64,000 nucleotides of DNA, taken from Nitrosomonas mobilis (GTDB lineage Bacteria; Pseudomonadota; Gammaproteobacteria; Burkholderiales; Nitrosomonadaceae). Location: positions 62,001-126,000 of the forward strand of contig NZ_FMWO01000020.1 in assembly GCF_900103035.1 (NCBI RefSeq). Direction: 5' to 3'. The notes under the pieces were generated by a model. The model did no database searches and was not told where the DNA came from. It saw nothing but the letters and a program-made list of their open reading frames with translations. This document shows, piece by piece, positions 1 through 64,000 of the stretch. Numbering within the stretch: the stretch's first letter is position 1; each line of letters begins with the position of its first letter. The translations under genes and the position numbers were made by a program.

Positions 1-369
1 CGGGATTTGACCGACTCGACGGTGTTGCGCAATATGGGCGTGGCACTGGGGCATACCTTGCTCGCCTATGATTCCTGCCTGAAGGGGCTGGGCAAACTGG
101 AAATCAACCCGACGCGCTTGTCAGCGGATTTGCAGGATGCCTGGGAGGTGCTGGCGGAACCAATTCAGAGCATGATGCGCCGTTATGGGATCGCCAATCC
201 TTACGAGCAACTCAAAGATTTGACCCGAGGCAAGACCGAAATCAATCAGGAAACATTGCAAAATTTCATCCGCCAGCTCGATATTCCGCAAGCTGAAAAA
301 GACCGCCTGTTGCGGCTTTCCCCGCAAACATACATTGGATTGGCTGCCCAATTGGCCAAACGTATCTAA
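1..369 (+). CDS. purB: Adenylosuccinate lyase, C-terminal part (5' end outside window)
   Basis: The reading frame is open from the first base (RDLTDSTVLRN...) and gives the last 122 residues of adenylosuccinate lyase. This enzyme cleaves SAICAR and adenylosuccinate with release of fumarate in purine synthesis. The segment with DSTVLRNMGVALGH and the helical tail around YEQLKDLTRG are typical of the C-terminal helical domain of proteobacterial PurB. About 330 residues, including the catalytic serine loop, would lie upstream of the window. It is followed by a 127-bp gap and grpE on the same strand. The family call is safe; only the truncation by the window edge limits it. Confidence 0.93.
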   Translation, partial: RDLTDSTVLRNMGVALGHTLLAYDSCLKGLGKLEINPTRLSADLQDAWEVLAEPIQSMMRRYGIANPYEQLKDLTRGKTEINQETLQNFIRQLDIPQAEKDRLLRLSPQTYIGLAAQLAKRI

Positions 370-444
370 AACCTGGCTGGGCAGCACCATTAAAATTCAC
401 AGTTATATTCATTAAAAAAGTTTCAACCTGGCGAGAAAAAGGGG

Positions 445-481
445 TTGAAAAAAATTATTTGATCACAATATAGCATGATCA
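445..481 (+). promoter_or_regulatory. Candidate promoter upstream of grpE
   Basis: TTGAAA (445-450) lies 16-17 bp before AATATA/ATATAG (467-473), about 25 bp before the ribosome site of grpE. Two TGATCA copies (460-465 and 476-481) flank the -10 element 16 bp apart. I do not see a convincing heat-shock (sigma-32) CCCCAT-type -10 or a CIRCE element, so the mode of heat control is not evident. Confidence 0.3.
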
Positions 482-496
482 TACTGGAGGAAATTT

Positions 497-1099
497 ATGC
501 AGGAATCGAATAATCAAGAGCCTATCGATACAGAGAAACTGGTAGAGGAATCTGATACAGCATCGACAGTGGGCACGGCTCCGCTTTCCAGTGATGAAAT
601 GATTCACACTGGAGCGGCGGGTGAGGCGGAATCCATGCCATCAATCGAGCAGCTTTTGAGAGAGGCGGAACTGAGGGCAGAGGAGCATCATGATGCCTGG
701 CTGCGTGCCAAAGCGGAAACCGAAAATCTACGAAAACGGGCACAGGTGGATGTTACCAATGCTCATAAATACGCCATTGACAAATTCTCCGCGGAATTAC
801 TTCCGGTCATGGATAGTCTGGAAGCGGCGCTTATGACCGAGAATGCCACAGTCGAGAACTTCAAGGATGGCATAGAGCTCACACGCAAGCAGCTGGTTTC
901 AATTTTTGAGAAATTCAATATTCAGGTCATCAATCCGCAAGGTGAGAAGTTCGATCCTCACCATCATCAGGCAATGTGTACCATCGAATCAGATGTTGCT
1001 CCCAATACCATCGTTCAGGTCATGCAAAAAGGCTATGCGCTGCACGATCGCGTTATCCGGCCAGCCATGGTTGCCGTCGCGAAAGCGAAAGAGGCTTGA
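497..1099 (+). CDS. grpE: Nucleotide exchange factor GrpE
   Basis: A 200-residue GrpE, close to the usual length of about 197. An acidic, low-complexity N-terminus (residues 1-50) is followed by a long helix that forms the dimeric coiled coil (about 55-110, with AETENLRKRAQ). The C-terminal beta-domain contains KFDPHHHQAM and ends in VIRPAMVAVAK. GrpE releases ADP from DnaK and acts as a thermosensor in the cytoplasm. The ATG is preceded by a strong site (TGGAGG, 484-489). It is the first gene of a grpE-dnaK-dnaJ run on the plus strand. Confidence 0.96.
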   Translation: MQESNNQEPIDTEKLVEESDTASTVGTAPLSSDEMIHTGAAGEAESMPSIEQLLREAELRAEEHHDAWLRAKAETENLRKRAQVDVTNAHKYAIDKFSAELLPVMDSLEAALMTENATVENFKDGIELTRKQLVSIFEKFNIQVINPQGEKFDPHHHQAMCTIESDVAPNTIVQVMQKGYALHDRVIRPAMVAVAKAKEA

Positions 1100-1167
1100 G
1101 ATTCTTTGAAAAGCACCCACATACAATCATTATTGATAACCAAAAGTAAACTTTAAAGGAAAAAACA

Positions 1168-3108
1168 ATGGGAAAAATTATTGGGATAGATCTGGGTACC
1201 ACCAATTCATGTGTAGCGGTGATGGAAAATGGCAAATCTAAGGTGATTGAGAATGCTGAGGGTACGCGTACCACGCCATCCATTGTTGCTTATACGGAAG
1301 ATGGTGAAATTCTGGTGGGTGCTTCGGCCAAGCGTCAGGCGGTGACCAATCCGCAAAATACACTGTTTGCTATCAAGCGGCTGATTGGACGTCGCTTTAA
1401 CGAGGAAATGGTGCAGAAGGATGTCAGCATGGTGCCTTACAGCATCATTCAGGCCGATAATAATGATGCCTGGGTGGAAGTTCGCGGCAAAAAAATTGCA
1501 CCACAGGAAGTGTCGGCACAGATATTAATGAAAATGAAAAAAACTGCCGAGGACTATTTGGGAGAACCGGTGACGGAAGCCGTCATTACGGTACCGGCGT
1601 ACTTTAATGACTCTCAGCGGCAGGCTACAAAGGATGCTGGAAGAATTGCGGGCCTTGAGGTTAAGCGTATTATTAATGAGCCTACTGCCGCAGCATTAGC
1701 GTTTGGGCTGGATAAAAAAGAAGGTGATCGCAAGATTGCGGTATACGATCTGGGTGGCGGCACATTCGATGTCTCCATCATTGAAATCGCGGAAATCGAG
1801 GGTGAACACCAGTTTGAGGTGTTGGCGACGAATGGGGATACTTTCCTGGGTGGTGAGGATTTTGATTCGCGCGTCATCGAGTACCTGGTAGCCGAATTCA
1901 AAAAAGAAAGCGGTATTGATCTGAAAAAGGACATGCTGGCGTTGCAGCGACTCAAGGATGCGGCGGAAAAAGCCAAAATTGAACTATCCTCCAGTCAGCA
2001 AACGGAAGTGAACCTGCCTTATATTACTGCCGATGCGTCTGGTCCAAAACATCTGGCGGTGAAGATTACGCGCGCCAAGCTGGAGAGCCTGGTCGAAGAA
2101 CTGATTGAGCGCACGATCGAGCCTTGCCGAATTGCACTCAAGGATGCCGGTTTGTCTGTTTCGGATATCGTCGATGTGATTCTGGTCGGTGGGCAGACGC
2201 GCATGCCGAAGGTTCAGGAAAAAGTCAAGGAAATCTTTGGTAAAGAGCCGCGCAAGGATGTTAACCCGGATGAGGCAGTAGCCATTGGTGCTGCGGTTCA
2301 GGGTGGCGTATTGCAAGGGGATGTCAAGGATGTGTTGTTGCTGGATGTCACGCCGTTGTCGCTCGGTATTGAAACTCTGGGTGGCGTGATGACTAAGTTA
2401 ATCCAGAAAAACACCACGATTCCGACCAAGGCGCAGCAGGTTTTTTCTACTGCGGACGACAGTCAGACTGCCGTGACGATACACGTGCTGCAAGGTGAAC
2501 GTGAGATGGCGTCCGGCAATAAAAGTCTAGGGCAATTCAACTTGACCGATATTCCGCCAGCACCTCGTGGTATGCCGCAGATTGAAGTGGCTTTCGATAT
2601 CGATGCCAACGGTATTTTGCATGTGTCTGCTAAGGATAAAGCGACGGGCAAGGAGAACAAAATCAAGATTCAGGCAAGCTCTGGATTGTCCGAAGAAGAA
2701 ATCAATAAAATGGTCAAGGATGCTGAGGCCCATGCAGAAGAAGACAAAAAGACCCTGGAACTGGTTAATAGCCGCAATCAGTGCGATGCGATGATTCATT
2801 CGGTCAGGAAATCCTTGAGTGAATATGGTGATAAGCTGGAAAGTGATGAAAAGGCCAAAGTCGAGACCGCTTTGAAAGATGCTGAAGAAGCACTTAAATC
2901 GAGTGACAAAAGTGAAATCGATGCCAAAACTCAGGCACTGACCGAGGCTTCCCAGAAACTGGCTGAAAAAATATACGCTCAGGAACAAGCGCAATCGGGT
3001 GATGCAGGGCAGACAGGAGCAAGTACGGGAGATGCTAAAACCGGTGATAAGCCAGTTGAAGGTGAAGTGGTTGACGCCGAATTTGAGGAAGTCAAGGATA
3101 AAAAATAA
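1168..3108 (+). CDS. dnaK: Molecular chaperone DnaK (Hsp70)
   Basis: 646 residues, normal for bacterial DnaK. The ATPase domain occupies about residues 1-385, with [13 protein letters not shown] at the start and [11 protein letters not shown]. The linker [13 protein letters not shown] is followed by the substrate-binding domain. The acidic tail ends in [16 protein letters not shown], the conserved bacterial C-terminus. It works with GrpE (upstream) and DnaJ (downstream) in folding, disaggregation and heat-shock control. AAAGGA precedes the ATG. The 68-bp gap from grpE suggests co-transcription. Confidence 0.98.
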
Positions 3109-3272
3109 TAGTACCGGTCAGTACGAAACAGGCACATCAATAAAACTGCAGGGGGAGGGCGGCATCTATACACCTGATCCCTGCATTTTAATTTTGCTTG
3201 TGCCACGTTTTGACTGGGAATCGTGTTTACCCAATCAATCTGTATTTGTTATGTTGCAATTTATTGAAGCTC

Positions 3273-3300
3273 AAGGGCGGTTCTGTGGAGCTGCCCTTTT
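3273..3300 (+). terminator. Candidate attenuating terminator between dnaK and dnaJ
   Basis: AAGGGC (3273-3278) pairs with GCCCTT (3293-3298) around a 14-nt loop, and the right arm runs into TTTT. This resembles a rho-independent terminator in the 216-bp dnaK-dnaJ gap. It could reduce dnaJ transcription relative to dnaK. The stem is short, so it may be only partly effective. Confidence 0.45.
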
Positions 3301-3324
3301 CGTTGCTTGCCAGCAGGAATTGTT

Positions 3325-4431
3325 ATGACTCAACGTGATTATTATGAGGTACTCGGCGTCAATCGTAATGCCGATGAAAATGAACTGAAGAAAGCTTATC
3401 GGAAACTGGCTATGAAATATCATCCAGACCGTAATGCTGGCAATGCCGAGTCAGAAAAGCATTTCAAGGAAGTCAAAGAGGCTTTCGAGGTGCTTTCAGA
3501 CAGCAATAAACGCGCAGCTTACGACCAGTTTGGGCATGCTGGCTTGAACGGTGCGGCTGGTGGGGCGGGTGCGCAAGGATTTGGCGATGCTTTCAGCGAT
3601 ATTTTCGGGGATCTTTTCGGAATGCGAGGCGGGCAGTCTGGCGCACAACGTGGTGCTGATCTGCGCTATAACCTGGAAATAACGCTGGAACAAGCCGCGC
3701 GAGGGGCGGAGACCAAAATCCGTATCCCTAAAATGGATGCTTGCGAGACATGCCGTGGCAGTGGGGCCAAACCGGGATCGACACCTAAAACCTGTCCAAA
3801 ATGTAATGGTCATGGCCAGATTCGTATGCAACAGGGGTTCTTCTCCATTCAGCAGACTTGTCCGCAGTGTCATGGCGGTGGCAAGATCATCACTGACCCT
3901 TGTCGTGACTGTCATGGCTCCGGCCGTGTCAAGCGCCATAAAACGCTGAACGTCAAAATTCCCGCCGGCGTGGATGAGGGAGACAGTATTCGTTTGTCGG
4001 GAGAAGGTGAAGCGGGTGTTACCGGCAGTCCTCCTGGTGATCTGTATGTGGTGATTCATCTGGCCAGCCACTCGGTTTTTCAGCGGGAAGGCAATAATCT
4101 GCATTGTGAAATTCCCACCAGCTTTGCAACAGCTGCGCTTGGGGGTGAAATAGAAGTACCGACGCTGGATGGCCACGCGCGCATCAAAATTCCGCCTGGT
4201 ACGCAGACTGGCAAGATATTCCGTTTGCGTGGCAAGGGGATAACTGGTGTGCGTAACCATGTGACCGGTGATTTACTATGCCATGTTTCTCTGGAAACAC
4301 CAGTTAACCTGACTGCTCGTCAGAAAGAACTGCTGGAAGAATTTGAAGCAATCAGCCAGAAAGATGACTCGCGTCACAATCCCCGCGCCAAGTCCTGGAT
4401 GGATAAGGCGCGTGAGTTTTTTAGTGAGTGA
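3325..4431 (+). CDS. dnaJ: Co-chaperone DnaJ (Hsp40)
   Basis: A full type I DnaJ of 368 residues. The J-domain has HPD at residues 33-35. A Gly/Phe-rich linker (about 75-110) is followed by four zinc-finger repeats of CxxCxGxG form ([32 protein letters not shown]; about 140-210) and the C-terminal substrate-binding beta-domains. DnaJ delivers clients to DnaK and stimulates its ATPase. I chose ATG 3325 ([12 protein letters not shown]), preceded by AGGAA, over an in-frame TTG six codons earlier. It is convergent with the channel gene on the other strand, with only 3 bp between stop codons. Confidence 0.97.
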
Positions 4432-4434
4432 AGC

Positions 4435-7400
4435 TTACCCTGGCTGAATGGTAGGGGGTAAAATTGTCGCCTGCCTGCGTGGCTGGTTGTATAAATGTAC
4501 ATCCAGTTGTGGGAAGGCGATATCGATGCCTGCTTCTGCAAAACGGTGATTGATTGCCATATTGATTTCATGGGTCAACTTTAGTCTGTCCTGTAACAGT
4601 TCACAAAATACTCTTAACTCGAAATTCAGCGAACTATTACCAAAATTCACAAAATAAGCGGAAGGCTCCGGATCTTTCAATACAATCGGATGTTCGCTTG
4701 CAATTTCCAGTAATAGCCTGCGGGCGGTTTCGCAGTCTGAGCCATAGGCGATCCCCACTGGTAACACAATACGTGTTATCTGGTCGCTCAATGACCAGTT
4801 AGTCAACTGCTGTGTGATGAATATCTTGTTGGGTACCACGATCTCCTTGCGATCGAAATCAATCAGCGTGGTTGCACGAATATGGATTTTATTGACGGTT
4901 CCGGTAGTAGTGTTGAGCGTTACGAGATCGCCCACGCGGATGGGTCGTTCAAAAAGCAGGATGACACCGGATACAAAATTGGCAAAAATTTCCTGCAATC
5001 CAAATCCCAAGCCCACTCCCAAGGCAGCCACCAGCCATTGAATGCTCGACCATTCCATACCTAATGTCTGAAAGGTAGCGGTAACCCCTGCCACTACAAT
5101 CACATATCTCAGCAGGGTGGTGATGGCATAGCCCGTGCCGGTATTGAGTGATAAGTGACGCAGAACCAGCAATTCCAGTGTGCCGGGAAGATTATGCGCG
5201 GCAATGATTGCGAGACCAAATACGATCAATGCAACCAGCAATGCTTTGAGCGTAATGGACTGTGAGACGATTTCCCCATCAATTTGTGAAGAGGTTTGCC
5301 AGAGCGTGATTTTTTCAAGAAAACTGAGAGCAGGCAGGACATCGATCCAGATTCCTAGCAATGCGGTGATCAGTAATCCCCAGATGCCAATTTTCAGTAA
5401 AGTAGCGGATTGCCTGCTGATGGTTTTGACATCGACATAATTTTCATCAATCCAGTCTGCTTCGCTTTTGTCCGGTTGCGCGCGCTGTGCGCGGATTTCT
5501 TCTCTTCTTTCGATGGCGCGCTTGTATGCGATTTGCCGCTGGACAATCAGCAGGCTACGGGAACTGACGTAATACAGCAAGGTGAAGAATGTAACCCAGC
5601 TCAGTGACTGGAAGACCAGAATGTACTGGTAGATTGCGGCAAAATAATATCCGATCAGCACCATCGTGATCATGTAGCCTTGCAGCAGAAGCAGGGCGGT
5701 CATCCAGTATTTCGGACTCAACACTGGATTGAACACCATACCTTGGTAAAACTGTTTGGCCTTGCGGCCAAATCCTATCCAGCTTGATGCGAATATCGCC
5801 AGGAGCAGGCAAAGCAGTACAAAGGCGAACCGACCAAGCATATTGCGCACCTGATCTTCATCCAGCGCATCCATAAAGGCGATCAGGACGACAAGTACGA
5901 CGATAAACGGAGCAAACCGTTTGATGTCATGGCGCATTTTATTGACGAGTTTCTCATCGCATTTGAACTGGTGGCTGAGTAGACCGCTGGGACGAAACAG
6001 CAGCAGTAAAAATGCCCAACAGAAAATTGCAACGGCGGCAACCTGCAGACTGGCGGCCATGGCATGCCCTATTTCTGAAGATGAGTTATTCTGAATGATC
6101 GTGACGGCTAATTGCCATGGCAGGAAAAAATATCCGGCCACCACAATGCAATTCATCAACATGCCAAATGGATAGATCAGTCTGTCCTGGTTGACCTTGC
6201 CGCGCAGACTGTTGCCAGTTGCTTCCCAGCGCAAATAAGCTGGCCAGTATACCGACCTGAACAGGATGAAAAACAGGGCATAGATGCTAAATATTGCCAC
6301 CAGTTCCTGCCATGAAGAACTGATTGTTTTGGTGAAACTGCGTTGTGTTTTGGGTGAGTCAAACCAGTCGAGTGCATTGTGAAAATCCTGCGGTGTTATC
6401 TGTGTTACGGGTTTGGCGCTGCGGGTAACCAGCAGATTTTCCCGCAGCAAGACCTGATGCTGTTCTATTTTTTCAGTCAATTGAGTCTGAATAGATAAAT
6501 AGAGCTGGAGTTCCTTAATATAGCCTTGTAATACATCAGCATACTGCTCGACGACTTGTTCGCGTGATTGTTTCAGTTTCTGGAAGGTATTGGTCAGTTC
6601 CTTGTATTCGGCAGAGTCGGCAGATGGTATCTCCGTATTTTTAAGAAAGTGTTGCACGGTTTTCATGTTATCCATGATTTGCAACCGTTCCTGCTCCAGT
6701 TGATATAGATCGAGTTTCGTATTGCTCAGCTCACGTTCTGTTCGTGATGTATCCGGCTTGATCATGATTTTCTTGAACTGTTTTCTGATATGCGTTCCCA
6801 GATCAGTATCTTCTCCCCCAAGTTCGAGTCGCTGTTGAAGCGCTATGTGGCTTTGTGCGATTAGCGCAAAACGATTTTCATCGTGAGCCCTCTGATTGGT
6901 GAGCTCTTTAGTGCGTTTGGCGTAATCATTTAACTTCTGGGCCAGTGATTTGTTATCTGCAGCCAATTGTTTCAATTCCGGGTGATGCTGAATTTTTTCG
7001 TCAGAAAATTGCTCGGATTGCTCAATTACCTGTCTAGTCTCGGCCATGCGTCTGAGGTTGATTTCGCCGATTAGCAATTCCATTTGCTGAGACAGGTTCT
7101 CGATTTTCGGGATTAGTAGCAGCTTTTCCTGTAGGGAAATAATTTCTGCGGCATATGGAAGAATCAGCGTTTCCAGCTCGAGCATTCTGGTTTTGTCGGT
7201 TAACGCCTGGAATTGAGCATCACGCAGACCAGTAAGCGCATTTAGTATTTTTTTGTCGGTATCCTTTGAGGTAACTGCCGGCCTTTCGTTGAGCGCGGAA
7301 CGCTGATTGAGGATAGAAGCCAACTCCTCCTGAATGCTGTCCATGCGTTGACGTAACTGTGCTTGATCCGAAATAGATTTTTGTTGCTGATTTTTCAACT

Positions 7401-7794
7401 CTGAGAGACTTGCCTGAACGGTAACCAGTTGTCTTTCTAGCTCGTTTAAGGTTGATTTGATTAATTGCCGGGAAGTTATTCCTGCTTCTGATGGAATTTT
7501 ATGTTGTCTTAGTGTGGCGATCTGCTGCGGATAGCTTTCCAGTTGTTGCGAATAATTGGCCGTTTTATCAAGATAATCCTGATGATCACGGAGTATCTGC
7601 AGATGTTCGCTGAATATTTCGCGCAACCGTTTTTTTTGTGGTGTTTCTTCAGGATTAACTTCACCTAGTGCACCAAGTTTTGCCTGCATTGCCTGGAGTT
7701 TATCGTCGAGTTTGTTTGCATGACACATTGTGATATTGGTCATTGTCAGCAGGGTTAATAGCGACATGACGGCAATAAACAAAAATTTATTCAT
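4435..7794 (-). CDS. Giant MscS-family mechanosensitive channel (MscK/KefA-like)
   Basis: 1119 residues from the chosen ATG at 7794, which begins a clear signal peptide (MNKFLFIAVMSLLTLL...). An upstream in-frame ATG at 7896 would bury that signal, so I reject it. Residues about 30-490 are a long, Gln/Glu/Leu-rich periplasmic coiled-coil region. About eleven membrane segments follow (about 498-960). The last is the MscS pore helix region GLGFGLQEIFANFVSG (about 930), followed by the MscS beta and C-terminal domains. The architecture matches MscK/KefA and MscM, which release osmolytes on hypo-osmotic shock; whether it is K+-gated cannot be judged. No strong ribosome site is visible. Confidence 0.88.
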   Translation of the reverse strand: MNKFLFIAVMSLLTLLTMTNITMCHANKLDDKLQAMQAKLGALGEVNPEETPQKKRLREIFSEHLQILRDHQDYLDKTANYSQQLESYPQQIATLRQHKIPSEAGITSRQLIKSTLNELERQLVTVQASLSELKNQQQKSISDQAQLRQRMDSIQEELASILNQRSALNERPAVTSKDTDKKILNALTGLRDAQFQALTDKTRMLELETLILPYAAEIISLQEKLLLIPKIENLSQQMELLIGEINLRRMAETRQVIEQSEQFSDEKIQHHPELKQLAADNKSLAQKLNDYAKRTKELTNQRAHDENRFALIAQSHIALQQRLELGGEDTDLGTHIRKQFKKIMIKPDTSRTERELSNTKLDLYQLEQERLQIMDNMKTVQHFLKNTEIPSADSAEYKELTNTFQKLKQSREQVVEQYADVLQGYIKELQLYLSIQTQLTEKIEQHQVLLRENLLVTRSAKPVTQITPQDFHNALDWFDSPKTQRSFTKTISSSWQELVAIFSIYALFFILFRSVYWPAYLRWEATGNSLRGKVNQDRLIYPFGMLMNCIVVAGYFFLPWQLAVTIIQNNSSSEIGHAMAASLQVAAVAIFCWAFLLLLFRPSGLLSHQFKCDEKLVNKMRHDIKRFAPFIVVLVVLIAFMDALDEDQVRNMLGRFAFVLLCLLLAIFASSWIGFGRKAKQFYQGMVFNPVLSPKYWMTALLLLQGYMITMVLIGYYFAAIYQYILVFQSLSWVTFFTLLYYVSSRSLLIVQRQIAYKRAIERREEIRAQRAQPDKSEADWIDENYVDVKTISRQSATLLKIGIWGLLITALLGIWIDVLPALSFLEKITLWQTSSQIDGEIVSQSITLKALLVALIVFGLAIIAAHNLPGTLELLVLRHLSLNTGTGYAITTLLRYVIVVAGVTATFQTLGMEWSSIQWLVAALGVGLGFGLQEIFANFVSGVILLFERPIRVGDLVTLNTTTGTVNKIHIRATTLIDFDRKEIVVPNKIFITQQLTNWSLSDQITRIVLPVGIAYGSDCETARRLLLEIASEHPIVLKDPEPSAYFVNFGNSSLNFELRVFCELLQDRLKLTHEINMAINHRFAEAGIDIAFPQLDVHLYNQPRRQATILPPTIQPG

Positions 7795-7963
7795 ATGTTT
7801 CAATTTGTTGGTGTTATGTGGTGAAGTGACATGTATCAAATAATGAATGTCACGTGAGTGTAGCGGTGTCGCCGTATTATATCTGTCGGCTATCATGCGC
7901 CAATGTGCAAGTTAGACGTGGTTTTCATTGAATGAGTAATGGGTGTTGGGGCTTAAAATCAAG

Positions 7964-7997
7964 ATGTGACAAATTGTCGCGCGACAATTTGTCACAT
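7964..7997. promoter_or_regulatory. 34-bp perfect palindrome in a divergent control region
   Basis: Arms of 17 bp (ATGTGACAAATTGTCGC and its exact complement) meet at 7980/7981 with no spacer. It lies 170 bp from the start of the channel gene and 86 bp from the start of the 65-aa gene on the other strand. A spacer-free, full-length palindrome of this size is more like an operator for a dimeric or tetrameric regulator than a terminator, as no T-run follows on either side. A second, smaller inverted repeat (ATGTG-TTT-CACAT, 8024-8036) follows. The regulator is unknown. Confidence 0.75.
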
Positions 7998-8056
7998 TCC
8001 AAAATCATATTTTCCTCTTTACAATGTGTTTCACATCCCGGATAAGGAGTGCCGTG

Positions 8057-8086
8057 ATGATCTTTCTAAAGGAGTTCACGCAATGA
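8057..8086 (+). CDS. Possible leader mini-ORF (9 codons)
   Basis: AAGGAG (8044-8049) sits 7 nt before an ATG that encodes MIFLKEFTQ and stops at TGA 8084-8086. The stop overlaps the ATG of the next gene (ATGA arrangement), so translation could be coupled. The peptide starts with the same MIFL as the downstream protein. It is too short to call a protein; a leader peptide is the only role I would suggest. Confidence 0.35.
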   Translation: MIFLKEFTQ

Positions 8087-8280
8087 TTTTCCTATCGACT
8101 GATAAAACATTACAAGAGGTTAAAAAACATTATCTTGACTCGCTTGCTCGTAGAAACCTGTCCTCACATAGCGTGGAAAAGCAGGCCGATCCAGATAAAG
8201 TAACCGTCAGGACGCAAGAGTCATCACTGCCCGATGCACAGTGGCATCGCAGTAAAACAGCCAGATTTTCGCGGTATTGA
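8083..8280 (+). CDS. Hypothetical 65-aa protein
   Basis: Starts at ATG 8083, which has a good ribosome site (AAAGGAG, 8068-8074). A longer in-frame version from GTG 7966 would start inside the 34-bp palindrome and has no ribosome site, so I reject it. The product is soluble and polar: MIFLSTDKTLQEVKKHYLDS begins an amphipathic helix and the rest is Ser/Arg/Gln-rich and probably disordered. I recognise no domain. It is followed after 71 bp by the RIO-type kinase gene on the same strand, with which it may be co-transcribed. Confidence 0.55.
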   Translation: MIFLSTDKTLQEVKKHYLDSLARRNLSSHSVEKQADPDKVTVRTQESSLPDAQWHRSKTARFSRY

Positions 8281-8351
8281 TTTCGTAACTGCGAAGTGGC
8301 ACGTTTCTGATTCGATAAATTAGTGACCCAGCTAACAGGAGATTGAAGACT

Positions 8352-9227
8352 ATGAAAACACCTAGCAGAATGGAACCGCTGATCGAAGAAGGGCTGATTG
8401 ACTCGGTTGTCTGCGAAATCATGAGTGGCAAGGAGGCGATGCTTTATGTTGTGAAATGCGGGGAAGAGTACCGCTGTGCCAAAGTATACAAGGAAAAACA
8501 GAAGCGAAATTTTCGGCAGAATTCCTGCTATCTGGAAGGACGGGAGATTAACAGCCGTCGTCGCTCCCGTTTTGTGCGCAGCAGCAGTAATTTTGTGAAA
8601 ACCATTCGGGATGATGCCTGGCACAGCGTGGAGGTGGATACACTGGGCCGGTTGACAACGGCCAACGTGGTTATCCCAAAATTTTACAACTTTTTTGAAG
8701 GGGTGCTGTTGATGGAGTTGATCGTGGACAGCAATGGCAGTGTTGCGCCGAGATTAAATCAGCTGGAGTTGACAGCAGATCAAGCCAGGATCTATCACGG
8801 TTTTCTCATTCAGCAGGTGGTTCGTATGCTCTGCAGCGGTATCGTGCATGGCGATCTCTCCGAATATAACGTACTGATTGGTAACACCGGTCCGGTTATC
8901 ATCGATTTTCCACAGGCTGTTCATGCCGCGTACAACAATAGTGCAGAGGCAATCCTGAAAAGAGACGTGAAAAATATTGCTGCCTTTCTTGGAAAATTTG
9001 CACCCGAGCTTGCCTATACGGACTATGGCAGTGAAATCTGGTCACTGTATCAAACAGGTAAGCTACATCTGAACGTTAATCTGACCGGGCAAATTGAACT
9101 GTGTCGTAAACCGGTTAATCTGGATGTGGTATTGAGTGCTATTAATATCGCCATAAAAAAAGAAACTGCATGGCGGCGCTACAAAAGCGAACGGTGGACT
9201 AGCGAGCGGAGATGGCAGTGTTCTTGA
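8352..9227 (+). CDS. RIO-type serine/threonine protein kinase
   Basis: 291 residues. The N-lobe has the RIO-like pattern around EEYRCAKVYKEKQKRNF, with the probable ATP-binding Lys in CAKVYK. The C-lobe carries the catalytic loop HGDLSEYNVLI (His166, Asp168, Asn173) and the metal-binding IIDFPQ (Asp185), which replaces the DFG of ordinary kinases as in RIO proteins. RIO1/RIO2 kinases mature the small ribosomal subunit in eukaryotes and archaea; bacterial members occur but their targets are unknown. ATG 8352 is chosen because AGGAG (8337-8341) is correctly spaced; a TTG at 8343 is too close to it. The tail (about 270-291) is Arg/Trp-rich. Confidence 0.85.
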   Translation: MKTPSRMEPLIEEGLIDSVVCEIMSGKEAMLYVVKCGEEYRCAKVYKEKQKRNFRQNSCYLEGREINSRRRSRFVRSSSNFVKTIRDDAWHSVEVDTLGRLTTANVVIPKFYNFFEGVLLMELIVDSNGSVAPRLNQLELTADQARIYHGFLIQQVVRMLCSGIVHGDLSEYNVLIGNTGPVIIDFPQAVHAAYNNSAEAILKRDVKNIAAFLGKFAPELAYTDYGSEIWSLYQTGKLHLNVNLTGQIELCRKPVNLDVVLSAINIAIKKETAWRRYKSERWTSERRWQCS

Positions 9228-9301
9228 TAAACGTTTTGACTTTCCGCTTGGGTGGGGGGCAGTTTGATTAGGGGATTAATATGTGGACGTGTTAATTCTC
9301 T

Positions 9302-9330
9302 TTGCAAAAAACAGGAAATGTAGTTAAATA
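9302..9330 (+). promoter_or_regulatory. Candidate sigma-70 promoter of the lipoprotein gene
   Basis: TTGCAA (9302-9307) and TAAATA (9325-9330) are separated by 17 bp, about 40 bp upstream of the ATG at 9370. The surrounding AT-rich sequence and the strong ribosome site (AAGGAGGT) fit a highly expressed envelope lipoprotein. Confidence 0.45.
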
Positions 9331-9369
9331 TAACTCACTATTTTTATTTATTTTGTAAAGGAGGTAACC

Positions 9370-9648
9370 ATGTTACGTATTAATGTTTTTGGTTTACTAG
9401 CAGTGGGGATTATGGTGCTGTCTGGTTGTGCTACGACAGATGAGTTTAACTCGCTTAAATCTCGCATGGCTGAGCTTGAAGCTGGGGTTTCTCAATCACA
9501 GTCAGATGCCGCCGCTGCGCGTGCAGCAGCGAATAATGCCAATGATACGGCAAACCGCGCCATGGATAAGGCTAATGAGGCAAATGCGCGGTCAATCGAT
9601 ACCGAAACAAAAATTGATCGTATGTTCAAGCGCGCCATGCATAAATAA
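9370..9648 (+). CDS. Murein lipoprotein (Lpp/OprI-like alanine-zipper)
   Basis: 92 residues. The signal peptide ends in the lipobox LSGC, so the mature protein begins at an acylated cysteine (about residue 20). The rest is a single heptad-repeat helix rich in Ala and Asn (AAAARAAANNANDTANRAM), the alanine-zipper trimer seen in Lpp/OprI. The final residue is Lys, as in lipoproteins cross-linked to peptidoglycan through the C-terminal lysine. An almost perfect AAGGAGGT precedes the ATG. Its convergent neighbour is an L,D-transpeptidase, the enzyme class that makes this cross-link. Predicted location is the periplasmic face of the outer membrane. Confidence 0.85.
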   Translation: MLRINVFGLLAVGIMVLSGCATTDEFNSLKSRMAELEAGVSQSQSDAAAARAAANNANDTANRAMDKANEANARSIDTETKIDRMFKRAMHK

Positions 9649-9667
9649 TATTATTTGATAGACAGCG

Positions 9668-9710
9668 CTTCGGTATCAGACACACTTTTCCGGTGTCGAC
9701 GGTACCGAAG
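9668..9710. terminator. Stem-loop between convergent lipoprotein and transpeptidase genes
   Basis: CTTCGGTA (9668-9675) pairs with TACCGAAG (9703-9710), and an inner GACAC/GTGTC (9679-9683/9693-9697) extends the structure. It lies in the 91-bp space between convergent stop codons and could end both transcripts. Neither side has a T-run, so intrinsic termination is uncertain. Confidence 0.4.
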
Positions 9711-9739
9711 TAAAAATGGTTTGAGACTGGGCGTAACTA

Positions 9740-10720
9740 TTATTGTTCTATTGAAATAAGTGTTGGAATGCCATCCATTCTTTCGATGGCCTCATCAAGC
9801 GCTGTTTGATCAATTTGAATGCTGGGAATTGATTCCTCATCAGGAAGCCCTCCTGTTTTTTGTAAGAAAGACTGAACAGCAGCATAAGCTTCCTGTATGT
9901 ACAAAGTGGGATCGGCATCAGTCGAATCCTCTTCCAGAGGCGGGTGTAGCTCAATATACAGATTTTTTTCAAGCCAGCCAAGCTTGATTGGTTGATTGAC
10001 AATATATACTGGCGTGCTGACAGGAATGATTGCAAATAATTCTTCTATATTTTCCGGGTACATGCGTATACAGCCGTGAGTGACCCGCATACCGACACCA
10101 AATGGTTTGTTCGTGCTGTGAATGAGATATCCGGGTAAACCAAGGTATAAAGCGTAGCGACCAAGTGGGTTGTCGGGGCCAGCAGGTACGACAGCTGGCA
10201 ATATCTTTCCCTCGTTTGCCATTGCCTCATTTCTGAGAGATTGGGGGGGAGTCCATGTTGGGTCTTTTTGTTTTCTGATAATAGTGGTTTTCCCGAGAGG
10301 CGTTTTCCAGTCCATTCTGCCGATACTAACGGGGTAGGTAATAATTCTGGGTTTATTATCTTTGATTGCTTTGGGGAAATAGTAAAGACGCATCTCCGGT
10401 AGGTTGATGACCAGTCCGGATCTCGGTGCCTGGGGGAGAATATAGCGGGAAGGTATTACTACTTCTGCACCTTGTTCCGGTAACCAGCGATTAACATTGG
10501 GATTGGCCAGTAGTATTTCATCCTGTCCAATTTCGTGATGGCGTGCAATATCGAGTAATGTTTCCTCATGATTAGCCGCAGTGATTTGGATTTCTCCAAA
10601 AATATCCACATCGTTCGGAGGAAGTATCCAGTTTTTAGCTAGTGCATGGAGTGGGGTAAGTATTAAAATAAGCTTGAGTAGTAATATCAGGAGGGTGACG
10701 ACTGGTTTCATCATTTGCAT
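9740..10720 (-). CDS. L,D-transpeptidase (YkuD family, ErfK/YbiS-like)
   Basis: 326 residues from ATG 10720. A hydrophobic signal sequence (VVTLLILLLKLILIL) is followed by a LysM-like segment (HEETLLDIARHHEIG; about 40-95) and the YkuD catalytic domain (about 100-240). The active-site motif is THGCIRM with Cys217. These periplasmic enzymes form 3-3 peptidoglycan cross-links or attach Braun lipoprotein to peptidoglycan. The start is uncertain: ATGs at 10720, 10714 and 10711 all give a signal peptide, and an ATG at 10801 adds 27 residues ahead of it. None has a good ribosome site. It converges on the lipoprotein gene. Confidence 0.88.
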   Translation of the reverse strand: MQMMKPVVTLLILLLKLILILTPLHALAKNWILPPNDVDIFGEIQITAANHEETLLDIARHHEIGQDEILLANPNVNRWLPEQGAEVVIPSRYILPQAPRSGLVINLPEMRLYYFPKAIKDNKPRIITYPVSIGRMDWKTPLGKTTIIRKQKDPTWTPPQSLRNEAMANEGKILPAVVPAGPDNPLGRYALYLGLPGYLIHSTNKPFGVGMRVTHGCIRMYPENIEELFAIIPVSTPVYIVNQPIKLGWLEKNLYIELHPPLEEDSTDADPTLYIQEAYAAVQSFLQKTGGLPDEESIPSIQIDQTALDEAIERMDGIPTLISIEQ

Positions 10721-11209
10721 ATATTGGAATTGGATCGATTCTATCGCGTGATAGGTAGTTTGAAACTTGATTTTAGCAAGGAGAGATTTCCGTAGGCACA
10801 TGTTTTCTCGAGCATACGTTTACATTTACGCTGGACCCTGCGATTTGATATTTTTTACATTCCCGCAAGTTACGAAAAACCGCTAACAAGTCCACATCTG
10901 ATTCACGACCGATAGTGATAGTGATACCATGGTTACTTGATGCTGGCTGTGGATTGGTGGTTTCTATAATCAATTGATTAAAACTGTGGCAATATAACAA
11001 CACTGGGCCTGTCATTGCTTGACAGCAAAACCGTGCTTATATAAGCTCGCGTCCAAGCATTTATTACCAAATATGACACACTTGTTCTCTTCAGGCAATA
11101 CGAGTGGATTTGTCTTTGCATGCAAATATCGACAGATCAGTGACTATCTCAAAATTGAGCGCCGTCGTCCTGTTAAACAAGTTGACCAGAATACTACTAG
11201 GGGAAGATT
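10721..11209. other. Intergenic region between transpeptidase and acyl-AMP ligase genes
   Basis: About 490 bp without a gene I can support. Short open frames on both strands lack ribosome sites and recognisable sequence. The right half holds the promoter candidate at 11019-11045. The rest shows no repeat, tRNA or mobile-element remnant that I can see. Confidence 0.5.
11019..11045 (+). promoter_or_regulatory. Candidate promoter of the acyl-AMP ligase cluster
   Basis: A perfect TTGACA (11019-11024) is followed after 15 bp by TATAAG (11040-11045). It lies about 165 bp upstream of the first gene of the 11.2-15.5 kb cluster. The short spacer makes it a moderate promoter at best. The long leader that would result shows no riboswitch I recognise. 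Confidence 0.4.
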
Positions 11210-13033
11210 TTGAGCTCGACAATTACTAAGTTGGTTACGCCATTAAAAGAAGAGGCCGATTCTCTGCTCTCCGCATCAAAGCCATTAACCGCCACGCCTA
11301 CCACAAACAGACTGATTCGGCGCAAGGCGGATTTCAGCACTTTGATCGAGGCCCTTGAGTACGCTGCACAGGGAGAGACTGGCTATAATTTTTATGATTC
11401 CAAGGGCAATCTGAAATCGGTAATCCCTTACAAGTTTCTGCGTGAACGTGCATTGACAGTTGCCAAAAAACTAGCCGGATTCGGTTTGCCTCGTCACAGC
11501 AGGGTGGCGCTGATTGCAGATACGACACCGGCTTTTGTAGAACTATTTTTTGCATGTCGTTATGCTGGATTAGTGCCATTTGCCATGCCGGTGCCAGTTA
11601 ATTTAGGTAGTCATGCGATTTATGTACAGCAACTCCGAGGCATGTTGGAAAGCAGTCAGGCAAGTCTGGCTTTGGCCGAGCTCGATTTCGTAGGCTTTTT
11701 GGAGGAAGCAACGGCTGGTCTGCGCAATGCTGAATTCAAATGGTGCGGTACGCCTCAACAGCTGGAACAGTTACCAGAAATAGACGTAGAGCAGTCTGCA
11801 AACACGCCGAATGAGACCGCTTATCTGCAGTTTACTTCTGGCAGCACACGCTTGCCACGCGGCGTAGTGATCACGGAACGTGCCTTGATGAGCAACTTGC
11901 GTGGTATTGTCTGCGATGGCCTGGATATCAGAGAGGGTGATCGGTGTGCCTCATGGCTTCCTTTTTACCACGATATGGGTCTGGTTGGTCTGGTGATGGC
12001 GCCACTGGCTGCGCAGTTATCCGTGGATTATCTGGCAACACGTGATTTTGCCATTCGCCCCCTGCAATGGCTTAGACTAATTAGTCGCAACCGTTGCACG
12101 ATAGCCTTCAGTCAGCCGTTCGGTTTGAAACTTTGCATGATGCGTGCGCGGGAATCTGATCTTCAGGAGCTTGATTTGAGCTGCTGGCGCGCAGCGGGTG
12201 TGGGTGCGGAAATGATTCGTATTGATGTTCTAAAAAACTTTGCAGCAAAGTTTGCCTCAGCGGGATTTAATGAGAGTGCTTTTTTGCCTTGCTATGGCTT
12301 GGCAGAATCAACCCTGGCGGTTTCTTTTCCAGGCGTTGGTCAAGGCGCTCGAAGCCTGTGTGTCGATACAAAGACGTTGATTGAAAGGAAAGTAGCAGTC
12401 CAGGTTCAGGCGGATGGGCGAAAATTCAATGAGTTTGTGAATTGCGGACGTCCATTGGCTGAGCATAAAATTAAAATAATCGGTGAAAATGGTGATGAAC
12501 TCCCTCCCATGATGGTTGGTAGTATTTTGGTTAAGGGCAGTAGTGTCATGACAGGTTATTTTAATAATTCAGTTGAAACTGCGAAGGTGGTTAAAGCAGG
12601 CGGTTGGCTTGATACGGGTGATATTGGCTTTCTTCATGAAGGTGACTTGTATGTTACCGGACGACGCACGGATGTCATTATCGTCAATGGTAGAAATATC
12701 CGAGCACAAGATGTGGAAGAACTGGCTGAACAACAACCAGAAGTCAGAACTCGTGAGGCTTCTGCTTTTGGGATCAGCGATGAGAATGGCTCGACTTCGG
12801 TAGTACTGGTGGTAGAGAGCAGATTATCTTCTGCTGATGACCGCCAACTACTGATCAATCGCTTACAGCAAGTGATTTACATGGCTTTTGGAGTCAATTG
12901 TTTAGTGGAGCTTGTTCATCCTCATACTTTGCCAAGAACATCATCAGGAAAATTATCTCGATTTGCTGCACGCCAAGGTTTTTTACAACGTAATAATTTT
13001 GAAAAATTATCTAGTAAAACAGCTGTTCAATAG
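11210..13033 (+). CDS. Fatty acyl-AMP ligase / acyl-ACP synthetase
   Basis: 607 residues of the ANL superfamily. The adenylation motif LQFTSGSTRLPRGVV (about 205-219), SWLPFYHDMGLVG (about 248), CYGLAESTLAVS and GWLDTGDIG...GRRTDVIIVNGRN (about 465-490) are the pattern of fatty acyl-AMP ligases rather than acyl-CoA ligases. The C-terminal SSGKLSR supplies the usual catalytic Lys. Such enzymes activate a fatty acid as acyl-AMP and load it on an acyl carrier protein; one is encoded two genes downstream. The start is a TTG at 11210 after AGGGGAAG (11199-11206); I find no better ATG. It heads a cluster with an SDR, an ACP and an oxoamine synthase. Confidence 0.85.
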   Translation: MSSTITKLVTPLKEEADSLLSASKPLTATPTTNRLIRRKADFSTLIEALEYAAQGETGYNFYDSKGNLKSVIPYKFLRERALTVAKKLAGFGLPRHSRVALIADTTPAFVELFFACRYAGLVPFAMPVPVNLGSHAIYVQQLRGMLESSQASLALAELDFVGFLEEATAGLRNAEFKWCGTPQQLEQLPEIDVEQSANTPNETAYLQFTSGSTRLPRGVVITERALMSNLRGIVCDGLDIREGDRCASWLPFYHDMGLVGLVMAPLAAQLSVDYLATRDFAIRPLQWLRLISRNRCTIAFSQPFGLKLCMMRARESDLQELDLSCWRAAGVGAEMIRIDVLKNFAAKFASAGFNESAFLPCYGLAESTLAVSFPGVGQGARSLCVDTKTLIERKVAVQVQADGRKFNEFVNCGRPLAEHKIKIIGENGDELPPMMVGSILVKGSSVMTGYFNNSVETAKVVKAGGWLDTGDIGFLHEGDLYVTGRRTDVIIVNGRNIRAQDVEELAEQQPEVRTREASAFGISDENGSTSVVLVVESRLSSADDRQLLINRLQQVIYMAFGVNCLVELVHPHTLPRTSSGKLSRFAARQGFLQRNNFEKLSSKTAVQ

Positions 13034-13058
13034 AAATTTTTAATTCTGCCCGCTTTTC

Positions 13059-13982
13059 ATGACTCGCCTTGTTGCGGTAACGGGTGCAACTGGGTTTATT
13101 GGGCAGCAGTTGTTGAAACAGCTCGTTGGTAAGGGTTGGAAAGTTAGGGCACTTACTCGGCAGTCTTCTGTTCCATTTTCTCATTCAGCTGTTGAATGGA
13201 TTGTTGGTGATTTGAGTTGTATCGAAAAACTGAAAAATTTGGTGGCCAGTGCCGATACGGTAATTCACTGTGCCGGTGCAGTTAAAGGAAATTCTTGGAA
13301 CAGTTTTTTATCCAGTAATGTTGTTGGCACCAAACACATTTTGCAAGCGATCACCAAGACCAATTCGTGTTCCAGATTGCTTTATATTTCTTCGTTAGCT
13401 GCGAGACAGCCACAGCTATCGTGGTATGCGAAAAGCAAATATGATGCCGAACAATTACTATCAATGGTTGATGATCGGTTGGCGGTAACTATTTTTCGAC
13501 CAGCGGCAGTTTATGGCCCGGGTGATAAAGCGTTGACTCCTCTGCTGCAAGCAATGCGTTATGGTGTACTGCCTGTTCTTAGTCCTGCCACCAATCGCTT
13601 CGGATTGGTGCATGTTAACGATCTGGTAGAAGCGGTGCTTTGCTGGCTGGACAGTGGACCGCCTATTTCAGGTGTTTATGAAATCGATGATGGCACACCA
13701 GGCGGCTATGATTATGCCATGATCGCATCAATTGCAGAGCAGGTACTGAAAAGAAAGGTTCGTTATGTGCGTATCCCTTTGAAAGGGTTGTCGTCACTGG
13801 CGAAACTGAATTTGTGGCTGGCATCTGTTCTGGGATATGCGCCCATGCTGACTCCAGGCAAGGTTCAGGAGCTTCAATATCCTGACTGGACTTGCGATAT
13901 TACTGCACTGCAAAAAGTATTGCAGAACTGGTACCCCGAGATACAGTTAGATATTGCTTTACCTGTACTGATCCAATCCTGA
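13059..13982 (+). CDS. NAD-dependent epimerase/reductase (extended SDR; CerR-like candidate)
   Basis: 307 residues. The N-terminal Rossmann motif TGATGFIG (residues 8-15) and catalytic Tyr123-AKS-Lys127 (YxxxK) mark an extended short-chain dehydrogenase/reductase. In Caulobacter an SDR of this kind (CerR) lies beside serine palmitoyltransferase, ACP and acyl-ACP synthetase genes and reduces the keto group during ceramide synthesis. The identical set of neighbours here makes the same role plausible, but the sequence alone shows only an SDR. It starts 26 bp after the ligase stop. No clear ribosome site is seen, so it may be translationally coupled. Confidence 0.8.
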   Translation: MTRLVAVTGATGFIGQQLLKQLVGKGWKVRALTRQSSVPFSHSAVEWIVGDLSCIEKLKNLVASADTVIHCAGAVKGNSWNSFLSSNVVGTKHILQAITKTNSCSRLLYISSLAARQPQLSWYAKSKYDAEQLLSMVDDRLAVTIFRPAAVYGPGDKALTPLLQAMRYGVLPVLSPATNRFGLVHVNDLVEAVLCWLDSGPPISGVYEIDDGTPGGYDYAMIASIAEQVLKRKVRYVRIPLKGLSSLAKLNLWLASVLGYAPMLTPGKVQELQYPDWTCDITALQKVLQNWYPEIQLDIALPVLIQS

Positions 13983-14040
13983 TTTATCAGGAATATGGAT
14001 TTCTCATCCGAATTCACTTTATCCCGAAATTGATCCCGCT

Positions 14041-14298
14041 ATGCCCGAAATAACTCAAGCACAAATTGCCGAGATGCTCTGTGAGCAATTGGCGAGTTTT
14101 GCCGAGAACGAAATGGTTATCTCTGCTGAAACCAATCTCATTACACAGCTTGCTATCGATTCAGTCAAATTATTGAATCTGGTAATGGAAATAGAAGATT
14201 ATTTTGATATTTCAGTGCCACTCAATACACTCGTGGATGTGCTGACAGTCCAGGACTTAGCCAATCTGATTTATAAAATTAAAAGCGCATCAAAATGA
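14041..14298 (+). CDS. Dedicated acyl carrier protein
   Basis: 85 residues with the four-helix ACP pattern and the phosphopantetheine site IDSVKLLNLVMEIEDYF; Ser41 carries the arm (DSV instead of the usual DSL). It differs clearly from the housekeeping AcpP at 22.2 kb. Its stop codon overlaps the next gene (ATGA, 14295-14298), so it is almost certainly made together with the downstream oxoamine synthase. It presumably receives the fatty acid from the acyl-AMP ligase of the same cluster. Confidence 0.88.
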   Translation: MPEITQAQIAEMLCEQLASFAENEMVISAETNLITQLAIDSVKLLNLVMEIEDYFDISVPLNTLVDVLTVQDLANLIYKIKSASK

Positions 14299-15482
14299 AC
14301 CTGCTCGAGAAATTGGATGCTGCCGCTGCCTTGAGAAAGGCGCAATTACCAGAGGGGCTGGGTGCCTTTGGCATCCCAATCGAGGAGACCTTGTCTGCGA
14401 CCGAGGCAAGGATTGGCGGGCGCACTGTTTTGATGCTCGGAACCAATAATTACCTGGGTTTGAGTTTTGCTGATGAATGCAGACAAGCAGCCCATCTGGC
14501 GATTGATCAGGAAGGTACTGGAACGACCGGTTCACGTATGGCAAATGGCAACTATCTTGGTCACCGTGCTTTGGAAAGTGAGTTTGCGGCATTCTATAAT
14601 TGCCGCTCCTGCATTGTGTTTACGACCGGATTTCAGGCAAATCTGGGCACAATTTCGGGGTTGGTTGGTCAGGGAGACGTGGTGCTCATCGATGGAGATG
14701 CACATGCCAGCATTTATGATGGCTGCGTACTGAGTGGTGCGGACATCATCCGTTTTCGTCATAATGATGCGGCTGATCTGGAAAAGCGTCTGCGCCGTCT
14801 TGGGGGTCGCTGCCAGAATACATTGATCATTGTGGAAGGCATCTATAGCATGCTGGGTGATCAGGCGCCGTTGGCTGACATTGTGCAACTGAAAAATACT
14901 TATGGCGCAACTTTGTTGATTGATGAGGCTCATTCCCTAGGTGTGCTGGGTGAGACGGGCCAAGGTTTGGTAGAAATGACAGGACTGCTCAAGGAAGTTG
15001 ATTTTATTACCGGTACGTTTAGCAAAAGTCTGTGTGGTATTGGCGGTTACTGTGTCAGTAACCATGCTCAACTTGAGCAGTTGCGCTATGTTAGTCATTC
15101 CTATATTTTTACTGCATCCCCTTCACCAGCGACGATTGCATCGACGCGTGCGGCATTAAATTTGTTAAAAAATGGGTGTTTTCTGCGAGAGCGGCTTTGG
15201 AAAAATGCTCATCGACTATACTCGAGTCTTGGGAAAAGTGGTTATAAACTGGGTCCGCAACCAGGGCCCATTGTTGCGGTTATTCTGAACAGTCCACAGC
15301 AGGCGTTAATGTTGTGGAATGCCCTGATGGAGCAAGGGATATATGTAAATCTGGTTCTTCCACCAGCGGCTCCGGCAGGAAGTTCTCTGATTCGCTGCAG
15401 CATCAGCGCAGCACATACGCCAGAACAAATAGATCGAGTATGTAGTGTGTTTGCAGACCTTTATCCGCTAACATTGCAGTAG
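14295..15482 (+). CDS. Alpha-oxoamine synthase, serine palmitoyltransferase-like
   Basis: 395 residues, fold-type I PLP enzyme. Conserved blocks are NYLGL (about 56), GTGTTGSRMANG (about 76-87), DAHASIYDG, EGIYSMLGDQAPL, IDEAHSLGVLGETGQG and GTFSKSLCG with the PLP-binding Lys244. The family condenses an amino acid with an acyl thioester: KBL, BioF, HemA and Spt. The EGIYSMLGD and GTTGSR blocks and the partner genes (ACP, acyl-AMP ligase, CerR-like SDR) point to serine palmitoyltransferase making a 3-keto sphingoid base from acyl-ACP. BioF (7-keto-8-aminopelargonate) is the main alternative, but no other biotin gene is nearby. Confidence 0.8.
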   Translation: MNLLEKLDAAAALRKAQLPEGLGAFGIPIEETLSATEARIGGRTVLMLGTNNYLGLSFADECRQAAHLAIDQEGTGTTGSRMANGNYLGHRALESEFAAFYNCRSCIVFTTGFQANLGTISGLVGQGDVVLIDGDAHASIYDGCVLSGADIIRFRHNDAADLEKRLRRLGGRCQNTLIIVEGIYSMLGDQAPLADIVQLKNTYGATLLIDEAHSLGVLGETGQGLVEMTGLLKEVDFITGTFSKSLCGIGGYCVSNHAQLEQLRYVSHSYIFTASPSPATIASTRAALNLLKNGCFLRERLWKNAHRLYSSLGKSGYKLGPQPGPIVAVILNSPQQALMLWNALMEQGIYVNLVLPPAAPAGSSLIRCSISAAHTPEQIDRVCSVFADLYPLTLQ

Positions 15483-15556
15483 TCGGCGGTGTTGTCGAAG
15501 CCTATAAAACTGTATTTGCTAATTCGACTTTTTTCTCCTGTAGTACTGTGAAACCA

Positions 15557-16324
15557 ATGATGGATTGGATTATCCCGGTATGGCCTGCACCGCATAATAT
15601 CAAGGCATTATTTACGACCTGCAAGGGAGGAATCAACCGTGATTCATACAGTATCTATGGCGGATTCAATCTGGGTGATCATGTTGGCGATGATCCGGAT
15701 GTCGTTCAGAAAAATCGTGCGCAGTTATGCCAATACTTGCCTCAAGAGCCTCGCTGGTTGACTCAAGTTCATAAAAATAGGCCGGTATGGGTGGATACCA
15801 TAAGCAGCGATGGCAGACCTGAAGGAGACGCGGCTATCAGTAGGCATAACGGGGTTGTCTGTGCCATTCTGGTGGCAGATTGTTTGCCGGTTTTTTTATG
15901 TGATGAAGCTGGCAGCGTCGTTGCTATTGCCCATGCCGGATGGCGAGGACTGGCAAGTGGTATTATTGAAAATACGATTCGAGCGATGCGGCAGCATTCA
16001 AAAAGTAAACAGATCATTGCTTGGCTTGGGCCGGCGATTGGCCCTCAATATTTTGAGGTTGGCAAAGAGGTCAGATCTATTTTTATCCAGTCAGATAGTC
16101 AATCAGCAAATGCGTTTACCGAAACTGGTAAACATGGAAAGTATTACGCAGACCTCTTTCAACTGGCGCGCCAGCGTCTCGCGAAGGTAGGTGTCGATCA
16201 AGTGTCTGGTGGTGAATTATGTACTTTTAGTGACGTTGATCGATTTTATTCTTATCGCCGCGACGGACCAACCGGGAGAATGGCGGCTCTGCTGTGGATG
16301 ACGCCGGGATCATCGAATGGATAA
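15557..16324 (+). CDS. pgeF: Peptidoglycan editing factor PgeF (YfiH/laccase-domain)
   Basis: About 255 residues of the multicopper-oxidase-like DUF152/YfiH family. The zinc/catalytic signature is intact: the Cys of VADCLPVFL and the His of AHAGWRGL, with C-terminal SYRRDGPTGRMAA. In E. coli PgeF removes L-Ser-containing precursors to keep peptidoglycan composition correct; relatives act on purine nucleosides. The start could be GTG 15548, ATG 15557 or ATG 15560; homologues usually begin near MDWIIPxWPAP. The 3' end overlaps the ZIP gene by 8 bp. Whether it belongs to the lipid cluster upstream or is simply adjacent is unclear. Confidence 0.9.
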   Translation: MMDWIIPVWPAPHNIKALFTTCKGGINRDSYSIYGGFNLGDHVGDDPDVVQKNRAQLCQYLPQEPRWLTQVHKNRPVWVDTISSDGRPEGDAAISRHNGVVCAILVADCLPVFLCDEAGSVVAIAHAGWRGLASGIIENTIRAMRQHSKSKQIIAWLGPAIGPQYFEVGKEVRSIFIQSDSQSANAFTETGKHGKYYADLFQLARQRLAKVGVDQVSGGELCTFSDVDRFYSYRRDGPTGRMAALLWMTPGSSNG

Positions 16325-17126
16325 TATGTCCGTATTGACCTGGATCATATTATCCAGTGTGCTGGGTGCATTGCTGAGCATTGGACTCGCCGCATTGCTG
16401 ACGCTAAACGCACGGAGCAATACTTGGATTTCGATACTGGTTTCCTATGCGATTGGTGCGCTCCTGGGCGCTGCTTTTCTTAATGCGTTGCCCGAAGCGC
16501 TGGAACTGTCAGCTGAACCCAGGCAGTTAACCCTGATAATGCTATGCGGTATTCTCGTTTTCTTTATACTGGAAAAACTGCTGATATGGCGTCATTGCCA
16601 TCTGGGTGAATGTGAGGTGCATGAACCGGCAGCTGAGATTACTACATCAGTAGTCGTTAACCATGATCATGGCCGTAGCGGCATGATGATTGTGCTGGGA
16701 GATACGTTCCATAACTTTGTGGACGGCATACTAATCGCGGCGGCTTTTATGGCAGATATCCAGCTGGGAATTATTACTGCAATTGCAATTACTGCCCACG
16801 AAATACCTCAAGAAGCAGGAGATTTTATTATATTGCTCAATTCCGGCTTCTCGCGCGCGCGCGCACTTTGGTTCAATCTGTTATCCGGTGTGGCAACGGT
16901 ATTAGGAGGTGTGTTGGCCTATTTTATGCTTAATCAACTCGATCATCTAATAGCACCCATACTGGCACTTGCGGCTGCGAGCATGACATATGTCGCCATG
17001 GCCGATCTCATTCCCAGTCTGCATAAGCGCCCGGAAATCGGTGCGACGATTCAGCAAGTAATACTCATCGTGTTGGGTATTGGCACAGTGTGGCTAGTCG
17101 GCGCTTATTTTGGGCATAATCACTGA
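16317..17126 (+). CDS. ZIP-family divalent metal transporter
   Basis: 269 residues with eight predicted membrane helices. The paired metal-site motifs of ZIP proteins are present in helix 4 (GDTFHNFVDG) and helix 5 (TAHEIPQEAGDF). The cytoplasmic loop before helix 4 is His-rich (VVNHDHG). The family (ZupT, GufA) imports Zn2+, Fe2+ or Mn2+ into the cytoplasm; specificity cannot be read from the sequence. It starts within pgeF (8-bp overlap), and its 3' end overlaps the end of the opposite-strand glycosyltransferase by 33 bp. Confidence 0.9.
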   Translation: MDNMSVLTWIILSSVLGALLSIGLAALLTLNARSNTWISILVSYAIGALLGAAFLNALPEALELSAEPRQLTLIMLCGILVFFILEKLLIWRHCHLGECEVHEPAAEITTSVVVNHDHGRSGMMIVLGDTFHNFVDGILIAAAFMADIQLGIITAIAITAHEIPQEAGDFIILLNSGFSRARALWFNLLSGVATVLGGVLAYFMLNQLDHLIAPILALAAASMTYVAMADLIPSLHKRPEIGATIQQVILIVLGIGTVWLVGAYFGHNH

Positions 17127-19751
17127 TTTGGCCGTATTCTGCAGATCCGATAATTGCCTTGTGGTGGAATTACCAAGATAGCCTTGTGCAATACGATAAT
17201 AAACCTTGCGTAAAGGTGTGCCATCGTAGCGATAGATAATACGCGAGTTGATTTCACCAGGAGCGATGAGGCTGGCTTCGGGGCTATCGTTTTGCTGGGT
17301 AAGTTCATCAAAGGCTCGTTTTCTCATGCCAACCATAAGAATCGGACGGTGAATCGGTTCGCCTGATGCTTGCCAGTAATCGTACATAACTGCGGGTTCA
17401 CCAAATACATTGCGCGAACGAATATCCGCAGTAAGCGGATGGTGGCTGTAGAATGTTAGTGCGCTTGCAATTGACCATTTGCTCAGTCCGATAATAACGG
17501 GCATTTCACCTGTCTGCTGTTTAATCTCATCAGCAATCTTTTCGATTTCAGCGGTAGTTTCCTTCCAGAAATAGTGCTCATTTAGAAATTGATAGGGAAG
17601 ACCCGGTATGCCGAGCGTGGCATAGTGCAGCACAAAGGCATAGGCCATCAGTGAAATGACGATAGTCGGTTGCCAGGCGGCGCGCAGGCGCGTGGAAGCT
17701 TTCCTGAAGAGGTCTTGCTGCCCCATTATCCAGGCCATAGTTGGCAGTAGCGCAAGCCAGAGTGGGCTGTTCCAGTGAAAACGTGGCGTATCATAAGTGC
17801 TCAGGACCAGGAAAATTAACAGCGGGATGCCGGTAAAAATGCCAACAAACAGGTTTTTGCGGGCGAATTCTGGTTTCTTGTCTGATTTAGATAAAACTGA
17901 ATAGAGTGCCAGTATGGCAGCTAGAAATCCTACTGGTGTCAGTATAACGGCAATGTACGCAATCAGTTTGTGTGTGGAGAAGCCATCTTGGTCACCGCTG
18001 ATTCTGCCTGTTTGGAACAGAAAAGATACCCACTCATGTTCCATGTTCCAGATGATGACCGGAGAGAACATGAGTAGCGCGATTGCTGTAGCAAGATAGG
18101 GGTGAGGGCGGCCCAGCCAGCGGCGCGAGACGGGGTCGAGCAAAACAAATGCCAGTACTGCAAAACCCAGCAATCCAAGTGTGTATTTGGATAGTATCCC
18201 CAACCCAAAGGCAATTCCAGCACCAATCCAGGCGAGATTTTTATTGGCTAGCAGCGCACGTTCAAGGTAATAGAGAGTGGCTATCCAGGCAGCGATCAAT
18301 GGTGCATCCGGAAGCATGGCGAGCCCGCTTACAAACCCGAAAGGTACAACCACAAACAGCATGGTTGCGCACATGGCAGTGGGTTTATCATAAAGGTTGC
18401 GTGCAAATGCGTACAGATAGGCAATGGCAATCAGTCCGCAGATAAAAGCACCTATTCGCACACCAAACTCATTCTGGCCGAAGAGCGCAGTACCGAGCCA
18501 GATCAGCCACGCCACCATGGGAGGATGATCGTAGAAACTCAAGCCCATGTGCTGCGCATATTGCCAATAGTAGGCTTCATCTGGAATAAGCTGGGCGACA
18601 CCCAGATAGACAAACCGCAACAGAATGGCAAAGCCGATAACTCCTACAGCTGCTGTTCGCCAGCGTATATCCGGCGGGGCAGCCGGGCCTGTGCGTGGAA
18701 AGACGTAAAATGCCGACCCCAGGTAATTCACTAGTGCTGCGATAACAATCGCTGGAAAAATAGCCCAACCAACAGGTATATTCCAGGTATAAATCAACCA
18801 GGCGAGCACGCCACCGCGTAGTAGCAAGGAAAATAGACCGATTGTCAGGAAACGCAGAAATGTTTTCCAGCGTAACTGACCATCGTGATGTATGCGGAAA
18901 GACCACTTGGAATTCAGCGTGTAGTTAAAAGTAGCGGCTGCAACGAAACTGCTCATGTGTGCCAGAGCCAGCCCGATACCCTGAGAAATCAAAAGCTGAA
19001 AAATCAGCACATCAACAAATACACCCAGAAACCCAACAAAAGCAAAACGGCTGGCGGTATGCACTGAGGCGGTGCCACCCGCCAGGGTGATCAGTCGCTG
19101 CAAGTAAATCAGGTTGTGCCCGAAGGATAATTTCGAACTGCCACGTGTACGGTCACGAAAGCAGATGGGAATTTCCTTGATGCGCAACTTTCCTTGACCC
19201 GACATAATCAGTTCCAGCAGGATTTTGTAGCCATGTGCCTTTTCTGGTATGTATTGCACCAGTTCTTTGCGAAAGGCAAAAAAACCAGAAGTGGCATCAT
19301 TAACGTCACAGATGACACGTGCGAGCCAGCCGCCAGCACGTGACAGCCAGCGGCGATAAAAAGGCCAGTTTTCAGTACTTCCACCAGTTACGTAGCGGCT
19401 GCCGATCACGATATCGTGACTGCCGTCCATTACTGGCTGCACCAGATTGATCAGCTGCTCGGGCGGATGGCTCAGGTCTGCATCCATGACTGCAATGACT
19501 TCATGGCTTGCTGCGCGCACACCCTCTAGAATGGAAGCAGTTAAATCAGGAGAAGCGTGTCGCTCAATGAGCTTTACGTTACGTGTAGTTGCCCATTGGG
19601 CGATTTTTGTCTGGGTACCATCGGTCGAACCATCATCAACAATAATGACTTCAAAATCTGCTTCTACTGAATTTAATGAAAACAGACTAGTGAGGAGAGG
19701 ATCAATATTAACCGCTTCATTAAGCGTGGGGATGATCAGGGAAAATTGCAT
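17094..19751 (-). CDS. Three-domain glycosyltransferase: GT2 + GtrA-like + ArnT/PMT-like
   Basis: 885 residues. Residues about 1-230 form a family-2 polyprenyl-phosphate glycosyltransferase (IIPTLNEAVNI, VDDGSTDGTQ, and the DxD in MDADLSHP). Residues about 235-355 form a GtrA-like four-helix membrane domain. Residues about 365-870 are a multi-membrane ArnT/PMT-type glycosyltransferase with the acidic periplasmic loop IPDEAYYWQYAQHMG. Together these could charge a polyprenyl phosphate with a sugar, flip it and transfer it to a periplasmic acceptor. Sugar and acceptor are unknown. It starts 8 bp after mltG, so it ends the fab operon transcript. Confidence 0.85.
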   Translation of the reverse strand: MQFSLIIPTLNEAVNIDPLLTSLFSLNSVEADFEVIIVDDGSTDGTQTKIAQWATTRNVKLIERHASPDLTASILEGVRAASHEVIAVMDADLSHPPEQLINLVQPVMDGSHDIVIGSRYVTGGSTENWPFYRRWLSRAGGWLARVICDVNDATSGFFAFRKELVQYIPEKAHGYKILLELIMSGQGKLRIKEIPICFRDRTRGSSKLSFGHNLIYLQRLITLAGGTASVHTASRFAFVGFLGVFVDVLIFQLLISQGIGLALAHMSSFVAAATFNYTLNSKWSFRIHHDGQLRWKTFLRFLTIGLFSLLLRGGVLAWLIYTWNIPVGWAIFPAIVIAALVNYLGSAFYVFPRTGPAAPPDIRWRTAAVGVIGFAILLRFVYLGVAQLIPDEAYYWQYAQHMGLSFYDHPPMVAWLIWLGTALFGQNEFGVRIGAFICGLIAIAYLYAFARNLYDKPTAMCATMLFVVVPFGFVSGLAMLPDAPLIAAWIATLYYLERALLANKNLAWIGAGIAFGLGILSKYTLGLLGFAVLAFVLLDPVSRRWLGRPHPYLATAIALLMFSPVIIWNMEHEWVSFLFQTGRISGDQDGFSTHKLIAYIAVILTPVGFLAAILALYSVLSKSDKKPEFARKNLFVGIFTGIPLLIFLVLSTYDTPRFHWNSPLWLALLPTMAWIMGQQDLFRKASTRLRAAWQPTIVISLMAYAFVLHYATLGIPGLPYQFLNEHYFWKETTAEIEKIADEIKQQTGEMPVIIGLSKWSIASALTFYSHHPLTADIRSRNVFGEPAVMYDYWQASGEPIHRPILMVGMRKRAFDELTQQNDSPEASLIAPGEINSRIIYRYDGTPLRKVYYRIAQGYLGNSTTRQLSDLQNTAKSVIMPKISAD

Positions 19752-19759
19752 GTGGGTAT

Positions 19760-20809
19760 TCAGTTTATTGTAAGATTTTGACTGCTGGAACGGTTATTAC
19801 GCGTTTTCTGGTACTGAGTAACTGCGCGATTATGTTCGGCCAGCGTCGTCGAGAAATAAGAGGTGCCATCGCCTCTGGCGACAAAATAAATTGCTTTGGT
19901 ATCCGCAGGGTTGAATGCCGCCTGGATAGAAGCCAGACTGGGCATAGCGATCGGCGTGGGGGGTAGCCCGGTACGTGTATAGGTGTTATAGGGGTGATCG
20001 GTCTGTAGGTCAATTTTGCGCAAATTGCCATCGAATTTATCCCCCAGCCCATAGATCACGGTCGGATCAGTCTGTAATCTCATGCCCAAGCGTAGGCGAT
20101 TGATGAATACACCTGCGATCAGATTGCGTTCATGGGCAACACTAGTTTCTTTTTCGATGATAGAAGCGAGAACCAACCCTTCATAAGGGTTCGATAAAGG
20201 TAGGGATGGTTGTCGTAACCGCCATGCTGTTTCAAGATGAGCTTGCATGATGTGATAGGCACGTTTCAATATTGCGATGTCACTATCATTTTTTTTAAAA
20301 AAATAGGTGTCTGGGAAAAATAGTCCTTCGGCACCAGGGGCATTTGCCTCGATCAGTCGTAATATTTTTTGCTCGTCGAGCTGTAGCGAATCATGCCGAA
20401 TAGCAGGATGTTCATTCAGCGTTTGTCTCCATTGGGCAAATGTCCGTCCTTCAATGAAAGTGATTTGATATTGTTTGATTCTTCCCTGAATTAGAAAATT
20501 CAGTAGTTCCATTGGTGAAAGAGGTTCGGTCAGCTCAAAATTACCGGCCTTAATCGCGGTATGCTGTCCCATGAGATAAGCCAGCATTAAAAATGACCAG
20601 TCATTCGGCAGCATCCCGGCTGAGGATAACTTGCTGGCTATTTGTCGTAAGCTGCTGCCAGGGGGAATAGAAAATTCATGTGGAACGGGAAAATCTTTTG
20701 TGGGTGTAGTGAGTAAGGAGTATGTCCAGGCGGATAACAGCAAACTTCCAGCCAGAACCGTCAGTACGACAAGCTTCAGTGATTGCCTCAGGCGGCCAGG
20801 GTTTGACAT
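19760..20809 (-). CDS. mltG: Endolytic transglycosylase MltG (YceG family)
   Basis: 349 residues. One N-terminal membrane anchor (LKLVVLTVLAGSLLLSAW) is followed by a LysM-like segment and the YceG catalytic domain with LASIIEKET, whose Glu (about residue 219) is catalytic. GMRLQTDPTVIYGLG and the ARGDGTSYFSTTLAEHN block follow. MltG cleaves nascent glycan strands in the periplasm and limits their length. It follows fabF, as in many proteobacteria, but the usual tmk/holB are replaced here by a glycosyltransferase gene 8 bp downstream. Confidence 0.94.
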   Translation of the reverse strand: MSNPGRLRQSLKLVVLTVLAGSLLLSAWTYSLLTTPTKDFPVPHEFSIPPGSSLRQIASKLSSAGMLPNDWSFLMLAYLMGQHTAIKAGNFELTEPLSPMELLNFLIQGRIKQYQITFIEGRTFAQWRQTLNEHPAIRHDSLQLDEQKILRLIEANAPGAEGLFFPDTYFFKKNDSDIAILKRAYHIMQAHLETAWRLRQPSLPLSNPYEGLVLASIIEKETSVAHERNLIAGVFINRLRLGMRLQTDPTVIYGLGDKFDGNLRKIDLQTDHPYNTYTRTGLPPTPIAMPSLASIQAAFNPADTKAIYFVARGDGTSYFSTTLAEHNRAVTQYQKTRNNRSSSQNLTIN

Positions 20810-20931
20810 GATTACTTACCAGAAACATTCAATTCAGGCAGGCCAATTTTTATTAGCAAAACAGAAAAAAGACAAAGGTAAATTTCGATCAGCGCCAGCA
20901 TTTGATTGCTGATGTAACAGCCACATGCTGA

Positions 20932-22173
20932 TCAAATTTTACGTAATACCAGTGTCCCGTTTGTTCCGCCAAAACCAAACGAGTTAGATAAGACAACATT
21001 TATTTTCATCTCTCTGGAATGATTGGGAACGTAATCCAGGTCACAGGCAGGATCAGGGTCATGGAGATTTATGGTTGGTGGCGCAATTTGCCGATCAATC
21101 GCCAGTGCCGAGAAAACCGCTTCTACTCCTCCTGCCGCACCGAGCAAATGGCCAGTCATCGATTTGGTTGAACTGACTGCAATTTTTTTTGCCTGGTTAC
21201 CGAAATATTGTTTTACAGCGATGGTTTCAGCCAGATCCCCCAAAGGGGTCGATGTTCCGTGCGCATTTATGTACTCCACCTCATCAAGATTAATCTGTGC
21301 ATTGGTAAGCGCATTTTTCATGCAGCGTGCGGCACCTTCTCCATCATCACAGGGTGCGGTCATATGGTGTGCGTCTGCACTCATGCCAAATCCAGCTAGT
21401 TCCGCATAGATTCTTGCCCCACGCTTGCGGGCATGTTCCAGCTCTTCCAGCACTAGAATGCCGGCACCTTCTCCAAGCACAAACCCATCGCGTTTGAGAT
21501 CCCATGGGCAGCTTGCGGCAACGGGATCATCATTGCTGGTTGAAAGTGCGCGGGCTGATGCAAAACCTCCAACGGTTAAAGGAGTCACGCAGGATTCGGC
21601 TCCACCGCAGACCATGATATCTGCATCACCATATTCAATCATGCGGGCAGAGCAGCCAATGCTGTGTGTTGCCGTGGTGCAGGCCGTTACGATGGCAAGA
21701 TTCGGTCCTTTATAGCCATACATGATGGATAGATTGCCCGCAACCATGTTGATGATGGTGCTTGGAATAAAGAAAGGAGATATCTTGCGTGGTCCGCCAG
21801 CGTGATAGACCTCGTCGGTATGCTCGATCATTGGTAATCCACCGATACCGGATCCTATATTCACGCCGATACGTTCGGCATCAAGTGTTCCCACGTCTTC
21901 AATACCCGCATCCCGAATGGCCTGGATAGCTGCCGCCATGCCGTAATGGATGAATACATCCATACGCCGAGCATCCTTGGCGGAAAGGTAATGAGTAATA
22001 TCAAATTCCTTGACTTCGCCAGCAATGCGTGATGCAAAACTCGATGCATCAAAACGTGTGATTTGGGCGATACCTGATTTTCCAGCAATAATATTCGCCC
22101 AGGCTTCTGTAACGGTGTTACCAACAGGTGAAACAATGCCTAGTCCGGTAATGACTGCTCTGCGTTTGGACAA
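20932..22173 (-). CDS. fabF: 3-oxoacyl-ACP synthase II FabF
   Basis: 413 residues, the standard KAS II length. The catalytic triad is visible: Cys in [12 protein letters not shown], His in [11 protein letters not shown] and His in [13 protein letters not shown]. The protein begins [18 protein letters not shown], so the start is secure. It performs the chain-elongating condensation of malonyl-ACP with acyl-ACP. It sits directly downstream of acpP (46-bp gap) in the classical plsX-fabHDG-acpP-fabF order. Confidence 0.97.
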
Positions 22174-22219
22174 AATCGCTCCTGTAATTCAATAAAAATA
22201 ACGGCCAGGAAATGGCGGT

Positions 22220-22465
22220 CTACTGTGAGGTGCTGGCTGAGACGTAATCAATGGCTTCTTGTACAGTATTGATTTTCTCGGCATGCTCGTCGGGAATCTC
22301 GCATTCAAACTCTTCTTCCAGAGCCATGACCAATTCAACCGTATCGAGTGAATCTGCTCCCAGGTCATTAACAAAGGACGACTCATTTTTGATTTCGTCT
22401 TCCTTCACTCCTAATTGCTCGGCTACGATCTTTTTGATACGTTGTTCTATCTCTGTGATTTCCAT
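22220..22465 (-). CDS. acpP: Acyl carrier protein AcpP
   Basis: Chosen start ATG 22465 gives 81 residues ([12 protein letters not shown]...). An in-frame ATG at 22477 is immediately abutted by GAAAGG, which instead is well spaced for 22465. The phosphopantetheine site [13 protein letters not shown] and the acidic [11 protein letters not shown] helix are canonical. It is the housekeeping acyl carrier of fatty acid synthesis and lies between fabG and fabF. Confidence 0.95.
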
Positions 22466-22609
22466 GCGGTTATCCATCCTTTCAGGTTAAAAATTACTAC
22501 AAGTTTATCAAATTAAAACATTGGTTTGGCTCACTTAATCAGGCGAGTCAAGTACATCGCAGCAACTACTAAAAAATTTTATCTGGAATATCGAATTTCA
22601 GGTGTATCT

Positions 22610-23371
22610 TTAACCCATATAGAGGCCACCGTTTACGTGCAGTGTTGTCCCGGTAATATAATCCGCTGCCGGTGATGCCAGAAATGCCACAGCCGCTGCA
22701 ATATCTTGCGGCGTACCCAGTCGTCCTAGCGGGATTTGCTGAGTGAGTGCCTGTTGCTGCTCACTTGAAAGTGCGCGAGTCATATCGGTATCTATAAATC
22801 CGGGAGCAATGCAGTTTACCGTGATATTCCGGGAGCCAATTTCCTTGGCCAGTGACTTGCTGAAGCCGATCATACCGGCCTTGGCAGCTGCGTAATTTGT
22901 TTGCCCGGCATTACCGGTTGCACCGACTACTGAAGTAATATTGATAATACGGCCATTTTTTTCCTTCATCATGTCACGTAATACCGCACGGCTGAGTAAA
23001 TAGACTGCCTTCAAATTGGTTTGCATGATTGTATCCCATTCTTCCTCTTTCATGCGGACCAGCAGATTATCGCGAGTAATGCCGGCATTGTTGACAAGTA
23101 TTGCGATGCCGCCAAGAGATTGTTGTACCGCTTTGATGCCGCTGGTGATTTGCGCGGGGTCAGTGACATCCATGGCGATTCCCATGCCACGAATACCGGC
23201 TATGCTTAAATAGCGCTCAATCTGCTCGGCACCGGCTTGTGTGGTTGCTGTGCCGACAACCATGGCGCCGTGCGTACCAAGTTCAAGCGCGATAGCTTTA
23301 CCAATTCCCCGGCTGGCACCTGTTATCAGCGCAACTCTATTTGTAAATGAGGTATTAGAATTATTTGGCAT
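22610..23371 (-). CDS. fabG: 3-oxoacyl-ACP reductase FabG
   Basis: 253 residues, classical SDR. TGASRGIGKAIA binds NADPH, NNAG is present, and the Ser-Tyr-Lys triad ends in TNYAAAKAG. GFIDTDMTRAL matches FabG. It catalyses the first reduction of each elongation cycle. It lies 24 bp after fabD and 132 bp before acpP. The protein is slightly longer than E. coli FabG because of an N-terminal MPNNSNTSFTN extension. Confidence 0.95.
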   Translation of the reverse strand: MPNNSNTSFTNRVALITGASRGIGKAIALELGTHGAMVVGTATTQAGAEQIERYLSIAGIRGMGIAMDVTDPAQITSGIKAVQQSLGGIAILVNNAGITRDNLLVRMKEEEWDTIMQTNLKAVYLLSRAVLRDMMKEKNGRIINITSVVGATGNAGQTNYAAAKAGMIGFSKSLAKEIGSRNITVNCIAPGFIDTDMTRALSSEQQQALTQQIPLGRLGTPQDIAAAVAFLASPAADYITGTTLHVNGGLYMG

Positions 23372-23395
23372 AACTGGTATGTATCATCCAGAAGA

Positions 23396-24349
23396 CTATT
23401 CTTCTTCAACTGGCCCTGCGGCGATGATGGCCTGCTGCAGATTGGCGGCATCTGAAAGAGTAATGCTGGTCAGGTTTTTATCGATACGGCGCGTCAGACC
23501 AGATAAAACCTTGCCTGGACCACACTCCACGATATGAGTGATACCTTGCGCGGCCATGGCCTGGATGGTTTGTGTCCAGCGTACTGGATAATAAAGCTGC
23601 TGTTCCAGTACGCGTCGCACGTCATCAATTGCGGCGTGATGAGCGTAATCAACATTGTGTAAAACTGGAATAATTGCTGGTTTAATCGTAATTTTTTGTA
23701 GCATCATAGAAAATTTGCTTGCAGCTTCATGCATGAGCGGGCAATGTGATGGAATGCTGACAGGTAATAATACTGCCAGTTTCGCACCATTTTGCTTGGC
23801 AAGTGCAATACCCTGAAGAACAGCAGTTTTGTGACCAGCAATGACGACCTGTCCAAGTGCATTGAAATTGGCAGGCGTCAACGATAACTCCGGTAATTCA
23901 CGTGTCACTTTCTGGCAAAGCATGGCGACTGTATTGTCATCCAGTCCGACAATCGCTGCCATCCCCCCAATACCGTCTGGAACGCTTTCCTGCATGACTT
24001 GTGCACGATATCGCACTAGTTGTAGCGCATCGGCAAAGTCGAGTGCTTCTGCTGCCACCAGCGCGGCATATTCGCCGAGACTATGACCTGCCAGTATCTC
24101 CGGAATGATTCCGCCTGCTTTCCGCCAGGCACGATAAATGGCGATATTGGCTGCCAGCATCACAGGCTGGGTATTGATGGTGAGATTGAGGGTGGATTCC
24201 GGTCCGTTGGCAACCAGTGCCCAGATATCCTGGTGCAGAATTTCGCTGGCTTCCTCGAAAGTTGTCCGGACGACTATATCGTTGGCGTAACCAAGCATCA
24301 TGCCGATTGATTGGGAGCCTTGTCCTGGAAAAACAAAAGCAGTTTTCAT
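23396..24349 (-). CDS. fabD: Malonyl-CoA:ACP transacylase FabD
   Basis: 317 residues. FVFPGQGSQSIGM at the N-terminus and the nucleophile motif GHSLGEYAAL, followed by QVMQESVPDG and GPGKVLSGL, are diagnostic. It transfers malonyl from CoA to ACP. It starts 4 bp after the fabH stop, consistent with one operon and translational coupling. Confidence 0.96.
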   Translation of the reverse strand: MKTAFVFPGQGSQSIGMMLGYANDIVVRTTFEEASEILHQDIWALVANGPESTLNLTINTQPVMLAANIAIYRAWRKAGGIIPEILAGHSLGEYAALVAAEALDFADALQLVRYRAQVMQESVPDGIGGMAAIVGLDDNTVAMLCQKVTRELPELSLTPANFNALGQVVIAGHKTAVLQGIALAKQNGAKLAVLLPVSIPSHCPLMHEAASKFSMMLQKITIKPAIIPVLHNVDYAHHAAIDDVRRVLEQQLYYPVRWTQTIQAMAAQGITHIVECGPGKVLSGLTRRIDKNLTSITLSDAANLQQAIIAAGPVEEE

Positions 24350-24353
24350 TTTT

Positions 24354-25310
24354 TTACCAGCGTAACAGAACTGAACCCCAGGTAAACCCGCCGCCTACCC
24401 CTTCAAGTATAACATGTTGATTCGACTGAATACGACCGTCCCTGACTGCGAGATCAAGTGCAAGTGGTATTGATGCTGCGGAGGTGTTGCCATGTTGCGA
24501 AACGGTTTCCACAACTTTATCTTCAGGAATACCGAGTTTTTTGGCAGTTGCATTGATGATGCGGATATTGGCCTGATGAGGAATCAGCCAGTCTATATCG
24601 GATGCTTGTAAATTATTGGCTGCCAGTGCTTCCCGTGCGACTTCTTCCAGCACTTTTACCGCAAACTTGAAAACGGTACTACCCTCCATTGCAATATACG
24701 GAGTACCCTTAACCCTGCCGGCACAAATATATCCCGGTGCAGTCAGCGCATCACTATAACGCCCGTTGGCGTGGAGATGCGTGGAGAGGACGCCGGGTTG
24801 TTCACTTTCGGTTAACACAACAGCTCCTGCTCCATCGCCAAATAGTACGCACGTGGTGCGATCCTGCCAGTCGATGATGCGTGAGTAGACTTCGGTCCCG
24901 ACGACCAGCGCATTCCGGCATTTTCCACTACGAATAAACATATCGGCCATTGCCAGTGCATAGATGAAGCCACTGCAGACCGCTTGAACGTCGAATGCCG
25001 GTCCATTTTCTATTCCGAGTTTGTTTTGTAGAATACAGGCAGTGCTGGGGAAAATCATGTCCGGTGTCGTCGTGGCGACAATCACGAGATCAATCGCCTG
25101 CGCAGGAATTTGTGCAGCTTCGAGCGCGTTTCTGCTTGCCTGCAGCGCCAGATCGCTTGCCATCTCATTATCAGCCGCGATATGCCGTTGGGTGATGCCG
25201 GTTCGGGTGCGAATCCATTCGTCGCTGGTATCCACCATCGATTCCAGATCCTGGTTAGTCAGAATTTTCTCTGGCAGATAGCCACCAGTTCCAATAATGC
25301 GTGAATACAT
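24354..25310 (-). CDS. fabH: 3-oxoacyl-ACP synthase III FabH
   Basis: 318 residues. The Cys-His-Asn triad is seen in [20 protein letters not shown] and [23 protein letters not shown] at the start and [13 protein letters not shown] at the end are standard. FabH starts fatty acid chains from acetyl-CoA and malonyl-ACP. It is 9 bp downstream of plsX and 4 bp upstream of fabD. Confidence 0.97.
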
Positions 25311-25319
25311 GTCGATAAC

Positions 25320-26366
25320 CTAATTGACAGACGAAGAGTTCGCAGATAAATGCTGCGTATTGCGTTCAAGCAGTTCGACATGTTCACCCAGCTGACGAAT
25401 CATGCCGCCACGCACTTCGTCCACCGCCCGTTTGATCGCACTGCAAAACGCTACCTTGTCCGCCGAGCCGTGGCTTTTAATGACAATGCCACGCAGACCC
25501 AGCAGGCTGGCGCCATTGTATTGACGATGATCGACGCGTCGCTTGAAAGCGTTGATGACTGGCATGGCCACGACCCCGGCTAGTTTGGTCAATAAATTGC
25601 GCTTAAATTCTTCACGCAGGTAGCTGGCCAGCATTTGTGCCAGTCCTTCCGATGTTTTCAATGCAACATTGCCGACAAAACCATCGCATACCACGACGTT
25701 GGTCGTTCCTTTGTAAATATCATTCCCTTCGACATTGCCATAGAAATTCAAGTCACTGGTGCGAAACAGCTCAGCAGCCTGCTTGACCACGTCATTCCCT
25801 TTGATATCTTCTTCACCAATATTTAATAAACCAATAGTAGGCTCGGGAATATTCTCTACAGACGAGACCAGTGTCGCACCCATCACACCAAACTGCAGCA
25901 GGTGTTCTGCCGTACAGTTGATATTCGCCCCAAGGTCAAGCACGTAGGTGTGTCCGAAAATGGTAGGCAGAACCACGGCCAGTGCCGGCCGGTCGATACC
26001 GGGTATCGTCTTGAGCACGAAACGGGAGGTTGCCAGCAATGCACCGGTGTTGCCGGCGCTGACACAGGCGTGAGCTTCGCCGCTTTTAACAAGATTGATA
26101 CTGACCCGCATGGAAGAGTCTTTTTTGTTACGCAGTGCCAGTGCGGGTGATTCATCCATGCCTACCACCTCACTGGCAGGGTGAATTCTAAGTCTTGGAC
26201 TGAGCGCGACATTGAGTGCCCGGAGCTCTGCTTCGATCGCAGCTTGAATGCCAACCAGAACGATATCGGTTTCCTGGTCCTGGCGCAGATATTCAATGAC
26301 GGAAGGTACGGTAACATGCGGACCATAATCACCACCCATGCAGTCGATTGCGACAGTTGTGTTCAC
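25320..26366 (-). CDS. plsX: Phosphate acyltransferase PlsX
   Basis: 348 residues. [17 protein letters not shown], the [10 protein letters not shown] block and [14 protein letters not shown] identify PlsX, which makes acyl-phosphate from acyl-ACP for phospholipid synthesis. It links the fab genes to membrane lipid production. A 52-bp gap separates it from rpmF upstream. Confidence 0.96.
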
Positions 26367-26418
26367 TGGCGACGGCCATCAGGCAACCTGCCTGGCATAA
26401 TGAAAAAAAAAGGCAAAA

Positions 26419-26601
26419 TTATTCGTCGTTCTTGGTTTTGAGTACCTTGCGTCCACGGTAAAACCCATTTGGACTGATATGGTGGCGCAAATGGGTTTCG
26501 CCAGTCGTTGGTTCAATTGCTAGCGGGGGAGAGGTTAGCGCATCGTGAGAACGGTGCATTCCCCTTTTTGATGGAGATTTTTTATTCTGTTGAACAGCCA
26601 T
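26419..26601 (-). CDS. rpmF: Ribosomal protein bL32
   Basis: 60 residues from ATG 26601 ([20 protein letters not shown]), preceded by CGGAG. An in-frame ATG 17 codons upstream is rejected because all L32 proteins begin MAVQQ/MAVPK. The zinc-ribbon cysteines are absent (Cys-minus form). The rpmF position between yceD and plsX is conserved across proteobacteria. Confidence 0.96.
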
Positions 26602-26717
26602 GATATTGAACTCCGGAAAATAATGGGTAAAAAACTCAAGATTTGGTGCCATAGTCGCTTGCGCCTATTATACAGGCGCACACGTCAGCTTTGGTGTTGG
26701 TTAATCAATAATCAAGT

Positions 26718-27224
26718 CTAGTGTGATTGTTTTAATGATTTCAGCGCTGCGAAAGGATGAGTTTTATTGGCCTGGTTTTGTGTTTTGTGCGGTTTGCCAG
26801 TCTGCCGACAGGTTATATCGTCATGACGTGGCGAAAACGGCAGCCCCAGAATGATTTCGTCCTCAATCAATGCAAAAGCATCCAGTTCTTCCGAAGCCGG
26901 TATGGCATCGACAAGACTGTCCTCGTCGTAGCGAGCGAGTTCGTCTTCGTTTTTTGCCAGTATCAATTCGGACTCCAGGCTGAGTGGATACGACATTTTA
27001 TCCAGACAGCGTTGGCAACAGAGATTGATCATGCCGCGAATCGTTACTCGAAGTACAAGTCTGTCATGCTTGTCGACATCACCACTAAGCTGATAATCAA
27101 TCCTGCCGACATTGTCTGCCAGAAAATCCCGTAAACGGGAAAAATTTTCAGGTAATATGCTGCCACTCAGCGAATCGGTAGCATGAGAAAATTTAAACGC
27201 GTTGATTACCAGTTGCTTGAGCAT
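26718..27224 (-). CDS. yceD: YceD/DUF177 family protein
   Basis: 168 residues. The core contains the Cys pair in CCQRCLDKMSYPL, and a C-terminal acidic stretch (DEDSLVDAIPASEELDAF, then EDEIILGLPFSPRH) matches YceD, a conserved protein co-encoded with L32 and implicated in 23S rRNA processing or stability in bacteria and plastids. It is the first gene of the rpmF-plsX-fab operon. The start codon lies only about 5 nt from the predicted transcription start (see promoter at 27236), so it may be translated almost leaderless. Confidence 0.88.
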   Translation of the reverse strand: MLKQLVINAFKFSHATDSLSGSILPENFSRLRDFLADNVGRIDYQLSGDVDKHDRLVLRVTIRGMINLCCQRCLDKMSYPLSLESELILAKNEDELARYDEDSLVDAIPASEELDAFALIEDEIILGLPFSPRHDDITCRQTGKPHKTQNQANKTHPFAALKSLKQSH

Positions 27225-27235
27225 AAGGCGCGCAT

Positions 27236-27262
27236 ATTATATTTTTTATGCTAACGTGTCAA
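27236..27262 (-). promoter_or_regulatory. Consensus sigma-70 promoter of the yceD-rpmF-plsX-fab operon
   Basis: On the minus strand TTGACA (27262-27257) and TATAAT (27241-27236) are both perfect, with a 15-bp spacer that is shorter than ideal. Transcription would begin near 27229, leaving about 5 nt before the yceD ATG (27224). Confidence 0.6.
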
Positions 27263-27344
27263 AGAATGTCGATCAACTGTCCTGATTGTCCTGCATTGTC
27301 CATTTTTCCACATCAACTATTACGTCTCATCTATTACTTGAATA

Positions 27345-27929
27345 ATGACTTTTTCACGAATTGTCCTGGGTTCTAGCTCTGTATATCGGTGTGAGCTGCT
27401 TGCGCGTTTGAAGATTCCGTTTGAGACTGCAAATCCTGCAATTGATGAATCTGCATTACCTGATGAAGTGCCATCGGCAACTGCGCTCAGATTGGCTGCG
27501 GAAAAGGCGCATGCAGTGGCGGGGCAGTTTTCTGATGCGCTGATTATTTCAGCCGATCAGGTGGCAATATTAGCGGGACATCGCTTGGGAAAACCACTTA
27601 ATCACGCCAATGCTACTAGTCAGTTACGCCAAGTGCGTGGTAAGGAAGTAGTATTCCATACGGCGTTGTGTTTGTTGAACAGTCGCTCCAAACGTATTCA
27701 ATCTTGTGTTGTGCCAAGTGTGGTGCGGTTTCGGCAGGTGAGTGACAGTCAGATCGAACGCTATCTGGCTAGAGAGCAGCCGTATCACTGTGCTGGCAGT
27801 GCGAAATCGGAGGGCTTGGGCATTGCGCTGATTGAGCGTATTACTGGTGATGACCCCAACGCCTTGATTGGCCTGCCGCTGATCGCACTGGTGGAAATGC
27901 TGGGCAACGAGGGCGTGGATGTGTTGTAA
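27345..27929 (+). CDS. Maf-family nucleotide pyrophosphatase (YceF type)
   Basis: 194 residues. [15 protein letters not shown] at the N-terminus, ISADQV and the [10 protein letters not shown] block are the Maf signature. These enzymes hydrolyse non-canonical nucleotides. The position next to yceD-rpmF-plsX matches E. coli yceF, which favours the m7GTP-specific subfamily over YhdE (dTTP/UTP). It is divergent from yceD across a 120-bp promoter region. Confidence 0.9.
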
Positions 27930-27975
27930 CCAATCGCGGATAGCTTACTCGCCTGCCGACACAACCAAGCTCAAT

Positions 27976-29331
27976 ATGCGGTCCTGGATGCACATTGGAC
28001 GTGCTATGGCAGGTTTGATCCTGGTTGTAACTGGCGTGCTGGTGGTGCTGGGCGACGTTGCTGTTGCTCAGACGAGTTCTCCGGTTATGGATCAGTATAT
28101 TGATCGAGAGGCGAGTCTGCCGAATATGGTGAGTATCAACACGCTCACTTTGCCACAGGCACTGGAGCTTGTTATGCAAAATAACCCTGAATTGACCGCT
28201 GCCGCCAGGGAGATCAGTGCGCTTGAAGGTACCAAACTGCAGGCCAGTGTTTTCAGAAATCCCGATTTTATTACTGAAACCGAAGAAATTAACTCGCACA
28301 ATCGCAATATCCAGCCGTTCGTCACGCTGCGCATCAGCCAGTTGTTCGAGCTGGGCGGCAAGCGGCACGCCCGGATGAATGTGGCAGGAATGAGTCAGGA
28401 AGTGGCGCAGCAGGCTTATGAAGTCAAGCGTGTCGATATCATGGCGCGTACGGCAGATACCTTTATTGATGTGCTGGAAGGACAGGCGCTGGTGGATGTG
28501 CTTGAAAACACCCTGCAATTGACCGAACTCGCGTTAAGCACTGCTAATAAGCGCGTTGCAGCGGACAAAGCTCCTCCGATGGAGGCGATTCGCTCCAAAG
28601 TGAATTTATCCACGGTCGGTGTCGAGCTGGAACAGGCCAGGCGCAATCTGGCGGCGGCAAAAACCAGATTAGCCTTGCTGTGGGGAGAGCACACACCACA
28701 ATTCAGCCTGGTGCAGGGGGAGCTGGAATCATTCGTAACTATTCCAGGACTCGACCGCCTGCTTGAATATATCGAGACAAATCCAGTGCTGCTACAAAGC
28801 AGCAAGCAAATTACGCAACGTGAAGCGATGCTGGATCTTGAAAATGCGCGCCGTATTCCGGATATCCGGCTAGGTGCAGCCATTCGCCGGTATCTGGAAC
28901 TAGATCAGAATACTGCCTTGCTTGACATGTCGATACCCATTCCGATTTTTGACCGTAATCAGGGCAATCGACTGGAGGCGCAGCAGCGAATTTATCAGGC
29001 ACGCGATCAACGCATGGCTGTCGAGCTCCAGTTGAGAACTGAATTGACACGTGTCTATGAGAGCCTGCTGGCAGCACAGAGAGAAACACAGACACTGCGC
29101 GATGAAGTGTTGCCTGGAGCGCAAAAGGCATTTGAATTGACTAACCGTGGCTATCAGCTCGGTAAATTCAGCTTTCTGGAAATGCTAGATGCACAACGTG
29201 TCTTTTTCCAGAACCGAACGCTTTATGTGCGTGCACTCGCTAACTACCAGCGGCTGGTTAATGCGCTCGAACGGCTGGTGGCCGCACCGCTAGAACATTT
29301 CACTATCCGCCGCAACGGAAATAATCAATGA
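27976..29331 (+). CDS. czcC: Outer-membrane efflux channel (CzcC-like, TolC family)
   Basis: About 451 residues. A signal peptide (residues about 5-35, ending VAVAQT) precedes two outer-membrane-efflux repeats rich in helical Glu/Gln/Arg (TLPQALELVMQNNPEL; RGYQLGKFSFLEMLDAQRV). The latter is typical of CzcC/CnrC proteins of heavy-metal RND systems. The start is uncertain (ATG 27976 or 27988; neither has a good ribosome site). It overlaps the adaptor gene by 4 bp (ATGA) and forms one operon with the next two genes. Confidence 0.88.
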   Translation: MRSWMHIGRAMAGLILVVTGVLVVLGDVAVAQTSSPVMDQYIDREASLPNMVSINTLTLPQALELVMQNNPELTAAAREISALEGTKLQASVFRNPDFITETEEINSHNRNIQPFVTLRISQLFELGGKRHARMNVAGMSQEVAQQAYEVKRVDIMARTADTFIDVLEGQALVDVLENTLQLTELALSTANKRVAADKAPPMEAIRSKVNLSTVGVELEQARRNLAAAKTRLALLWGEHTPQFSLVQGELESFVTIPGLDRLLEYIETNPVLLQSSKQITQREAMLDLENARRIPDIRLGAAIRRYLELDQNTALLDMSIPIPIFDRNQGNRLEAQQRIYQARDQRMAVELQLRTELTRVYESLLAAQRETQTLRDEVLPGAQKAFELTNRGYQLGKFSFLEMLDAQRVFFQNRTLYVRALANYQRLVNALERLVAAPLEHFTIRRNGNNQ

Positions 29332-30830
29332 ATACTACACGGTATCTACCTTTTGTCGTGGTGATCCTGATTGGCATTGTGTTTGCTGCCGGAGTTCTTC
29401 TGCTGGACAGATCCGACTCTCTCGTTTCTGCTGAACAGGCATCTTCAACTACCGCTGACGCGGCCCCCGATGCTGAGTCAGAAAAAGGCCCAAAAGGCGG
29501 GCTGTTATTTGCCAAGGATAAATTTTCGCTGGAATTGACCATTTATGAAAAAGGTGTGCCGCCCCATTTCAGGGTTTACCTCTATGAGAGTGGCAAACCA
29601 CTCATTCCTAAAGCTGCAAACGTAACCATCGTGTTGTCACGGTTGGGCAGGGCGGCGGAGGTTTACCAGCTGAGTCCGGCGGCCCATTATCTGACCAATG
29701 ATAAGGAAGTCGAGGAGCCGCATTCGTTTGAAATGGTGATTTCCGCTGATTATGGAGGCAGAACCTACCGCTGGGGGCACAGCCAGATTGAGGGGCGGGT
29801 AGAAATGGATGATACAACTCTTGCCAGCAGTGGTGTCGAAATCGCGACCGCTGGGCCAGCGGTCATTCAGCCGAAAACCACCTTGCCAGGCGAAGTCATT
29901 TTCAATGAGCACCAGATCGTGCATGTTATACCCCGGTTGCCGGGAATGGTGGTGACAGTTCAGGCGCATCATGGCCAGAAGATGAGCAAGGGCGATGTGC
30001 TTCTGGTAATCGAAAGCCCGGCACTGGCCGAATTGCGCAGTCAATACTTGTCTGCGCGCAGTCGCCTACAACTGGCGGAAGCGGTTTTCAAACGGGAGGA
30101 AACCTTGTGGCGGGAGAAAATTACTGCCAAGCAGGATTATCTGGTGGCCAAACAGCAGTGGCAAGAAGCCAGAATTGCAATGCAACTGGCAGCTGAGCGT
30201 CTGCATGCGCTCGGCGTATCACCGGAATCCGGATGGGCAGAAAAAAATCTTGCCCGTTATGAACTGCGCTCACCGATTGACGGCATCATTATTGACAAAG
30301 CGGCGGTGACGGGCGAGGCGGTTCCGGAGAACAAGACAGTTTTCATTGTTGCGGATATTTCAACGGTCTGGGCAGCTGTCAAGGTATTTCCTTCCGATCT
30401 GCACCGTGTCCATGTTGGCCAGAAAGCAGTTATCCGTGCCGATGCACAGGATCTGCAGCAGCAGGGAACGGTAATTTATGTAACAACATTGCTGGATAAT
30501 GTCACTCGTACCGCCATCGCTCGTGTTGAACTTGATAATCACACAGAAAAATGGCGTCCAGGTATGTTCGTCAAGGCAGATTTGTTGGCCAAAGCAATCG
30601 AGGTGCCGGTGGCGGTATCGCTGGATGCTATACAGACACTTCGTGATAGTCCGGTTGTATTTGGCCGCTATGGCGATTATCTGGAGATGCGCCCACTCAA
30701 ACTGGGTGTGAGCGATGACAAGCTAATTGAGGTGGTTGAAGGATTATCGGTCGGTGAGCAGTATGCGATCGGCAACAGTTATGCCATTAAGGCGGAACTG
30801 GGTAAGGCAGGGGCGTCGCATGATCATTGA
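29328..30830 (+). CDS. czcB: RND periplasmic adaptor (CzcB-like)
   Basis: 500 residues. An N-terminal anchor (YLPFVVVILIGIVFAAGVLL) is followed by a periplasmic pre-domain (about 55-160) and HlyD-type barrel-sandwich and hairpin domains (GDVLLVIESPALAELRSQY; YELRSPIDGIIIDKAAV). The adaptor bridges pump and channel. The pre-domain lacks the His-rich metal-binding stretch of classical CzcB; only the tail ASHDH has histidines. It is located in the periplasm and coupled to czcC by a 4-bp overlap. Confidence 0.88.
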   Translation: MNTTRYLPFVVVILIGIVFAAGVLLLDRSDSLVSAEQASSTTADAAPDAESEKGPKGGLLFAKDKFSLELTIYEKGVPPHFRVYLYESGKPLIPKAANVTIVLSRLGRAAEVYQLSPAAHYLTNDKEVEEPHSFEMVISADYGGRTYRWGHSQIEGRVEMDDTTLASSGVEIATAGPAVIQPKTTLPGEVIFNEHQIVHVIPRLPGMVVTVQAHHGQKMSKGDVLLVIESPALAELRSQYLSARSRLQLAEAVFKREETLWREKITAKQDYLVAKQQWQEARIAMQLAAERLHALGVSPESGWAEKNLARYELRSPIDGIIIDKAAVTGEAVPENKTVFIVADISTVWAAVKVFPSDLHRVHVGQKAVIRADAQDLQQQGTVIYVTTLLDNVTRTAIARVELDNHTEKWRPGMFVKADLLAKAIEVPVAVSLDAIQTLRDSPVVFGRYGDYLEMRPLKLGVSDDKLIEVVEGLSVGEQYAIGNSYAIKAELGKAGASHDH

Positions 30831-30856
30831 TATGCGGACGGGTCTTTCTGAACTAA

Positions 30857-34075
<3,219 letters not shown>

Positions 34076-34217
34076 AAATATACTCGACCAAATGTCAGAA
34101 TATTTGTCGGATTTTTTTACATATTGTATATAGTAGATTCTTCAAAAAGTAGTGTTTATTTTTAATTGTTTGATTATAAATGATTGATAGGCATTTTAGA
34201 AAAATGGCATGAGATGT

Positions 34218-34235
34218 GCCTATAACTTAATAGGC
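34218..34235. repeat. Inverted repeat upstream of the Tat-like protein gene
   Basis: GCCTAT (34218-34223) and ATAGGC (34230-34235) form perfect 6-bp arms around a 6-nt loop, 35 bp ahead of a -10 candidate. It may be a regulator site or a weak terminator for czcA. The rest of the 34076-34318 gap is AT-rich with no gene. Confidence 0.35.
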
Positions 34236-34267
34236 GTTCAGAAATTTATTTTTCCGGTGCGCGGGAT

Positions 34268-34276
34268 TGTTATACT
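34268..34276 (+). promoter_or_regulatory. Candidate extended -10 promoter of the HPr-rel-A cassette
   Basis: TGTTATACT is an extended -10 (TGn-TATACT). The -35 position is only AT-rich. It lies 43 bp before the ATG of the 142-aa gene, which has a good ribosome site (AAGAGGTG). This suggests the cassette is transcribed separately from czcA. Confidence 0.4.
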
Positions 34277-34318
34277 AACGAGGCTAAGTAACTTAATGTT
34301 TTGTATAAGAGGTGAAGC

Positions 34319-34747
34319 ATGATGTCCGAGGAAAAAATACAGCAACCAGTAGCGAGCGATATGAAAAATGACGGATTGGCTGTTGCTCCCCAACTGAAGC
34401 GCAGACGGCTGCTCAAAAGTACGGTCGCGATTCCGGTGATTATGACACTTTCCAGTGGTGCGGCACTGGCACGTACCAGTAACCTGGTCGGGGCTGTCGA
34501 TCTCGGAAATGCAGCTACAGTAACGAATGCGGAAAATCAGTCGCAAATCGTCTGCGTGATACCTGATCCAAATGAAGACCAAACGGGTGCGCCGCCTTAT
34601 GATCTTGGTACTTCGCCACAAGGTATTCTGGGTCCGGCAGATCAGACGCTTGCGGATCAAGCTGTTTTTTGTCAGGGCCAGGGCGGAATTTTAATATCAG
34701 CAACGGCTTTTACCTCGTTGCAGGGCAAAGGATTGCATATTCTTTAA
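34319..34747 (+). CDS. Small Tat-like exported protein, candidate substrate of the downstream cassette
   Basis: 142 residues, no family recognised. An N-terminal stretch of 26 polar residues is followed by KRRRLLK (27-33), close to the twin-arginine consensus S/T-RR-x-F-L-K. A mild hydrophobic segment (TVAIPVIMTLSSGAALA) ends in ALA at residue 51. The mature part would be about 91 residues, Gly/Pro/Gln-rich, with only two cysteines (79 and 118). It is the first gene of a cassette with a PqqD-like protein, an HprK-related kinase and a nucleotidyltransferase. This position and size are what one expects of a modified precursor or exported partner. The function is inferred from context only. Confidence 0.7.
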   Translation: MMSEEKIQQPVASDMKNDGLAVAPQLKRRRLLKSTVAIPVIMTLSSGAALARTSNLVGAVDLGNAATVTNAENQSQIVCVIPDPNEDQTGAPPYDLGTSPQGILGPADQTLADQAVFCQGQGGILISATAFTSLQGKGLHIL

Positions 34748-34748
34748 A

Positions 34749-35045
34749 TTGGATACCTTATCGCAATGGTGCGCGGTTGACTTTGCATCGTTGCGGATGG
34801 TTGATTGGGATGGCGAATTTACCGTTTTTCAGCCTGCTGCCGGTAAAACCCATTTTCTGAACGAAATGGGCCTGCAAGTTCTGATATTGCTTGACCAGTC
34901 ACCTGCGACGCTGGAGCGGCTGTGTCAGCTCCTGGCGGAGCATTTCTCATTATTGCTGGATGAATCCTTCATGCAGCAAATCCAGCAAACATTGCATCGT
35001 TTCGAAGCGCTTGGTCTGGTTGCTTATGTCAATTTTTCCCAGTGA
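34749..35045 (+). CDS. PqqD-like peptide-binding protein (HPr-rel-A system)
   Basis: 98 residues with the PqqD fold pattern: an N-terminal beta-hairpin (FTVFQPAAGKTHFLNEMGLQ) followed by helices (LLDQSPATLERLCQLLAEHF). PqqD-type proteins hold the leader of a precursor peptide for modifying enzymes. From memory, NCBI names this subgroup 'HPr-rel-A system PqqD family peptide chaperone'. The start is a TTG just after the previous stop codon (1-nt gap), so translation is likely coupled. The 3' end overlaps the kinase gene by 4 bp (ATGA). Confidence 0.8.
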   Translation: MDTLSQWCAVDFASLRMVDWDGEFTVFQPAAGKTHFLNEMGLQVLILLDQSPATLERLCQLLAEHFSLLLDESFMQQIQQTLHRFEALGLVAYVNFSQ

Positions 35046-35950
35046 AAGTCGAGCAGCTTTCGCTGGAGGAATTTCGTGCCCGGCTTGGCAGTAAAAATGG
35101 GCTACGGATTCAGTTTGGACCTTTCGTTGTTCGCATTCAGAGTTTTTTACCATCACTTGCTAATCCGTTATATCGATTGTATGCGTTTTATACTTTAGCT
35201 AATGACGATATTGCCGAATTCCACGTACAGATCGTTTCCAAACGTTCACTAAGGCGTCCGTTCACACCTTTTGTGCAGTTCCTGGTGGATGGCCAGGCGC
35301 CCTTTCCCGCTGCCCCTGTCCACCACGCACTGACGATGCTCGAATGGGGTATCAATCTCGCAATCGCCGTGCGTGTCAATCATTTTTTACTGTTCCATTG
35401 CGCCGCGGTCGAGCGTAATGGCCATGTCCTGTTGCTGCCAGCGTGGCCGGGTAGTGGCAAGACGACTTTGTGTGCCGCGCTTATTCACCATGGTTACCGG
35501 CTGTTTTCGGATGAATTCGGTCTAATGCACGTGCAATCGGGTAACTTTTTTCCATTGCCGCGCCTGATGCCGCTCAAGAATCAGGCAATTGGTGCGATTC
35601 GTGATTTTCTTCCTGAAGTCACGCTGGGGCCGGAGATTCATGGCACGCTGAAGGGAACGGTGGCGCATGTACGCCCGCCCGAGGCCAGTATCGATCGTGA
35701 AGATGAGCCGGCAATTCCACGCTGGATTGTTTTTCCCAAATGGACCGCCCATCAGCCGTTACAGCTTGAGGAAATGCCGCGTTCCGAGGCATTTTTGCTG
35801 CTGGCAAGCAATGCCTTTAATTATGAAGTGCTCGGAGAGGTGGCGTTTGACGCCGTCACTGGCCTGATCCAGCGTTGCGAATGCCGCAAACTGGTCTACT
35901 CCGATTTTGACAGCGCACTAGTGGCATTAAATGCACTCACCGATGACTGA
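35042..35950 (+). CDS. HprK-related kinase A
   Basis: 302 residues. The P-loop AWPGSGKTT (134-142; Lys140) and the following HHGYRLFSDEFGLM resemble the C-terminal kinase domain of HPr kinase/phosphorylase, in which the Asp after the P-loop acts in catalysis. The N-terminal 120 residues are not the usual HprK N-domain. The gene order PqqD-like, HprK-related and nucleotidyltransferase defines the uncharacterised HPr-rel-A system. The substrate is unknown; it need not be HPr. It overlaps the next gene by 20 bp. Confidence 0.82.
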   Translation: MKVEQLSLEEFRARLGSKNGLRIQFGPFVVRIQSFLPSLANPLYRLYAFYTLANDDIAEFHVQIVSKRSLRRPFTPFVQFLVDGQAPFPAAPVHHALTMLEWGINLAIAVRVNHFLLFHCAAVERNGHVLLLPAWPGSGKTTLCAALIHHGYRLFSDEFGLMHVQSGNFFPLPRLMPLKNQAIGAIRDFLPEVTLGPEIHGTLKGTVAHVRPPEASIDREDEPAIPRWIVFPKWTAHQPLQLEEMPRSEAFLLLASNAFNYEVLGEVAFDAVTGLIQRCECRKLVYSDFDSALVALNALTDD

Positions 35951-37079
35951 TCGCCGTCTGAACGCACATCACCAGCTGCTGGTACGGGCTTTACGCGACC
36001 CGCCCAGTCTTTGTAATATCAGCAATCAGGACTGGGAATTGCTGTTGCGCCTGGTCAGACGTGCCAGGCTTCTGGGTTTTCTGGCGGTTGAACTGGGAAA
36101 TGCTGGGCTATTGGATAAAATCCCGGTACGCATCGCCAACCACCTGCGCTCCGGTCTGATTCAGGCGCGAAAATATCAACAACTGGCGCGTTGGGAGCTG
36201 GACCGGGTACGGTGGGCGCTGGGTGAAGATCGTGGTCCCATTATTGTGCTCAAGGGTATGGCATATCTGCTGGCAGGTTTACCTCATGCCGCCGGAAGAG
36301 TTTTTGCCGATCTCGACCTGCTAGTACTGGCAGAAAATCTGCAACCAATCGAATCCACCCTGCTGGCAAAAGGTTGGCAACATCATGAACTCTCGGCCTA
36401 TGATGAGCACTACTACCGCGCCTGGACGCATGAAATTCCGGCATTGATTCATCGCGAACGCGAAACTGAAGTTGATATCCACCACACCCTGACTTCCCCT
36501 ATCGGCAGACTGCAACTGGAGGCCGCACCATTCCGGGAAGCGGCGGTCAGGCTGCCCGAGCTGGGAATCTATGTGTTAAGTCCACCAGACATGGTGCTGC
36601 ATTGCGCAGTCAATCTGTTCCAGAACAACGAATTGGCGGACGATATGCGGCATTTGCTCGATTTGCATGGCATGCTGCAACATTTCAGTAGCGATCAGCC
36701 GCTGTTTCTGGATAACCTGATCACGCGCGCCAACCAGCTGAGGCTGGGCAGACCGTTGTTTTACGGCTTGTATTTCTGTCGTTTGCTGTTACGGACACCT
36801 GTTCCGAATACGCTCATGACCAGGCTCGAACAACGCCCAGGGTGGCTGGCACTCAAAGTGATGCAGCTGTGCGTACCATTGGCGCTATTGCCGCTGCACC
36901 CTGATCTACCCTGCAGAGGCGCAAAACTGGCACGCTGGTGGTTGTACTGGCGAAGCCATTGGCTGCGCATGCCGCTGCATGTGCTGGTGCCGCATCTGGC
37001 TTACAAGTTTTACCTGTCAGTATTTCCGTCTAAGGCCGCAAACACTGCCTCAAGCAGGGTCACAGCAAAAACCAAGTAG
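35931..37079 (+). CDS. Uncharacterised nucleotidyltransferase (NTP_transf_5 type)
   Basis: 382 residues; an internal start at Met5 (35943) is also possible. The N-terminal two-thirds contain the nucleotidyltransferase motif AGRVFADLDLLVLAENLQP (GxxxFxDLDLLV) with the metal-binding Asp pair, and ETEVDIHHTL with a further Asp. The C-terminus is rich in Trp, Leu and Arg and may bind the membrane. Proteins of this kind accompany HprK-related kinase A and PqqD-like proteins; the transferred nucleotide and acceptor are unknown. Its 3' end overlaps mgtE on the other strand by 20 bp. Confidence 0.78.
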   Translation: MHSPMTDRRLNAHHQLLVRALRDPPSLCNISNQDWELLLRLVRRARLLGFLAVELGNAGLLDKIPVRIANHLRSGLIQARKYQQLARWELDRVRWALGEDRGPIIVLKGMAYLLAGLPHAAGRVFADLDLLVLAENLQPIESTLLAKGWQHHELSAYDEHYYRAWTHEIPALIHRERETEVDIHHTLTSPIGRLQLEAAPFREAAVRLPELGIYVLSPPDMVLHCAVNLFQNNELADDMRHLLDLHGMLQHFSSDQPLFLDNLITRANQLRLGRPLFYGLYFCRLLLRTPVPNTLMTRLEQRPGWLALKVMQLCVPLALLPLHPDLPCRGAKLARWWLYWRSHWLRMPLHVLVPHLAYKFYLSVFPSKAANTASSRVTAKTK

Positions 37080-38505
37080 CCAGTCCCAGAAAAATAAAAA
37101 AACCACCGCTATCCGTGACCGCGGTGATCATTACGCTGGAGCCGAGCGCCGGATCGCGCCCCAGTTTTTTACGTATCAATGGGATCAAGACGCCAACCAG
37201 TGCCGCGAGCAATAGATTCAGCAACATGGCAAGTGCGATGAGTAGGCCTAGCTGATAGTTTTGATAAAGTGCATAGGTGAACAAGCCGACGACGCTCCCC
37301 CAAATGATGCCGTTGATGATGCTGACGCCGATTTCCTTGGCAATCAGCTTGTACATACTACTCTCCAAGTTGATCTGCCCTAATGCGATGGCACGCACGA
37401 TCATGGTGATGGTCTGGTTACCCGAGTTACCGCCTACACTGGCCACAATCGGCATCAAGGCTGCCAGTGCGACCAGTTTTTCAATGGAGTCCTCGAACAG
37501 GCCAATGACACGCGAGGCGATAAAGGCGGTGATGAGGTTGATGGCGAGCCATGCCCAGCGGTTATGCACACTTTTCCATACTGGTGCGAACAGGTCCTCT
37601 TCTTCGCTCAGGCCGGCCTGATTACGTGCTTCCAGATCAGCCCTTTCGCGCATAAAATCGATGACGTCGTTGACGGTCAGTCGGGCAAGCAGTTTTTGAT
37701 CGGGGGTAATAACCGGTGCGGAAATCAGATCGTAGCGCTCGAATGCCTGCGTGGCTTCTTCAGCTTTGTTATCAGGATGGAATTTGATCGTTTCCCGAGA
37801 CATGACGTCGCTGATGATTTTTTCGGGATCGTTCACCAGAAGTTGGTTCAGGCGTAATACACCTTTAAAGTGCTCTTCACGATCGATGACGAATAACTGA
37901 TCGGTGTGGTCTGGCAATTCACCCAGGCGCCGCAGGTAACGCAACACCACCTCAATACGCACGTCTTCGCGCACTGTAATGACATCGAAATCCATCAATG
38001 CGCCGACCGAATCCTCGGGGTACGACATGGCTGCGCGCAATTGATCGCGTTCTTCCATCGGCAATGCGCGGAATACACCTTCGATGACATCACTCGGCAA
38101 ATCCGGCGCGAGATCGGCAATTTCATTCGCATCCAACTGTTCTGCCGCCGCGACCAGCTCATGACTTTCCATGTCCTCGATTAAAGTTTGCCGAACGGCA
38201 TCCGAGACTTCGAGCAACACTTCCCCGTCACGCTCGCTGGTGACCATTCTCCACAGAATCAAACGGTCTTCCAGCGGGAGCGCTTCCAGAATACGGGCAA
38301 TATCTGCCGAGTGCAGCTTATCCAGCATATTTTGCAGGCCGGCAAAATTCTGTTTCTGCACGATCGAATTGGCCAAATGATGACGCTGATCTTCCTGCAA
38401 ACGAACCAGACCATCCACCAGCTTGTACTTATGCAGCAGGTAAATAACTTTCTGCAGTTTTTCTTCTAGATTTGTATGCTGGCTTTCCTGGTTCTCTTCG
38501 GTCAT
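37060..38505 (-). CDS. mgtE: Magnesium transporter MgtE
   Basis: 481 residues with full MgtE architecture. A cytosolic MgtE N-domain of helical repeats (about 20-140) is followed by two CBS domains (about 145-270) and five membrane helices (about 320-481). The pore segments are PIVASVGGNSGNQT and DPALGSSVMITAVTDSGG. MgtE is a Mg2+-gated import channel; the N and CBS domains sense cytosolic Mg2+. It is a single gene with its 3' end overlapping the nucleotidyltransferase. Confidence 0.95.
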   Translation of the reverse strand: MTEENQESQHTNLEEKLQKVIYLLHKYKLVDGLVRLQEDQRHHLANSIVQKQNFAGLQNMLDKLHSADIARILEALPLEDRLILWRMVTSERDGEVLLEVSDAVRQTLIEDMESHELVAAAEQLDANEIADLAPDLPSDVIEGVFRALPMEERDQLRAAMSYPEDSVGALMDFDVITVREDVRIEVVLRYLRRLGELPDHTDQLFVIDREEHFKGVLRLNQLLVNDPEKIISDVMSRETIKFHPDNKAEEATQAFERYDLISAPVITPDQKLLARLTVNDVIDFMRERADLEARNQAGLSEEEDLFAPVWKSVHNRWAWLAINLITAFIASRVIGLFEDSIEKLVALAALMPIVASVGGNSGNQTITMIVRAIALGQINLESSMYKLIAKEIGVSIINGIIWGSVVGLFTYALYQNYQLGLLIALAMLLNLLLAALVGVLIPLIRKKLGRDPALGSSVMITAVTDSGGFFIFLGLATWFLL

Positions 38506-38601
38506 GGCTGGCGCAATATGATGGTGTTTAGAGTGAGGAGTGTGCTGTTTGATTGTTTGCGCGGCAGATCTACAGGGGTGCGGCGTATGGCGCTGATCTT
38601 A

Positions 38602-39336
38602 TCATGGAACCTTGGCCACTCGCATGCGCGACTCGATGATACGGGTTTTGTTGAGTAATCTGGGCGAGTTGCGGTTTTTATCATAATGGCGCGGGTTGGG
38701 GATCATGGAGGCGAGCAGCGCTGCTTGTCTGGCAGATAATGTAGATGCGGACACATGGAAATAATGACGTGCGGCTTCCTCGGCGCCGAATACCCCTTCC
38801 CCCCATTCAATCACATTCAGATACAGTTCGAGAATGCGTTCCTTGGATAAGAGCTGTTCAAGCATAAGCGTAATGAGTGCTTCCTGCAGCTTGCGTCCCA
38901 ACGTTTTATCGCTGGACAACAGTAAATTCTTGGCCAACTGCTGACTAATGGTCGAACCGCCCGCCGCCCATTTGCGTTGTTCGAGGTTTTTTTCCCAGGC
39001 AATTTTCATGGCATCGAAATCGAAGCCCGCATGCTGCATGAAACGGGCATCCTCGGCGGCGACAACGGCCTGTTTTAGATGATCGGAGATATGTTCATAG
39101 GCAACCCAGCGATACTGCAGATCTGCCTGGGGATTGTGTTCACGAAGCTGCGCCAGCCGTTGCTGCATAAAAGCGCTGGTTGCGGGATTATAGGTGCGCC
39201 AGTAAACGACGTGCAGTAAAAACCAGCTCTGGTAGAGCAATGCTCCAACCAGTAACAGACCCATTACCCGCGATAGCCACAGACTGAATGTAGCAGCGGT
39301 TCGTTGTGTTTTTGGTAACGGCTTTCTGGCGCTCAC
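38602..39336 (-). CDS. mtgA: Monofunctional biosynthetic peptidoglycan transglycosylase MtgA
   Basis: 244 residues. One N-terminal membrane helix (VMGLLLVGALLYQSWFLLHV) is followed by a GT51 domain with AAEDARFMQHAGFD (catalytic Glu) and GGSTISQQLAKNLLLS, then ELYLNVIEWG. It polymerises lipid II in the periplasm. It is the last gene of the RNB-tonB-aroE-mtgA operon and overlaps aroE by 4 bp. Confidence 0.96.
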   Translation of the reverse strand: MSARKPLPKTQRTAATFSLWLSRVMGLLLVGALLYQSWFLLHVVYWRTYNPATSAFMQQRLAQLREHNPQADLQYRWVAYEHISDHLKQAVVAAEDARFMQHAGFDFDAMKIAWEKNLEQRKWAAGGSTISQQLAKNLLLSSDKTLGRKLQEALITLMLEQLLSKERILELYLNVIEWGEGVFGAEEAARHYFHVSASTLSARQAALLASMIPNPRHYDKNRNSPRLLNKTRIIESRMRVAKVP

Positions 39337-40181
39337 GAGACATGTGATTGCATTTGCCTGATCTGCTGGATAATCGCTGGTGTCTCAGGCCGGATACCGC
39401 GCCACAACAGAAAAGATTCTGCTGCCTGTTCAACCAGCATGCCAGTGCCATCCGCAACCTGTCTCGCTCCCCCATTTTGGGCAGATTGGAGAAAAGGTGT
39501 CAATTGCGGGCGGTAGAGCATGTCGTAAGCCAGCAGCACATCGGTAAATATTCCGGCGGGTAATGGTGGCAACTCGTTCTGTAATCCGGCAGAAGTGGCA
39601 TGAATCAGGATATCGAAGTGTTCACCAGCAAAATCCAGGAAGTGACCGGTATCGATCCTGCCGTAATCGGCGAATTGTCGGGCAAGTTGCTGCGCTTTAC
39701 CCACGGTACGGTTGGCGATGGTGAGTTGTGCTGGTTGTTTTTGCAGCAAAGGCAGTATTACGCCATGTGCGGCCCCCCCTGCGCCCAGTAGCAGCAAGCG
39801 TTTATTCTGGAGGGGGACGCCCAGATTGGTTTCAATATCGCGCACCAGGCCGGCGCCATCGGTATTGTCACCGAGAATGGCGCCATCCTTCTCGAAGCGG
39901 AAAGTGTTGACGGCTTGCGCGCTGGCCGCGCGTTCCGTCAGATTTGTGGCCAGCGTGTATGCTTCGAGCTTGAAGGGAACCGTGATGTTCATGCCCTTGC
40001 CGCCGGACTGGCGAAATGCGTCAACGGTTGCCCTGAATGTATCCAGCGGGGCGAGGATGGCTTCATAGCAGATAATTTGCCCGGTCTGCCGGGCAAATTG
40101 TGTATGAATGAAAGGGGACTTGCTGTGCTGGATGGGGTTACCGACGACGGCATAGCGATCCGCTGGAGCAGTGGTGGTCAT
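39333..40181 (-). CDS. aroE: Shikimate dehydrogenase AroE
   Basis: 282 residues. NPIQHSKSPFIHTQFA binds shikimate, NITVPFK contains the catalytic Lys, and LLGAGGAAHGVI and ANRTVGKAQ bind NADP. It reduces 3-dehydroshikimate in aromatic amino acid synthesis. It overlaps both neighbours by 4 bp (tonB-like gene upstream, mtgA downstream). Confidence 0.96.
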   Translation of the reverse strand: MTTTAPADRYAVVGNPIQHSKSPFIHTQFARQTGQIICYEAILAPLDTFRATVDAFRQSGGKGMNITVPFKLEAYTLATNLTERAASAQAVNTFRFEKDGAILGDNTDGAGLVRDIETNLGVPLQNKRLLLLGAGGAAHGVILPLLQKQPAQLTIANRTVGKAQQLARQFADYGRIDTGHFLDFAGEHFDILIHATSAGLQNELPPLPAGIFTDVLLAYDMLYRPQLTPFLQSAQNGGARQVADGTGMLVEQAAESFLLWRGIRPETPAIIQQIRQMQSHVS

Positions 40182-41074
40182 TCGCTGAATAGCTTGTCTG
40201 ATCGGGCGAATACCCAGGTTCGGGTAATGTGCAGAATATCGGTGTCGCGGCGAATATCTTCGGGAAAGGGTGCGAAACCATTGCGTGCCGCTAGTCTGAC
40301 AATCTGAATAGCGGCTTCATCCAGCACTGGTATGTTGGATGATCGGTCGATACCAATCGATTCCAGGCTGCCGTCGGCGCGAATGCCAACCGTTAGCTGC
40401 AGACTGCCGTAGAGCTTTTCTTTTCTGGCTGCTTCCGGATAATTCAAGTTGCCGATACGTTCGACCTTGAGACGCCAGTCTTCCAGATACCGGGCAAAAC
40501 GGTATTCCTGCGTCCGTGCCCCGATAAAACGTCGTTTTGGACGCTTTTGGTAAGCTTGATGTTCCCTGGCGATTTCTGCTTCCAGTTGTGCTATTTCACG
40601 GCTGCGTTGCAGCAGATCAGCTCTATCCAGTGGGTTAGGCGGCAGATTCTCGCTTGGTTTGCTGTCAGGTGCGGGTTGGGTTACCTGGGGTATGCTGGTG
40701 ACCGCAGTCAGAAGCTTGCGTGTTTCGGCTTCCAGGCGGGCTGCTTTTTGCTCTATTTCGGTGAGTGCTTCCTGCGGCTTGATTTGTGGAATGACCGGGA
40801 AAGGTGTTTTGGCATGACGATCTTCATCGACATTTCCCCCGCCTTCCAGATTGGTTTGTGCCAGTAAATCCGTATCCAGCGGTTTGAAAATGGAGCGGCT
40901 GTTCACCAGAACCACATCCATGGATTTGGTGATTTTGCGCATGGCCGGTTCATTGGATTTGAACGAGATCCCGAACAGAATGGCGGCATGCAGTATCAAG
41001 GAAGTCAGTAACGCCAAGTGTAGCGCCCGGTTCTGGCGCGCCAGGGTAGGGGTGAAAATAGTCGTGTACAACAT
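40178..41074 (-). CDS. TonB-like energy transducer
   Basis: 298 residues. The single N-terminal membrane helix (LALLTSLILHAAILFGISF) is followed by a Pro/Glu/Gln-rich periplasmic linker with a coiled-coil part (about 85-170). The C-terminal TonB domain contains YPEAARKEKLYGSLQLTVGI and LDEAAIQIVRLA. It would couple proton-motive force from ExbBD to outer-membrane receptors. No exbBD genes are adjacent, and this orphan location beside aroE recurs in betaproteobacteria. Confidence 0.88.
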   Translation of the reverse strand: MLYTTIFTPTLARQNRALHLALLTSLILHAAILFGISFKSNEPAMRKITKSMDVVLVNSRSIFKPLDTDLLAQTNLEGGGNVDEDRHAKTPFPVIPQIKPQEALTEIEQKAARLEAETRKLLTAVTSIPQVTQPAPDSKPSENLPPNPLDRADLLQRSREIAQLEAEIAREHQAYQKRPKRRFIGARTQEYRFARYLEDWRLKVERIGNLNYPEAARKEKLYGSLQLTVGIRADGSLESIGIDRSSNIPVLDEAAIQIVRLAARNGFAPFPEDIRRDTDILHITRTWVFARSDKLFSE

Positions 41075-41079
41075 AAACG

Positions 41080-42936
41080 TCAGTTTGCGTTCTTGCCAAT
41101 AAAATTGGCCACCAGTGAACGTTCGATCAGATCAATCTGCGTAATTTCCAGTCTGACCGACGTGCCACAAGACAAATCCGGTAAGGAAGGTACCCGAACA
41201 GTCAACGGTAAGCGATCAAATTTTACCAGATTCTCCTTAAGAACGACTCCATCAGCTTCGGTAAGCGATTCCTGCTGCAACCAGCGCAGGCACCAGTAGC
41301 GTTCCATGCCGCGCTGAAACTCGGCATAGGCTGCGTAGGTGACTTCAAAATCACGCATTGCGATCAGAATGGCATCGCTTTCCCTAGTGTAGACAGGGGG
41401 GGTACCGGAAACCAGCGCAATCAGCTGACGCTGGTTGATCAGGTCAACATAACGACGCATCGGCGAGCTGCTCCAAGCATATTGTGCTACGCCCAGCCCC
41501 TGGTGAGGTGCGGGCGAGAGACTCATTCTGACTTTGCCGGTGCCTTTGCTGCGATAAATACCAGCGATACTCGCCTCGGCAAGCTGACGACCCCATTCGG
41601 CATTGGCAAAAATCATCAATTCCGAGACAACCTTGTCGATGGGAGAGCCCCGGCGACGTTCCGTGATGGTGACGTGATCATCCGTGACTGCAAAACTATA
41701 ATCGACTTGATTAGCCTGATTGTCCTGTTCCCTGCCACGCAGTTTTTCCTGTTTGCAGGCAAATTGCCACAACAGTTTCAGTTCATGAGCATAGGAGTAA
41801 TCCAGTTGATTGGTCCTGAGCGTGTCTTCGTTGAACAGCGGCTCCAGTTGATCATGCCTAAGATTGTCAGCGATCACGATCGTTTCGATGCGATTGAAGG
41901 TATCCGTGACGGTGAAATCATCGGCAACATTCAGATAGAGCGAGAGTACCGGGCTGCGCCGCGCTGCACCCAAAGTATAATACTGAATAATATTGTCCGG
42001 GAGCATCGTGATCTTGTGCCCCGGCAGATAGACAGTTGAGAGTCGCCTGGCTGCAATTCTGTCAAGCGGGGAATCTACTTCAACTCCCAAAGCTGGTATG
42101 GCAATGTGAATGCCGATCCGAAAACCGCCATAAGGCAGTGGTGTAACGGAAAAAGCATCGTCGTATTCGGTTGTGGTGGCGTCATCGATACTGAATGCCG
42201 CGACTTCGGTAGCGGGAAGTGTATCCGGATTGCTCTGGACGGGCTCAATCACGGCGGGGTCGAAAGATGTGCCCTGCGGGAAATATTCATGCAAAAACTG
42301 ATTGAAATGATAATCATGCGCGGACGGAATGGCGCCACATTGTTCCAGCAGTTTCGGTACGGTCAGTCCGGTTTCCTTGCAGGCGGCCTCAAGGGCTTTC
42401 CATTCGATTGTATTCTTGTCCGGGCTGAATAAAAGGCTGTTCAGCTGCGATCTGAAGGTGTCGGGTAATTCAAACGCGATCAGCTGTTTTACGTAATTTT
42501 CCTGTTTTTCGAGTGCCAGTCGCTTTTTCTCACGACCCGCCAATGCAGCCTGCAAAATTTCGGGGGGAGCAGCCAGATATCGACCATGCCCTCTTTTATG
42601 AAAATGTATCGGATTGCCGTTGAGCAGGATAAGCATGGCGGCGGTTTCGACGGGTTGCGGTACATGGCCAAAATAGTCTGCTGCCAGTTCTGCCGCAGAA
42701 AATTCATTTTTTTCTGCACAATATTCCCACAAAAAGGCAACATCCAATTCGTCCGCAATTGCTTGAGCCTGCTGCATAAATTCGATGAGTGGCGGTGCTT
42801 CAAATCTAAGGAAAATAGACGCCGCCTTTATTTTTGAGCGTTTGCCGTGTGTGGCCTCAATCTGCAGCGAGGTGGTGTTGTCGGCCAGGATACTGCCAAC
42901 TTTGAAAACACCAGCCTCTTCATAAAATACGTTCAC
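41080..42936 (-). CDS. RNase II/R-family exoribonuclease
   Basis: About 618 residues from GTG 42936 (VNVFYEEAGVFKVG), where homologues begin; a TTG five codons upstream is the alternative. The catalytic RNB domain (about 240-560) has SIDDATTTEYDDAFSV with the metal-binding aspartates and SSPMRRYVDLINQRQL. A short S1-like C-terminus follows. It is shorter than RNase R and lacks its cold-shock pair, so it resembles RNase II-like proteins of betaproteobacteria. It degrades RNA 3' to 5'. It is first in the operon with tonB-like, aroE and mtgA genes, and divergent from gltX. Confidence 0.9.
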   Translation of the reverse strand: MNVFYEEAGVFKVGSILADNTTSLQIEATHGKRSKIKAASIFLRFEAPPLIEFMQQAQAIADELDVAFLWEYCAEKNEFSAAELAADYFGHVPQPVETAAMLILLNGNPIHFHKRGHGRYLAAPPEILQAALAGREKKRLALEKQENYVKQLIAFELPDTFRSQLNSLLFSPDKNTIEWKALEAACKETGLTVPKLLEQCGAIPSAHDYHFNQFLHEYFPQGTSFDPAVIEPVQSNPDTLPATEVAAFSIDDATTTEYDDAFSVTPLPYGGFRIGIHIAIPALGVEVDSPLDRIAARRLSTVYLPGHKITMLPDNIIQYYTLGAARRSPVLSLYLNVADDFTVTDTFNRIETIVIADNLRHDQLEPLFNEDTLRTNQLDYSYAHELKLLWQFACKQEKLRGREQDNQANQVDYSFAVTDDHVTITERRRGSPIDKVVSELMIFANAEWGRQLAEASIAGIYRSKGTGKVRMSLSPAPHQGLGVAQYAWSSSPMRRYVDLINQRQLIALVSGTPPVYTRESDAILIAMRDFEVTYAAYAEFQRGMERYWCLRWLQQESLTEADGVVLKENLVKFDRLPLTVRVPSLPDLSCGTSVRLEITQIDLIERSLVANFIGKNAN

Positions 42937-43098
42937 TGAAGGAATCCACAAGATAAATCGATAGACATACAGGTTGCAGGCTTGGAGCAGTCAGTAGTCG
43001 GGAAATAGAGAGGTTCATGTTAACATATTGCTGTTAGCTCCTAAAATTTCACATTCTCTAGTCTTGCTGCATTTCACTCAAAATATCCTGGTTCTTTA

Positions 43099-44493
43099 AT
43101 GGTTAAAACACGTTTTGCTCCTAGTCCGACGGGTTATCTGCATATTGGCGGTGCACGCACTGCACTTTTTTCCTGGGCATTTGCCCGCAAACAAGGCGGG
43201 AAATTCGTGTTGAGAATCGAGGATACGGATCGTGAACGTTCAACCCAGCCCTCCGTGCAGGCAATTCTCGATGGTCTGGCATGGCTTGGTCTGGATTATG
43301 ATGAAGGCCCGTACTATCAGATGCAACGTCTCGACCGTTATCAGCAAGTGGCTGAGCAGTTGCTGAAACAGGGACTGGCCTATCATTGTTATGCCAGCCG
43401 GGAAGAGATCGATGCCTTGCGTGAACAGCAACGCGCAGCCGGGTTGAAACCTCGTTACGATGGCCGCTGGCGCGACAGCCAGCAAACACCGCCTGCTGGT
43501 GTTACGCCGGTAGTGCGCCTGAAAACGCCGCTGGAAGGATATGTCACGTTTCACGATCTGGTGAAGGGAAAAATTGCTGTCGCCAATCAGGAGCTCGATG
43601 ATCTGGTACTGATGCGCAGCGACGGCACCCCTACCTACAATTTCGGCGTGGTGATCGACGATCTCGATATGGGGGTCACCCATGTAATTCGTGGCGATGA
43701 CCACGTCAATAACACGCCGCGCCAGATTAATATTCTCAAGGCGCTCGGCGCACCCATTCCGCAGTACGTGCATGTGACGATGATCCTCGGCGCGGATGGC
43801 GAGCGTCTGTCCAAACGGCATGGCGCGGTATCGGTCCTGCATTACCGTGACCAAGGTTATCTGCCGGAAGCGCTGTTCAATTATCTGGCGAGGCTTGGCT
43901 GGTCGCATGGTGATGAGGAAATTTTTAGTCGTGAGCAATTGATCGAGTGGTTTGATCTGTCCGCGATCAGTCATTCTCCGGCGAGGTTTAACGAAGAAAA
44001 ACTGGCGTGGCTGAATGCACATTATCTGAAGGTTGCGGATGATGAGCGGCTCGTGCCGTTGCTGCTGCCTTTTTTGCAGGAGAGAGCCTGTAAAATAAGC
44101 AACACAGACACTTTGCCAAAAATTATTAATTTGCTAAAAGGACGGGTAAGCACGCTGGCGGAACTGGCAGATGCAGCAATTTATTTTTTCCGCGTGGTTG
44201 TTCCTCCGCAGACGTTGAAAGTGGAACACTTCAAACCGGAAATTCGGCCAGTGATGGTGGATCTGCTCGATCGTTTCAGCGTAATCGATTGGCAGCTGGA
44301 ATCGATTCATACAGAAATTAAGCAGGTGGTTACTCGCCATGGCCTGAAATTTCCAGCCGTAGCCATGCCATTGCGCCTGATGGTGACTGGCGAAGTCAAA
44401 ACACCCGCGATCGATGCCGTTCTGGCGCTGATCGGTCAGGCAGAAACCTTGCGCCGTATGCGTCAACAACTGGAGAATTTTCCAGCAGTGTGA
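43099..44493 (+). CDS. gltX: Glutamyl-tRNA synthetase
   Basis: 464 residues, normal for the discriminating bacterial enzyme. The HIGH motif is HIGG (15-18) in PSPTGYLHIGGARTALF; the KMSKS equivalent is LSKRHG with Lys239. RIEDTDRERS is also conserved. It charges tRNA-Glu. No strong ribosome site precedes the ATG. It is followed by metH after 80 bp. Confidence 0.97.
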   Translation: MVKTRFAPSPTGYLHIGGARTALFSWAFARKQGGKFVLRIEDTDRERSTQPSVQAILDGLAWLGLDYDEGPYYQMQRLDRYQQVAEQLLKQGLAYHCYASREEIDALREQQRAAGLKPRYDGRWRDSQQTPPAGVTPVVRLKTPLEGYVTFHDLVKGKIAVANQELDDLVLMRSDGTPTYNFGVVIDDLDMGVTHVIRGDDHVNNTPRQINILKALGAPIPQYVHVTMILGADGERLSKRHGAVSVLHYRDQGYLPEALFNYLARLGWSHGDEEIFSREQLIEWFDLSAISHSPARFNEEKLAWLNAHYLKVADDERLVPLLLPFLQERACKISNTDTLPKIINLLKGRVSTLAELADAAIYFFRVVVPPQTLKVEHFKPEIRPVMVDLLDRFSVIDWQLESIHTEIKQVVTRHGLKFPAVAMPLRLMVTGEVKTPAIDAVLALIGQAETLRRMRQQLENFPAV

Positions 44494-44573
44494 CTGGCGA
44501 CAGGGTAGTTCATTTTAGATAATCCGTTCCATCTACGAGTGTAAAGAAAACAAACAGACAAGGATATTTTTTC

Positions 44574-47500
44574 ATGAGCAGTCAATCACGTGCCGAATTA
44601 CTAACACAACTGCTGGCAGAGCGCATTTTGCTGCTGGATGGCGCCATGGGCACGATGATCCAGAGTTACAAGCTGGTCGAAGCCGATTACCGGGGAGAGC
44701 GTTTTGCTGATTTTCCGCACGATCTCAAGGGGAATAACGATCTGCTGTCGCTGACCAGCCCGGACGTGATCCGCGCAATTCATCGCGGTTATCTTGAGGC
44801 TGGCGCGGACATTATCGAGACCAACACTTTCAATTCCAATCCGCCATCGATGGCGGATTACCATATGCAGGATCTGGTATACGAATTGAATGCCGCCAGC
44901 GCGAAACTGGCGGTGGAAGAAGCGCAGGCGATGGCATTGCGTACACCGGACAAGCCACGTTTTGTTGCAGGAATTATTGGGCCGACGACCAAAACGGCTT
45001 CCATTTCACCGGATGTCAATGACCCCGGTTTTCGTGGAATCAATTTTGATCAACTGGTCGAAAGTTATACTGAATCAGTGCGCGGGCTGGTCGATGGTGG
45101 CGTCGATATCCTGATGGTGGAGACTATTTTCGATACGCTCAATGCCAAGGCAGCGTTATTCGCAATCGACCAATATTTTGAAACTGCCGGTATCCGCTTG
45201 CCGATCATGATTTCGGTGACCATTACCGATGCATCCGGCCGAAATCTTTCAGGGCAGACACCGGAGGCCTTCTGGAATTCGGTGCGGCACGCGCAGCCAC
45301 TGTCAGTGGGCATCAACTGTGCATTGGGCGCGGAATTGATGCGTCCCTACGTCGAAGAGTTGTCAAGTGTCGCCGAAGTCTATACCAGCACCCATCCCAA
45401 TGCCGGGTTGCCCAATCCATTGTCGGAAACCGGCTACGATGAAACGCCGGAATATACCGCGCGACTGATCCAGGAATTTGCTGAATCTGGATTCGTGAAT
45501 ATTGTCGGCGGTTGCTGTGGCACGACACCGGCGCATATTGCTGCGATTGCCGAGGCAGTCAAGGGAATCGCGCCACGCCAGCTGCCGGAGATTCCTAAAA
45601 AATTACGCCTGTCCGGGCTCGAGGCACTCAACATTGATGAACATTCGTTGTTCGTCAATGTGGGGGAACGTACCAATGTCACCGGTTCCAAGGCTTTTGC
45701 CCGCTTGATTCTCAATAACAATTATGCTGAGGCGTTGGCTGTTGCGCGCAATCAGGTTGAAAATGGTGCGCAGATCATCGATATTAATATGGATGAGGCG
45801 ATGCTGGATTCGCAGAAGGCGATGGTGACTTTTCTGAACCTGGTCGCTTCCGAGCCTGATATCAGCCGTGTACCAATCATGCTTGACTCCAGCAAATGGT
45901 CGGTGATCGAAGCCGGTCTCAAATGTGTACAAGGCAAAGCGATCATCAACTCCATCAGTCTCAAGGAAGGCGAGGCCGAGTTTTTGCATCACGCCAAGCT
46001 GGCGCGTCGCTATGGTGCGGCGGTGATTGTCATGGCTTTTGATGAAACTGGCCAGGCAGATACCAAACAACGTAAAGTGGAAATTTGCCAGCGCTGCTAC
46101 CAGTTTCTGACGGAACAAGTGGATTTCCCACCGGAAGATATTATCTTTGATCCGAATATATTTGCCATTGCCACCGGAATCGAAGAGCACAACAATTACG
46201 CGGTTGATTTTATCGAGGCAACTAAGGTTATTCGTCAGATCCTGCCTTATGCCAAGGTGAGTGGGGGGGTTTCCAACGTTTCTTTCTCATTTCGCGGTAA
46301 CGACCCGATCCGCGAGGCAATTCACACCGCCTTTCTGTATCACGCGGTCAAGGCCGGGATGACCATGGGAATTGTCAATGCAGGCCAATTGGGCGTGTAT
46401 TCGGATATTTCACCAGATCTGCTGGAGCATGTTGAAGATGTGCTGCTGAACCGGCGGGACGATGCAACCGAGCGCTTAGTGGAATTTGCTGAAAACTTTA
46501 AAGGTCAAAAGAAAGTACAGGTGGAAGACCTTGCCTGGCGTGACGAGCCAGTGCGACAACGGCTCACGCATGCGCTGGTCAGGGGTATCGACACGTATGT
46601 GGTCGAGGATACCGAGGTCGTCCGCCAGGAAATCACTGGTTCGGGCGGAAAGCCGATCGAGGTGATAGAAGGCCCGCTGATGGATGGCATGAACGTCGTC
46701 GGAGACCTGTTTGGCGCAGGCAAAATGTTTTTGCCCCAAGTGGTGAAATCCGCACGCGTGATGAAACAGGCAGTCGCCTATTTGTTGCCCTATATCGAAG
46801 CGGAGAAAAAACTCTCCGGTGACAACAAACCCAAAGGTAAGGTCGTTATTGCCACGGTTAAGGGCGATGTGCATGATATTGGCAAAAATATCGTGACGGT
46901 GGTGCTGCAATGCAATAACTTTGAAGTGATTAACATGGGGGTGATGGTGCCGTGCGCACAGATTCTGGAAATGGCGCGCCGTGAAAAGGTGGATATGATT
47001 GGTTTATCTGGCCTGATTACGCCGTCACTCGAAGAAATGGCGCATGTGGCAAAAGAAATGCAGCGCGAAGGGTTTACCGTTCCGCTATTGATTGGTGGTG
47101 CAACCACGTCACGTATGCATACCGCCGTTAAGGTTGCGCCGCATTACCACGGCGTGACGGTATGGGTGCCGGATGCCAGCCGGGCAGTGGGGGTTTGCAG
47201 CAATCTGATGTCGCACGATTTACGTGACGATTATGTGAAAAAACTGCAGGCCGAGCAGGAAAAAAGCCGGGCGCAGCACAAGAATAAGAAAGGGCCTTCC
47301 AAATTATTGACACTGGAAGCAGCGCGTACTAACGCATTCAAAACCGACTGGAAGAATTACACGCCGCCGGAACCGGGTTTCCTTGGGCTGCGCACACTGA
47401 ATAATTACCCGCTGGAAAAACTGGTGCCCCATATTGACTGGACGCCATTCTTTCAGGCGTGGGAACTGGCGGGGCGTTACCCGGCGATTCTGCAAGATGA

Positions 47501-48287
47501 GGTTGTGGGGGAGGCGGCCAGCAATCTATTTCAGGATGCTCAAGCCATGCTCAAGAAAATTGTTGAACAGAAATGGCTGGGCGCCAATGCAATTATCGGC
47601 TTGTTTCCAGCCAATGCTGTTAACCAGGATGATATCGAGATTTACGCCGACCGTAGCCGCAGCAACGTATTGATGACTTATCATACCCTGCGGCAACAAA
47701 CCGAGAAGCCCGGCGGGCGTCCCAATCTGGCGCTGGCGGATTTTATCGCGCCGCGTGAGAGTGGCATTGCTGACGCAATCGGCATGTTTGCCGTCAGCGC
47801 GGGTTTTGGTATTGATGAGCGCGTGCAGGCGTTTGAAGCAGCCAATGATGATTACAACGCCATCATTCTCAAGGCGCTGGCAGATCGTCTGGCGGAAGCC
47901 TTTGCCGAGCATATGCATGCGCGGGTACGGCGCGAATTCTGGGGCTATGCCGGGGATGAGGCGCTGGACAACCAGCAATTGATCGATGAGCAGTACCGTG
48001 GCATTCGTCCGGCGCCAGGCTATCCGGCTTGTCCTGATCATACCGAAAAAGGTCCTTTGTTTGCTCTGTTGGAAGCCACGAAACGTACCGGCATCATTGT
48101 GACGGAATCGTTTGCGATGGTGCCAACCGCTGCGGTATCCGGCTTTTATTTTTCTCACCCCGAATCAACTTATTTTGCTGTGGGTAAAATCGGCAAGGAT
48201 CAGGTGGAAGATTATGCTAAACGCAAAGGCTGGACACTGGAAGAAGCCGAGCGTTGGTTGGCTCCCGCCTTGGCGTATGAACCCTGA
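44574..48287 (+). CDS. metH: Cobalamin-dependent methionine synthase MetH
   Basis: 1237 residues with all four modules. The homocysteine domain holds zinc ligands Cys249 and Cys314-Cys315 ([10 protein letters not shown]). The folate domain contains [14 protein letters not shown]. The cobalamin domain has GDVHDIG with the axial-ligand His767. The C-terminal reactivation domain has [16 protein letters not shown]. It methylates homocysteine using methyl-tetrahydrofolate. No cobalamin riboswitch fits in the 80-bp gap upstream, so B12 control, if any, is not local. Confidence 0.98.
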
Positions 48288-48338
48288 AATCTCTCCAGGG
48301 CGCTTCTCGCTGAAGTTTATAAAATCAAGGGCCGGATT

Positions 48339-50123
48339 TTGTCACCTGAATTATTGAATCCACTGCAGGTGGGACTGGTTATCCTGCTGCTGTTGATTAC
48401 TTTTTTGCGCGAGTGGACCAAGCCTGATATAGCCGTCATTGTCGCGGTATCGATATTGCTGGTGCTGGGGCAGCTGGATAGTAAACAGATCTTGAGTGTG
48501 TTCAGTAACAGCGCACCGATTACCATTTCCGCCCTGTTCATCATCAGCGCCGCGTTGGAAAAAACCGGATGTGTTGCGAGACTGGCGCAATGGATTGGTA
48601 CGGCCGCCGGGCAAAGCGAGCGCAAGCTGCTGGCCATCATCATGGTTGCGGCGGTGTTAATCTCTCCATTCATCAACAATACACCAGTGGTGATGGTCAT
48701 GATGCCCGCTGTCATTACCATGGCTATCCGGCTGCAGGCTTCTCCTTCGCGTTTCCTGATTCCGCTGTCGTACGCCACGATCATGGGCGGCATGATGACC
48801 ATGGTGGGGACATCCACCAATATTCTGGTGGATGGTGTGGCGCGCGACATGGGATTGGCTGCATTCGGTATTTTTGAAATCACGATGCCAGCAGTCATAC
48901 TGGGTCTGGCCGGCTGTCTGCTCATCTACTTTCTGGCGCCCAGAGTATTGCCGGTTCGTGAAACACTGGCGCAGCAGTTTGTTGGCGCGAGTGATCGTGC
49001 ATTTATGACTGAATTATTCGTTCCAGAAAATTCGCGGCTTGCGGGTAAAACGCTGGCCGAAGCGAAGCTGAATCAGAGCGGGGTGTCTGTCCTCAAAATA
49101 TTTCGGGGAGACGGCATCATTTCCGATATTTCCGGGGGTACTCGTCTGGAGGTCGGTGATCGGCTGGTGGTACACAGCAAGGGCAGTGCGATGATGAATC
49201 TGTATTCTTCTGATCTGGTTGGCCTGCATGATAATGCAGGGCACGATCTGGAAACCTTGCGCCGTAAGGGCGCGATCGTGATCGAAGCGATTGTCGGTTC
49301 CGGTTCACGCTATGTGCAGCGTCCGATTCGTGATCTGGATTTGCTGGCGCGCTATGATATTCATCTGATCGCCGTGCATCGCAAAGATGCCAGTATCGGC
49401 GACATCATGGACGATTTCCAGTTGCAATTCGGCGATGTACTGCTGGTGGAAGGCACGGCCGCACAAATTAAACGTTTCTGTGAAAACGGTGAGCTGTTTG
49501 CGTTGACCGATGGCAGGACTGCTGCACCGCGCCAGCACAAGGCGCCCATTGCACTGGCGACGATTACGGGGGTGATGTTGCTGTCGGCTTTCCAGGTCAT
49601 GCCGATCGAAGCACTGGCGATTATCGGTGTGGCGGTAGTCCTGGCGACAGGTTGTGTTCGCTCGGATGAGGCCTATAAAGCGATTGAATGGCCATTGATC
49701 GTGCTTATCTTTGGCATGCTCGCTATCAGTATCGCCATGCGTGAATCCGGTCTGGCGGACATGATGGCGCGCAGTCTGCTGCACTTCGGTGAAGGATTAA
49801 ACCCATGGTGGATGCTGTTGATTGTGATCCTGCTGACCTCTATATTGACCGAAATGCTGAGCAATAATGCCGTAGCCGTACTGATGACACCAGTTGTCAT
49901 TGGTCTCGCGCAACACATGGGCGTGGATTCGCGCCCATTTGTCGTTGGTGTGATGTTCGCCGCCAGCATGAGCTTTGCCACGCCGATCGGCTATCAGACC
50001 AATACACTGGTCTACAGCGCGGGCAATTACAAGTTCAGCGACTTTGCCCGGCTGGGGGTGCCGCTCAACCTGCTGCTTGGTATCGGCGCTGCACTGCTGA
50101 TACCGCTTTTCTGGCCGCTTTGA
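48339..50123 (+). CDS. SLC13-type anion permease with RCK_C domains
   Basis: 594 residues. An N-terminal membrane half (about 1-210) and a C-terminal half (about 395-594) flank two cytosolic RCK_C/TrkA-C domains (about 215-385, e.g. GGTRLEVGDRLVVHSKGS and LQFGDVLLVEGT). NNTPVVMVMMPAVI and the repeated SNNAVAVLMTPVVIG are the transport-domain motifs. Members move sulfate, phosphate or dicarboxylates; the substrate here is unknown. The start is TTG 48339, with AAGGG upstream, 51 bp after metH. Confidence 0.85.
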   Translation: MSPELLNPLQVGLVILLLLITFLREWTKPDIAVIVAVSILLVLGQLDSKQILSVFSNSAPITISALFIISAALEKTGCVARLAQWIGTAAGQSERKLLAIIMVAAVLISPFINNTPVVMVMMPAVITMAIRLQASPSRFLIPLSYATIMGGMMTMVGTSTNILVDGVARDMGLAAFGIFEITMPAVILGLAGCLLIYFLAPRVLPVRETLAQQFVGASDRAFMTELFVPENSRLAGKTLAEAKLNQSGVSVLKIFRGDGIISDISGGTRLEVGDRLVVHSKGSAMMNLYSSDLVGLHDNAGHDLETLRRKGAIVIEAIVGSGSRYVQRPIRDLDLLARYDIHLIAVHRKDASIGDIMDDFQLQFGDVLLVEGTAAQIKRFCENGELFALTDGRTAAPRQHKAPIALATITGVMLLSAFQVMPIEALAIIGVAVVLATGCVRSDEAYKAIEWPLIVLIFGMLAISIAMRESGLADMMARSLLHFGEGLNPWWMLLIVILLTSILTEMLSNNAVAVLMTPVVIGLAQHMGVDSRPFVVGVMFAASMSFATPIGYQTNTLVYSAGNYKFSDFARLGVPLNLLLGIGAALLIPLFWPL

Positions 50124-50269
50124 CCCGCTGCCTGATTGTGTGGCTGCTGGCTATCCCTCTGTAGAAAACGTAACAAGATTAATTCAGCTGCTGCAAAAGA
50201 TCATGCCGATCAGTACCGCCTTACGCAAACGTACGGGCACCCCGTATCACTTCTGATGTACAGAACCCC

Positions 50270-50838
50270 ATGAAACTCAAACTCACCCTCGCTCACCTCG
50301 AATCTCTACTGCTGCGCGCCTGTGACGACCATGCCCCTATCTGCTTCGAAGCACAAGCGACGAAGATGTCGACAAGTTCAAGCTTTGCGAAGGTGCAGAA
50401 GCCTCCTGGCTAACCCAGAGCCAAACTTTCAGCATCAAGGAATTGCGCAGCCGTGTCGAGCCTTGGCTGACCGCCTTATTCCAATCGGAGCATCTTTCGC
50501 TGCTTGCAGGCTCGGGGTTGACCCATGCCGTGCACCATTTGGCGACCAAGCTAGTGGATGGGATGGGCGAGGCAACCCTGACTAGCTATAAGGACGAGAT
50601 CGAAAAAGCTGCGAAAGAGGCCTCCCAAAAAGCAGGGCGAAAAGCAGGTAATCTGGAAGACTAGTTTCGCGCTGCCAACGAATTGCTATGTGGGTTGGAG
50701 ATACTGGGCAAGTCACCAGAAAAGCCGAAACGCTGCGCACCGAGCTGACCAGCACGCTGCAAACTTTCTCCAAATCCATCCTCGAAAGCGAAGCCGGCAT
50801 TGCCACGGCCGTTGAAGACAAGCGCGAGCAAGCTGTTT
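50270..50838 (+). pseudogene. Fused remnants of HsdM start and a SIR2-like protein
   Basis: Starting at ATG 50270 the frame reads MKLKLTLAHLESLLLRACDD, like the first residues of type I methylase HsdM, but stops after 47 codons. A second frame (50326-50664) contains FSIKELRSRVEPWLTALF and SEHLSLLAGSGLTHAVHHLA, resembling the N-terminus of SIR2-family defence proteins. An in-frame TAG (50662-50664), most simply CAG to TAG, interrupts it. The sequence then goes on in frame (FRAANELLCGLEILGKS) and, after a frameshift near 50720, as TLRTELTSTLQTFSKSILES up to a stop at 50838. This is clearly a decayed gene or gene fusion. Confidence 0.65.
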
Positions 50839-50856
50839 AATGGGCAGTTATCTGAA

Positions 50857-51187
50857 AAGCGATAAGCGCATCAGCGATTGCGGGCGCTGGATACCATCTG
50901 GTCTAACGATGCCAAACGCGACAAGATAGCGCTCTATCTGAAAACTGAAGCCAAAGCCTATTTGCCTGCACTGGAACGTGCCTCTCGACTGATTGATGGT
51001 TTTGAATCGCTCCTCGGGCTGGAGTTGTTATCTACCGTGAATTGGCTGCTGGCACATGACCGGGCTGCCGCCGATCCCCAGGTATTGCTGGAGGGGTACC
51101 AACCATTGGTCGGAGGGTGAGGCTGCGGCTGCGGCCCGGCGCAAGGTCAAACTGTTTAACTTGCCCAAGCTGGAACTAAACAACTAG
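50857..51187 (+). pseudogene. Remnant of a DarG-like C-terminal domain
   Basis: The frame from about 50857 to 51120 reads KIALYLKTEAKAYLPALERA then SRLIDGFESLLGLELLSTV, similar to the C-terminal region of DarG-type macro-domain antitoxins, which are often found in type I restriction loci. The frame breaks near 51115 and continues in another as EGEAAAAARRKVKLFNLPK to a TAG at 51185. The N-terminal macro domain and the DarT toxin are absent. The family assignment is from pattern memory and is moderate. Confidence 0.45.
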
Positions 51188-51325
51188 CCTTGAATCATCT
51201 GCAATAAGTTCCCTTGCACGCGGTCGGTTGACGAGCTCGGGAGGCCGTTTTTGGGCGAATATACCGAAGTCAATAGCTCTAGTTGCAATAGTCGCAGTTC
51301 TGCCATAGAACCAGCAACTACTTTT

Positions 51326-51355
51326 TTGACATTTTTTACCAAAATTAAGCATATA
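51326..51355 (+). promoter_or_regulatory. Candidate promoter of rloA-rloB
   Basis: A perfect TTGACA (51326-51331) and CATATA (51350-51355) with an 18-bp spacer lie about 70 bp upstream of the rloA ATG, in a strongly AT-rich stretch. The rest of 51188-51427 shows no gene; it may have held hsdS or the end of the lost upstream genes. This promoter would free rloAB from dependence on the dead hsd genes. Confidence 0.5.
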
Positions 51356-51427
51356 AATAGCTTTTAATTTGTTTTAATGCTAAATATTGACTAATATTGT
51401 CATTTTTTAGCGTAAAAGGTGAATTCA

Positions 51428-52699
51428 ATGCTCATTGAAATGAGTGTGGCCAATTTTCGATCGTTCCGCGAGACGCAAACCTTTACTCTGGTAAAAGGCA
51501 AGGGGGACGAGATGGTGGCTACTAATACCTTTAATGCGGCTGCGGCCAACAACATCGCGTTGCTGCGTTCGGCAGCCATCTACGGTCCCAATGCTAGCGG
51601 CAAGTCCAATCTGTTGCTGGCGCTGCAAACCATGAAACAGGTTGTAGTAGAATCGGCCATCAATCTGCATCGGGGCGATAAGCTGCCCGTGACCCCGTTT
51701 CGGCTGAGCCCGGATACGCGCCAGCACCCCAGCGAGTTTGAAGCTACCTTCCTGGTTAACGGTGTGCGCTACCAGTACGGCTTCGCGGCTACGGCCGAGC
51801 GCATCCATGAGGAATGGTTGTTGGCCTACCCCAAGGGCCGGACGCAACGCTGGTTTAGTCGCGCCTGGGATCCGACGGATCAGCGCTACGACTGGGAGCT
51901 GGGCAATAACCTGACGGGTGAAAAGCAACTTTGGCAAAAATCCACCCGCGATAATGCGTTGTTTTTATCCACGGCGGTGCAGCTCAACAGTGAGCAGTTG
52001 CAACCCATTTTTGACTGGTTTAAAAACACCTTGCGCTTGGTCAATGTAGGCGTTTGGGGGCCAGCGTTCAGCGCATCCCTGTGCGAAAGCAGCGACAAGG
52101 CGAGAATCATGGATTTTTTGCGTGCCGCAGATTTGCATATTGACGATGTTCTGGTCGAGTTAATACCATTTGATGCTGATACGTTACCGACTGCTATACC
52201 GGAGCCTTTGCGGGATATGATTGCCGGTGATATGAAAGACAAAAAGATTTTCGACATTAAAACTGTTCATAAAGATGATGAGGGCAAGCCTGTTGACTTT
52301 GATTTTGTCGACGAATCCGACGGCACCCGAAAACTGTTTTCCTTCGCCGGGCCATGGATTGATTCGCTGACTAAGGGCTATGTGCTGTTTATCGACGAGT
52401 TGCACGATAATCTACATCCGCGCCTGGTACAGTTTTTGGTGCAGTTGTTTCATAACCTGGAAACCAATCCCAACAATGCTCAGCTCGTCTTTACCACGCA
52501 CGAAACATCGATCCTGAATCAGGAGATTTTTCGCCGCGATCAGATCTGGTTCTGCGAAAAAGATAAAAATCAGGCCACGGTGCTCTATCCGTTAACGGAT
52601 TTCAGCCCGCGTAAGGGGCGTGAAAATCTGGAAGCAGCCTATCTTTCGGGTCGCTATGGCGCTTTGCCGTTTATTCGGCCGCTCAAGCAGATTGGTTGA
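51428..52699 (+). CDS. rloA: RloA-like AAA-family ATPase (restriction-linked)
   Basis: 423 residues of the AAA15/AAA21 group related to OLD and ABC ATPases. Walker A is YGPNASGKSN (52-61; Lys59), Walker B is YVLFIDELHDNLHP (about 318-331), and a switch-like FTTHETSIL follows. The Walker motifs and the insert between them are intact. AAAGG (51415-51419) sets the start at ATG 51428 rather than GTG 51419. It overlaps rloB by 1 bp (TGATG). RloA and RloB were first named as genes inside Campylobacter type I restriction loci; a defence role is likely but the mechanism is not established here. Confidence 0.85.
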   Translation: MLIEMSVANFRSFRETQTFTLVKGKGDEMVATNTFNAAAANNIALLRSAAIYGPNASGKSNLLLALQTMKQVVVESAINLHRGDKLPVTPFRLSPDTRQHPSEFEATFLVNGVRYQYGFAATAERIHEEWLLAYPKGRTQRWFSRAWDPTDQRYDWELGNNLTGEKQLWQKSTRDNALFLSTAVQLNSEQLQPIFDWFKNTLRLVNVGVWGPAFSASLCESSDKARIMDFLRAADLHIDDVLVELIPFDADTLPTAIPEPLRDMIAGDMKDKKIFDIKTVHKDDEGKPVDFDFVDESDGTRKLFSFAGPWIDSLTKGYVLFIDELHDNLHPRLVQFLVQLFHNLETNPNNAQLVFTTHETSILNQEIFRRDQIWFCEKDKNQATVLYPLTDFSPRKGRENLEAAYLSGRYGALPFIRPLKQIG

Positions 52700-53370
52700 T
52701 GGGTACGGATAACCTGTTTCATAAACGTAAGGCAAAAAGCGCGAAAGGATTGCAGCGACGTATCGCAAGACGTGATCCGTATGCCAAAGTGCTAATTGTC
52801 TGCGAGGGTGAAAAAACCGAACCTCGGTACTTTCAAGATCTGAGAAACCACTATGGCCTGAATACCGCCAATATCGAAGTGTGCGGTGAATGTGGTTCAG
52901 ATCCGAACAGTGTGCTGCAATTTGCCACACAACGCTATCGTGAGGAAAAGGACGCCGGCGATGCATTCGACCAGGTTTTCTGTGTGTTCGATAAGGACAT
53001 TCATGCCAACTATGATGAAGCACTGAACGCCATAGCCAAGGCGCAACCGCGCAACACTTTTGTCGTCATGAATTCGGTGCCCTGCTTTGAATACTGGTTG
53101 TTACTGCATTTTATCTATAGCACCCGGCCCTATTTAGCATTGCCGGGCAACAGTGCGGGCAATCAGGTACTCTCTGAGCTTAGAGGCTATTTGCCTGACT
53201 ATGAGAAAGGGGCGAACAACATCTTTGCCATGCTGTTGGATCAGCTGGAGTTTGCCAAAAGTAATGCCGAGCGTTCATTAAACGAGGCGCAGGCTAATGT
53301 AACCGATAACCCGACGACGCGAATCCATGAGCTGGTGAATTTTTTGCAGGAGATAAAAATGCCAAGATGA
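52699..53370 (+). CDS. rloB: RloB-like protein with TOPRIM-like core
   Basis: 223 residues. VLIVCEGEKTEPRYF near the N-terminus and DQVFCVFDKDIH about 60 residues later give the Glu and DxD arrangement of TOPRIM-type nucleases such as OLD proteins. A conserved NSVPCFEYWLLLHF follows. The start ATG overlaps the rloA stop (TGATG). Its own stop overlaps an ATG at 53367 that probably began hsdR. The gene is intact while both flanks are decayed. A two-protein ATPase/nuclease module is the simplest reading; nuclease activity is inferred. Confidence 0.82.
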   Translation: MGTDNLFHKRKAKSAKGLQRRIARRDPYAKVLIVCEGEKTEPRYFQDLRNHYGLNTANIEVCGECGSDPNSVLQFATQRYREEKDAGDAFDQVFCVFDKDIHANYDEALNAIAKAQPRNTFVVMNSVPCFEYWLLLHFIYSTRPYLALPGNSAGNQVLSELRGYLPDYEKGANNIFAMLLDQLEFAKSNAERSLNEAQANVTDNPTTRIHELVNFLQEIKMPR

Positions 53371-53745
53371 ATCAGAACAATACTTGTCAAAGCAAAACCC
53401 ATAAAACTGGCGAGGCCGCTTTTGTCTGAATGCACCAAAATCGAGCGACCTTTTCTGCAGCAGCTAAAGTCGCTGGGCTGGGAGATTATCGATCAGGGCC
53501 AGGATATTTCCTCCGGCTCGGCCAAAAACCAGCGCGCCAGTTTTCGCTAGTGACTGCTGCCGGAAGTGTTCAATTGCGCCGTTGCCGCACTGAACCCGGG
53601 CGCGAATGGTGGCATCTGGCTCACCAGCAAACAATTGCAGGATTTGCAGGAACAACTGCTGCGTCAACCCAACCAGTACCCTGCTGGAAGCCAACGAGGC
53701 AGTGCAGAAGCTGTTGTTCAAGGCGCAGGTGGTGTGTCATTCCGG
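53367..53745 (+). pseudogene. Remnant of type I restriction subunit HsdR (N-terminal part)
   Basis: Fragments in three frames line up with the N-terminus of HsdR: ARPLLSECTKIERPFLQQLK, then ASFR followed by a stop near 53551. It continues as EVFNCAVAALNPGANGGIWL and TSKQLQDLQEQLLRQPN, and after another frameshift as TLLEANEAVQKLLFKAQVV. The nuclease and motor domains (about 700 or more residues) are missing. The original ATG overlaps the rloB stop, so hsdR was once translated from the same mRNA. Confidence 0.75.
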
Positions 53746-54122
53746 GCTGGCGGCAGTGCGCTACCAGAAAGCGATTCATCTAGGGCCAGCAGCGTTTTGC
53801 CGGGCGTGTGGCGTTCTATGCACCCAGAGTGGGCGTAAGCGTGGCTGGCATCAAGGTCAAGGAAATGGGCTGCCGCTGGGTTAGTTGCGGCAAGCGCGGC
53901 GTGCTCAATTTTCACTGGAAGTGCATGATGGCTCCGCCACGCATCATCGACTACATCGTGGTGCACGAACTCTGCCATTTCCATCACCGCAACCACAGTG
54001 ATGCGTTCTGGAATGAAGTCGACAAGGTGCTGCCGGATTGGCGCGAACGAAAGGAATGCTCCGTAAACGCGGGGCAAGTCTGGATATCTGAACGTCAGTT
54101 TGAGGATAACACTGCCATGTAG
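53745..54122 (+). pseudogene. Truncated YgjP-like (M48-type) metallopeptidase
   Basis: The frame from about 53791 to 54122 gives FAGRVAFYAPRVGVSVAGIK, a central WVSCGKRGVLNFHWK block and VVHELCHFHHRNHSDAFW with the zinc motif HELCH. These are features of YgjP-family metal-dependent hydrolases that frequently follow hsdR in type I loci. The N-terminal half is missing and the junction with hsdR is frameshifted (YQKAIHL in another frame at about 53760). An ATG at 53808 could still yield a 104-residue piece, but I consider it non-functional. Confidence 0.65.
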
Positions 54123-54345
54123 TGGGCGCACTTCTTGGCACACCGCTGATAGCAGATAGCAGTTCGTCGTCGAACTTCTTTCTCAAGATAGGCTGCGGCG
54201 GTAGCTGCTCCGACACTGAGCCCGCTATCTTCGGATAACTTTCCGGCCAGTCTGACGATCAAACCGTTTCCCGGTATATTTGGTTCCTATGAGAAAGAGC
54301 GTTTTTTCTATACACTGCATTAATGCTCATAATGAGAATTACTGA

Positions 54346-55506
54346 ATGAATACAATTTATAAAAGAGTGTGGGCAGGTATCTTATTGTCATTACTTCTGG
54401 GCTGTGCTTCAACGTCAACTAATCATCAGCAGATGATTGATCCCGCACAACGTATGGAATTTGACGGTATATCCGTCCTGGCACCGCAAGCTAAAAATTG
54501 GTCGCTTGGCGCAATTCCAACTCAGAAGAAAGGGCTGGTGTTGTTTAAGAAACAGTTTCCTGAATCATTGGAAAAGCCGGAAATGCACACTTTTTTAGCT
54601 GGGGTTAGGCGTGCGGACATGAATGAGAAATCGCCCAAAAATTCGCATGAGCTTCTGGCTTTTATCAAATCAACGCTTGCTTCTAAAAATGATGTCCGGT
54701 TTCAGACTATAAGTAATCGCAGCTTTGTGGATGAAAATAGAAGTAAAGCCTTGAATACCGACTGTGCTCAGTACGAGTTAGTAGAAAAGGAGTCTGCTAA
54801 TCCATTGTTTCCTGGAAAGGTGTTCATTCTGACCACCTATGGTTTTCAATGCCGCCATCCCTATTCCGCCGGCATTGTCGTCGATGCGTTTTGCACTGAG
54901 CGATATCAAGAAAACAATCGGCCAGCAAGCCAGGTTCATAAGGAAGAATGTACAGCTTTCCTGAATGATGTGCAGTTTACACCGCTGGGTACTCGGACAG
55001 AGGGGCTCATGGATAATCCATACCTGGATGTACCGGCATGGGATTATCCGCAGTGGCAACAAACGGTTTCCGCTGCCAGGATGTTGAATATGCAAGGCAA
55101 TAATATTGGGGCGGAGCAGCTATGCGACCAAGTTTTGCATTTTGCTGATGCAAATACTATCAAAAACATATATGCGTACGCTGATTTGCTGGAATCTCAG
55201 CAGGATGATCGCAGCTTACTGGTGCGCGGCAGAGCGAATAAGCTCATGGAATTGAGAATCAAGCAGGCAAACGCTACTCAGTCTCAAACGACCTGGCTTG
55301 GATTCGTTCCTGAGGAAATACTCGAGGAGTATGCCACTTTGTTGGAAACACAACAACAAAGCGCCGAGGCAAAATCTATTAGAGCATTAGGGGAAGCTTA
55401 CAGGTATACCCAGGAAGTGCATGCTATTCGCTTGCGCATCATAAGCCAGGGGGGAAACGCATGGGGAATGTGCATTGGATTCCAGGATTATAATCTCCTT
55501 GACTAA
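54346..55506 (+). CDS. Hypothetical lipoprotein, 386 aa
   Basis: A lipobox LLGC at residues about 17-20 (signal VWAGILLSLLLGCAS) marks an acylated periplasmic or outer-membrane protein. The N-terminal half has mixed alpha/beta character with several cysteines (TDCAQYEL, GFQCRHPYS, DAFCTERY, KEECTAFL) that may pair. The C-terminal half (about 235-370) is helical and TPR-like (AEQLCDQVLHFADANTIKN). I recognise no family. It is a single gene between a decayed defence island and a transposase remnant, so it is probably part of the accessory region. Confidence 0.75.
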   Translation: MNTIYKRVWAGILLSLLLGCASTSTNHQQMIDPAQRMEFDGISVLAPQAKNWSLGAIPTQKKGLVLFKKQFPESLEKPEMHTFLAGVRRADMNEKSPKNSHELLAFIKSTLASKNDVRFQTISNRSFVDENRSKALNTDCAQYELVEKESANPLFPGKVFILTTYGFQCRHPYSAGIVVDAFCTERYQENNRPASQVHKEECTAFLNDVQFTPLGTRTEGLMDNPYLDVPAWDYPQWQQTVSAARMLNMQGNNIGAEQLCDQVLHFADANTIKNIYAYADLLESQQDDRSLLVRGRANKLMELRIKQANATQSQTTWLGFVPEEILEEYATLLETQQQSAEAKSIRALGEAYRYTQEVHAIRLRIISQGGNAWGMCIGFQDYNLLD

Positions 55507-55554
55507 GCTTTAGACATTTAACCTTCATCCTGGAAAACAGAGTAATAAGTCTGG

Positions 55555-55690
55555 CCTCTCGATTCATCTTGCCAGGTACCAATATGGCGCATGCAGATGA
55601 GAAAATGCTGTTCACTGTCGGTCAGTGTGGTTTTATAACGCGCTTCCCATAAGGTGGTTCTGCTCAGTAGGAAATGGTTGTAACCGGATG
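55555..55690 (-). pseudogene. Fragment of a Y1/REP-associated transposase
   Basis: On the minus strand the frame reads YNHFLLSRTTLWEARYKTTL then TDSEQHFLICMRHI. This is the recognisable C-terminal block of Y1 (REP-associated tyrosine) transposases (usual form TGTLWEGRYK...LLTCMRYIELNPVRA). The conserved IELNPVRA is already lost, as are the catalytic parts. No REP repeats are seen next to it. It explains part of the 512-bp gap 55507-56018; the remainder is AT-rich with the decayed start of the next gene. Confidence 0.6.
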
Positions 55691-56018
55691 TGAATGCGAC
55701 AATTTTCGCATTTATATTGAGTTACGGCCATGTCATGTTGAATTTCCTTTCGTTGATGAGAAGTGTTATGGAATTGGCAAAAGGCATATACGGAACTGTT
55801 TTTTTATTCATAATCAATTTGTCGAGGTGAATCGTGAGTATTGATAAAAAGTATCTGATCTTCGTGCTATCCCTGTTCATGTTTCTGTAATGATGTTTTG
55901 GCAATGCACAAGCAACGAATCCCAACAAACGATAGAGTATCGTCATCAAACTGAATTCGTTTGATGGCCCCAATTGGGGAATCCGGTGGTTGGCGGGCAC
56001 AACTGGTAACCGGTTTGT

Positions 56019-56351
56019 ATGGCAATGGGGTTGACCAATCAGGTGCCTGGCAGTAAGGTGGGGCAGAAATACGCTGATCAAGTAACGGCTTTCCTGAACC
56101 TGGAAGCAGTGGAGCTGGCGGACACGCATGACGTCCCCGATCTTTCCATCTTTACCTGCGCGAGTGGGAGACATCTGCAACAGTATTGGGATGATCTGAT
56201 CAGCAAGGGTGTGTCCATCATGGTTTGCCTAGGATGTGTTGCAATTAGTGGTGTCACGTCGGATATCGTGCGTGAGGGTGCGCGTATGGGTGACATGATA
56301 AGCGTACAGCAGCTTTTCTTGGGCGCAGATAAAGTTTTTTTTGATTATTAA
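56019..56351 (+). pseudogene. DsrE/F-like protein, probably N-terminally decayed
   Basis: The open part is 110 codons. Its C-terminal half, DDLISKGVSIMVCLGCVAI and REGARMGDMISVQQLFLGAD, matches the DsrE-family end with the conserved Cys of the VCxxC region. The ATG at 56019 has no ribosome site and the usual N-terminal beta-strand is missing. A good ribosome site and start (GAGGTGAATC-GTG at about 55833) with VSIDKKYLIFVLSLFMFL stops after 18 codons, suggesting a frameshifted original start. If functional, it would be a small sulfur-relay-like protein. It ends at a strong terminator. Confidence 0.5.
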
Positions 56352-56376
56352 AAATAACAGCGGGGCTTCAAAACGA

Positions 56377-56426
56377 AGCATGGCGGCTCGTGTGCGGTTA
56401 TCTGCACAGATCGCCATGCTTTTTTA
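56377..56426 (+). terminator. Rho-independent terminator after the DsrE-like gene
   Basis: AGCATGGCG (56377-56385) pairs exactly with CGCCATGCT (56412-56420), with an inner TGTGC/GCACA, and is followed by TTTTTT. This is a textbook intrinsic terminator. Confidence 0.8.
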
Positions 56427-56469
56427 ATGAATAAAAATGTGTAAATCCCCATGGTTGCAAAGGTTTTTT

Positions 56470-57708
56470 ATGTGCCGCATCAGTGAAGTCGTGACTTCAG
56501 GCGCTACTCTGTTTCTGGTCTGGACACTATTCTGCCTGCTTGCGGCAAATTGTCAGGCACAAACCGGGATGATCGGTAACCCTGCGGAAAAAGGGGCGAG
56601 ATTGCCGCGCTTGACGACTGTGCCAGATGGTTCGATATTGTTGAGCTGGGTGGAAACCATAGATGGAGGCAAGCAGAACGAGCAACACGTGCTCAGATAC
56701 GCGATTCGTAGTGAAGGGCGCTGGATCAGGACCGGTACGGTGGCAAAAGGTGAAAACTGGTTCATTAACTGGGCGGATTTTCCGTCTGTCGTAGTGATCA
56801 ATGACGATTTCTGGGTGGCGCACTGGTTGGTCAGATCCCCGGGAGGGCGCAGTTATGATTATGATATCCATTTGTCGATTTCGACGGACGGGGGACTGAA
56901 CTGGCAACCGGCAATCAAGCCGCATCGCGATGGCGTGGCGGCTGAACACGGCTTCGTATCTATTTTCCCGATCGGAGACGACGGTGCTGGTATCATCTGG
57001 CTGGACGGACGCGACAATCAGACAGGTGGCACGGGTAAATTTGCGCTGCGCTACACAAGGCTTGACCGGGACGGTGTCCTGCATGCCGAGGAAGTGATCG
57101 ATGCTGATACCTGTACCTGCTGCTGGACGACTGCGGCAGCATCAGTTAGTGGGCCGGTCATCGCATGGCGCAGCCGGCGTGATGGCCAAATCCGTGATCA
57201 TCATGTGACGCGCATGGAAGACAACAAATGGGCCAAACCCGCTCATCTTGGTCGGGATGGCTGGTCGATCGATGCCTGTCCGGTGAATGGCCCCGGGTTG
57301 ATCGCAAATAATAATCAGGTGGTGGCAGCCTGGTTTACGGCAGCAGCCAGCCAGCCAGCAGTGCGTGCGGCGCTTTCCCATGATGCCGGTAAACATTTTT
57401 CCAAGCCACTTGAAATCGATACTAATCAGCCACTCGGGCGTATCAGCCTTGCCTGGCTGGATGAAAGAACTGCTGCCATTACTTGGCTGGGTGCAATTGA
57501 TAAAACCAGCAGGCAATCTCCTCTTATGCTGCGCAAGCTCTCGCTCGACGGCAAGCTTTATCCCGCTTTCAAAATACTCGATATCGATCCGGGGTTCGCA
57601 ACCGGTGTGCCGCAGATGGTGCGTGAAGACAATGGTAGATTGATGCTTGCGTGGACAGCGCCTGCGCCGGAGTATGGAATACGCACTTTGATTCTTTCTG
57701 CCCATTGA
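56470..57708 (+). CDS. Exported BNR/sialidase-like beta-propeller protein
   Basis: 412 residues from ATG 56470, chosen because AAAGG lies 6 nt upstream and a signal peptide follows (LFLVWTLFCLLAANCQAQT). An earlier ATG at 56437 lacks a ribosome site. The mature protein is built of beta-blade repeats with Asp-box-like SxDGGxxW (SISTDGGLNW; LSHDAGKHF), as in sialidase/BNR propellers. Catalytic sialidase residues are not evident. A CxCC cluster (Cys215, 217, 218, in DTCTCCW) is unusual and might bind metal. It lies in the periplasm or is secreted. It ends at a hairpin terminator. Confidence 0.78.
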   Translation: MCRISEVVTSGATLFLVWTLFCLLAANCQAQTGMIGNPAEKGARLPRLTTVPDGSILLSWVETIDGGKQNEQHVLRYAIRSEGRWIRTGTVAKGENWFINWADFPSVVVINDDFWVAHWLVRSPGGRSYDYDIHLSISTDGGLNWQPAIKPHRDGVAAEHGFVSIFPIGDDGAGIIWLDGRDNQTGGTGKFALRYTRLDRDGVLHAEEVIDADTCTCCWTTAAASVSGPVIAWRSRRDGQIRDHHVTRMEDNKWAKPAHLGRDGWSIDACPVNGPGLIANNNQVVAAWFTAAASQPAVRAALSHDAGKHFSKPLEIDTNQPLGRISLAWLDERTAAITWLGAIDKTSRQSPLMLRKLSLDGKLYPAFKILDIDPGFATGVPQMVREDNGRLMLAWTAPAPEYGIRTLILSAH

Positions 57709-57719
57709 TGTGTCAGATC

Positions 57720-57760
57720 AGCCTGTTTTCAACAGGCTCGTTTCTGAAATTTTTCAGAAA
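57720..57760 (+). terminator. Terminator after the beta-propeller gene
   Basis: AGCCTGT/ACAGGCT (57720-57726/57732-57738) form a tight hairpin followed by CGTTT. A second inverted repeat TTTCTGAAA/TTTCAGAAA (57741-57749/57752-57760) follows at once. Together they probably end the upstream transcript. Confidence 0.5.
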
Positions 57761-57859
57761 TACCTTGCAATCCACAACAAAATCAGGGAAATTTCATGAT
57801 TGTCGGGATGAAGCTAAATAAAAGCCGATTTTGGGGAATTATTCAACAGGGGGAGAGAA

Positions 57860-59203
57860 ATGAAATACAAGAGTATCGAGGAATTCAGGAACTACGTGGC
57901 AGAAAGAAATCCGGGGCAACCTGAGTTTCTACAGGCGGTCACCGAGGTGGTGGAAAGCTTGTGGCCGTTCATCATAAAACAGCCGCGCTATGCGGAGCAT
58001 GGCCTGCTTGATCGCCTGGTCGAGCCGGAGCGGGTGATCATGTTTCGGGTTGCCTGGGTGGATGATCATGGTGAGGTCAAGGTTAATCGTGGCTACCGCA
58101 TCCAGCATAATTCCGCGATCGGGCCTTACAAGGGTGGCACCCGCTTTCATCCCTCGGTCAATCTCTCCATCCTCAAGTTTCTTGCATTTGAGCAGACCTT
58201 CAAAAATGCCCTGACAACTTTGCCAATGGGTGGTGGTAAGGGCGGATCGGATTTTGATCCGAAAGGGAGGAGTCCCGGTGAAGTAATGCGTTTCTGTCAG
58301 GCATATGTCAGCGAACTGTTCCGCCATATTGGTGCGGATACTGATGTGCCGGCAGGTGATATTGGCGTGGGTGGCAGGGAAATCGGCTTTATGGTCGGGA
58401 TGGTTCGGAAATTGACCAATCGTTCCGATTGTGTGTTTACGGGCAAGGGATTGAGCTTTGGTGGTTCATTATTGCGTCCGGAGGCGACGGGTTATGGTGT
58501 AGTCTATTTTGTTGATGAAATGCTCAAACATGCTGGCCGCTCGTTCGACGGACTGCGTGTGGCAGTATCCGGTTCCGGAAATGTCGCGCAGTTTGCGATA
58601 GAAAAGGCAATGGCTTTAGGCGCCAAGGTGGTGACCGTTTCTGATTCCAGCGGCAGTATTGTCGATGAAGCAGGATTTACAGCGGAAAAACTTGCTGTTC
58701 TGGCTGAAATCAAGAATCATTTGTACGGTAGAGTTAGCGATTATGCAGAACGGGTGGGAGCCAAATTCTTGCCAGGGGAAAAGCCGTGGCATGTTCCGGT
58801 CGATGTCGCGCTTCCCTGCGCCACGCAAAATGAGATCAGCGAGGACGAGGCAGCTGTCCTGATCAAACAGGGAGTGAGCTGTGTCGCAGAAGGGGCGAAT
58901 ATGCCTTGTACGGCTGGGGCAATCGAGCGTTTCGAGCGTGCTAAAGTGCTATTTGCCCCTGGCAAGGCAAGCAATGCTGGCGGGGTATCTACTTCTGGTC
59001 TGGAAATGAGTCAGCAAGCAATGCGGCTTTCGTGGGGACATGAGGAAGTCGATATGCGCTTGCAAGGCATCATGAAAGCCATTCACCAATCTTGTGTCGA
59101 TTACGGTATTGCCGATGATGGCAGTGTCAACTATGTCGATGGCGCGAATATCGCCGGTTTTGTTAAAGTATCGAATGCAATGCAGATGCAAGGTGTGATC
59201 TGA
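57860..59203 (+). CDS. gdhA: NADP-type glutamate dehydrogenase
   Basis: 447 residues, the length of hexameric NADP-dependent GdhA. RIQHNSAIGPYKGGTRFHPS and PMGGGKGGSDFDPKG contain the substrate and catalytic lysines; GSGNVAQFAIEKA is the nucleotide-binding turn. It assimilates ammonium onto 2-oxoglutarate, fitting for an ammonia-rich lifestyle. A strong GGGGGAGAG site precedes the ATG. It is apparently monocistronic. Confidence 0.96.
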   Translation: MKYKSIEEFRNYVAERNPGQPEFLQAVTEVVESLWPFIIKQPRYAEHGLLDRLVEPERVIMFRVAWVDDHGEVKVNRGYRIQHNSAIGPYKGGTRFHPSVNLSILKFLAFEQTFKNALTTLPMGGGKGGSDFDPKGRSPGEVMRFCQAYVSELFRHIGADTDVPAGDIGVGGREIGFMVGMVRKLTNRSDCVFTGKGLSFGGSLLRPEATGYGVVYFVDEMLKHAGRSFDGLRVAVSGSGNVAQFAIEKAMALGAKVVTVSDSSGSIVDEAGFTAEKLAVLAEIKNHLYGRVSDYAERVGAKFLPGEKPWHVPVDVALPCATQNEISEDEAAVLIKQGVSCVAEGANMPCTAGAIERFERAKVLFAPGKASNAGGVSTSGLEMSQQAMRLSWGHEEVDMRLQGIMKAIHQSCVDYGIADDGSVNYVDGANIAGFVKVSNAMQMQGVI

Positions 59204-59379
59204 TGGCGTTGAAGCATCGGCGAGAATTACCATAACTTAGGATTCCGGTCGGAAGAGATAGGCAATGACGGGGTTGCTCATGACATAAACTATTTTTTTC
59301 CCCAGTAAAATTAGTTAGTCATAATGAAGTAAAAAGGTTTGATCAATTTAGTACGATAGTTTCTGGATGTGAGCATGTC

Positions 59380-61293
59380 ATGAAAAAAATTCTGGCCGGA
59401 TGGTTATTGTTTTGGTGGACTGGATTGTTGGTCGCGAATATGGATGGTGATTTCATCAAGGTCCAGGAGGCGTTTCGTGCCAAGGATGCGGCAAAAGTTG
59501 CTTTTTATGCGGATCGTTTACGCAAGCATCCGCTGGCACCCTATGCGGAATATTATCGCTTGCGTCTGTCCGCGCAAAGGAATGACGAAACCCAGATCAG
59601 AAATTTTCTGGCACGGCATCAGGGTAGTTACATCGCCGACAAGCTGCGCGGGGAATGGTTGCAGGTACTGGGAGAAGGTCGGCAATGGCGACAGTTCGGC
59701 GAGGAATTCCCCAAACTTGGCCATCAGGATGATCATATTATATGCTTTGCGCTGCACATGAAACAGCTTAATGGTGACCAGAGCACAGTGGCGGAACTGA
59801 AATCACGCTGGTTGAGCGGGCGTAACATGCCGAGAGGTTGTACTGCGCCCTTTCAGGAGTTGATTCGGACTGGGAAAATCTCGACAGAAGATATCTGGTC
59901 GAGAATCCGGGCGGCGCTGGCAGCAAATAATACCAGTGTTGCCAAGGAATCCGGGAAGTATCTGGCTACTAATCAAGTAATCAATCCGCGCACAATCGAT
60001 ATGGTGTTGAAGAATCCGGCACGATTTCTTGATCAGCAAAAAAATATCAAGACCCGTGCTGACAAGGAAGTAACCTTGTTTGCCCTGCTGCGGCTGCTGC
60101 GCAGTGAGACCAACCACGGGCTGGCGCGCTGGCTGAAGCTACGTGGGCAGTTTTCCGCCGCTGATCAGTCTTATTTTCTGGGGAATCTTGCTTATTGGGC
60201 TGCTATGCGTCAGGATGAGCGTGCATTGAACTGGTTTACGCAGGCCACCAGCGGCAAGGAAACTTATCCGCTTTCTGCAACCAACCATGCCTGGTGGACA
60301 CGAATCGCGCTGCGCCAGTATAACTGGCCGATGGTGCTGCAAAGTATCGAAGCCATGCCGGAGTCGATGCAGCAGGAAGATGTGTGGCGCTATTGGCGCG
60401 CGCGTGCGTTTAAGTCAATTGGCAGGAAAAGTGATGCCAATACACTACTTGCAAAGTTAAGTAATGAACACAGCTACTATGGACAACTCGCCAAGGAAGA
60501 ACTAGGGGTGATGATGAGTATTCCTGCAGCGCGGTATACACCAGGTGCACAGGAAATCCGTGCGATGGAAAACGATCCGGGTGTCCGGCGTGCACTTGCG
60601 TTGTATCGACTTAATCAGCGTATCGAAGCTAATCGTGAGTGGATCTGGACGATCAAGGATTTTAGTGATCAGCAGCTATTGGCGGCTGCCAAGGTTGCTG
60701 AACGTCACCAGGTTTATGATCGCGCCATCAATACGGCATTGAAAACCGTCTCGCAGCATGATTTCAGTTTGCGTTATCTGGCGCCGTATCGCGCACAGAT
60801 GAAGCCAGTGATCAAGCAGCAGCAGCTTGATGAGGCGTATGTATACGGACTCATTCGCCAGGAGAGCCGTTTTATCCCCGATATCAAATCCAGCGCAGGC
60901 GCCATGGGGCTGATGCAACTGATGCCGGCTACCGCAAAATGGGTAGCCAGCAAGCTGGGCATACCGAAATTTCAAACCGGCATGGCGACGGAAATCAACA
61001 CCAATCTCCAGCTCGGAACGTATTATCTTCGTCATGTGCTGGATCAGTTAGACCAGCAGCCCTTACTGGCCGCAGCTGCTTACAATGCCGGACCCGGGAG
61101 GGCGAGACGCTGGCGCGATGTCAAGCCCCTGGAAGGGGCGGTCTATGCGGAAACCATTCCTTTCAATGAAACGCGGGAATATGTTCAGGTTGTTTTAAAT
61201 AATTCGATGTATTACGCCAGCCAGTTCAATCACCAGCAAAGGCCGACCCTGAAAGAACGGCTGGGAATCGTCGCAGCCAAAAAGCCCAACTAG
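59380..61293 (+). CDS. slt: Soluble lytic murein transglycosylase Slt
   Basis: 637 residues. A signal peptide (KKILAGWLLFWWTGLLVAN) precedes a long superhelical domain (about 25-470). The C-terminal SLT domain has LIRQESRFIPDIKSSAGAMG with catalytic Glu495, GLMQLMPATAKWVA and AAYNAGPGRARRW. It cleaves peptidoglycan to 1,6-anhydro-muropeptides in the periplasm. It is followed after 10 bp by cca, probably on one mRNA. Confidence 0.95.
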   Translation: MKKILAGWLLFWWTGLLVANMDGDFIKVQEAFRAKDAAKVAFYADRLRKHPLAPYAEYYRLRLSAQRNDETQIRNFLARHQGSYIADKLRGEWLQVLGEGRQWRQFGEEFPKLGHQDDHIICFALHMKQLNGDQSTVAELKSRWLSGRNMPRGCTAPFQELIRTGKISTEDIWSRIRAALAANNTSVAKESGKYLATNQVINPRTIDMVLKNPARFLDQQKNIKTRADKEVTLFALLRLLRSETNHGLARWLKLRGQFSAADQSYFLGNLAYWAAMRQDERALNWFTQATSGKETYPLSATNHAWWTRIALRQYNWPMVLQSIEAMPESMQQEDVWRYWRARAFKSIGRKSDANTLLAKLSNEHSYYGQLAKEELGVMMSIPAARYTPGAQEIRAMENDPGVRRALALYRLNQRIEANREWIWTIKDFSDQQLLAAAKVAERHQVYDRAINTALKTVSQHDFSLRYLAPYRAQMKPVIKQQQLDEAYVYGLIRQESRFIPDIKSSAGAMGLMQLMPATAKWVASKLGIPKFQTGMATEINTNLQLGTYYLRHVLDQLDQQPLLAAAAYNAGPGRARRWRDVKPLEGAVYAETIPFNETREYVQVVLNNSMYYASQFNHQQRPTLKERLGIVAAKKPN

Positions 61294-61303
61294 TGGTCTG
61301 GGA

Positions 61304-62542
61304 ATGAGGACATATCTGGTCGGTGGGTCCGTGCGTGATGAACTGCTCGGATTACCCGTGCAAGATCATGATTATGTCGTGGTTGGCGCCACACCCGCAC
61401 AGCTCGAGCAAATGGGCTATCGTCCTGTTGGCAAGGATTTTCCGGTTTTTTTACATCCTGAAACGCATGAACAATATGCGCTGGCACGTACCGAGCGCAA
61501 GATTTCACGTGGATACAAGGGCTTTGAGATTTATGCAACCCCGGGGGTTACCCTGCAGGAGGATCTGGCGCGGCGTGACCTGACCATCAACGCACTTGCC
61601 AAGGATGAGCATGGTGAGATTATCGATCCATTTGGCGGGATTGCCGATTTACAGGCTGGCATTTTGCGTCATATCGGTCCCGCATTCGTCGAGGATCCGG
61701 TCAGAGTGTTGCGGGTGGCCCGTTTTGCCGCCCGCTTAGGCTTCCAGGTCGCTCCCGAGACACTTGCACTGATGAAACAGATGGTGCATGACGGCGAAGT
61801 CGACGCGCTGGTGGCCGAGCGCGTCTGGCAGGAAATGGCGCGCGGGCTGATGGAGTCCCATCCATCGCGCATGTTTTATGTGCTGCACGAGTGTGGCGCC
61901 TTGGCGCGGATCATGCCGGAGGTCGACGTGCTGTTCGGAGTGCCGCAATCCCCACAAGCGCACCCCGAAATCGATACCGGCGTGCATGTCATGATGGTGA
62001 TCGATTATGCGGCGACCAGACAATTTTCGCTTGAAGTACGTTTTGCCGCACTGATGCATGATCTTGGCAAAGGCACGACTCCGCCGGAGCAATGGCCACG
62101 GCATACGGGGCATGAGATACGGGGCGTGGCCATTGTGGAGGGGTTGTGCGAGCGGTTACGTGTGCCCGGTGAAGCAAAAGCACTGGCTCTGCTGGTCACG
62201 CGCCTGCATGGCGAGGCGCATCATGCACTGGAGCTGGCCGCAAGTGACATTGCCGCTATATTGCAGTCAACGGATGCGTATCGCAGACCAGGGCGTTTTG
62301 GCGAATTTCTACAGGCATGCGCCAGTGATTTTCATGGCCGTCCCGGTTTTGCGCAGCAGAATTATCAACAGATGACACATTTACAACAAGCATTGGAGGC
62401 GGCCATGCAGGTCGATGCCGGTGCGATTGCCAGTAAGCTGCAACAAAACCATGCAGGTGACCGCAATTTACCGATGCTGATTAATCAACATATCTACGCG
62501 GCAAGACTGGACGCAATCAATACGCTTTTGCGGCAGAGTTGA
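61304..62542 (+). CDS. cca: Multifunctional CCA-adding tRNA nucleotidyltransferase
   Basis: 412 residues. The nucleotidyltransferase head has YLVGGSVRDELLG and DHDYVVVG with the metal-binding Asp pair. RRDLTINALAKDE and EDPVRVLRVARFAARLGF follow. The C-terminal HD domain shows LMHDLGKG, typical of the proteobacterial multifunctional enzyme with phosphatase/phosphodiesterase activities. It repairs and completes tRNA 3' ends. Its 3' end overlaps the ABC exporter gene on the other strand by 26 bp. Confidence 0.97.
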   Translation: MRTYLVGGSVRDELLGLPVQDHDYVVVGATPAQLEQMGYRPVGKDFPVFLHPETHEQYALARTERKISRGYKGFEIYATPGVTLQEDLARRDLTINALAKDEHGEIIDPFGGIADLQAGILRHIGPAFVEDPVRVLRVARFAARLGFQVAPETLALMKQMVHDGEVDALVAERVWQEMARGLMESHPSRMFYVLHECGALARIMPEVDVLFGVPQSPQAHPEIDTGVHVMMVIDYAATRQFSLEVRFAALMHDLGKGTTPPEQWPRHTGHEIRGVAIVEGLCERLRVPGEAKALALLVTRLHGEAHHALELAASDIAAILQSTDAYRRPGRFGEFLQACASDFHGRPGFAQQNYQQMTHLQQALEAAMQVDAGAIASKLQQNHAGDRNLPMLINQHIYAARLDAINTLLRQS

Positions 62543-64000
62543 TTGTGTGATGATTCGTCAGAACTGCCATTCTGTCGATATTGACATCGGAGAGCAATTC
62601 CGCTTTTCCATCGGCCAGAATGAACACTCTGGCGGCAGCATTGATCACTGCGGGCTGATGGGAAACCGCAATGATTGTGAAGTCACGTGACAAGCGTTGC
62701 AAAGTATCACAGATAATGCGCTCGCTTTCGGGATCGAGAGCACTGGTGGGTTCATCGAGCAGCAGCAGTTTCGGTTGATGGGCAAGCGCTCTGGCGATGG
62801 CGATGCGCTGCCGCTGGCCACCGGATAGCATACCGCCACGTTCGCCAACAATGGTGTCGATGCCATCGGCAAGGTGATTGACAAATTCCCAGGCACCGGC
62901 CTGTTTGAGCGCGCGCTCGACATCCTCAGCCTGAATTTCCGGTCCGCCAACGATGATGTTATTGCGAATAGTGTCATGCAGCAGTACCGTATCCTGAGAT
63001 ACGTAACCAATCAGGTGCCGCCACTTTCGCAAGTCAATATGATGCAATGCCGCGCCATCGATTAGAATTTCTCCTGCCCTGGGTTCGGCCAACCCGCATA
63101 GCAGATCCAGCAAGGTGCTCTTACCTGCGCCGGATGAACCGATGACTGCCGTAAACGATTTCACTGGGATTTCCATATTCAGGTTCTTGAAAACCTCTTT
63201 ATTTTCATAACAGAATGAAATCTGGCGCAAGCTTATTCCCTGCTCCAGCGTGGGTGTCAACGTGCCGGTTACTCTCTCCGCTTCCTGGCGCGCTTCCTCG
63301 GCGGCCTTACGCAGCGCCCAGTAAGCGCTCTCCTGAACAGCAAGCTGCTGGTAGCGGCGCTGCGCCTTGTTGAACAATCCGAGTATGCGGGTCAACAGAA
63401 ACACCATTACCATCACCTCAGGCAATGATAGATGCCAGACGGACAGCGCAAGGTAAAGACCGCTCGCGGTCAATGCCGCCAGGATCGGTTCCTGCAGGGC
63501 AAGCATGGCTGCGCGGTTGGTGACTTCCTTGCGGGTTGCTCTTTCCAGCTGCTGAGTTTGTTCGTGCAGGATGGCATCTGCAACCTTGTCCCGTGCCATA
63601 GCTTTTAGGGATTTTACGGAACCGAGTGCATCCGTCAGATAAGTCAGTAAATGACGCAGCAATTGTGTTTGTTTGTTACCGGCGCGTTTGGTTGCCCTGA
63701 CCAGACTGTGCAATACGAAGAACAGAATTGAGCTGATCAGCAAAGATGCCAGTGTGGCTTCCCAGGAGATAAACCAGGCTACCAGACTGTAGACGATCAC
63801 TTGAATGGCCAGCGCCAGCACATTGACGCTATGTTCAAAACCATTGGCAGCGCGATACGCTTCGGTAGCGACCGAATTGGCGAGTGCACCGATCGGCTGA
63901 CGCAAGTAATATTGCCAGCGGCTTGCCAGCAAAGCTTCGATCAGGTCCAGTCGTAGCCGTGTCGCGACGTGAGCAACGGTATAGCCCACCTGACGATTGG
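62517..64000 (-). CDS. ABC exporter (fused membrane and ATPase), 5' end outside window
   Basis: The frame is open to the window edge, so the start lies beyond 64000; at least 493 residues are visible. The left part is a type-1 exporter membrane domain with several helices (IQVIVYSLVAWFISWEATL). The ATPase has Walker A GSSGAGKST, signature LSGGQRQRIAIARAL and Walker B LLLLDEPTSALDPES. Without the N-terminus and partners the substrate cannot be assigned; lipid, peptide or polysaccharide-linked exporters all fit. Confidence 0.9.
   Translation of the reverse strand, partial: NRQVGYTVAHVATRLRLDLIEALLASRWQYYLRQPIGALANSVATEAYRAANGFEHSVNVLALAIQVIVYSLVAWFISWEATLASLLISSILFFVLHSLVRATKRAGNKQTQLLRHLLTYLTDALGSVKSLKAMARDKVADAILHEQTQQLERATRKEVTNRAAMLALQEPILAALTASGLYLALSVWHLSLPEVMVMVFLLTRILGLFNKAQRRYQQLAVQESAYWALRKAAEEARQEAERVTGTLTPTLEQGISLRQISFCYENKEVFKNLNMEIPVKSFTAVIGSSGAGKSTLLDLLCGLAEPRAGEILIDGAALHHIDLRKWRHLIGYVSQDTVLLHDTIRNNIIVGGPEIQAEDVERALKQAGAWEFVNHLADGIDTIVGERGGMLSGGQRQRIAIARALAHQPKLLLLDEPTSALDPESERIICDTLQRLSRDFTIIAVSHQPAVINAAARVFILADGKAELLSDVNIDRMAVLTNHHTINSAAKAY

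Follow-up and report, generated by a model that had tools for sequence, protein, structure and literature searches.

A candidate RiPP-like protein-modification and export cassette with a Tat-type leader in Nitrosomonas mobilis

Introduction

Two described groups of peptide-modifying systems come closest to the locus reported here. The first comprises the linear polyphosphorylated peptides (LPP) of Bacillota (Popov et al. 2026, PMC13381572). According to the excerpts of that report on which we draw throughout, the kinase LppK places several phosphates on Ser3 of the precursor core, a single serine, and no cyclase is needed. The same excerpts state that deletion of lppN caused no visible change and that LppN was inactive in its expression system, and they describe LPP as restricted to Bacillota. 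They also state that the RREs of lasso and LPP pathways bind leaders of the [Y/W]xxPx[LVI...] type, a motif that is present in PQQ leaders as well. In the second group, the phosphorylated lasso peptides, PsmK phosphorylates the Ser at the C-terminus, and attachment of hexoses to the lasso phosphate requires PsmN, with a host glycosyltransferase not excluded (PMC9266682, likewise in excerpt).

A further system, HPr-rel-A, is represented by the NCBIfam models TIGR04352 and TIGR04353, neither of which names a precursor. A search of one literature collection with HPr-rel-A, HprK-related, TIGR04352, TIGR04353, and similar terms returned no paper on this system, and the LPP paper was the only one there on the subject. 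Within the excerpted text of PMC13381572 there is no mention of Proteobacteria, Pseudomonadota, twin-arginine, or TIGR04353; similarly, HPr, TIGR04353, and kinase were not found in the excerpts of two RRE papers (PMC12710340, PMC7470986).

Organization of the cassette

We analyzed a 64,000-nucleotide stretch of Nitrosomonas mobilis DNA, referred to as the window herein. It contains a plain member of the HPr-rel-A system, in which the PqqD_rel_X gene is adjacent to the kinase gene and overlaps it by 4 bp. The features of the cassette are as follows.

34319..34747, + strand: 142-aa putative precursor or substrate (class B small protein), an open reading frame with relatives beside most cassettes
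34319..34471, + strand: leader, residues 1-51, with RR28-29, a hydrophobic stretch, and ALA51; Tat-type by motif only
34424..34450, + strand: VAIPVIMTL, residues 36-44, proposed RRE-binding element within the hydrophobic stretch of the signal
34697..34720, + strand: SATAFTSL, residues 127-134, C-terminal motif recognized by conservation and motif counts, with Ser133 as the proposed acceptor
34749..35045, + strand: PqqD-like peptide-binding protein, a discrete RRE of 98 aa (TIGR04353; TTG start)
35042..35950, + strand: HprK-related kinase A, 302 aa (TIGR04352; GTG start)
35931..37079, + strand: NTP_transf_5 nucleotidyltransferase, 382 aa (PF14907)

The spacing of the four open reading frames claimed in the initial annotation was borne out, with a 1-nt gap followed by overlaps of 4 and 20 bp. 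The identities proposed there for the last three proteins also held, as each protein scored above the cut-off of a curated family. The PqqD-like protein reached 72.1 bits with TIGR04353 (PqqD_rel_X; cut-off 35) and 22.6 bits with PF05402, slightly below the cut-off of 23.4. The kinase scored 339 bits with TIGR04352 (HprK_rel_A; cut-off 200), and the nucleotidyltransferase 173.9 bits with PF14907 (cut-off 31.2).

Both enzymes look catalytically competent, judging from their conserved residues. Kinase residues H119, K140, D157, and E158 were invariant across 29 cassette kinases. A 60-residue alignment to the HPr kinase 1jb1 (E 0.003) places them opposite the H...GKS...DD of HPr kinase, with Glu replacing the second Asp. 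For the nucleotidyltransferase, K92, G93, R107, D111, D113, and D166 occurred at a frequency of 1.00 among 132 sequences and G106 at 0.95; a sequence search of the PDB yielded no match at E<=1.

The neighbors of the cassette are a CzcCBA-type efflux operon on one side (27919-34075) and, on the other, the convergent gene mgtE (37060-38505). Scans for consensus promoters (3 found versus 3.8 expected) and terminators (8 found versus 3.2 expected) were also carried out. The host genome encodes a single kinase and a single small protein of this type, and the class B model described below found no second substrate copy in it at E<=1. A role in defense was set aside, the four cassette proteins having no PADLOC match at E<=0.1.

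Comparison with LPP and lasso pathways

Like the LPP loci described in the excerpts, the cassette combines a discrete RRE, an HprK-like kinase, and an uncharacterized NTP transferase, and its precursor would have a conserved N-terminus and a variable C-terminus. The LPP leader reads YxxPxVLxHQxIxFETxxS, whereas the window leader is of the twin-arginine type with VAIPVIMTL and does not contain YxxPxVLxHQ. LPP pathways also rely on a SipW-like peptidase together with an MsbA-like transporter, whereas the two Peptidase_S26 proteins of this genome are encoded on contigs C66 and C83 and the cassette lies on C36. Because neither the LPP leader motif nor an in-cluster signal peptidase was found, we did not file the cassette as LPP.

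The likeness to the lasso peptides paeninodin and pseudomycoidin lies in a kinase that acts on a C-terminal Ser and a nucleotidyltransferase for hexose on the phosphate, as given in the excerpted sources. However, the putative substrates of the cassettes are mostly proteins of more than 100 residues, and the motif of the 29 cassette kinases is H-K-D-E versus the His-Lys-Asp-Asp reported by description for lasso kinases in the excerpts of PMC9266682. A lasso pathway was rejected upon a search of the genome for a cyclase, as no protein exceeded the NF033535 cut-off (best 225.8 of 525 bits, contig C82). The B1 proteins of lasso pathways are PqqD-like RREs. LPP and the phosphorylated lasso peptides, for which the excerpts describe the same three protein types, lend weight to the initial idea of a modification pathway built on a kinase and a nucleotidyltransferase. 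In functional terms, we take the window cassette to be a proteobacterial counterpart of LPP and lasso phosphorylation, with a Tat-type leader.

Recurrence of the small gene

Kinases above the TIGR04352 cut-off were found in 41 of 369 genomes of the class, 61 of 398 of the phylum, and 32 of 125 of the window's family. The class set consists of 40 further cassettes above this cut-off from the 369 genomes and the window, 41 in total. A small-protein HMM was seeded on 7 of these first 41 loci and then grown on the same 41. In 40 of the 41 class cassettes, window included, a small open reading frame precedes the PqqD gene on the same strand; the lone exception, L062, is cut by the contig start. Among 80 named loci collected by kinase homology, at least three of which (L103, L112, L117) duplicate loci of the class set, the same HMM found a related small open reading frame in 75. 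It lies upstream of the kinase and on the kinase strand in 73 of them and downstream in L085 and L127. Two of the other loci (L087, L094) are cut short, and three (L088, L101, L131) have no small open reading frame, which counts against our preferred explanation that the small protein is the substrate of the cassette.

For the phylum, 20 loci were picked from the 61 genomes with a match, with divergent ones included on purpose. The HMM found the small open reading frame in 13, inspection added L181, L182, L183, L188, and L186, and none was seen in L185 and L187. The PqqD model matched in 14 of the 20 and gave nothing in the remaining 6; both this result and the two loci without the small gene count against the preferred explanation. 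Within the window's family, the class models A2 and A3 found the small gene in 27 of 29 loci. One of the other two, L203, is truncated; L202 holds only the kinase and nucleotidyltransferase genes and again counts against the preferred explanation. L202 and the Nitrosospira locus L088 have the same upstream reading frames.

These locus sets overlap in part, and absence is limited to the fetched flanks. The initial annotation would have been undermined had the small gene been missing beside most cassettes; its presence in 40/41, 75/80, and 27/29 answers that concern and indicates that the arrangement is not due to chance. Two other candidate partners were discarded. An HtrA/S1C-like protease occurs near only 33 of 141 loci, and marker genes of the XrtA/PEP-CTERM system occur near 24 of 141 and nowhere in the window (fetched flanks, repeated loci included, in both counts).

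Two classes of small protein and their serine motifs

Of 157 small proteins, 4 were removed for an identity of 90% or more, which left 153 nonredundant sequences that fall into class A (78) and class B and others (75). Class A, defined by an HMM of the mature part, has a median length of about 217 aa and a predicted folded domain. Class B and others, to which the window protein belongs, have a median of about 159 aa and consist of a variable body with a C-terminal motif. These lengths are approximate because a script picked the start codons and 13 phylum rows run from stop to stop. The initial view of the small protein as the partner of the cassette is supported by the presence of a small protein in most loci, with the window protein representing one of two kinds, the other being the larger class A (78/153).

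The small proteins that were scanned belong to no convincing Pfam or NCBIfam family. No Pfam family matched more than one of 27 class A rows at E<=0.1, no NCBIfam family matched more than two of 23 class B rows at the same threshold (formate_TAT, E 0.016), and the 142-aa protein itself had no match to either collection at E<=1. The predicted structure of a class A representative, L142, has confident stretches at about residues 71-120 and 161-210. Foldseek found no PDB match to it at E<=0.001 and the best VIA-align Z was 2.0, a result that does not imply a novel fold.

Upon alignment of 23 class B rows, R28, R29, P39, T43, and G47 were invariant and L44, S46, A51, C79, C118, and S133 nearly so (window numbering). 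C79 and C118 are the two cysteines already noted in the window protein. Near the C-terminus, the loose motif [ACSG]..S[LIFVMC] was present in 68 of 75 class B sequences (1000 shuffles: mean 22.0, maximum 33) and a stricter form in 57 (mean 3.6, maximum 10); without the rows of the window's family, the counts were 44 of 51 (shuffles 13.4, maximum 24) and 33 of 51 (2.2, maximum 7), respectively; these shuffles ignore relatedness among the sequences and test the motifs as descriptions only, because the patterns were written after the sequences had been viewed. When 50 tails, taken from an earlier and looser class B list that includes some class A rows, were searched for motifs without supervision, the log-likelihood was 220 versus 104-114 in 12 shuffles. 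In the window, the motif has Ala where many relatives have Cys, which counts against the preferred explanation. Seven class B rows lack the loose motif; L070 has the related CVNSALGI at its end, and L134, L135, L140, L190, and L191 look to us like class A. Class A has a motif of its own, C..S..S[GANL], which follows soon after the leader in 64 of 78 sequences (shuffles of the same kind: mean 7.5, maximum 17). Taken together, these patterns suggest that the substrate of the cassette is its own small protein, which may be tagged on the conserved serine.

The same serine could instead bear a phosphate-linked prosthetic group, such that the exported protein would serve as a swinging-arm carrier and not as a peptide product. 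Consistent with an arm, the motif serine of class B lies a median of 9 residues (2-28) from the C-terminus. The conserved catalytic-type residues of both enzymes and the well-predicted domain of class A would also suit a carrier, and 1 of 23 class B rows weakly matches "SoxY-related AACIE arm protein" (E 0.015), which may be chance. However, the class A serine motif adjoins the leader rather than lying in a C-terminal arm. L055, a very short open reading frame of 39 aa by its chosen, uncertain start, is barely more than a leader and CISCNASLI, and so has scant room for a carrier domain. We consider a carrier unlikely.

The leader and export

The class B leaders share the pattern RR...P..TL.SG.A.A and, in the alignment, contain a hydrophobic stretch that leads to a conserved Ala. 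The initial annotation called the leader of the window protein twin-arginine-like; the arginine pair is indeed present at residues 28-29, but it is the motif on which the Tat label is based, as no Tat-signal model of Pfam or NCBIfam matched the protein (E<=1). At E<=0.01, matches to TIGR01409 in the host genome are confined to contigs C7 and C32, the window protein on C36 not being among them. The genome encodes TatC.

A Pro at +10 to +13 after the RR is present in every row of the window's family (25 of 25) and in most class B rows (66 of 75), but in fewer than half of those of class A (36 of 78). As a control, we collected TIGR01409 matches from 13 genomes of the window's genus. None of the 13 readable signals among the 14 matches, several of which are alike and hence not independent, had a Pro at +7 to +15. 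An earlier control set (n=4) had been replaced by these matches; three of its members look like cassette partners. The window leader has the Pro and the hydrophobic residues that follow it, but the aromatic residue of [Y/W]xxP is absent, there being no Tyr or Trp three positions before the Pro; a docking role for VAIPVIMTL is for this reason put forward as an inference. As a universal RRE element the conserved Pro is weakened, since 42 of 78 class A leaders and certain alphaproteobacterial leaders have none. Beside more distant HprK-like kinases, L240-L242 encode peptides of about 60-100 aa with Tat-type signals that contain the full Y[VI]AP[AV][VI]L.

Tat export favors folded cargo. Structure prediction of the window protein gave no confident fold (pLDDT 48.7), which counts against its export by Tat, although the alignment used held only 23 rows. 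The RR leader might only bind the RRE and not act as a Tat signal, with the product being cut and exported by other means or staying in the cell. The lack of a match to the Tat models, the conserved Pro, seen in none of the 13 ordinary Tat signals collected from the genus, and the dedicated peptidase and MsbA-like transporter on which LPP relies (PMC13381572, in excerpt) agree with such a role. On the other hand, all 153 small proteins have an RR in their first 90 residues, although the search itself selects such leaders, and the aligned leaders do pass through a hydrophobic stretch to a conserved Ala. Furthermore, the neighboring proteins that were scanned (efflux, mgtE, transglycosylase, shikimate dehydrogenase, TonB-like, and RNB) include no obvious exporter for the product, the nearest genes being those for CzcCBA-type efflux and mgtE. 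Weighing both sides, we regard a leader devoid of Tat function as distinctly improbable.

Clustering of the small-protein classes on the kinase tree

A quick tree was built from 134 kinases (78 with class A partners, 50 with class B, and 6 of unsure class that were left out of the class count). Six random rows of the window's-family set were kept, and the second small protein of L098, which has no kinase of its own, was dropped. Among the 128 labeled rows, the A/B label requires a single change. When class B was set against all others, 1 change was needed (shuffled mean 40.3, 0 of 500 as low, relatedness ignored), and when class A was set against all others, 5 were needed (shuffled mean 42.9, 0 of 500 as low, relatedness ignored). 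Class B may have one origin, with an SH-aLRT of 19 for the branch that separates it; this low value counts against the preferred explanation, as do the 5 changes needed for class A. The B side of the tree holds the window's family together with Methylococcaceae, Chromatiaceae, Burkholderiaceae, and Magnetococcales, and this mixture indicates that the clustering is not simply species descent.

That the kinase acts on another cell protein such as HPr, the small gene being an unrelated passenger of the operon, agrees with its resemblance to HPr kinase but is very hard to reconcile with the small gene beside most cassettes, the clustering of its class with the kinase clade, and its serine motif.

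Proposed pathway

We lean, somewhat beyond an even balance, toward the cassette being a RiPP-like pathway for protein modification and export, in which the 142-aa protein is the precursor and is phosphorylated on Ser133, capped, and exported by Tat. In the proposed scheme, the N-terminal leader would double as a twin-arginine-type signal and as the docking site of the PqqD-like RRE, probably through the Pro-centered VAIPVIMTL. The RRE would hand the precursor to the HprK-type kinase, which would phosphorylate Ser133 in SATAFTSL. The NTP_transf_5 enzyme may then put a nucleotidyl or sugar group onto the Ser133 phosphate. This is the weakest step of the scheme, because LppN was inactive in its expression system and a host glycosyltransferase was not excluded for PsmN. 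Finally, the modified protein would be exported by Tat, and a housekeeping signal peptidase would cut the leader after ALA51.

A broader proposal, which we advance tentatively and at somewhat less than an even chance, is that such cassettes constitute a widespread proteobacterial RiPP-like class. Here, one sequence would act as both Tat signal and RRE leader, and the kinase and the nucleotidyltransferase would build a capped phosphoserine on a protein bound for export. Machinery common to both would serve two cargo types, namely proteins of about 200 aa with a folded domain and others that are short and variable, and the shorter peptides of L240-L242, with a full YxxPx[VIL] in their Tat-type leaders, would provide the link to LPP and lasso pathways.

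Implications

With a substrate family and a probable acceptor serine now proposed, a system that had no known product becomes testable. Should the leader act in RRE binding as well as in Tat export, tailoring of the RiPP type would reach exported proteins some 200 residues long. For the NTP transferases of lasso and LPP clusters, unexplained so far, this would add a second natural set of substrates.

Variant cassettes and their neighbours

In some comparison loci the small gene occurs twice or was not found. A single cassette in L098 is preceded by two small proteins of class B, the window's class with a C-terminal Ser motif; their distances from the kinase are ∼1.7 kb and ∼0.9 kb. At L131, a locus whose record is labeled Phycisphaeraceae, the place expected for the small gene, ∼1.2 kb upstream of the kinase, holds an ORF resembling a transposase gene. 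L088 and L202 encode kinase and nucleotidyltransferase (NTase), and no PqqD or small-protein match was found within the fetched sequence.

For class A, small proteins that mostly carry a C..S..S[GANL] motif after the leader, the representative L142 474-1139 yielded a domain with confident structure prediction, for which Foldseek returned no PDB match at E<=0.001. We also observed a kinase and NTase on a Vibrio alfacsensis plasmid (L231 4875-7942); the gene before them is annotated as "hypothetical protein", and its product has an N-terminus similar to the class A leader and motif.

Among 141 loci, with repeated loci included and flanks as far as fetched, an HtrA/S1C-like serine protease lies close to the cassette in 33, for instance:

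L061 6462-7250, HtrA/S1C-like serine protease

XrtA/PEP-CTERM (exosortase) system genes do so in 24 (e.g., L051, L059, and L061), recalling the occurrence of linear polyphosphorylated peptides of Bacillota near capsule loci.

Short peptides beside distant HprK-like kinases

Fifteen loci (L232-L246) encode HprK-like kinases below the cut-off; model searches matched PqqD-like proteins in 10 of these and NTase-like proteins in 8. Close to HprK-like kinases scoring far under the TIGR04352 cut-off, three loci encode short peptides in which the Tat-type leader includes Y[VI]AP[AV][VI]LTL:

L240 7656-7886, 8140-8376 and 8625-8942, minus strand, three peptides
L241 6349-6600, minus strand, one peptide
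L242 6200-6388, plus strand, one peptide

L240 also contains a PqqD-like gene. These peptides possibly constitute a separate RiPP-like family with the exact YxxPx[VIL] motif.
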